NCBI GenBank assembly: GCA_002708985.1
Contig: PAPS01000003.1
Coordinates: 1 to 33,356 of the forward strand
DNA length: 33,356 bases
Origin: Saprospirales bacterium
Lineage (GTDB): Bacteria; Bacteroidota; Bacteroidia; Chitinophagales; UBA8649
Direction of reading: 5' to 3'
The stretch's first letter is position 1; each line of letters starts with the position of its first letter. The notes beneath the pieces were generated by a model, which was given only the letters and a program-made list of their open reading frames with translations, was not told the origin of the DNA and did no database searches. A program made the translations under genes and the position numbers. This document shows positions 1-33,356 of the stretch, in pieces.

Positions 1-264
1 GATGAAGAGCACTTTGAAAATATTCTTCTGGATATCCAGCTAGCAGAGGCCTTGGTGCAATCTTATCCTGTGGACAGTCACGATATCTACCGAGATTTAT
101 TTATGGAAGATGTCTTTCGACAGCATAATGTGACACGGGAGCAGTATAATGCGGCCTATGATTTCTATGCTGAGGATCACCAAGCATTTCAGCGTATGCA
201 AGAAAGGTTGAAAAAGAAGGTTTATGATGCTGAAAAAATTGAAGATTTAAACTTAGATTACTAA
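1..264 (+). CDS. C-terminal part of a small helical DUF4296-like protein (5' truncated by the window edge)
   Basis: Frame 1 is open from base 1 (DEEHFENILLDIQLAEALVQSYP...) to the stop at 262-264. The pattern 'DIQLAEA...Y...F..HNVTREQYNAAYDFY' resembles DUF4296 proteins of Bacteroidota. Confidence 0.6.
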   Translation, partial: DEEHFENILLDIQLAEALVQSYPVDSHDIYRDLFMEDVFRQHNVTREQYNAAYDFYAEDHQAFQRMQERLKKKVYDAEKIEDLNLDY

Positions 265-287
265 AACACAGGACAAACAAAAAATAT

Positions 288-983
288 ATGAGTAAAAAGT
301 TATATGCCAATGCGCGAGAAGCCTTGGCAGGAATAGAGGATAACATGACACTAATGCTCGGTGGTTTTGGGCTCTGTGGCATTCCGGAAAATTGTATTCG
401 AGAACTCGTACGGTTGAATATCAAAGGATTGATATGCATCTCTAACAATGCTGGAGTCGATGATTTTGGCATTGGACTTATGCTTCAACAACGACAGGTG
501 GTCAAAATGATTTCGAGTTATGTTGGAGAGAATGCTGAGTTTGAACGGCAAATGCTATCGGGTGAGTTAGAAGTTGAACTACTTCCACAGGGGACACTTG
601 CTGAAAAGTGCAGGGCTGGAGGTGCAGGAATTCCATCCTTCTTTACAGCTACTGGATACGGTACTGAAGTTGCTGAGGGAAAGGAGACGCGTGAGATCGA
701 CGGTAGGATGTATGTATTAGAGCCTGGTCTGACAGCTGATTTTGCTTACGTCAAGGCTTGGAAGGGAGATAAGTACGGTAACTTGATTTTTAAAGGAACA
801 GCGCGCAATTTTAATCCTGTTATGGCCATGGCGGGCAAAATTACCATTGCCGAAGTAGAGGAACTTGTAGAGCCCGGTGAACTCGATCCCAATTTTATAC
901 ATACTCCTGGAATTTTTGTGCAGCGCATTTTTGAAGGAGTAGATTATGAAAAGCGTATAGAACAACGCACAATAACCCAATAG
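288..983 (+). CDS. scoA: CoA transferase subunit A (3-oxoacid/succinyl-CoA:3-ketoacid type)
   Basis: 231 aa; 'TLMLGGFGLCGIPENCIREL', 'ISNNAGVDDFGIGLML', 'GGAGIPSFFTATGYGT'. Followed 2 bp later by subunit B. Confidence 0.93.
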   Translation: MSKKLYANAREALAGIEDNMTLMLGGFGLCGIPENCIRELVRLNIKGLICISNNAGVDDFGIGLMLQQRQVVKMISSYVGENAEFERQMLSGELEVELLPQGTLAEKCRAGGAGIPSFFTATGYGTEVAEGKETREIDGRMYVLEPGLTADFAYVKAWKGDKYGNLIFKGTARNFNPVMAMAGKITIAEVEELVEPGELDPNFIHTPGIFVQRIFEGVDYEKRIEQRTITQ

Positions 984-985
984 AT

Positions 986-1642
986 ATGGCTTTAAGTAAA
1001 CAACAAATCGCACAACGTATAGCACAAGAACTTAAGGATGGTTGGTATGTGAACCTTGGCATTGGTATTCCAACCTTGGTAGCCAACTATATCCCTGAAG
1101 GGGTTAATGTTACCTTACAATCTGAGAATGGACTCTTGGGTATGGGACCCTTCCCAACAGAAGATAAAGTAGATGCTGACTTGATTAATGCAGGCAAGCA
1201 AACGGTTACCATGCTCCCAGGATCTGTTTTGTTTAATTCTTCTGAGAGCTTTGCGATGATTCGTGGTGGACACATGGACCTAACGGTTTTAGGGGCAATG
1301 GAGATTGACCAAAATGGAGATATTGCCAACTGGAAAATCCCTGGAAAAATGGTCAAAGGAATGGGCGGTGCCATGGATCTTGTAGCGGGTACTGAAAATA
1401 TCATCGTGGCTATGACTCATGCAAACAAGCATGGGAAATCCAAGCTGCTTAAGCAATGTAGTCTTCCCTTAACAGGGCGCGCATGCATTAGGAGGGTTGT
1501 GACTGATTTGGCCTATCTTACCATTGAAAATGGAGCATTTGTACTCAGAGAATTAGCTCCTGGTGTGAGTGTAAAGGAGGTTGAATCATTGACAGATGGC
1601 GATCTTGTAGTTGCTGATGATGTCTGTGAAATGACATTCTAA
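986..1642 (+). CDS. scoB: CoA transferase subunit B
   Basis: 218 aa; 'WYVNLGIGIPTLVANYIPEGVNVTLQSENGLLGMGPFP' and 'SFAMIRGGHMDLTVLGAMEID' are typical subunit B motifs. Confidence 0.94.
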   Translation: MALSKQQIAQRIAQELKDGWYVNLGIGIPTLVANYIPEGVNVTLQSENGLLGMGPFPTEDKVDADLINAGKQTVTMLPGSVLFNSSESFAMIRGGHMDLTVLGAMEIDQNGDIANWKIPGKMVKGMGGAMDLVAGTENIIVAMTHANKHGKSKLLKQCSLPLTGRACIRRVVTDLAYLTIENGAFVLRELAPGVSVKEVESLTDGDLVVADDVCEMTF

Positions 1643-1643
1643 G

Positions 1644-2459
1644 ATGGATAAGTACTGTCTTTATCAAGGCAACATAATATCCCTCGATCAATTACACTTT
1701 ACACCCTTTGAGCGTCTGATGTACGGTGATGGATTCTTTGAAACCATCCGGTACGATCAAGGACGAATTCCTCTTTGGAACTATCATTTACGGCGTATAC
1801 AATCGTCTTGTAAAGCACTTGGCTTTGAAGTCCCTGCTGAAATTTCTTTGCCGTCAGATGATGGTTTATTGAACCAACTCATTAAATGGTTGGGAAAGAC
1901 TTCCTCTTATCGACTGCGTCTTGTAGTGGTTCGACGAAGAGGTGGTTTTTATAAAGCGCTGCATGAAGATGCCGCATTCTACATTGAAGCTGAGCCATTG
2001 AAAAATGCTTGGAATAATGCAAGGCCAATAGATATTTTACATATGCTTCCTTGGAATTCAGATAACGCGATTATACCGGGAAAGGGACCAAGAAAAGGGG
2101 ATTATGTGACGCCAAGTAAACAACGTGGCGCAAACGAAGAGGTCCTATTTTACAATGGTAAAGATTGTATGACGGAAGGAAGCTTTACAAACATTATATA
2201 TTACCGAAATGGTTTATGGCAAACGCCTAGTGCAGAGTTTCCGATGGTACATGGAGTTTTTCGGGCCTTTCTTTTGGATAAAAATCTTGTACAAGAAGGG
2301 GTCTTATCCCGTTTTTTGATCAAGGATGTGGAGGTGTTAATGTTGTGTAATGCTATACAAGGACTAATTCCTGTTCTAAGTATTCAAGGAAAGGAAATCA
2401 ATCGTTCGAAGGAAATTACCAAAGAATTTATCCACCAAGTGAACTCTGCTCTTCCTTAG
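1644..2459 (+). CDS. Class IV PLP-dependent aminotransferase / aminodeoxychorismate lyase-like protein
   Basis: 271 aa; 'MYGDGFFETIRYDQGRIPLWNYHLRRI', 'NEEVLFYNGKDCMTEGSFTNIIY'. The PLP lysine is probably in 'GPRKGDY'. Confidence 0.8.
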   Translation: MDKYCLYQGNIISLDQLHFTPFERLMYGDGFFETIRYDQGRIPLWNYHLRRIQSSCKALGFEVPAEISLPSDDGLLNQLIKWLGKTSSYRLRLVVVRRRGGFYKALHEDAAFYIEAEPLKNAWNNARPIDILHMLPWNSDNAIIPGKGPRKGDYVTPSKQRGANEEVLFYNGKDCMTEGSFTNIIYYRNGLWQTPSAEFPMVHGVFRAFLLDKNLVQEGVLSRFLIKDVEVLMLCNAIQGLIPVLSIQGKEINRSKEITKEFIHQVNSALP

Positions 2460-2472
2460 GGGTTAAGTAGAT

Positions 2473-3801
2473 ATGCAACATTCTACCTCGCCCGTAATTG
2501 CTGTTTGGCTGAGACGGGACTTACGTTTATTTGATAATCATGCCCTGCACAATGCCCTCCTTCGCGCAAAGCAAAAGCAACATAAGGTTTTGCCGATCTT
2601 TATATTCGACCGGGATATATTGGATAGGCTGGAAGACAAAGACGATCGTCGGGTTAACTTTTTACACGATCATTTATCTGCGCTTAAGGCAGGACTTCAG
2701 ATTGAGCAAAAAGACATCTGTGTGATATATGGTGATGTTATTGATGTCTGGTCATCTTTGATTAATAAGTATTGCATATCAGCTATATACAGTAATCATG
2801 ATGATGAGCCCTATGCAAAGATTCGAGATGAAAAGGTGCGCCATTTGGCGGAGAGTCAAGGAATCAAATGGCTGGATTTCAAAGATCACTTGATTTTTGA
2901 ACGAGACGAAGTGACTAAGGATGATGGCAAACCCTACACTGTATTTACACCGTATAGCAAAAAATGGCGTAGGCGTCTAGATATTGAGGGGATACCATCC
3001 TATCCTTCGGAGAACAATCTTCAACATCTATTAGATTTTACCGAAGATATGCCCTCCTTGGAATCTATGGGTTTTCAATCCCAAAAGCTCGTATTTCCTG
3101 AAAAGACGGCGGAGTGCCAAGTGCTCAAAGATTATTATGAACGCCGAAATTTTCCTTCAGTAAAGGGCACTACGCGGCTAGGTATACACCTCCGTTTTGG
3201 GACAATATCTGTAAGACAAATTTTAAAGCAGAGCGAGGAAATATCGTCTTTTGCGTTTACCAATGAGCTTATATGGAGGGATTTTTATGCTCAAATTCTC
3301 AGCCATTTTCCACATGTTGCCGAGAGAGCGTTTCGTCCGGCATATGATGAGATTGCGTGGCGCAATGACGAAAAGGATTTTGATAAGTGGTGTAAAGGGG
3401 AAACCGGCTACTCTTTGGTAGACGCAGGAATGAGAGAGTTGCTGAAGACGGGATTCATGCATAATAGGGTTCGCATGCTCGTTGCTAGCTTTTTGACTAA
3501 GCATTTGTTGATTGATTGGCGTTGGGGTGAAGCATGGTTTGCTCGCCACCTTTTAGATTTTGACTTAGCAAGCAACAATGGCGGATGGCAATGGGCTAGT
3601 GGCAGTGGCACAGATGCTGCGCCTTACTTCAGAATCTTTAATCCAATCACTCAAGCAGACAAATTTGATAAAGACGGAAAGTATCGCGATCAATTTAATC
3701 CAGGATGGCGAGACGGGGAAATTCCTATGATGGTCGACCATAAAGTAGCTCGAGAACGAGCATTAAATACTTACAGAGAGAGATTATCCGTTAAAGAATA
3801 G
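2473..3801 (+). CDS. Deoxyribodipyrimidine photolyase / cryptochrome family
   Basis: 442 aa; 'VWLRRDLRLFDNHAL' N-terminus, 'ELIWRDFY', 'DWRWGEAWFARHLLDFDLASNNGGWQWASGSGTDAAPYFRIFNP' FAD-binding region. Confidence 0.93.
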   Translation: MQHSTSPVIAVWLRRDLRLFDNHALHNALLRAKQKQHKVLPIFIFDRDILDRLEDKDDRRVNFLHDHLSALKAGLQIEQKDICVIYGDVIDVWSSLINKYCISAIYSNHDDEPYAKIRDEKVRHLAESQGIKWLDFKDHLIFERDEVTKDDGKPYTVFTPYSKKWRRRLDIEGIPSYPSENNLQHLLDFTEDMPSLESMGFQSQKLVFPEKTAECQVLKDYYERRNFPSVKGTTRLGIHLRFGTISVRQILKQSEEISSFAFTNELIWRDFYAQILSHFPHVAERAFRPAYDEIAWRNDEKDFDKWCKGETGYSLVDAGMRELLKTGFMHNRVRMLVASFLTKHLLIDWRWGEAWFARHLLDFDLASNNGGWQWASGSGTDAAPYFRIFNPITQADKFDKDGKYRDQFNPGWRDGEIPMMVDHKVARERALNTYRERLSVKE

Positions 3802-3813
3802 TTGAAGCGTATT

Positions 3814-4401
3814 ATGTCGTCCATTAAACAAAGCATACTTAAGAAGCTGTATCCCTTTATAAGAAAGGCTGCTAAGAATACTCGAAATGGAGTAGTGATT
3901 ACTAATAATCAAAATATAGCACCGACTACTTCATTATACGATTTAGAGGTAGTTCTAAGTGGTGGATCTATTTTGGATATGGTTGATTTAAAGGGTAAAA
4001 AGATACTCTTGGTCAATACAGCTTCTGATTGTGGTTATACCGGTCAATATGAGGAATTGCAGGCATTGCATGAAACAGCAGGTGATAAGGTTGCCATTAT
4101 TGCCTTTCCTGCTAACGATTTTGGCATGCAGGAACGAAAAGATGATGCCTCCATACAGGCCTTTTGTAAGACGAGTTATGGTGTTACTTTTCTCATTGCT
4201 AAGAAAGGAATCGTTCGTAAAAAGGCAGAGCAACAACCTATTTACAGATGGCTTACTGATAAATCACAAAACGGTTGGAATAATCATGCGCCGGACTGGA
4301 ACTTTGGTAAATATTTGATCAACGAAGAGGGGCTTCTTACGCATTACTTTGGACCGTCGATTTCTCCTGTTGAGAATGATGTACTGCTGACTGTACATTA
4401 A
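3814..4401 (+). CDS. Glutathione peroxidase-like thiol peroxidase
   Basis: The ORF track starts at TTG 3802, directly after the photolyase stop; an ATG is available at 3814. 'LLVNTASDCGYTGQYEELQALHE...FPANDFGMQE...WNFGKYLI' is a GPx pattern. Confidence 0.83.
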   Translation: MSSIKQSILKKLYPFIRKAAKNTRNGVVITNNQNIAPTTSLYDLEVVLSGGSILDMVDLKGKKILLVNTASDCGYTGQYEELQALHETAGDKVAIIAFPANDFGMQERKDDASIQAFCKTSYGVTFLIAKKGIVRKKAEQQPIYRWLTDKSQNGWNNHAPDWNFGKYLINEEGLLTHYFGPSISPVENDVLLTVH

Positions 4402-4441
4402 GACCTAAAGCGCTATTTGTTTTATCTCAAAAATTGTTTCC

Positions 4442-4936
4442 ATGAAAAAAATTGTATTTCTGGCCTTTTTATTTCCAAGTTTTACAGGTCTTTATTCTCA
4501 AACGTCTTTAGATTTTTTGCTTTTTGAAAAGATTAATGCATATCGAAATTCTTATGGGCTAGAGTCGTGGCTTTGGGATCAAAAGGTGTGGGAAGCATCT
4601 TATGGACACAATAGATATTTAATGGATATAGGTCAATGTACTCACTATCAAGAAGGGAATGACTCAACATACACCGGCGGGGATAGGCTTATGCGACAAG
4701 GCGTTATATGGGGTTTGACGAGAGAAAATTGTGCAGTGACAGATAGATATAATAATGAAACAGACGAAGAACAGAGTGAAAAAATCCTTTTGCAGTGGAT
4801 CAATTCTCCTGCACACCATAAGACATTACTATGTTCAACATCTCGTTATGGCGCAGTTTCTACTACACATACCGCTAAATTCGAATGGTCTGTTGGTGCG
4901 TGGTGGACCTATTCAACACTCAATGTATATAGTTGA
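4442..4936 (+). CDS. Secreted CAP (SCP/PR-1)-like domain protein
   Basis: 164 aa; signal peptide 'MKKIVFLAFLFPSFTGLYSQ', then 'FEKINAYRNSYGLESWLWDQKVWEASYGHNRYL', 'WINSPAHHKTLL', 'YGAVSTT'. Confidence 0.72.
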   Translation: MKKIVFLAFLFPSFTGLYSQTSLDFLLFEKINAYRNSYGLESWLWDQKVWEASYGHNRYLMDIGQCTHYQEGNDSTYTGGDRLMRQGVIWGLTRENCAVTDRYNNETDEEQSEKILLQWINSPAHHKTLLCSTSRYGAVSTTHTAKFEWSVGAWWTYSTLNVYS

Positions 4937-5023
4937 TTGATTATGAATAATGCCAGTTGAACTTCTTTATATCCCTTGGCTAAATCGAATTGTTGAAATA
5001 ATTGTGTCACATTGCATTGTTAA

Positions 5024-5057
5024 GGACGTTTAAAACGTCCATCTATGGGTCGTTTTT
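5024..5057 (+). promoter_or_regulatory. Perfect dyad GGACGTTT-A-AAACGTCC overlapping a second possible hairpin AAAACG...CGTTTTT
   Basis: Bases 5024-5040 form an exact inverted repeat. AAAACG (5032-5037) can also pair with CGTTTT (5051-5056), followed by a short T-run. It lies between the CAP gene and the Fur-family gene, so it may be a terminator, operator or attenuator. Confidence 0.4.
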
Positions 5058-5087
5058 CACCATAAAATCATACCTTTCCTTTACACT

Positions 5088-5498
5088 ATGGAAAGTCACG
5101 AGTTGTTAAAAAACCATCACCTAAGGATTACGCCAATACGTGAGAAGGTACTCGAAGTATTTCTTACCTGCAAAGGAGAGGCTATTTCAAGGTTAACTAT
5201 TGAAAATAGCCTTGAGAGTTTTGATCGAGTTACCCTGTACCGAACAATAAAGCACTTCAAAGATAGGTGTGTGATTCATGAAGTAATGGATCAGGGCGGG
5301 TATGCGAGGTATGCGTTATGCCAGAAAAGTTGTAAGGAGACCGGAAAACATAGTGAGCATCTTCACTTTCATTGTTCCGATTGCGATAGAACGGAGTGTA
5401 TTGAGGGTGAGATTAATTTAGATATAGACCTTCCTAAGGGTTATAAGATAGATAGAGAAAGTATTGTTGTTAATGGTCAATGCGGCCGCTGTTCCTAG
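5088..5498 (+). CDS. Fur-family transcriptional regulator (Fur/Zur type)
   Basis: 136 aa; 'LRITPIREKVLEVFL', 'FDRVTLYRTIKHFKDRCVIHEV', metal region 'HSEHLHFHCSDCDRTECIEG', terminal 'CGRCS' (two CxxC pairs). Confidence 0.9.
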   Translation: MESHELLKNHHLRITPIREKVLEVFLTCKGEAISRLTIENSLESFDRVTLYRTIKHFKDRCVIHEVMDQGGYARYALCQKSCKETGKHSEHLHFHCSDCDRTECIEGEINLDIDLPKGYKIDRESIVVNGQCGRCS

Positions 5499-5535
5499 TC
5501 AAAATTGAATCTTTATTTGGCTCAATCTATCGCAT

Positions 5536-5568
5536 AAAAAAACCGCACTTTTCACATGAAAAGTGCGG
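5536..5568 (-). terminator. Intrinsic terminator for the minus-strand operon
   Basis: CCGCACTTTTCA-CA-TGAAAAGTGCGG (5543-5568) is a perfect 12-bp-arm hairpin. It is preceded on + by a run of A (T-tract on the minus strand), between the convergent genes fur-like and 5598-6164. Confidence 0.85.
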
Positions 5569-5597
5569 CGCTTATGCTAGAGGTAAATGTCTCTTAC

Positions 5598-6164
5598 TTA
5601 GTTAATTGTAAATGGAAAAGTTACTTCAATATCTGTTTCACCGCCCGCATTAGTAATATCTCCAGAGCTAACACCAGTTCCAAACTTATCTGGCTCATGA
5701 CGCAAAATAACTGTCATAGCAGCACCATTATTTACCATACTGCTCGTAGTCATTGTGAATGTTAATCCTAAGGGATTTCCATCGCCATCTTGATCTGTAT
5801 ATGCAAAAGTCGCATCATCCGAAGAAAAGAAGAATTGGTGTTCATCGTCTTCTTCTTGAATTTCAAGTGTAATGTCATCTGCTGGAGTTTCTGTCTCATT
5901 AAGTAAAGTAATTGTTCCAGAGTAGGTTGTTCCAACACTTAAATCACCACCTGTAATTGTAGGTGCATTACCTCCCTCTCCATCAAGATCTTCAAAAGAA
6001 AAAGTTACAGTATTTCCATTGTCATCTGTTAAGAATACATTGAGAGTTGTAATAACTTCTTCTTCATTTGGAGGTGGTGGAGGAGTGTCATCTTCACTAC
6101 ATGCAGTGAAGGTCATTATTAGAGCTATAGTTGCTGCAAAAAAGGGTAAAAATTTATAATTCAT
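5598..6164 (-). CDS. Small secreted lipoprotein paired with the TonB-dependent receptor
   Basis: ATG at 6164 rather than the track's 6296 gives MNYKFLPFFAATIALIMTFTACSEDD, a lipobox with Cys followed by an acidic/proline linker. Acidic body includes 'EVITTLNVFLTDDNGNTVTFSFEDLDGEGGNAP' and 'EDDEHQFFFSS'. The gene starts 17 bp downstream of the receptor stop. Confidence 0.83.
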   Translation of the reverse strand: MNYKFLPFFAATIALIMTFTACSEDDTPPPPPNEEEVITTLNVFLTDDNGNTVTFSFEDLDGEGGNAPTITGGDLSVGTTYSGTITLLNETETPADDITLEIQEEDDEHQFFFSSDDATFAYTDQDGDGNPLGLTFTMTTSSMVNNGAAMTVILRHEPDKFGTGVSSGDITNAGGETDIEVTFPFTIN

Positions 6165-6180
6165 AATATAAAAATTGGGG

Positions 6181-8466
6181 TTAAAAAAAAGATAAAAATT
6201 TGATTGTAGGTTGTATTCCTGGCTCGTTAGCGAAATATCTCCAACGATTGAGGTACGTTCTGTATCGGTGATTGGTGATGTTTTTGCATTCGGCAATTAC
6301 TTTGAAGGACAAATATTTCTTTGTCCTGATAAATAATTCTGCACTCACATTTACAAGGTGCGCTGCATCTGGAGGTATAACAGCTACTTGATTACGCGGG
6401 TAGAACCAAGCTCTTGCAAGATATTGATAATCTACTGAGAGACTTAGTGAATTGTTATTTCTGAGAGAGGGTGTCCAGGTTAATCCGGGATTTATATCTA
6501 GCGGTGGTATGTCTGGTAAGGCATCTTTAGAATCAATATTTTGTCCTAGAAGTAATGATGAGGTAAGGCTTGCTTCTATATTTAAAAGTTCAAAACTTTT
6601 TAAAATACTGAAGTCGAGTCCGCCTAGTTGCGCTCTATTCTGCAAATATTCTTGCACAAAGAAAGCACCTGATATCGATAATTCTGGTATGGTGCTCGAG
6701 GCCGTATAGATGTAGTTGGGAAAATAATTGTAGTATACACCTGTGTATAATTCCCATCCATTACTCATATCGAAAGGTAAACTAAGATTTACTTGCCAAA
6801 CTTGTTCGCTTTGTATAGTTGAATCACCGCGAACAATGACAGCAGCTGCTGGGTGGATTCCGTCGGCATACCGTTCATATAGGTTGGGTAATCTTCTTGT
6901 GGTCGATAAGTCTAGACGATAGCTCTTCCATGCCAGGCCAAGACTACCCGCATACAAGCTAGGGGATTCACTAGACTCTATATATTCGCGTTGCCGTGTG
7001 AAATACTTTACTTGTCGCTGAACGTACTCATAACGAAGACCACCAAAAACAGTAATTGATTCTGCCCCGTATTCAGATTCAACATACATGGCAATTGTAT
7101 TAGTATTAGCAAATGGAACTAACGGTCTTCTTCCTGTTCCATCTTGAGGTCGATTTTCCTCATGGCTGTATCGTAGTCCTACCTTGGTGTAGTTTGTTGA
7201 GTTTCGATGATCTAAAGAAATTTCTCCATGGGTAGTTCTAAGCTTTAAGTCCACTACTGGAATGCTGTCTCGATTCCATCTCCGTATATCAAATTCTTGG
7301 CGCTCATTTTGTTGATATCCTGCAGCAATATGAAGGTGTGTCTTTGGACTTAGATTTAGTTGGCTATTTGAGCCAACGGTAAAATGTTGAGTATTCTGTT
7401 TGGGGTTGTCAATAGTATACTTAGGCTTGTCCTCTGTGTAAAAAGGAATTTCTCGACTAAGTGCGTCATTAAAGTCTGTTAAGTTTCCAATATGGGCACT
7501 TCTTAAAATCCCTGTATTTCTAGAAAAAAACCCTACATGGGTTTCGTGTTGCCAAATTTTCCACTTGCTGTGCAGATTTATTCTTTGAACGTGTTGTCTC
7601 ATACCAGTATTAGTAAGGACATAGTCCGGACTTCGATGATCACTTTGTCCTTGGATACCACCACTGTAGGTGAGGGTTATGTTTTTGGTTATGGAACCAG
7701 CGATTTGCCCGTGAACTCCAAGCCCTAAACCATTTAAATACATTGACTTAATAATATTACCGTGCCAGTGGTCTTGGTCAGTCGGTAGGTCGGTGGAAAT
7801 TACATAGGCTCCACCCATAGCGGCGGTTCCGTATCGCACAGCGGCCGATCTGGTGTAAATTTCTATATGATTGCCTGCCCAAGGACTAACATCTGGGGCA
7901 TGTTCTATCCCCCAGTCTTGGTCGCGATGAATGATACCATGATTTATCATTTGAAGTCTATGACCATATAAACCGTGTATCATTGGTTTAGCAATATGCC
8001 CACCATGACTTAACATGGATATTCCTGGAATATGTGATGCTAACTGAGCAAAGCTCTGATCTGCTTGCTTAATCAATGTAGCTGATGCAATAGTGATATT
8101 CGCATGTTCATGATGATTTTGATCACTATGAATTTCAACGTTGTCCATCCACTCACCGTGACTTTCAAGCATGATTATGATACTCGTGTCAGATCGCACA
8201 GTAATTTCTGTGTGGCTATTTAGACAACAACCATAACTAACCAAAGCACTTATTGTAGTTAACGAGTCGGGAAGGGAAAGTTCAATTTTACCTTCGGAAT
8301 CTGCTAAAGCAACCTCGTCTGAAGACTCAAGAGTCAAGGAGGTAAAAGGTAGTGGACTCTTATCGTGAAGGTCTATGAATTGAATGGATACGTTGAACTC
8401 TGTTGATTGAGCATAGGAAACTAAGGCAGTCAGCAAGAACAAAAGGCAAACCGAAAAGTATCTCAT
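6181..8466 (-). CDS. TonB-dependent outer-membrane receptor, His-rich plug (metal-uptake type)
   Basis: About 761 aa from ATG 8466 (track uses GTG 8475). Signal peptide, N-terminal carboxypeptidase-regulatory-like domain, plug 'SFAQLASHIPGISMLSHGGHIAKPMIHGLYGHRLQMINHG', and C-terminal beta-barrel. His-rich 'HSDQNHHEH' precedes the plug. Confidence 0.9.
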   Translation of the reverse strand: MRYFSVCLLFLLTALVSYAQSTEFNVSIQFIDLHDKSPLPFTSLTLESSDEVALADSEGKIELSLPDSLTTISALVSYGCCLNSHTEITVRSDTSIIIMLESHGEWMDNVEIHSDQNHHEHANITIASATLIKQADQSFAQLASHIPGISMLSHGGHIAKPMIHGLYGHRLQMINHGIIHRDQDWGIEHAPDVSPWAGNHIEIYTRSAAVRYGTAAMGGAYVISTDLPTDQDHWHGNIIKSMYLNGLGLGVHGQIAGSITKNITLTYSGGIQGQSDHRSPDYVLTNTGMRQHVQRINLHSKWKIWQHETHVGFFSRNTGILRSAHIGNLTDFNDALSREIPFYTEDKPKYTIDNPKQNTQHFTVGSNSQLNLSPKTHLHIAAGYQQNERQEFDIRRWNRDSIPVVDLKLRTTHGEISLDHRNSTNYTKVGLRYSHEENRPQDGTGRRPLVPFANTNTIAMYVESEYGAESITVFGGLRYEYVQRQVKYFTRQREYIESSESPSLYAGSLGLAWKSYRLDLSTTRRLPNLYERYADGIHPAAAVIVRGDSTIQSEQVWQVNLSLPFDMSNGWELYTGVYYNYFPNYIYTASSTIPELSISGAFFVQEYLQNRAQLGGLDFSILKSFELLNIEASLTSSLLLGQNIDSKDALPDIPPLDINPGLTWTPSLRNNNSLSLSVDYQYLARAWFYPRNQVAVIPPDAAHLVNVSAELFIRTKKYLSFKVIAECKNITNHRYRTYLNRWRYFANEPGIQPTIKFLSFF

Positions 8467-8479
8467 CTCTTTCACGTAG

Positions 8480-8519
8480 CCAAGATAACTTGTTTTCCGT
8501 TAAATGCAACTTTGTTGCA
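8480..8519 (-). promoter_or_regulatory. Candidate promoter plus operator of the TonB receptor operon
   Basis: On the minus strand: TGCAACAAAGTTGCA (8505-8519, perfect 6-3-6 dyad). The TTG in its right arm is followed after 19 nt by TATCTTGG (8480-8487), which matches the Bacteroidota TTG...TAnnTTTG architecture at 7/8 in the -7 box. Confidence 0.55.
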
Positions 8520-8538
8520 AAAAAATACTGTTAAAAAC

Positions 8539-9336
8539 TTAAAAGATATCCTCGTCCTCGAAGGTGATTTCTTGTCTTTTTGGAATACGCGCTAAAACAT
8601 GTCGAATAGCCTCTAATCGGGCGTGATGCTTATTGTCTGCATCGATAACCTTCCACGGTGCGTGCTCAGTATCTGTTTCTTCGAGCATTTTGGATTTATA
8701 TTTTGTGTATTCCTCCCATAGCGATTGCGCGTAGTGGTCTAGTTTACCATGCTTCCAAAATCGCAATGGGTCTGATTTTAAGTCATCAAGGCGTTTTGCT
8801 TGAACTTCTTTTGAAATTGAAAAGTAGAATTTAATGAATATGATCCCATCATCGGTAATCATTTTCTCAAAGGGATTAACCGACTGCATAAAGCGCTCAT
8901 AGACCGCTTTACTGCAAAACTTATTCACAGGTTCAATAACTGCTCGATTATACCAACTTCGATCAAAAAACACCATTTCTCCTGGTGCTGGAAAATGTTC
9001 GATATATCGTTGGAAGTACCATTCCTGGTTAATCTCATCTTCTGGTTTTCCTAAGGCAATGATGCGATAATGACGTGGGTTTAAGAATTGTACAAAGCGC
9101 TGAATAGCCCCACCTTTGCCCGCTGCGTCTCTGCCTTCAAAAAGGATGATGACCCGTTTGTTTTCTTGAATCAAATGCGTTTGCATTTGGACCAACTCTT
9201 TTTGGAGTTTTTCCAGTTCTTGATAATATCGTGCGAAACGAAGTCCATCATCAATATCTACTTTTCCTTTATAAAGAAGACTTCTTAGACCGCGTGCGCT
9301 GTTAAGCAAGGATATATCTTCTTTACTGTAGCCCAT
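8539..9336 (-). CDS. Polyphosphate kinase 2 family protein (copy 1)
   Basis: 265 aa; Walker A 'FEGRDAAGKGGAIQRF', 'EWYFQRYIEHFPAPGEMVFFDRSWYNRAVIEPV'. Confidence 0.93.
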   Translation of the reverse strand: MGYSKEDISLLNSARGLRSLLYKGKVDIDDGLRFARYYQELEKLQKELVQMQTHLIQENKRVIILFEGRDAAGKGGAIQRFVQFLNPRHYRIIALGKPEDEINQEWYFQRYIEHFPAPGEMVFFDRSWYNRAVIEPVNKFCSKAVYERFMQSVNPFEKMITDDGIIFIKFYFSISKEVQAKRLDDLKSDPLRFWKHGKLDHYAQSLWEEYTKYKSKMLEETDTEHAPWKVIDADNKHHARLEAIRHVLARIPKRQEITFEDEDIF

Positions 9337-10229
9337 TAGATATCATCTTGGTTTAGTGATCGATGGTAGCGTTGGACAATGTCTGGATTGACTAGGGTCG
9401 ATACACTCGATTCCGATTTTCCATCATATTCAAATCTTGACAACACATACCGAATGGATTCAATTCGTGCTTGACGCTTAACGTTGGCGCGCACAATTAC
9501 CCATGGACAAAATGTCGTGTGCGTGCGACTAAACATCTGTTCTTTATAATAGGTGTATTCATCCCACAGCGCTTGTCCTTTTCGATCTACTGGACTAAAC
9601 TTCCATCGCTTAAGGTCATTAAGTATCCTTTCATTAAAGCGTTCCCTCTGTTCTTTTTTAGAAATGGAAAACCAAAATTTGATTACAGTTGTATCCTCCT
9701 CGTGAAGCATATTCTCAAATTCCGTGACTTGAGTCATAAATCGATTGTACTGAGCATCATTTGCAAATCCCATCACCGGCTCGACGACCGCACGATTGTA
9801 CCATGATCTATCAAATAGTACAATTTCTCCCGCATTGGGTAATTCTTTGATGTAGCGACGGAAATACCATTGTCCCTTTTCGAGGTCTGTAGGTTTGTTC
9901 AGGGCTACTACGCGCAAATGAATGGGGTTTAAGTGCATTCTGAATCGTCGTATTGCACCTCCCTTCCCAGCGGCATCCCTTCCTTCATACAGTATGGCGA
10001 TTCGCTTATTGTTTTTGACTACCCATTCTTGAAACTTAAGCAGTTCGATTTGCAATCCTTTGAGCTCATTACGATAGGTTTGGTAAGCATGCATTTCTTC
10101 GGCGAGAGGGTGATTCTTTTGCTTAAGCAGGTCGAGAAGCTCTTCCCGTGTATTAACTTTTGCTAAATCACTTTCGCTGAGCATATGCGCCTTATTTAAA
10201 GAGATAATATTTCCCTGTTCTTCTTTCAT
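9336..10229 (-). CDS. Polyphosphate kinase 2 family protein (copy 2)
   Basis: 297 aa; Walker A 'YEGRDAAGKGGAIRRF', 'GQWYFRRYIKELPNAGEIVLFDRSWYNRAVVEPV'. Stop and next start overlap as TAATG. Confidence 0.93.
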   Translation of the reverse strand: MKEEQGNIISLNKAHMLSESDLAKVNTREELLDLLKQKNHPLAEEMHAYQTYRNELKGLQIELLKFQEWVVKNNKRIAILYEGRDAAGKGGAIRRFRMHLNPIHLRVVALNKPTDLEKGQWYFRRYIKELPNAGEIVLFDRSWYNRAVVEPVMGFANDAQYNRFMTQVTEFENMLHEEDTTVIKFWFSISKKEQRERFNERILNDLKRWKFSPVDRKGQALWDEYTYYKEQMFSRTHTTFCPWVIVRANVKRQARIESIRYVLSRFEYDGKSESSVSTLVNPDIVQRYHRSLNQDDI

Positions 10230-10684
10230 CCGTGGATTTCTTCTTCATTGTATGTCAGGCGATAACGCATAACATAGTGCGTCAAGCCCACTTCTAAAAA
10301 AGGTCTTCCTTCCTTAGAATATAGCATTTTTTCATAAAAGCCCATGGCATTTTCCCTCGCGTGGCAATAGATTCCTTCAGCCTTGTGTGACTTTGCCAAC
10401 CTATGTGCTTCTTTAACAACTCTTCGTCCGACGCCCATGCCTTGGTATTCAGGTAGAACCCACATTTGTCGAAGTTTGACTGAAGCCGTGCTTAGGCCAT
10501 CAAGAGAAAGTCCTCCTATTACCCTTTTCTTCCAAGAATAGATGACAAGATGATTTTGATGTTGTTCAATTTCCAAGTCTTCTTGAGTGAATTTCATGCC
10601 AAGAGGATGTCTTAATACCGTTTCTCGCAGCTTCATGCTTTGATGATATAATGCACTATCAAATGGAGTCCAGTGAAGAATCAT
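10226..10684 (-). CDS. GNAT family N-acetyltransferase
   Basis: Start MILHWTPFD at 10684 is preferred over the track's 10759. 'RQMWVLPEYQGMGVGRRVVKEAHRLAKSHKAEGIYCHARENAMGFYEKM' is a GNAT acetyl-CoA motif. ATGA overlap with the downstream PPK2. Confidence 0.88.
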   Translation of the reverse strand: MILHWTPFDSALYHQSMKLRETVLRHPLGMKFTQEDLEIEQHQNHLVIYSWKKRVIGGLSLDGLSTASVKLRQMWVLPEYQGMGVGRRVVKEAHRLAKSHKAEGIYCHARENAMGFYEKMLYSKEGRPFLEVGLTHYVMRYRLTYNEEEIHG

Positions 10685-11604
10685 GATTCTAAACGTTTTG
10701 AAAGGATTACGTTGAGAAAGACAGTGGCTATGATTAATGTCGTCCCCAAATAAAACCAACCATTGAGCATTTGGTATTCTTTAAGCGCGAGCGCTGCAAT
10801 GCCCACGCCGTATATTGGCTCTAGATTAAGGATGATATTAGCCGTAAATGCCGACATTGATTTTAATGCAGTCATTTCCAAACTAAAGGCAAGATTAGTA
10901 CATAGTACGGAAAGAATAATCATCCAAAACCAGTCGGAGGGTAGAAGCAACCATTCAAAACTTGATCCGAGTTGCCCTAAAAAAGGTAGGAAAAGACATA
11001 TCGTTAAAAAACCTCCCAACATTTGCAAGGCCGTAGCACTAGTGGCTGAGTCATGTCCAATCCACTTTTTATTGAATACAGAAAATAGGGCGGCAAGAAA
11101 AGCAGATAGGAGCCCTACACCGATAGCAAGAGCAAAATTGTTATCCCAGGTTAATGCGCCTTCAGGATTTGCTCTATTAATGCAGAGTAATCCAAGTAGT
11201 ATTATGATTCCTAGTATTAATTGATGTTTTCTAAATCGACTTCCGATAATCCAAGGTTCTAATATTGCCGTGAAAAAGGCTACCATGCCAAATACGCCTA
11301 ATACAAGAGAAGCACTGTTGCCTATTTTTATAGCACCATAGAAGGTGATCCAGTGAAGGGCCACTAAGCTTCCGTTTATCAAAAAAAGGATTCGCTTCGC
11401 TTTGGACATGGCTTGTAAGCCCTTCCAAACGCTGGGAATTAACATGAAAACGATGGTAGCAATTCCCATACGCCACCACACAAGACTTAGCGCATTCAGA
11501 GTAATAAGTTTCCCCAAAATGGCCGTAAACCCAAAGAGCAGGGTAGCGATATGCATGGAGGCAAGGCCTTGCATTGAAACGGAAGATGTACTGTTGCTAT
11601 TCAC
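10681..11604 (-). CDS. DMT-family (EamA) transporter
   Basis: 307 aa with about 10 hydrophobic segments in two repeated halves; 'EPIYGVGIAALALKE' in the second half. Confidence 0.87.
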   Translation of the reverse strand: MNSNSTSSVSMQGLASMHIATLLFGFTAILGKLITLNALSLVWWRMGIATIVFMLIPSVWKGLQAMSKAKRILFLINGSLVALHWITFYGAIKIGNSASLVLGVFGMVAFFTAILEPWIIGSRFRKHQLILGIIILLGLLCINRANPEGALTWDNNFALAIGVGLLSAFLAALFSVFNKKWIGHDSATSATALQMLGGFLTICLFLPFLGQLGSSFEWLLLPSDWFWMIILSVLCTNLAFSLEMTALKSMSAFTANIILNLEPIYGVGIAALALKEYQMLNGWFYLGTTLIIATVFLNVILSKRLES

Positions 11605-11618
11605 GGCTTGACAGAGCG

Positions 11619-12131
11619 TTATGATTTAGTCTTAAAGGACCAGGTGACCATAAACCGTGCTACCTCTTCTCCTTGAGAATTAGACCCAATAGAGGTGGCT
11701 TGATAGGTTCGACCCTCTTTACTCTCAACGGCATCTTGAATCGTTTTGGCCAAAGCGGGAACGTCATCAAATACAAAAGTTACCTTGCCCGTTGCCTTTT
11801 TAGAGAATGTTGCTTGGAGATCCACTACAAGCAGAGATATTTTTACAGGATGACTTCTTGTAATCATGAGGGCCGGCAGTCCACTAGCGAATTCGCCTGC
11901 CATAGATAATACAGCAAAATAGGTGGAGCGAAATGGATTTTGATTGAGCCATTTAAAAGGAATAGTCGTCTCGCAACGTTCCATAGAAAGGTGCTTCACA
12001 CGAAGACCGGCGAGCCAAGCCATGGGAAGTGTTTTTAGTAGAAAAAACCGAAATCCAATGGATTTAACCTGTCGTTGAAAGCGATCTATACGTCTTTGTT
12101 GTTCATTTATTAGCACTAATGGGTGTTCCAT
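11619..12131 (-). CDS. DUF4442 / hotdog-fold thioesterase-like protein
   Basis: 170 aa; 'CETTIPFKWLNQNPFRSTYFAVLSMAGEFASGLPALM' is characteristic of DUF4442. Confidence 0.75.
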   Translation of the reverse strand: MEHPLVLINEQQRRIDRFQRQVKSIGFRFFLLKTLPMAWLAGLRVKHLSMERCETTIPFKWLNQNPFRSTYFAVLSMAGEFASGLPALMITRSHPVKISLLVVDLQATFSKKATGKVTFVFDDVPALAKTIQDAVESKEGRTYQATSIGSNSQGEEVARFMVTWSFKTKS

Positions 12132-12180
12132 TTATGGGATTTGACTGCAAGATACGGAGGATTAGAATTACCTTAGCACT

Positions 12181-12594
12181 ATGGTGCATCTGACAAGGAA
12201 AGAACATTTTAATGCGGCACATCGCTTATATGTCGATGCTTGGAGTAAAGAAAAAAACCAAGAAATCTTTGGTAGATGCGCCAACGAACACTACCACGGA
12301 CACAATTTTGAGGTCTTTGTAACAATAAAAGGTGATCCAGATGCTGTAACTGGATTCATAATGAACGCTCACGAATTATCTCAGATTATGAAGCGCGAAA
12401 TCTGTGACGAGTTAGATCACAAAAACCTCAATTTGGAGGTTGAATGGCTACAAGGTGTTAATCCAACCTGTGAGGTGGTAGTTATGAAAATATGGGAGCG
12501 TATTGAACCACTTATACCTTCTGCGCGTTTACACTCTATACGGTTACAGGAAACCCCGCGTATTTATGTGGAGTATTTTGGTCCTAAACAATAA
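12181..12594 (+). CDS. 6-pyruvoyl-tetrahydropterin synthase / QueD family protein (PTPS-II-like motif)
   Basis: 137 aa; 'EHFNAAHRL', 'FGRCANEHYHGHNFEVFVTIKG', 'LDHKNLN', 'QETPRIYVEY'. Cys-x5-HGH spacing. Confidence 0.9.
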   Translation: MVHLTRKEHFNAAHRLYVDAWSKEKNQEIFGRCANEHYHGHNFEVFVTIKGDPDAVTGFIMNAHELSQIMKREICDELDHKNLNLEVEWLQGVNPTCEVVVMKIWERIEPLIPSARLHSIRLQETPRIYVEYFGPKQ

Positions 12595-12603
12595 GGTTTT
12601 ACT

Positions 12604-13659
12604 ATGAAGGATGATAATTTTAAACATGAAGAGAACTTTGACGGCTATACGCGTAGTGAGTATCAAGGTGAGCGCTCGAAAAATCCTTCGATAATTCGAA
12701 AGGAAAGCGGCCAATTTTCGTCATCCAAAGAACCGAGTAGGGATTATGATGAACAGTATCGTCCAACAGAAAATGATATTGAGAACTTCCCAGATCTGCA
12801 AAATGGACCGTCATCACTGATACAAGGAGCGCCAGTTGAAATTCAGCAAGTTGGTATCCATAACTTTCGTTTACCCTTGCGCTACAAGAAAAGAGACGGC
12901 GGTGAAGTCGAACTAGAGACTAAGGTTACAGGAACGGTCTCTCTTGAAGCACATAAGAAGGGTATAAATATGTCGAGAATCATTCGGTCCTTTTATGAAT
13001 TCCAGGAGGACGTGTTTAGTATTGATACCCTAGATACGGTACTCTCGCATTACAAGGAAAAGTTAAACTCTTTTGATGCGAAAATTGCTTTAAAATTTGC
13101 CTATCCAATTCTACAGGAATCTCTAAGGTCTGGACTTGAAGGGTACCAATATTATGATGTAACCTTAGAAGGCAATCTCGATAAAAATGGTGTCCTCAAA
13201 AAGATTATTCATTTTGATTTTGTCTATTCTTCCGCTTGTCCTTGTTCCTATGAACTGGCTGAGTTTGCTAGAAAAACCCGAAATAAGGCTACTGTATCAC
13301 ATTCTCAGCGATCGGTCACAAGAGTTTCCGTTGAATTTGATGATGCAGTGTGGATTGAAGATTTGAGAGATATGTGTGCTAAGGCTTTACACACCGAAAC
13401 GCAGGTCATGGTTAAGCGTGAGGATGAAATGGCTTTTGCTGAACTCAATGGATCATACCTTAAATTTGTAGAAGACGCTGCTCGACTCTTATATGAGCAA
13501 TTAATCAATGATAAGAGAATTAAAGACTTTAGAGTGATCTGCTCACACCAAGAGTCCTTACACTCTCATGATGCAGTGTCGGTTATTCTTGCGCCAAATA
13601 GTAGGTTTTGTGCTGAAGTGCCTCATCAAGTGTGGTCTAGTCTAATCCACAATTCGTAA
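12604..13659 (+). CDS. folE2: GTP cyclohydrolase FolE2 (type IB) with extended N-terminus
   Basis: 351 aa; 'VGIHNFRLPLRYKKRDGG', 'VSLEAHKKGINMSRI', 'SSACPCSYELAEFA', 'CSHQESLHSHDAVSVI'. Confidence 0.9.
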   Translation: MKDDNFKHEENFDGYTRSEYQGERSKNPSIIRKESGQFSSSKEPSRDYDEQYRPTENDIENFPDLQNGPSSLIQGAPVEIQQVGIHNFRLPLRYKKRDGGEVELETKVTGTVSLEAHKKGINMSRIIRSFYEFQEDVFSIDTLDTVLSHYKEKLNSFDAKIALKFAYPILQESLRSGLEGYQYYDVTLEGNLDKNGVLKKIIHFDFVYSSACPCSYELAEFARKTRNKATVSHSQRSVTRVSVEFDDAVWIEDLRDMCAKALHTETQVMVKREDEMAFAELNGSYLKFVEDAARLLYEQLINDKRIKDFRVICSHQESLHSHDAVSVILAPNSRFCAEVPHQVWSSLIHNS

Positions 13660-13767
13660 TACGATTCCCATACCGTTCGGCAGATGCTGGATATGTTTTT
13701 TCTAGGAATACTTTCTCAGGTATACGAAGTGCATACCTCTTTGTACTTTCATTGAAAATTTAACTGC

Positions 13768-14631
13768 ATGTTCGTATTTGTATTTCCTGGTCAAGGTAGC
13801 CAATTCCCCGGTATGGGGAAGACGCTTTATGATGAATCAAAGCAAGCGCGTGCTTGGTTTGATAAAGCAAATGCGACCTTAGGATACTCCCTAACCGAAG
13901 TAATGTTTGAAGGAAGTGAAGAGGAACTGAAGCAAACAAAATACACTCAAGTTGCTATCTATACTCACTCTGTTATCGAATCACTTTGTCAGGCAGAGTT
14001 TGAGGCAGATGCCGTTGCCGGTCATTCCCTTGGTGAATTTAGCGCGCTTGCAGCATCAGGGGCTTTCCCTTTTGAGCAGGGCTTAGAGTTGGTCAACGCA
14101 CGGGCCCTTGCAATGCAGGAAGCTTGCGAAGCAAGCGAATCGACAATGGCAGCCGTTTTAGGGCTTAGTGATGAGTTAGTAAGGGATACTTGCGATGCAA
14201 TCACTCAAGAAGTGGTTGTAGCGGCAAACTTCAACACAGTCGGACAAGTCGTAATATCCGGAAGTTTAGCAGGTGTTGACCTTGCTTCTGAAAAACTAAA
14301 AGAATTGGGTGCAAAGAGGGTAGTGCCGCTTCCTGTGAGCGGAGCTTTTCACTCACCCTTTATGGAGCCCGCTCGTGAAGCACTTGCTGATAAAATTAAA
14401 GCCACCAGGTTTTATAGACCAACGTGTCCCATTTATCAGAATGTTACGGCCAAACCTACTCAAGATCCTGAAGTTATTCAGAAGCATTTGATTGCCCAAT
14501 TAACCTCTCCTGTCTTATGGACTCAGTCCGTTCAACAAATGCTTGCAGATGGTGCGTCAGACTTTCTTGAAATTGGACCAGGTAAAGTCTTGACAGGGCT
14601 TATTCGCAAAGTACAGCGCTCCGCGACTTAA
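13768..14631 (+). CDS. fabD: Malonyl-CoA:ACP transacylase
   Basis: 287 aa; 'FVFPGQGSQFPGMGK', 'AVAGHSLGEFSALAASGA', 'LPVSGAFHSPFMEPA'. Confidence 0.96.
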   Translation: MFVFVFPGQGSQFPGMGKTLYDESKQARAWFDKANATLGYSLTEVMFEGSEEELKQTKYTQVAIYTHSVIESLCQAEFEADAVAGHSLGEFSALAASGAFPFEQGLELVNARALAMQEACEASESTMAAVLGLSDELVRDTCDAITQEVVVAANFNTVGQVVISGSLAGVDLASEKLKELGAKRVVPLPVSGAFHSPFMEPAREALADKIKATRFYRPTCPIYQNVTAKPTQDPEVIQKHLIAQLTSPVLWTQSVQQMLADGASDFLEIGPGKVLTGLIRKVQRSAT

Positions 14632-14639
14632 GCTTTTTT

Positions 14640-15452
14640 ATGGGCCAACTTGCTGCCATTACGTGGAATCCTGACCCAGTTGCTTTTGAATTGTTTGGGC
14701 CGTTGGCCTTTACATGGTATGGCTTGACTTGGTCATTATCTATACTTGTCGGCTACTATCTTGCTAGCTGGATGTTTACACGGGAAAATGTTGAGGGTGC
14801 AGATCCTTCCAATGTTGTGACAACCATCTTTTTAAGTTGTCTTGTAGGAGCGAGACTAGGTCAGGTTATTTTCTATGACTTGAATTATTTTTTAGAATAT
14901 CCCTCAGAAATTATCAGGGTATGGAATGGTGGGCTTGCAAGTCATGGGGCGGTCATTGCTGCTATACTTTCCGTTTTTTATCTGTCGAAGAAATATGAAA
15001 TAATCAACTTCTTATGGTTGGTTGACCGTATGGCGATTATCGTGCTGGCTGCAGGAAGTTTTATTCGTTTTGGAAACTTTATGAATTCTGAATTGTATGG
15101 TACGCCAACCGGTAGTGATTACGGCGTGATATTCACCGTGCACGATACCATTGCAAGGCATCCAGTCCAGCTCTACGAGTCCGTGTGGTTGATGGTGTGT
15201 TTTCTAATTTTTATGTTGCTCTACACAAAGCTCAAGGCTTGGAACGATGGTTTTTTCGCCAGCCTATTTCTTTCTGTTGTATTTACAGGCCGACTCCTTC
15301 TTGAGTTTATGAAGGAAAGTCCTGATCTAGCCCTCGGATTGAGCCGTACGCAATGGCTCAGTGTGCCAATGATATTGATCGGCTTAGGTGGTTTAATTTA
15401 CCTTAAGCGTGCAGAGATTCGTGCTCAAGATTCAAATATCTCAAGTATTTAA
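14640..15452 (+). CDS. lgt: Prolipoprotein diacylglyceryl transferase
   Basis: 270 aa; 'GGLASHGAVIAA', 'IRFGNFMNSELYGTPT' (Lgt signature), 'RHPVQLYES'. Confidence 0.95.
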   Translation: MGQLAAITWNPDPVAFELFGPLAFTWYGLTWSLSILVGYYLASWMFTRENVEGADPSNVVTTIFLSCLVGARLGQVIFYDLNYFLEYPSEIIRVWNGGLASHGAVIAAILSVFYLSKKYEIINFLWLVDRMAIIVLAAGSFIRFGNFMNSELYGTPTGSDYGVIFTVHDTIARHPVQLYESVWLMVCFLIFMLLYTKLKAWNDGFFASLFLSVVFTGRLLLEFMKESPDLALGLSRTQWLSVPMILIGLGGLIYLKRAEIRAQDSNISSI

Positions 15453-15483
15453 TTGATTCAAAGTTTTTTTCAAGCTACGATTC

Positions 15484-15507
15484 TTTAAGTAAGTTTCTTT
15501 ACTTAAA
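15484..15507. terminator. AT-rich hairpin between convergent lgt and the 937-aa gene
   Basis: TTTAAGTAA (15484-15492) pairs perfectly with TTACTTAAA (15499-15507). It is AT-only and overlaps the stop codon of the minus gene, so it is weak. Confidence 0.3.
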
Positions 15508-18312
15508 TCGTTCAAGTCGAAGCAGTTTAATATTGACAGCAAAATTTAAGTTAGCCGCGGCCTCACGAAATCCAAAAGTTGTTATTCCTATAACCTGACC
15601 CTTATTATTAAAGAGTGGTCCTCCGCTACTGCCGTGTGTAATCGGTGTCGTAGTTTGAATCAGATTATTATTTTCTCTAAGACCAGAGATAATACCGTTC
15701 GATAAGGTTTTTTCTAATTTAAATGGATTCCCTATAGCATAAACTTCTTCGCCAATCACATTGCTCAAATATGAGATATCTAGTTTTGGAAATTCTTGCC
15801 CATTGTTATCAACTTCGAATATGACAAAATCAGTTTCCTCGTTCTCTTCAATTATTCGTTTTATTTCAAAAATCTCACCATTTTCTAATAAGATTTCAGC
15901 ACCCCTATAGTTTTTCTTATTGAGCACATGATAATTGCTTACACCAATTCCATCTGAGCTAATAAAAAAACCTGAACCTATACCACGATCAGAACCATCT
16001 CCAGCAAAGACATAGAATACTGCATCTTTAGTTTTGTAGAAAAGTTTTGTTAAACTCTCTTCTATATTTTGGTTCATAACATCATGTACGATAATCTCAA
16101 CGGAAATTCTTCTATGCTCAGCACCTCTTTCATCATGAACGACAGTCCTATGTTCAATGTCAAGGTTAACAGAATTTAGTGTAGATATATTGCTTTCTAA
16201 ATAATTTCTTAAGCCAAGAGTTCTGAGATATGCCAATTCTTCATTTTCTTTAATAAGATCATTTTGATTTAAGTAAATCGTTCTTAAATCACCGTCGTTA
16301 AAATAGTAGTTGTCAAGATTACCATATTCACCTCTATATTTTAACCTAGAAGTTATAGGAGTGCCATCAGTAGACCCCGTAATAATAACACTAACGTTTC
16401 GTCCAGGTGTTAAATACTTTTTCAACTCGTTTTCAAGTGTTCTTTTGATAAAAGTTGAGGTTAGTAATGCTGAATTAGATTGGTCTAATCTGTATGCTCC
16501 GCCGGGATAATCATTTGTATTAGTTTCTAATTTGGCTTTGACCACTTCGTAGAAATACTCTACATGTAGATTTAATTCAGGATTTCTAGCATCCTGGATA
16601 TCTTCTTTAATTGAAGCCCGTACACCTGTTATAATGTTTGATGAAATTGGAAGAGATTCGGCCAATTCCTCTTTTACTTCGACTAATTGTTCCTGTAGTA
16701 TTTTCTCTTGATTTCTCGCCTCTGTTTCAGCTTTTTCTCTTGTTTCTTCCGAGTTTGATGTCTGCCCATCATCTCCTCCAGCTTCGCGCTGACGACGTAA
16801 TTCTTCGATAAGATCCTTGAGTGGTCCAAAATCATTTTCTGCGCGTTCAAAACGCTCTCGGTCGTTGGTCGACCAATAACTTCGAATAAATTGTTCGATT
16901 TGCTCGACTCCAAGACGTTTACCGATAATTCGTTTTTCCGCGTCAAGCACGAAGACTACAGGTGTTGCGGATAAATCATAGTTGTCACGCATACCACGGT
17001 TATTGAATAGATCAGCCACGTTGTAGAACTTCTCTAGGCCTTTGGATTCGATGAATTCATGCCATTCTTCAACTTGTGCAGAATCATGTACGGTCGTGGA
17101 TACGGCATAGATACTAATGTCATAGTCCATGAATTTTTCATGAAAATCAACCAGTTTTGGCGTAGCCTTTTTACAGTGCCCACAATCCGGGTCATAGATA
17201 AAAAGGATAGTATAGTCAGACTTTATATTGTCGAGGCATACTTCATTAAGCCGATTAGCTGGAAAAGTAAAGTTATGGTCATACAAACACATCTCTGGAG
17301 CAATCTGACCACAAACAATGGGGGCTAAGGCCATACCACGTTCCACAATCTTTGCATTTTGGGCGCTGTCCGTCCAATAAGCCAATCCTGTTTTGTAATA
17401 GCGCATGACAAGCTCCACATAGATTTTATCCATGCAGACAATTTCTGAATTTGCGTATTTGTTGAGGACTTGTACTAGGACATATTGAAAAACATCATCA
17501 TTAGCTCTAGACAGTTCCACGATATTAACTGCAGCCCTCATCAGAGAATCCGGGACTTGCTCAGTAGCCTTGTCCAAGTAATTCATCATTTTGTTGTGAA
17601 ATACCGGGGTACGGATAATTCCTGGATCTGAAAAGTCAATATAATCTAAGAAATGGTCATGGTAGTATTGGAACTTTATTCGATTATCTGCTTCACTCAG
17701 CCATTCTGGAATTTCTGTTTCTTGCATTACACCAAGCAGCGCGGCATAAAATAGGGTGGAATGTTCACGCATGAGCGCTGCACGTGAGGCTTTAATTGTT
17801 TGGCTAAGCACTTCTATTTGATCTCGAAGGGCTTTCTTTTGTTCTGCATCGGCGACTCCTTGGATTTGGGCGTTGAGTGCATTGGCCTGCTTACTCAGTG
17901 CAGCCATTTGATCCATGTCTTGATAGAACACATCATTTTCTGCACTTCCTTGGAAGGCGAGGTTATCGACCACATTATCTGCTGATGTGCGAATATCAAA
18001 GGATTCATTGCCAGATACGATAAACTCAAAGTAGATATTACCTAGTTCGGGGAAGACTGCTAGGTAGACTCCTCTTGGAATGTCTTCAATGTGGTTCCAT
18101 ACGGCGCGTCCTCTGCCATCTGTAAATAAACTGTCCTCGATATAGTGTTTGCCCTGTTGATGATAGGCTATTGTGATTTTTTTATTAGGATAACCATCAA
18201 TTTGAAAGGATATATCATGACTCTTCTGGCGTTTTTGTGCTTGGCTGAATAGCGGTAGAGCACAGAGTAAAATAAGTCCTAGTCCTTTATATAATTTTGA
18301 GCGATGATGCAT
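15499..18312 (-). CDS. Multidomain secreted protein: DUF4369/DUF5106-like + thioredoxin-like (CGHC) + coiled coil + OmpA-like + trypsin-like (S1C) serine protease
   Basis: 937 aa with signal peptide. 'FIYDPDCGHCKKATPKLVDF'; 'SVIITGSTDGTPI...ENEELAYLRTLGLRNYLE...RRISVEI'; 'GSGFFISSDGIGVSNYHVL', 'ETDFVIFEVD', 'THGSSGGPLFNNKGQVIGITTFGF' (His/Asp/Ser). Confidence 0.85.
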   Translation of the reverse strand: MHHRSKLYKGLGLILLCALPLFSQAQKRQKSHDISFQIDGYPNKKITIAYHQQGKHYIEDSLFTDGRGRAVWNHIEDIPRGVYLAVFPELGNIYFEFIVSGNESFDIRTSADNVVDNLAFQGSAENDVFYQDMDQMAALSKQANALNAQIQGVADAEQKKALRDQIEVLSQTIKASRAALMREHSTLFYAALLGVMQETEIPEWLSEADNRIKFQYYHDHFLDYIDFSDPGIIRTPVFHNKMMNYLDKATEQVPDSLMRAAVNIVELSRANDDVFQYVLVQVLNKYANSEIVCMDKIYVELVMRYYKTGLAYWTDSAQNAKIVERGMALAPIVCGQIAPEMCLYDHNFTFPANRLNEVCLDNIKSDYTILFIYDPDCGHCKKATPKLVDFHEKFMDYDISIYAVSTTVHDSAQVEEWHEFIESKGLEKFYNVADLFNNRGMRDNYDLSATPVVFVLDAEKRIIGKRLGVEQIEQFIRSYWSTNDRERFERAENDFGPLKDLIEELRRQREAGGDDGQTSNSEETREKAETEARNQEKILQEQLVEVKEELAESLPISSNIITGVRASIKEDIQDARNPELNLHVEYFYEVVKAKLETNTNDYPGGAYRLDQSNSALLTSTFIKRTLENELKKYLTPGRNVSVIITGSTDGTPITSRLKYRGEYGNLDNYYFNDGDLRTIYLNQNDLIKENEELAYLRTLGLRNYLESNISTLNSVNLDIEHRTVVHDERGAEHRRISVEIIVHDVMNQNIEESLTKLFYKTKDAVFYVFAGDGSDRGIGSGFFISSDGIGVSNYHVLNKKNYRGAEILLENGEIFEIKRIIEENEETDFVIFEVDNNGQEFPKLDISYLSNVIGEEVYAIGNPFKLEKTLSNGIISGLRENNNLIQTTTPITHGSSGGPLFNNKGQVIGITTFGFREAAANLNFAVNIKLLRLERFK

Positions 18313-18316
18313 AGGT

Positions 18317-18664
18317 CTACGATTTAAGCTTATTGGTTTCTTCCATTAGATTTTGGCAGAAGGTCTTCATCATATTTTGTGCCAAAGGATTTTTTGTCGC
18401 ATCCACATAGGATTTTGTGAGGTTTATCAGGTTGCGTACATAATGCATATTCATCTCATCAACGGTCATAGAATTTGTCCAGAGATTGATACTTAGTGAA
18501 TTGTTTATAACTGGGTCCCAGATCCCCAAATTAAATGCCTTGCAGTCTTTGACACCTTGTGATGAGTTCGCGCTGGCAGACCATTTTAAATCAACGGGCA
18601 AGTTGTTTTCATTGAGACCAACTTTGATTTTGATTTCTTCCCAATTTTTAACCTCGTTTTTCAT
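18317..18664 (-). CDS. gldC: Gliding motility protein GldC-like
   Basis: 115 aa; 'IKVGLNENNLPVDLKWSA', 'CKAFNLGIWDPVINNSLSINLWTNSMTVDEMNMHYVRNLINLTKSY...MMKTFCQNL' follows the GldC pattern. Confidence 0.82.
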   Translation of the reverse strand: MKNEVKNWEEIKIKVGLNENNLPVDLKWSASANSSQGVKDCKAFNLGIWDPVINNSLSINLWTNSMTVDEMNMHYVRNLINLTKSYVDATKNPLAQNMMKTFCQNLMEETNKLKS

Positions 18665-18730
18665 AGGAGCAAGTTACACAAGTAGAAGGTAATAGTGTGA
18701 AGATTTAAAGCGAATCCTAGGAATAAAGTA

Positions 18731-19351
18731 TTATTTCAGAGATTGGATTCCTTCAATCCAGTCCTTTTGTATGGTCTCTCCTTGATCCTTCAGATACCAT
18801 TGTGTTGTCTTCTTGAGTTTCTCCTCTTTTGTTGCACCTTTGCTAAGCCAATCTTTTACTAGATTCTGTAGGGTAGATGGCCTCGGACCCCATGTCCATA
18901 ATACACTTTCCGCGTCATCGGTAATTAAGACTTTGGGTATGGCTTTTGCTCCATTGGTTAAATGGTTATTCATAATTTCTGGAGAAGTATCCCGATAGAT
19001 AATTCTCAATTCAATAAGACCAGGGTTTACTTCGGCAAAACATTCTAATACAGGAAGGGCAAAGGCAGCATCTCCGCACCAAGGTTCCGTGATGCAATAC
19101 ATTGTAAGCTTCTGCTCTATACATATCAGTAGGTTGTATAGCTTTTTATTAAGTCTGAATCGACTCCCAAAACGCTGCATACGTTCGTAGTTAGCACGCG
19201 TATAGTCCAACCAATAAGGACTGTCGTAAAATGTTTTTTCGCTCTTTCCTTCTACAATAGAGGTGAAATCTTGCAGATAACTTTCATAACTTACGCTGTG
19301 TTCTCGGAGTGTACCCATTGGTATACGATTATATTGTAGCGTAACCATCAA
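18731..19351 (-). CDS. Thioredoxin-family protein (single Cys, 'WCGDA' type)
   Basis: 206 aa; 'CITEPWCGDAAFALPVLECFAEVNPGLIELRIIYRD', 'AIPKVLITD'. Start may be the internal Met at 'MGTLREHS'. Confidence 0.8.
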   Translation of the reverse strand: MMVTLQYNRIPMGTLREHSVSYESYLQDFTSIVEGKSEKTFYDSPYWLDYTRANYERMQRFGSRFRLNKKLYNLLICIEQKLTMYCITEPWCGDAAFALPVLECFAEVNPGLIELRIIYRDTSPEIMNNHLTNGAKAIPKVLITDDAESVLWTWGPRPSTLQNLVKDWLSKGATKEEKLKKTTQWYLKDQGETIQKDWIEGIQSLK

Positions 19352-20099
19352 TTCCCTCTACTAGTTCTTGGAAAGGACTGTGGTTTTTAAGTTGCTTATG
19401 TAGTGCACGAAAATCTTTGGGCCAAGGAGCATTAACAGTTAATGGATCTGAGTTAATCGGGTGGGATACGGTAATGCTGTGAGCATGTAACGTCAAGCGT
19501 TGGATAAATGGCCGTTCATCGCGCTTTCCCTTATAATTTGATTTAACACTAGAGAGATAAAATGAATCTTGTGGGCCATAGAGCTCATCAACAAGCAGGG
19601 GAGTCCCTAGAGATTTAGCATGGACACGAATTTGATGACTTCGCCCAGTTTTGGGTTGGAAGGCAATGAGTGAAATTTGTCCGTAGCGTGCCAGGCAATG
19701 ATAATCGGTATGAGCTTTTTGGCCATTTGAATCGATCTTGTAGATATTACCCTTTGAGGATTTTTCTGCTATTCTAAAATCGATGTATCCTTTAGTTTTT
19801 TTCGGAAAGCCGTGAACAAAGGCATGATAGGTTTTGCTCACGCTACGGTTCTGAAACTGTAGGCTTAGATCGCGATGGCTTTTGGCGTCTTTGGCGAAAA
19901 TAACGACACCTGAGGTTCCTCGATCCAGCCTATGTACACTATAGACGGATTCATATTGCTGGTCAGCCCATGTTTTTAAATCCTTGACCACTTTATGTCC
20001 TTGCGGAAAACGACCTGGGACAGTTAACCAGGTTGCGGGCTTATCCAATACGAGAATAGCTTCATCTTCAAACAGCACTGAAGGAGTGATGGCTTTCAT
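19329..20099 (-). CDS. RluA-family pseudouridine synthase
   Basis: 'MKAITPSVLFEDEAILVLDKPATWLTVPG', 'SVHRLDRGTSGVVIFAKD', 'KTGRSHQIRVHAKSLGTPLLVDELYG'. Start at 20099 is preferred over the track's 20147. Confidence 0.92.
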   Translation of the reverse strand: MKAITPSVLFEDEAILVLDKPATWLTVPGRFPQGHKVVKDLKTWADQQYESVYSVHRLDRGTSGVVIFAKDAKSHRDLSLQFQNRSVSKTYHAFVHGFPKKTKGYIDFRIAEKSSKGNIYKIDSNGQKAHTDYHCLARYGQISLIAFQPKTGRSHQIRVHAKSLGTPLLVDELYGPQDSFYLSSVKSNYKGKRDERPFIQRLTLHAHSITVSHPINSDPLTVNAPWPKDFRALHKQLKNHSPFQELVEGIDGYATI

Positions 20100-20106
20100 A
20101 GTCAAA

Positions 20107-20760
20107 TTATATTTCGTACTTGCCGAGTTTTTGAAGGAATTCTCCATGGGGCATTTCCATCACATCTCCTGATTGAAGACCGTCAATGTTAAAAGGTCCA
20201 ATGCTCCAGCGCACAAGGCGCAGTGCTGGAAAGCCGACGGCAGCGCACATTCTTCGCACCTGTCTGTTTTTCCCTTCTCGAATGGTAACTTCGATCCATG
20301 AGGTGGGGATATTCGCTCGAAACCTAACCGGAGGGTTTCTTTCCCATAGGTTAACCTGGTCAAGTCGCTTTACTTGCGCTGGCAGCGTCGTTACGGCTTT
20401 TCCTTTAATCGAAAAGGTAACGCCTAAATTGAAGCTTCGAATAGCATCGTCGCTGAACTCTCCTTCAACCTGGCACCAATAGCTTTTAGCAATATGATTT
20501 CTTGGATGTAAAATACGTTGGTTGAGTGAAGGATCATTAGTGAGCAGGAGTAGGCCCTCTGAGTCTCTATCGAGGCGTCCAAGTGAATAGACATCTTTTG
20601 GTACAAAGAGAAGTTCTTTAAGTCCTGGGTGATTTCCTTCCGGGGTAAATTGACTCAAATAGCCATATGGCTTATTGAGTAAATAGGTTTTATAATGCCT
20701 TGTGGTGACCCCTTTACCTCGGCTTCGGCGATCTCTATTCTCTCTAAACGGTTTGCGCAT
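20107..20760 (-). CDS. RsuA/RluE-family pseudouridine synthase
   Basis: 217 aa; 'YLLNKPYGYLSQFTPEGNHPGL', 'YSLGRLDRDSEGLLLLTND', 'REGKNRQVRRMCAAVGFPALRLVR'. Confidence 0.92.
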   Translation of the reverse strand: MRKPFRENRDRRSRGKGVTTRHYKTYLLNKPYGYLSQFTPEGNHPGLKELLFVPKDVYSLGRLDRDSEGLLLLTNDPSLNQRILHPRNHIAKSYWCQVEGEFSDDAIRSFNLGVTFSIKGKAVTTLPAQVKRLDQVNLWERNPPVRFRANIPTSWIEVTIREGKNRQVRRMCAAVGFPALRLVRWSIGPFNIDGLQSGDVMEMPHGEFLQKLGKYEI

Positions 20761-20817
20761 GGCACGAAGGTAGAAAGATTCATAAGTCTCTTGAGCATAT
20801 ATTACGTCGAGTTCTGA

Positions 20818-21555
20818 TTATGTCATCAATGCATCGTAGGCTTCTTGAATTATTCGAAATTTTTCTGCAGTGGCTTGACCACCTTTTCGATCGGGGTGAT
20901 ACTGCAGGACGAGTTTTCTGTACGCCTTCTTTACCTGGGTTTTGTCAGCATTTGTTGGTATACCCAATACGGAGTAATAACGAGCATTATTATTTGGATT
21001 TTCCACTTTTGTATTTGATATAAAGGGGCGCTGGCTTTGTTGAAAACCTCTTTTTGCATCTTCAGGGCTAAGGCCAAGCCCTCTGCCTATCAAAAGTGTT
21101 TTCTGCAGTTCAACTTGACTTAATGTTGGTTGAATCTTTCGTACTCTACAAAACAATAAATACACTTGAAGCCTTGAATTTGGGTTGAGTAAGGAGGCCA
21201 ATGTTTCAGCTGCATGGGCAATGCGTGAAGCTGTAGGATTGGTTTGTCGAGCATGAAGGTATAAGGCATCTCCTTCTTGCCTTCCATAGCGTTTGCGAAA
21301 TTCTTGCCTTATATAGAGCCATTGTTGTTTTTGGGTTTCTGCGGAGTGAGTGATTGCAGCACGAAGTAACACCGCAATTTCTTGCAGTGCAATGCGGTAG
21401 TCCTGACCTTGTTTGTGATTGGTATGGTTGCCATTGGGTAACCAGTGTTTTTCTAGGTAGTATCCAGCAGCAAAGGCCATAAAGGCCAATCCAGGACCCC
21501 CAAACTGCCATCCTACAGCAAAACAAAGCCATTTGAGCCAACCACTACCTACCAT
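20818..21555 (-). CDS. DjlA-like membrane-associated J-domain co-chaperone with TerB-like N-terminus
   Basis: 245 aa; Gly-rich hydrophobic N-terminus, helical middle, C-terminal 'YYSVLGIPTNADKTQVKKAYRKLVLQYHPDRKGG' with the HPD motif. Confidence 0.85.
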   Translation of the reverse strand: MVGSGWLKWLCFAVGWQFGGPGLAFMAFAAGYYLEKHWLPNGNHTNHKQGQDYRIALQEIAVLLRAAITHSAETQKQQWLYIRQEFRKRYGRQEGDALYLHARQTNPTASRIAHAAETLASLLNPNSRLQVYLLFCRVRKIQPTLSQVELQKTLLIGRGLGLSPEDAKRGFQQSQRPFISNTKVENPNNNARYYSVLGIPTNADKTQVKKAYRKLVLQYHPDRKGGQATAEKFRIIQEAYDALMT

Positions 21556-23192
21556 TTAAGCCACGTTCCTAGGTAGAGGGTTTGTCCTTGGGGTACCACG
21601 CCGGTAATCGTGTAATATCCTTGCGCTAGATTACTTGTCTTCAGGGTATGGTTAATGGAGACCGTATTGGATATGTCTTTTGAAAACACGACCTGCCCTA
21701 AATGATTGATAATTTGGATGGCTGAAAGTGCCTTTTGAACATGTATATTGATAGCTTCTCGCCCTGGATTAGGATAAATGTAGGCCAGGGAGCTATTTAC
21801 ATCTTCTATAGAGCTGCAGGGTACAACATTGACATATACTTCGGCGGTATCACAGTCTGATGAATCAAGAGAAGAGCATTTGGCATAGGTGAATACTTCT
21901 GTTCCAATAAATGTGGCATTGGAACTAATGGCTATTTTTCCATCTTGGAGTACTTGAGCTACTACATTTAATGGACTGTCAACGAGTATTGGATTCATTT
22001 CGCAATTGGCATCATTAATACCTACTTCGTAGACTTCTACATCATCGAGGCAAAGATTTACAGATACATCTCCCACCTGACAGGATGGAATGGGTGCAAC
22101 TTGAAGAGAAATCTCTGCTGTATCACATTGGTTTGCTGTATCACAAACAGCATATTCTATAAAATCACTTCCCAGATATCCTTGATTGGAAGTATACACC
22201 ACTTGACTACCTAATGCCGATGCACTTCCTGACAAAGGAGGTGTTACTAAACTAATTGTATAGGCTCCTGATGAACACAAAACATCGTTTAATAAAACAT
22301 CAATGGTATCTTCTATTTCGCTGTAAACAGTTTGCTGATCGTTATTGGCTATAGGAGGTAGGTCACTTGTATACATGTCAATGTCGAGTTGGTCGATAAT
22401 CAAGGTTGAGCCATTATTCCCTGTGAAATCGCTAGTTAATTGAAAATTTCCGCCCTCCAATGTGAGGTCTAGCTTTGAAGCGCAAACAAAAACAACCATG
22501 CTGTCTACCGCATCACAACTAATGTAGTTAAGGTCACCCCCAATTTCTCCCCAAAGGTTGGAAGGAGTAGACCCTATTTTTTCAAGACTGTAACCAACAA
22601 TTTGATTATTTCTTTTAGCCGCGATGGCGACAATTGCAGAATCATTAGACACGCCTTGATATTCATAACGCATAGACCATGACTTGGGTCGATTACTTAC
22701 GGGAACTCCCGTATTAGGATAGGTAAAGGGATTAAATACATCAAGACTTCCGAGGGCAATGAAGTCCTCAATAAGCCCAAGGTCAATATCAAACACACCG
22801 TTGACCATTATCCCAGGTGCCACAGTTGAAATGGTTTGTGGACCAAAGGCCGTTTCTACTATGATATTAAGGGACCGAGAGGAAATGCTTACTCCGGTAT
22901 CGCTAAGAAAGCCTGGTAATTTTGGACGTACTAAGGTGTCATTTCCAAGACTATCTGCTGTGGAAAGTTGATTGATTGTGGACCAACCGGTGGGGTCGGA
23001 ATATTCAGCTCTTCCTATGATCGCATATGGTACACCGAGGATGGTGCCGCTTTGATTAATAACATTAATTCGGTCATCCCATGCTTCAAAATCATAGAGT
23101 ATATTATTCTGAGCAAGGCATGAGATACTATGAGTTAGAAAGATTACAATAAAGAGTTGATATCGAAAAGGAAAAGACTGAAAACATTTCAT
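21549..23192 (-). CDS. T9SS-exported cell-surface protein (N-terminal adhesin/carbohydrate-type domain, Ig/cadherin-like repeats)
   Basis: 547 aa; signal peptide, 'PPIANNDQQTVYSEIEDTIDVLLND...DFIEYAVCDTANQCDTAEISLQV' repeats, C-terminal 'AYIYPNPGREAINIHV...IINHLGQVVFSKDI' type A sorting domain. Confidence 0.82.
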   Translation of the reverse strand: MKCFQSFPFRYQLFIVIFLTHSISCLAQNNILYDFEAWDDRINVINQSGTILGVPYAIIGRAEYSDPTGWSTINQLSTADSLGNDTLVRPKLPGFLSDTGVSISSRSLNIIVETAFGPQTISTVAPGIMVNGVFDIDLGLIEDFIALGSLDVFNPFTYPNTGVPVSNRPKSWSMRYEYQGVSNDSAIVAIAAKRNNQIVGYSLEKIGSTPSNLWGEIGGDLNYISCDAVDSMVVFVCASKLDLTLEGGNFQLTSDFTGNNGSTLIIDQLDIDMYTSDLPPIANNDQQTVYSEIEDTIDVLLNDVLCSSGAYTISLVTPPLSGSASALGSQVVYTSNQGYLGSDFIEYAVCDTANQCDTAEISLQVAPIPSCQVGDVSVNLCLDDVEVYEVGINDANCEMNPILVDSPLNVVAQVLQDGKIAISSNATFIGTEVFTYAKCSSLDSSDCDTAEVYVNVVPCSSIEDVNSSLAYIYPNPGREAINIHVQKALSAIQIINHLGQVVFSKDISNTVSINHTLKTSNLAQGYYTITGVVPQGQTLYLGTWLKW

Positions 23193-23328
23193 AAAAGAAA
23201 GATAGAGAATACAAGATTATAAACTTGTTAACTATGCGATGAGATTTGTGGATATAAATTTACCTTCTCTTGCCGAACAATACGGCTCCTTGATGCATTT
23301 TACATATAAATAATTAAATACACAAATC

Positions 23329-23958
23329 ATGGCAATAGTAGGAAAGAAAGCTCCTTATTTTTCTTGTACGGCAGTAGAAGGTGGAGGAGACTTTATTGAA
23401 AATTTTTCGCTTGAACAATTCATCGGAAAAAAGAATGTGATTTTCTTTTTCTATCCATTAGACTTCACTTTTGTTTGCCCGACAGAAATCCTGGCATTCC
23501 AAGATCGCTTGGCGGATTTTGAAGCTCGCGAAACTGCTGTAGTAGGTTGTTCTGTGGATTCTCACCAAAGTCATTGGGCTTGGCTTAATACTCCCAAAGA
23601 TCAAGGAGGAATTCAGGGTGTTACCTATCCGATTGTATCGGATTTATCGAAAACCATCTCTATGAATTACGGTGTACTTGCCGGCGACTATGACATGGAT
23701 GAAGAAGGGAATTGGACTTTTGATGGTGTGGCTCAATCCTATCGCGGATTATTCTTAATTGACAAAGAAGGGGTGGTTCGCCATCAGTTGGTGAATGATT
23801 TTCCTCTTGGCCGAAGTATTGATGAAGCATTGCGTTTAGTCGATGCGTTGCGTTTCCACGAAGAGCATGGTGACGTTTGCCCAGCAAATTGGGAAGAAGG
23901 AAAAGATACTATGAAAGAGACTCACGAAAGTGTTGCTAACTATCTAAGCAAAAACTAG
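23329..23958 (+). CDS. 2-Cys peroxiredoxin (AhpC/Prx1 type)
   Basis: 209 aa; 'FFYPLDFTFVCPTEILAFQDRL', 'SVDSHQSHWAWLNTPK', resolving-Cys 'GDVCPANWEEGKDTM'. Confidence 0.96.
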   Translation: MAIVGKKAPYFSCTAVEGGGDFIENFSLEQFIGKKNVIFFFYPLDFTFVCPTEILAFQDRLADFEARETAVVGCSVDSHQSHWAWLNTPKDQGGIQGVTYPIVSDLSKTISMNYGVLAGDYDMDEEGNWTFDGVAQSYRGLFLIDKEGVVRHQLVNDFPLGRSIDEALRLVDALRFHEEHGDVCPANWEEGKDTMKETHESVANYLSKN

Positions 23959-23978
23959 TATCACTACATTTTACAGTT

Positions 23979-24005
23979 AAGCCCGGCGAAAGTCGGGCTT
24001 TTTTA
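23979..24005 (+). terminator. Intrinsic terminator downstream of the peroxiredoxin
   Basis: AAGCCCG-GCGAAAGT-CGGGCTTTTTTATT: GC-rich stem followed by a T-tract. Confidence 0.9.
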
Positions 24006-24013
24006 TTCATTGA

Positions 24014-25081
24014 TTACTTTTTTCCTAAACTGCATCGCAGACCAATTTGAAAGGTTGCTGTATGGTATGGATCTCTAAAGGAAAGACGCTCAAGCGCCTC
24101 ATCTCTCCGTTCAATATTATACGTTGAATTACTGTTTTGATCGAGCGTGTTTTGGTAAGAGATTTCTCTTATAATCATAGGTAGGTCGGCTTCAGTGTAT
24201 ACATCCTTTAAGGTGGTATATCCTAATGCTCTTCCAAATTCAATCTGCGCGGGAGTACCCTGTATAGTAGCCTCAGTAATTGTTGTTTTTAAGGAGGGTA
24301 CAGCAAGTGCTACAAAGTCTACTTGGGCTAAAATTCCAATTCTTGGAGATAATGCGTAGTCAAGTCCTGCCTTACTTTTAAAGCCAAGGTTCAGTCCTCC
24401 GCTTGTTTTTGCTTGTATATCAACGTCAATCACAATACTTGCTCCCAAGGCTTCACTATCTTCATTGAGTCCCTGTAGTGCGGGGTCTATCAGCGGCAAA
24501 TACGTTTCTGCTAATACGCCCGTTTCGTCATATAAGTAAAGTTCTACCAAAGTCTGTCCAAAAATGGGTAGATATGGTCCAAAGCTGATGTAGGGACGAA
24601 ACTTTCCGAGTTTCGTAGATACTTCTACATAGGGGGAAAGGCTCAGCATTTGTGTGTAAGTATCTTGTCTTCCGCGGTATTCTATGAACCCGGTATCAAT
24701 AAACCTTTCTGCATTTAGAACCTTAGAAGAACGTAAGGCATTGCATTCTAATCCCAAGGATAGGCCCGGTATTTTTTTTAAGGGCCAGCTCATATTGACT
24801 GAAAACATTGCACCAGCACCTCGACTCCCTCTCTCTTCCTTAAAAGTGTACGCGCTTTGATTTTGAATGTAAGTAAACCGTGTTATTTCATCAATTGGTG
24901 ATCCAATATTGCTTTGTAGGGCCGGTATTCCGTAGCCCGCAAGAATTTGGAGTCTGGGTTTGTTCTGATGATCATCCTTCTGGCTGTGAATCGGCGACCA
25001 CATAGTTTGTATCGCAATGAAAAGGACAAATCGTAGTAGTTTTGGAAGCATAAGTGGCATTAAATTTGATTTAGAGAGCAT
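24014..25081 (-). CDS. Outer-membrane beta-barrel protein (porin-family-like)
   Basis: 355 aa; hydrophobic N-terminus, then alternating amphipathic strands ('LGKFRPYISFGPYLPIFG', 'LDYALSPRIGILAQVDFVAL', 'HTATFQIGLRCSLGKK'). Exact start is uncertain (25081, 25060 or 25051). Confidence 0.68.
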   Translation of the reverse strand: MLSKSNLMPLMLPKLLRFVLFIAIQTMWSPIHSQKDDHQNKPRLQILAGYGIPALQSNIGSPIDEITRFTYIQNQSAYTFKEERGSRGAGAMFSVNMSWPLKKIPGLSLGLECNALRSSKVLNAERFIDTGFIEYRGRQDTYTQMLSLSPYVEVSTKLGKFRPYISFGPYLPIFGQTLVELYLYDETGVLAETYLPLIDPALQGLNEDSEALGASIVIDVDIQAKTSGGLNLGFKSKAGLDYALSPRIGILAQVDFVALAVPSLKTTITEATIQGTPAQIEFGRALGYTTLKDVYTEADLPMIIREISYQNTLDQNSNSTYNIERRDEALERLSFRDPYHTATFQIGLRCSLGKK

Positions 25082-25109
25082 GTTCTTCGATAAAATACAA
25101 GAAAAATTG

Positions 25110-25886
25110 ATGAGCCCGAGCGCATTATATAAATCAATGCAGTACGTTCTCCTATTGTTTGCTACACTGTCTCTTTCTCCGCTGCATGCTCAACAAGTTA
25201 GTCGGGATAGTCCAATTGTACTACACGACAAAGAATGTCCAATAATCCAAAAAGATTGTTCAATGGATTATCAATACTTAGCGCGCTGCGTGATGGTTGA
25301 AATCAATCACTTTCGAAGAAGAGAGGGACTTGATACGCTCCGATACTCACCAACTCTTACCTTACATGTTGCCGACAGTTTATTGCGCGTTAGTGCAAAA
25401 AGAGGGAAATCTTACACAGTAGAGACTTTGCCTAATATTATCCGGTACGCCAAACCTAGATATCTCAGTGCTTTACAAAGGGAAACAGGTAATGAAAAAG
25501 TTGAAGTTCAATCGCTCTTTTACAAAACAAGGAATCAATACGGCCATCAGATTAATGATGAATATGTAGCAGCACCAAATAATCAAGAGGAGTTAGTGGT
25601 CATGAAAATGGTGGATATATCATCATACCGTACTACCGCCAAAGGAATCGTGGAGGAATGGAAAAAAAATCAAGCCGCCCTGAAGCTCTTGTTATCCTCA
25701 TCGTCAAATCGTGGATTGCGCTTTGGTCTTGGTATTCGCATGATAAGCGAAGCGAAGGTGATTGGTTATGCATCCATGGGGCAGAGTGGTTATCAAATGG
25801 TGTCAGGTATCGTCGGGATGAAGGGGCAATATGAGGCCCTCTTTGCGACGAAATTCGATATTATACTCTTGGTTGAAAAACCCTAG
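25110..25886 (+). CDS. Secreted CAP-like domain protein
   Basis: 'MSPSALYKSMQYVLLLFATLSLSPLHAQQ' signal peptide, 'VMVEINHFRREGLDTLRYSPTLTLHVADSLLRVSA', 'KGIVEEWKKNQAALKLLLSSSSNRGLRFGLGI'. The track start at 25017 lies inside the divergent gene. Confidence 0.62.
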   Translation: MSPSALYKSMQYVLLLFATLSLSPLHAQQVSRDSPIVLHDKECPIIQKDCSMDYQYLARCVMVEINHFRRREGLDTLRYSPTLTLHVADSLLRVSAKRGKSYTVETLPNIIRYAKPRYLSALQRETGNEKVEVQSLFYKTRNQYGHQINDEYVAAPNNQEELVVMKMVDISSYRTTAKGIVEEWKKNQAALKLLLSSSSNRGLRFGLGIRMISEAKVIGYASMGQSGYQMVSGIVGMKGQYEALFATKFDIILLVEKP

Positions 25887-25920
25887 CATAGGCTCTGACC
25901 TATTGCATTGAGGCTAATTC

Positions 25921-26277
25921 CTAAGATCTTTTAAGATATATCCCAAGCATATGACCAAATAAGCTTCCAAGAAGACCGTGGAGTCCTCCCAGTATTGCGG
26001 TGAGTAAAAATGGATTTAGCGGTAAGATTTTCCCTTCTACAAATCGATGATAAAGGATGTGATGATTTTGTGCTGACATGATGAAACTTATACCTGCCCA
26101 CAGCGCTGCACCAAGTAGCAGTCCAAGAAGTAATTCCTGCCATAAGGGTTTTACAAACAGAAACCCACCAAGAGCAAAAATAACGCCGAGACCCCACCAA
26201 GGAAGATAGCTGACGGCTATGGCACTACCTATGATATAGAAGAATACCATGATGAGTATGTTTCTATTTTTTTTCAT
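25921..26277 (-). CDS. Small integral membrane protein (about 4 TM)
   Basis: 118 aa, strongly hydrophobic. ATGA overlap with the upstream acylase gene argues for a real coupled gene. Confidence 0.7.
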   Translation of the reverse strand: MKKNRNILIMVFFYIIGSAIAVSYLPWWGLGVIFALGGFLFVKPLWQELLLGLLLGAALWAGISFIMSAQNHHILYHRFVEGKILPLNPFLLTAILGGLHGLLGSLFGHMLGIYLKRS

Positions 26278-28718
26278 GGTAGTAATGCTGTCTTAGTAAA
26301 TGCTTCGTTGTCTTGAAAAAAGGATGAACTTTCCATAACAAAGGAATGATACGTTTTATTCAACCAGTCATCGACAAATCCCATGTAATGTGCACTTCCT
26401 GGATTACCCGATTGCCCGCCAGGATAATGTCCACGTCCTTGTATTTTATCTCCTGAAAAATCTAATATCATACGCCATGATGGGCCTGTTGATGTCTTGC
26501 TCGCATTTAGAATATGCTCTCCGCCGCCAGCAGAAGGTAATTCATAACTAAACCCATCAATGCGCAATAAGTGACTGATAGTTGAGGCTTTAGATTGTCC
26601 CCATTGAGACGAGTCCGCATCCCAGTCTTGAAATGTGCAGAGCACATCAAATGTATTATTCAGCAGCTTTTTTTGAGCAGCCACAATATCTCCTTTTAGA
26701 AAAGGATGACTAAGGCTATCTTTTAGCTGGAAATAGGTCTGATACTCATTAGGCTTAACCCATATACTGTCAAATCTTTCATCCTTGTACAGTGAGTCTG
26801 TATACAGTGTGTACCATAGGTGAAATTGACTAGGAGCCACTTTTTCTGCATCGGCCACGAAATCCCATGCTTGAAGGGATTGAGCGACAGGATTTGCCCT
26901 ATCATGGCCATCCAAGTAGGATAGCATGAGCGGTAGCATTTCCGATGCAAAAAGATCATAATTGTCATACTGTATGCTGACCATATCTTCGATACTTGCT
27001 TCATGCAAATTGTTTAATAAGTTATTTAAGCGCCGATTGCGATAGTGTTCAAATTCTCCATGAGTATAATATGGGTAATCTGGGCTCACGGCATGCTGAT
27101 TAGCTGATGATGCATACTGCGATGCGGGATTGTAAAGGGTAGGCATATCCTCGAATGGAATGCTTTCCCTCCAATCAAAACTTGAGGAGGTTCCATCCAT
27201 AACAAAATACCCTTGTCCCTCCTCTAATACGGCGAAATCTCCCTGCTGGCGCAATCCGATATCGCCTTGAAGTGAGGCAAAAATGAAGTTTTGAGCAGGG
27301 CAGCTATAGTATCTTAGTGCATTCAGAAAATCATCCCAATTCTTGGCTTTATTTATCTGATAAAAAGCATAAAACTCTTCGGTTGGATCATGGGCTCTCC
27401 AGCGCAAGGCCAAGTCACCTGTAAACTTTTCTGAAGGGAAAGTCGTCTTGTCATAAACAACAGGCCCATGATGAGAATAGGGGATGTTCAAAATGACATC
27501 TTCACTGCCTCGGCAATGAATTACTTCTTTACGATAGGTTAGGTCTTTCCATACGGAGTCGTGGTAGTATTGTGTCCGATCGTCGTTGATAGTTAACTGA
27601 TACCAATCCTTTACATCTCGACCTGCATTAGTAACACCCCATCCGATGGAATCATTACACCCAATAACAATTCCTGGAGCACCGGGAAAACTGACACCAT
27701 ATGCGTTGTATCCTGGACAACTTATTTGCATTTCCACCCAGATACAAGGTGCATTGAAACTCAAGTGAGGATCGTTTGCAAGCAATGGCTTTCCTGATTT
27801 GCTGCGTTCTTTATGAATTACCCAATTGTTGCTGCCAATGTTTTTATCAGGAGGATTATTCAAACGCTGAGGCATAGCTAAATCGAAAGACGACGGATGG
27901 GCACTTTGTTGAGGACTACTATGGTTTGTGGAATCACTACGAGGGTAGGTCGAAGGCGGGAAAATGGGCTCCATAGGCTGGTAATATTCTCCATAGATTG
28001 TAAAGAACATCTCTTCGCCAAGTGCATTTTTTAGATTGGTGTATTCTAAATCGAATTCTCGATCTGTTAAATCCTTGCTCATAGCCATTAACAGCAAGCA
28101 AGAGTTTAAGTTGGTCCAAGGGCTTGGTTGGTAATCGAGTAACTTATACTCCAAGGGATAGTCTGCGTAGCTTAGGGAATTGATGTAGGCATTTACTCCT
28201 TTTGTGTAAGCATCAAGTAAGGTGCGGGCTTCTGGATTTTTTTCAATGGCCTCAAGCTTTTTTTCTGCACCATAGATCATACCCATTCTACGTTGGTTGA
28301 TATCAATCTCTAGAAGCTTATCCTTGAGATTAGGATCATCGCCAAGGATTTCTGACAGTCGACCGGCCGCGGCAAAAATGGTGAATTCCATTTGCCAAAG
28401 ACGAAGCGAGGCCTCTACATACCCTTGAGCAAAGAACATATCGTGCTCATTTTGGGCACATATATGGGGGATGTATTGGTCATCCCAATAGACCGATACT
28501 TCGTCACGAAGTCCCTTTGTATTGGTTATTGATTTCATTGGCAAAGCGTCAGTGGACTCCGCTTGCCGCCAGATGCCCGAAGCAGGATAAAGAAGATTAC
28601 CTAATGGGGGAATCGGACCATCACCAAGGGTAATTCGATGGGATCCTGTAAAACTGAGGGCTACAAAAAATCCTCCAAACAGAACGGTTAAAACAAATTG
28701 TAAAGCTTTATTTTGCAA
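26274..28718 (-). CDS. Penicillin acylase family (Ntn-hydrolase) protein
   Basis: 814 aa; 'GIPHICAQNEHDMFFAQGYVEASLRLWQME'-like start (YIPHICAQ...), 'NIGSNNWVIHKERSKSGKPLLANDPHLSFNAPCIWVEMQI' with the catalytic beta-subunit Ser, 'GPVV', 'GGQSGNPGSAHY'. Confidence 0.94.
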   Translation of the reverse strand: MQNKALQFVLTVLFGGFFVALSFTGSHRITLGDGPIPPLGNLLYPASGIWRQAESTDALPMKSITNTKGLRDEVSVYWDDQYIPHICAQNEHDMFFAQGYVEASLRLWQMEFTIFAAAGRLSEILGDDPNLKDKLLEIDINQRRMGMIYGAEKKLEAIEKNPEARTLLDAYTKGVNAYINSLSYADYPLEYKLLDYQPSPWTNLNSCLLLMAMSKDLTDREFDLEYTNLKNALGEEMFFTIYGEYYQPMEPIFPPSTYPRSDSTNHSSPQQSAHPSSFDLAMPQRLNNPPDKNIGSNNWVIHKERSKSGKPLLANDPHLSFNAPCIWVEMQISCPGYNAYGVSFPGAPGIVIGCNDSIGWGVTNAGRDVKDWYQLTINDDRTQYYHDSVWKDLTYRKEVIHCRGSEDVILNIPYSHHGPVVYDKTTFPSEKFTGDLALRWRAHDPTEEFYAFYQINKAKNWDDFLNALRYYSCPAQNFIFASLQGDIGLRQQGDFAVLEEGQGYFVMDGTSSSFDWRESIPFEDMPTLYNPASQYASSANQHAVSPDYPYYTHGEFEHYRNRRLNNLLNNLHEASIEDMVSIQYDNYDLFASEMLPLMLSYLDGHDRANPVAQSLQAWDFVADAEKVAPSQFHLWYTLYTDSLYKDERFDSIWVKPNEYQTYFQLKDSLSHPFLKGDIVAAQKKLLNNTFDVLCTFQDWDADSSQWGQSKASTISHLLRIDGFSYELPSAGGGEHILNASKTSTGPSWRMILDFSGDKIQGRGHYPGGQSGNPGSAHYMGFVDDWLNKTYHSFVMESSSFFQDNEAFTKTALLP

Positions 28719-28757
28719 AGGTTAAATCGTTTATTCAATGGCTAACGAATATAGGTA

Positions 28758-29414
28758 ATGCGTCATAACTCGTCGTTGGAAATGGAACGCAAGTTCTTGC
28801 TTTTTTCGCTTTTACAGTCCCTCGTTTTTACGTTGGTTTTTTGGCTGATTTATGCGATGAATAGTGAGGATACTATTGATTCGTTTCATCGTTATGGCTT
28901 AATCCCTAACCAACATGCTGAGTATTGGCGTTGGATAACGATGCATTTCATACACAGTGATCTGGGTCATATATGGAACAATACCTTGCTACTTGTACCG
29001 CTAGTATTTGGTATTCGGATGCAAAACAGAAAGGTCTTTATTCCATTACTTTTGAGCGTTGTGTTTGGAAGTGCAGCCTTCATTTATTGGGTGGGTAGTT
29101 CTCAGTCAATTCATGGCGGGGCAAGTACGCTCGTATACGGTTTTTCTTTCTATCTATTCAGTCATGGTGTCTTGAGCAGAAGGCCAGAAGCAATTGGTAT
29201 GGCACTTACGGTAATATTAATTGCTTCAGGTTTGTTTTGGGGCTTGTTCCCTAGTGCTGTCCCTCAAATATCGTGGGAGGGGCATGTCGGCGGAGCGCTC
29301 AGTGGCTTTATTGTAGCCCTAGTCTATTTTGTTTTGTTTAAGCCATTGCCGAGTAAGTTTGTAAAAGTTCACCCAGAATCCATCCACTTTTTTGAAGAAA
29401 ACCCATTAACATAA
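28758..29414 (+). CDS. Rhomboid family intramembrane serine protease
   Basis: 218 aa; 'HFIHSDLGHIWNN', 'IHGGASTLVYGFSFYLF' (catalytic Ser), 'WEGHVGGALSGFIVA' (catalytic His). Confidence 0.92.
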   Translation: MRHNSSLEMERKFLLFSLLQSLVFTLVFWLIYAMNSEDTIDSFHRYGLIPNQHAEYWRWITMHFIHSDLGHIWNNTLLLVPLVFGIRMQNRKVFIPLLLSVVFGSAAFIYWVGSSQSIHGGASTLVYGFSFYLFSHGVLSRRPEAIGMALTVILIASGLFWGLFPSAVPQISWEGHVGGALSGFIVALVYFVLFKPLPSKFVKVHPESIHFFEENPLT

Positions 29415-29437
29415 TGTGAGAGTTGTATCTTTTCGGC

Positions 29438-31402
29438 ATGCTGATGAAATATAAAATTAGGTTGATTGTACTTTTAAGTGTAGTTGTCATGCTCACGGCC
29501 TTGGATGGCTTAGCTCAAGTAAGCGTTGGAGGTACTCCATTATCATGGAATAGTGATCACTACACTGCCACTGTACCTATCACACTGCCAGTCGTTGACG
29601 AGGCCGCGCTTTTGCTAGAAGATGAGGCACGTCTTGCCAATGGAGAAAAGTCTACTCGCTTTGGCTATAATCATGAGGTTGCCATCGACGTATTATCCTC
29701 CTGCATTTGGGAAACGACTTCGACCCACGAAATTGGTCGCTTATCCATTCAAAGCGAAGGAGCAAGAAGCATTAACCTTATTTTTAACGACTTTCATCTC
29801 GAAGGAGATGTTGCTCTCTTTTTATACAATGAGTCAAGGGAGGACGTCATCGGGGCCTTTACTTCACTAAACAACAAATCCTACCGGTCATTCAGTACAC
29901 TGCCTCTGCCAGGCGATATTCTTACATTGGAGATTAATGCGCCGCTGGGTAGTCGAACAGATTTAACGGTTATTGAATTAGAAACAGTAACCCATGCTTA
30001 CAAAGATTTATTCAATCAATCCTTGGACAAAGGGCTCGGTCAGTCCGGCTCATGTAATGTGAACGTTAATTGTCCTGAAGCTTCAGGTTGGGCGGATGAG
30101 CGTCGATCCGTAGCGAGAATTGTAGTTAATGGAGGTGACCACTGCACAGGAGCTTTAATCAATAATACGGGTAACGATGCAACACCATATTTCTTGACAG
30201 CTAACCACTGCCTAACTGGGAGTGTCTCAAATTGGGTGTTTTGGTTCAATTGGGAAAGTCCCACTTGTAATCCAACACAGAATTCTTCGTACGACGGCAT
30301 TTCAGGTTCTACTTTGCTCGCGAGCTGCTCAAATTCGGATTTTGCCTTGCTGGAGCTAAGTCAGGCAGTACCCTTGGAATATAATCCATATTATGCGGGT
30401 TGGTCTGCGGTTAATACCGCGCCAACATCTACTGTGGGAATCCATCATCCTTCGGGTGATATCAAAAAGTGGTCTTATGATAGCGATGCTTCAGTGTCCT
30501 CTGAGTGGGGTGGTTGGGGTAGTAGCGGTACAAATACCCACTGGGAAGTGCTTGATTGGGACATTGGAACAACAGAAGGTGGTTCATCCGGTAGTCCCTT
30601 GTTTGACCAAAATAAGCGTATTGTAGGCCAGTTGCACGGGGGAGCTGCGCTCTGTGGGAATGACTTTTCTGACTTGTATGGTAAGGTTGCTTATTCCTGG
30701 GACTGTCAAAGTCAAAATTCAGGACGGTTAGATATTTATCTTGACCCGAATAATTCTGGGTTAACCTTATTAGACGGCTTTGATCCCAATGCTGATGTTT
30801 ATGCTAACGATGCTATGGCTGGAGAGATTCTCGGTTTTGAGGATTCCTGCGCATCGGGCGCTATCGCAAAGTTAGTGTTGGTTAATGCAGGAACTGATCC
30901 TCTAACCAGTGCTGATATTCTTTATGGTCTAAACGGTTCGACCCAGCAAACATTAAATTGGTCAGGAAACTTAGCATCTGGTAGTTCTGAGGTTGTTGAT
31001 TTAGAAATTGTGTCGTTAAACCCTGGTCCGATCCTTTATGAAGCACGTGTAAGCAACCCAAATGGAGTAACGGATGAAAATTCAGCTAATAATTTGGTCT
31101 TTGTAAACAAAACCATCGTAGGTCCGGCAGGTTGTACTTCGACGTCAGTCCTCGCTTTAGATGAAGGTGGAATACTTATTGCACCAAACCCTGTTGATCA
31201 GTTGTTATCTCTGTCACGAGTCAATGAGGAGGGTTCAGTGGTTCGTATATACAATGCTAAGGGACAGTTATTATTCCAAGAGCAATGGTTGGGAAATACT
31301 CTTTCCCTCGACGTATCGCAATGGACAAATGGCGTCTACGTAGTTCAGTATCAATCCATGATGACAGGTAAGCAAGGCCGTATTTCCTTTGTGAAACAAT
31401 AG
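29438..31402 (+). CDS. T9SS-exported lysyl-endopeptidase-like trypsin-fold serine protease
   Basis: 'GGDHCTGALINNTGNDATPYFLTANHCLTG' (His), 'CSNSDFALLEL' (Asp), 'GTTEGGSSGSPLFDQNKRIVGQLHGG' (Ser), C-terminal 'ILIAPNPVDQLLSLSR...VRIYNAKGQLLFQ' sorting domain. The track start is TTG 29423; ATGs lie at 29438/29444. Confidence 0.92.
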   Translation: MLMKYKIRLIVLLSVVVMLTALDGLAQVSVGGTPLSWNSDHYTATVPITLPVVDEAALLLEDEARLANGEKSTRFGYNHEVAIDVLSSCIWETTSTHEIGRLSIQSEGARSINLIFNDFHLEGDVALFLYNESREDVIGAFTSLNNKSYRSFSTLPLPGDILTLEINAPLGSRTDLTVIELETVTHAYKDLFNQSLDKGLGQSGSCNVNVNCPEASGWADERRSVARIVVNGGDHCTGALINNTGNDATPYFLTANHCLTGSVSNWVFWFNWESPTCNPTQNSSYDGISGSTLLASCSNSDFALLELSQAVPLEYNPYYAGWSAVNTAPTSTVGIHHPSGDIKKWSYDSDASVSSEWGGWGSSGTNTHWEVLDWDIGTTEGGSSGSPLFDQNKRIVGQLHGGAALCGNDFSDLYGKVAYSWDCQSQNSGRLDIYLDPNNSGLTLLDGFDPNADVYANDAMAGEILGFEDSCASGAIAKLVLVNAGTDPLTSADILYGLNGSTQQTLNWSGNLASGSSEVVDLEIVSLNPGPILYEARVSNPNGVTDENSANNLVFVNKTIVGPAGCTSTSVLALDEGGILIAPNPVDQLLSLSRVNEEGSVVRIYNAKGQLLFQEQWLGNTLSLDVSQWTNGVYVVQYQSMMTGKQGRISFVKQ

Positions 31403-31459
31403 AAAAGCGCCATAATGGCACTTTGGTTGCCTTGGAATAGCTTTTGCTAAGAATGTCCT

Positions 31460-33356
31460 ATGTTTCCTGGTGATTTAAACTTTTCACAAAAGGCAATGGC
31501 TGCTATTGCAGGTGCACAGCAGATGGCCGCCTCAAAACGTCATAAGCAAATCAATACTTGTCATTTGCTCCATGGATTATTGGATGTCAACGACGAGGTG
31601 CTAAACTATGCACTTGCTACTAAGCGTGTAAGTGATCAGGCACTTAAGGAGGGTTTGCCAAATTTGTATAATAAAGAAGCCTCTTCAGAAAAGGAAAGTG
31701 CTTTTCAAATGCCATCGCCGGCCTTGGGTCAGACGATTCTTAGGGCCAAATCGATTTCAGAGAGAACAACAGATTCGCTGATTGAAGTACATCATTTGTT
31801 TTTGGCACTTATGGACAACAACGATGGCGTGACGAAAATACTTTCGGAGGTTGGCCTTGTGGCTGATGATGTGCGTAAAGCGGTCAATGCGCTCAATGAA
31901 TCGGATAAAGATAAAAAGGGTGAAGCGTACCCAAAGGATGACCTTGCAGCGTCGATCTACGCGAACCTAGACAAATATGCTGATAACCTTAATGTGCTTG
32001 CTTCGGACGGAAAACTTGATCCAGTTATTGGACGAGAAGATGAGATTCGTAGTGTGCTTAATGTGTTAGCGCGAAGAACGAAAAACAACCCCCTATTAGT
32101 TGGTGAGGCAGGGGTTGGGAAGACGGCTATTGCGGAAGCAATTGCCTTGCGTCTAGCTCACGGTGATGTGCCAAGAACGCTGGATAAAAAGATACTTTAT
32201 CGTCTAGATCTGGCTACTATTATGGCAGGAACAAAATATCGTGGTGAGTTTGAAGAGCGTATCAAAATGATTCTCAATGATATTCGCCGTGCTGCAGGAG
32301 AAATCATCTTGTTTGTTGATGAAATGCACATGCTGATGGGGGCAGGAAAGGTAGAAGGAGGAAGTATGGATGCAGCGAATCTTCTAAAACCTGCTCTAGC
32401 CCGCGGGGACTTACGCTTAATTGGTGCTACAACCTCTCAGGAATACGAAAAACACATTGTACAAGACAAGGCTATGGAGCGCAGGTTTCAAGTGATTTTA
32501 GTAGATGAACCTAGTAAGGAAGATGCCATTTCCATCCTTCGAGGGTTAAAAGATCGTTATGAAAACCATCATAAGGTGCAATACCTAGATGATGCGATAG
32601 TAGGCGCAGTAGATCTTTCCATTCGTTATCTACCTCATCGCCAGTTACCAGACAAGGCAATTGACTTGCTAGATGAAGCGGGAGCTAGACTACGCCTGGA
32701 ATTGGATTCTATGCCTGAAGAAATTGAGCATTTATCACGTCGAATAAAACAACTTGAAATCGAGAAGGCTGGCCAAGAAAATGATGGAAGTCCTGCTTCT
32801 TTGAAAGCTATCAATGTTTCTCTAAAAGAAAAACAAAAGGAACTTAAAGAACTATCGGCCCTTTGGAAACGTGAAAAAGAGTGGTTGGATGCCATCCAAG
32901 TGGGAAGAGCAAAACTAGAGGAGGCAAAACTAGAAGCAGATAGGGCAGAAAGACAAGGCGAGTTTGCAAGAGTGGCTGAAATACGATACGGCGAAATGGC
33001 AGCAATACAACAAAGTATTGATGATGCAGAGCGTATGCTCCATGACATTCCAGATGAAGAGCGTATGTTAAAAGAAGTCGTTGACGCGGAGGCTGTTACG
33101 GAGATAATAGCGAAATGGACAGGGATTCCTCTCAAAAAAATGATTCGTACGGAGCGCGAAACCTTGATGCATTTGGAATCAATTTTAGAAGACCGAGTAA
33201 AGGGTCAGCATCAAGCGTTATCGGCTTTATCTAGTGCGATACGCAGAAACCGAGCAGGTTTAAACGATATCAATCGTCCTATTGGTACCTTCTTATTTGT
33301 AGGAGGTTCTGGTGTAGGTAAAACCGAAACTGCAAAGGCTCTTGCCTCTACCTTGT
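31460..33356 (+). CDS. clpB: ClpB-type AAA+ disaggregase, 3' truncated by the window edge
   Basis: Absent from the ORF track because no stop lies in the window. ATG 31460: MFPGDLNFSQKAMAAIAGAQQMAASKRHKQINTCHLLHGLL...; 'VIGREDEIRSVLNVLARRTKNNPLLVGEAGVGKTAIAEAIA', 'LFVDEMHMLMGAGK', coiled-coil M-domain, 'AKWTGIPLKKM', second Walker A 'GGSGVGKTETAKALA'. Confidence 0.9.
   Translation, partial: MFPGDLNFSQKAMAAIAGAQQMAASKRHKQINTCHLLHGLLDVNDEVLNYALATKRVSDQALKEGLPNLYNKEASSEKESAFQMPSPALGQTILRAKSISERTTDSLIEVHHLFLALMDNNDGVTKILSEVGLVADDVRKAVNALNESDKDKKGEAYPKDDLAASIYANLDKYADNLNVLASDGKLDPVIGREDEIRSVLNVLARRTKNNPLLVGEAGVGKTAIAEAIALRLAHGDVPRTLDKKILYRLDLATIMAGTKYRGEFEERIKMILNDIRRAAGEIILFVDEMHMLMGAGKVEGGSMDAANLLKPALARGDLRLIGATTSQEYEKHIVQDKAMERRFQVILVDEPSKEDAISILRGLKDRYENHHKVQYLDDAIVGAVDLSIRYLPHRQLPDKAIDLLDEAGARLRLELDSMPEEIEHLSRRIKQLEIEKAGQENDGSPASLKAINVSLKEKQKELKELSALWKREKEWLDAIQVGRAKLEEAKLEADRAERQGEFARVAEIRYGEMAAIQQSIDDAERMLHDIPDEERMLKEVVDAEAVTEIIAKWTGIPLKKMIRTERETLMHLESILEDRVKGQHQALSALSSAIRRNRAGLNDINRPIGTFLFVGGSGVGKTETAKALASTL

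Follow-up and report, generated by a model that had tools for sequence, protein, structure and literature searches.

The 937-aa protein in which a thioredoxin-like half is joined to a trypsin-like protease most probably arose by the insertion of 1292 bp into the end of a resident thioredoxin gene. The fusion is probably recent and private to one lineage, rather than an established redox-protease machine (probability roughly 0.75). The window, the whole stretch of 33,356 nucleotides analysed here, encodes the protein at positions 15499-18312 as one ORF without an internal stop, as originally predicted, and the strand is minus. The features of the locus are the following:

15499..18312, minus strand: the whole fused ORF, 937 aa (ORF listing and Pfam)
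18235..18312, minus strand: signal peptide, approximately residues 1-26 (by eye from the translation)
16763..18312, minus strand: ancestral half, residues 1-516, an exported DUF5106 plus TlpA/AhpC-type thioredoxin fold, protease-free in relatives (Pfam and relatives)
17173..17184, minus strand: CGHC redox motif, residues 377-380 (motif reading)
15471..16762, minus strand: 1292-bp insertion of 34% GC, absent at the same locus in two genomes of the genus (G001 and G002), encoding residues 517-937 plus 28 bp past the stop (locus alignment)
16643..16758, minus strand: charged coiled-coil-like linker, residues ~519-556, the first part of the insert (translation; helical in a low-confidence model)
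16078..16644, minus strand: putative divergent OmpA-like module, residues ~557-745, with GSTDG (D649), LAYLR (R697) and RRISVEI (sequence and profile comparison)
15583..15978, minus strand: S1C/HtrA-type trypsin-like protease, residues 779-910, with H795, D828 and S896, PDZ-free (Pfam and motifs)
18317..18664, minus strand: GldC-like gene just upstream, adjoining the thioredoxin gene also in G004, a genome of the same family (Pfam and relatives)
18731..19351, minus strand: Thioredoxin_9 gene, in the conserved neighbourhood (Pfam and relatives)

The N-terminus, read by eye, carries a Sec-type signal (MHHRSKLYKGLGLILLCALPLFSQAQ), in agreement with the signal peptide of the original prediction. 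The HMM search which that prediction proposed recovered three regions in Pfam: DUF5106 at residues 196-307 (33 bits, cut-off 28), AhpC-TSA at residues 347-462 (40.8 bits) with a Thioredoxin_8 match over residues 366-461, and Trypsin_2 at residues 779-910 (87.3 bits, E 2e-24). DUF5106 and AhpC/Thioredoxin_8, all above cut-off and accompanied by a CXXC motif, place the first half among the TlpA/DUF5106 thioredoxin-fold proteins. The protease triad is intact, with SNYHV (H795), ETD (D828) and GSSGG (S896). This trypsin-like domain with its His-Asp-Ser triad corresponds to the HtrA/S1C type; the C-terminal PDZ domain of that type is missing, as Pfam gave no PDZ match and the chain stops at residue 937, right after the protease. 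The domains first read from the sequence (DUF5106, a CGHC thioredoxin fold and an S1C triad without PDZ) are therefore all present. No Pfam family matched residues 519-770.

Comparison with relatives shows where the second half came in. In G001 and G002 both flanks are collinear with the window at about 86-88% DNA identity, and positions 15471-16762 are the only large segment missing around the gene. In these two genomes the gene is about 525 codons long and closes with a His-rich tail (..GDGHDH-stop). The two genomes of the same family (G003 and G004) carry the same gene as a stand-alone unit of 500-506 aa beside some of the same neighbours, and the G003 copy terminates in HHEGDGHAH. The His-rich tail of G001, G002 and G003 is lost in the window ORF, where the insert stands in its place. 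Residues 1-516 align end to end with exported DUF5106/TlpA-type Bacteroidota proteins, at 92-95% identity in the genus and 24-43% across the order, and share with them the signal peptide and the CGHC motif; these relatives mostly end at ~475-550 aa, whereas the window ORF continues to residue 937. Downstream of the fused gene lie lgt- and fabD-like genes, named from sequence. Elsewhere in the window, the minus strand at positions 26274-28718 encodes a clear member of the penicillin amidase family (615 bits).

The joined ORF was found by whole-protein search in the window's own genome (G000) alone among 61 relatives, and no second family member with a protease was seen there: the combination remains as unfamiliar as it first appeared. 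The suggested search for other architectures of this kind gave the same picture, with no thioredoxin-S1C fusion among the top-scoring hits in 395 genomes of the class, for which the longest frame listed has 632 aa. Literature searches on thioredoxin-protease or OmpA-protease fusions turned up nothing specific. Separate genes for the two halves in related genomes would, by the original prediction, have spoken against the fusion: in the relatives the first half does occur alone, but the second is absent altogether.

Homology with the sister species is lost in codon 517 and returns 28 bp beyond the new stop; the exact ends of the insert were placed by eye, with an uncertainty of a few bases. About 35 bp of the ancestral gene end (~11 codons) have been swapped for 1292 bp, in frame, and the reading frame is open from the junction in codon 517 to residue 937. 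At 34.0%, the GC content of the insert is lower than that of any other 1260-bp stretch in 53 kb (mean 41.6%, sd 2.0). Its GC3 is 24.6%, compared with 33-47% for 20 neighbouring genes. Because of this composition, the insert appears foreign. Repeats shared between the junctions are 7 bp long at most. The idea of a transposon origin was set aside: the insert ends have neither inverted repeats nor a target-site duplication, the longest shared direct repeat being 7 bp. A plasmid or phage donor was likewise rejected, as the plasmid, phage and IMG/VR collections matched the generic trypsin domain only, never the module. No DNA-level donor was found in the collections searched; the named genome collection returned generic HtrA relatives from Clostridia and nothing else. 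In the window's genome the searches found the module only once.

The segment between the coiled coil and the protease had been described as OmpA-like, over residues about 555-745. This is plausible, as profile similarity emerges after excision of a loop, but not secure: PF00691 has no Pfam match in the window protein, and in a relative of the module (L049) it scores 13.5 bits against a cut-off of 27.2. With the full segment, hhalign gives ~14% probability and covers the helix only. After excision of a loop of ~32 residues the probability is 63% and the score 31.2, whereas 100 column-shuffled controls peak at 23.3. In the loop-excised alignment, ITGSTDG and NEELAYLRT lie against OmpA IxGHTDN and NxxLSxxRA, and D649 and R697 are, by eye, in register with the wall-binding Asp and Arg of OmpA; in Acinetobacter baumannii OmpA, the corresponding residues bind diaminopimelate (PMC6572160). 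For the beta-alpha-beta-alpha-beta-beta fold of OmpA, single-sequence AlphaFold models reached low pLDDT values of 36 and 33. A divergent OmpA-like domain is thus a plausible lead rather than proof. The peptidoglycan anchoring of the original prediction is possible through the register of D649 and R697, but the evidence for it is weak.

A single-sequence search found the module in 2 of 399 genomes of the order; a profile search adds matches in the family to which G128 belongs and, in G833, another copy. The closest relative found is in G833 (L055, a 996-aa frame), 39-40% identical over ~250 residues including the coiled coil. This protein, exported like that of the window, consists of SBBP propeller repeats, the same coiled coil and OmpA-like module, and a Peptidase_C14 domain with apparently intact HGD and DACFSG motifs: a propeller replaces the thioredoxin and a caspase-like protease replaces the trypsin. 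Since the module precedes a caspase-like protease there, it seems to pair with exchangeable proteases. In other relatives, various exported N-terminal regions precede the module. In two further cases (L078 and L079) the same OmpA-like module is matched weakly, behind ORFs that by eye resemble PorP/SprF.

Trypsin-like and caspase-like peptidases are also alternative effectors in the vWA-MoxR conflict systems, and OmpA domains occur in some iSTAND systems (PMC7159879). The likeness to the vWA-MoxR systems lies in the trypsin/caspase swap seen among the module relatives. Those systems, by contrast, are multi-gene and NTP-dependent, and their core genes were not recognised next to this locus; MoxR and vWA genes are absent among the neighbours examined (GldC-like, Thioredoxin_9, lgt- and fabD-like). 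Coiled coil, OmpA-like module and exchangeable protease could form a mobile periplasmic effector cassette, which would spread as a 3' gene end and capture resident exported proteins as targeting or sensing domain, a speculative and rather unlikely reading.

The protease itself is closest, among solved structures, to members of the HtrA/DegS/DegP group (MEROPS S1C): HTRA1, DegS and HhoA, with E values of 1e-19 to 1e-14. It stays far below the cut-offs of the NCBIfam DegP/DegS/HtrA equivalogs (best 102 bits vs. 416). It also aligns with the trypsin-like domain of RT-Protease XI (PADLOC, E 4e-18), but the protease part alone is matched and the window protein has no reverse transcriptase. The idea that the protease replaced a lost HtrA was discarded: the window's assembly yielded only two trypsin-like genes, but the ordinary HtrA gene falls in a contig break, with matches running to the end of contig C38 (31445) and resuming at C26:1, and its absence is therefore an assembly gap.

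A second trypsin-like protein is encoded in the window at 29423-31402 (plus strand), with a Trypsin_2 match of 43 bits and a Por_Secre_tail domain for sorting by type IX secretion. Type IX sorting domains and the GldC-like gene suggest, from gene content, that the DNA belongs to a member of the Bacteroidota. In G002, contig C35 (L086, 5908-8199) contains a 764-aa ORF with MORN-like repeats, seen by eye, and then a trypsin-like domain; none of the trypsin-like hits in the window's genome corresponds to it. An 804-aa exported protein of G816 (L070, 5786-8197) has TPR-like repeats, also seen by eye, followed by a C-terminal trypsin-like domain. The small Empedobacter plasmid NZ_CP053699.1 (L047, 2470-3624) carries a 384-aa S1C protease, the domain of which is 44% identical to that of the insert.

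From these comparisons, the following origin and role can be proposed. The ancestral protein, about 525 aa long, would have been an ordinary exported member of the DUF5106/TlpA-type thioredoxin-fold group. In one lineage, some 1.29 kb of low-GC foreign DNA, putatively the 3' part of a gene for coiled coil, OmpA-like module and S1C protease, would have taken the place of its last ~11 codons, in frame. The export signal would bring both enzymes into the periplasm. There, the thioredoxin half would retain its ancestral redox job, the OmpA-like module may tether the chain to the cell wall and the PDZ-less protease would cleave envelope proteins independently. The simplest model has two independent activities on one wall-tethered chain and proposes no redox gating. 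Such a bifunctional, wall-tethered periplasmic protease is put forward tentatively, at somewhat less than even odds.

The thioredoxin half is under strong purifying selection. Its dN/dS lies between 0.044 and 0.065 in all three pairs, like that of neighbouring genes; these figures concern the first half, the insert being known as one copy only. Private amino-acid changes in this half number 12 in the window's genome and 12 in G002. Because dN/dS is low and the private changes are equal, either the thioredoxin half has not been visibly relaxed by the fusion, or the fusion is too young for an effect to appear. The fusion could also be real with its protease part a neutral or mildly harmful passenger, the thioredoxin part alone doing the work. 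Its recent date, the unchanged selection on the first half and the retained foreign composition are all in line with such a passenger; the fully open frame of the insert and its intact catalytic motifs argue against it, even if a recent passenger would look alike. This explanation is somewhat unlikely, the odds being clearly against it.

The original prediction went further and suggested a coupling of the disulfide status of envelope clients to proteolysis. In a redox-gated protease of this kind, the thioredoxin half would sense or edit client disulfides and pass misfolded ones to the protease. Both catalytic motifs are intact in one predicted exported chain, and proximity alone could give a hand-over of substrates. 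However, residues 517-937 contain no cysteine. The protease thus offers the thioredoxin half no internal disulfide as a target, which makes a self-contained redox gating unlikely to judge from the sequence. Together with the recent join, confined to one genome, and the closest relative of the module, which works without a thioredoxin domain, this leaves the proposed coupling unsupported and a redox-gated protease improbable. Client hand-over from the thioredoxin half is possible but unsupported.

An assembly artefact, with a foreign fragment spliced into the contig, is just as improbable. In favour of it, the assembly is a draft of 46 contigs, the composition of the insert is different and the joined form was found in no second genome. 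Yet both junctions lie at one spot with otherwise collinear flanks, the short shared repeats around them (7 bp at most) offer nothing to mislead an assembler, contamination is 0.34% and the join is in frame. An ancestral fusion lost from every sampled relative, with nothing direct in its favour, is hardly credible in view of the short form in all family- and order-level relatives and of the foreign composition of the insert.

A recent fusion private to one lineage offers a before-and-after case: the birth of a multidomain envelope protein when foreign DNA joins a resident gene in frame, with sister species still carrying the unfused ancestor at that locus. The comparison also draws attention to an OmpA-like module of the Bacteroidota, so far without a name, that stands in front of different proteases.
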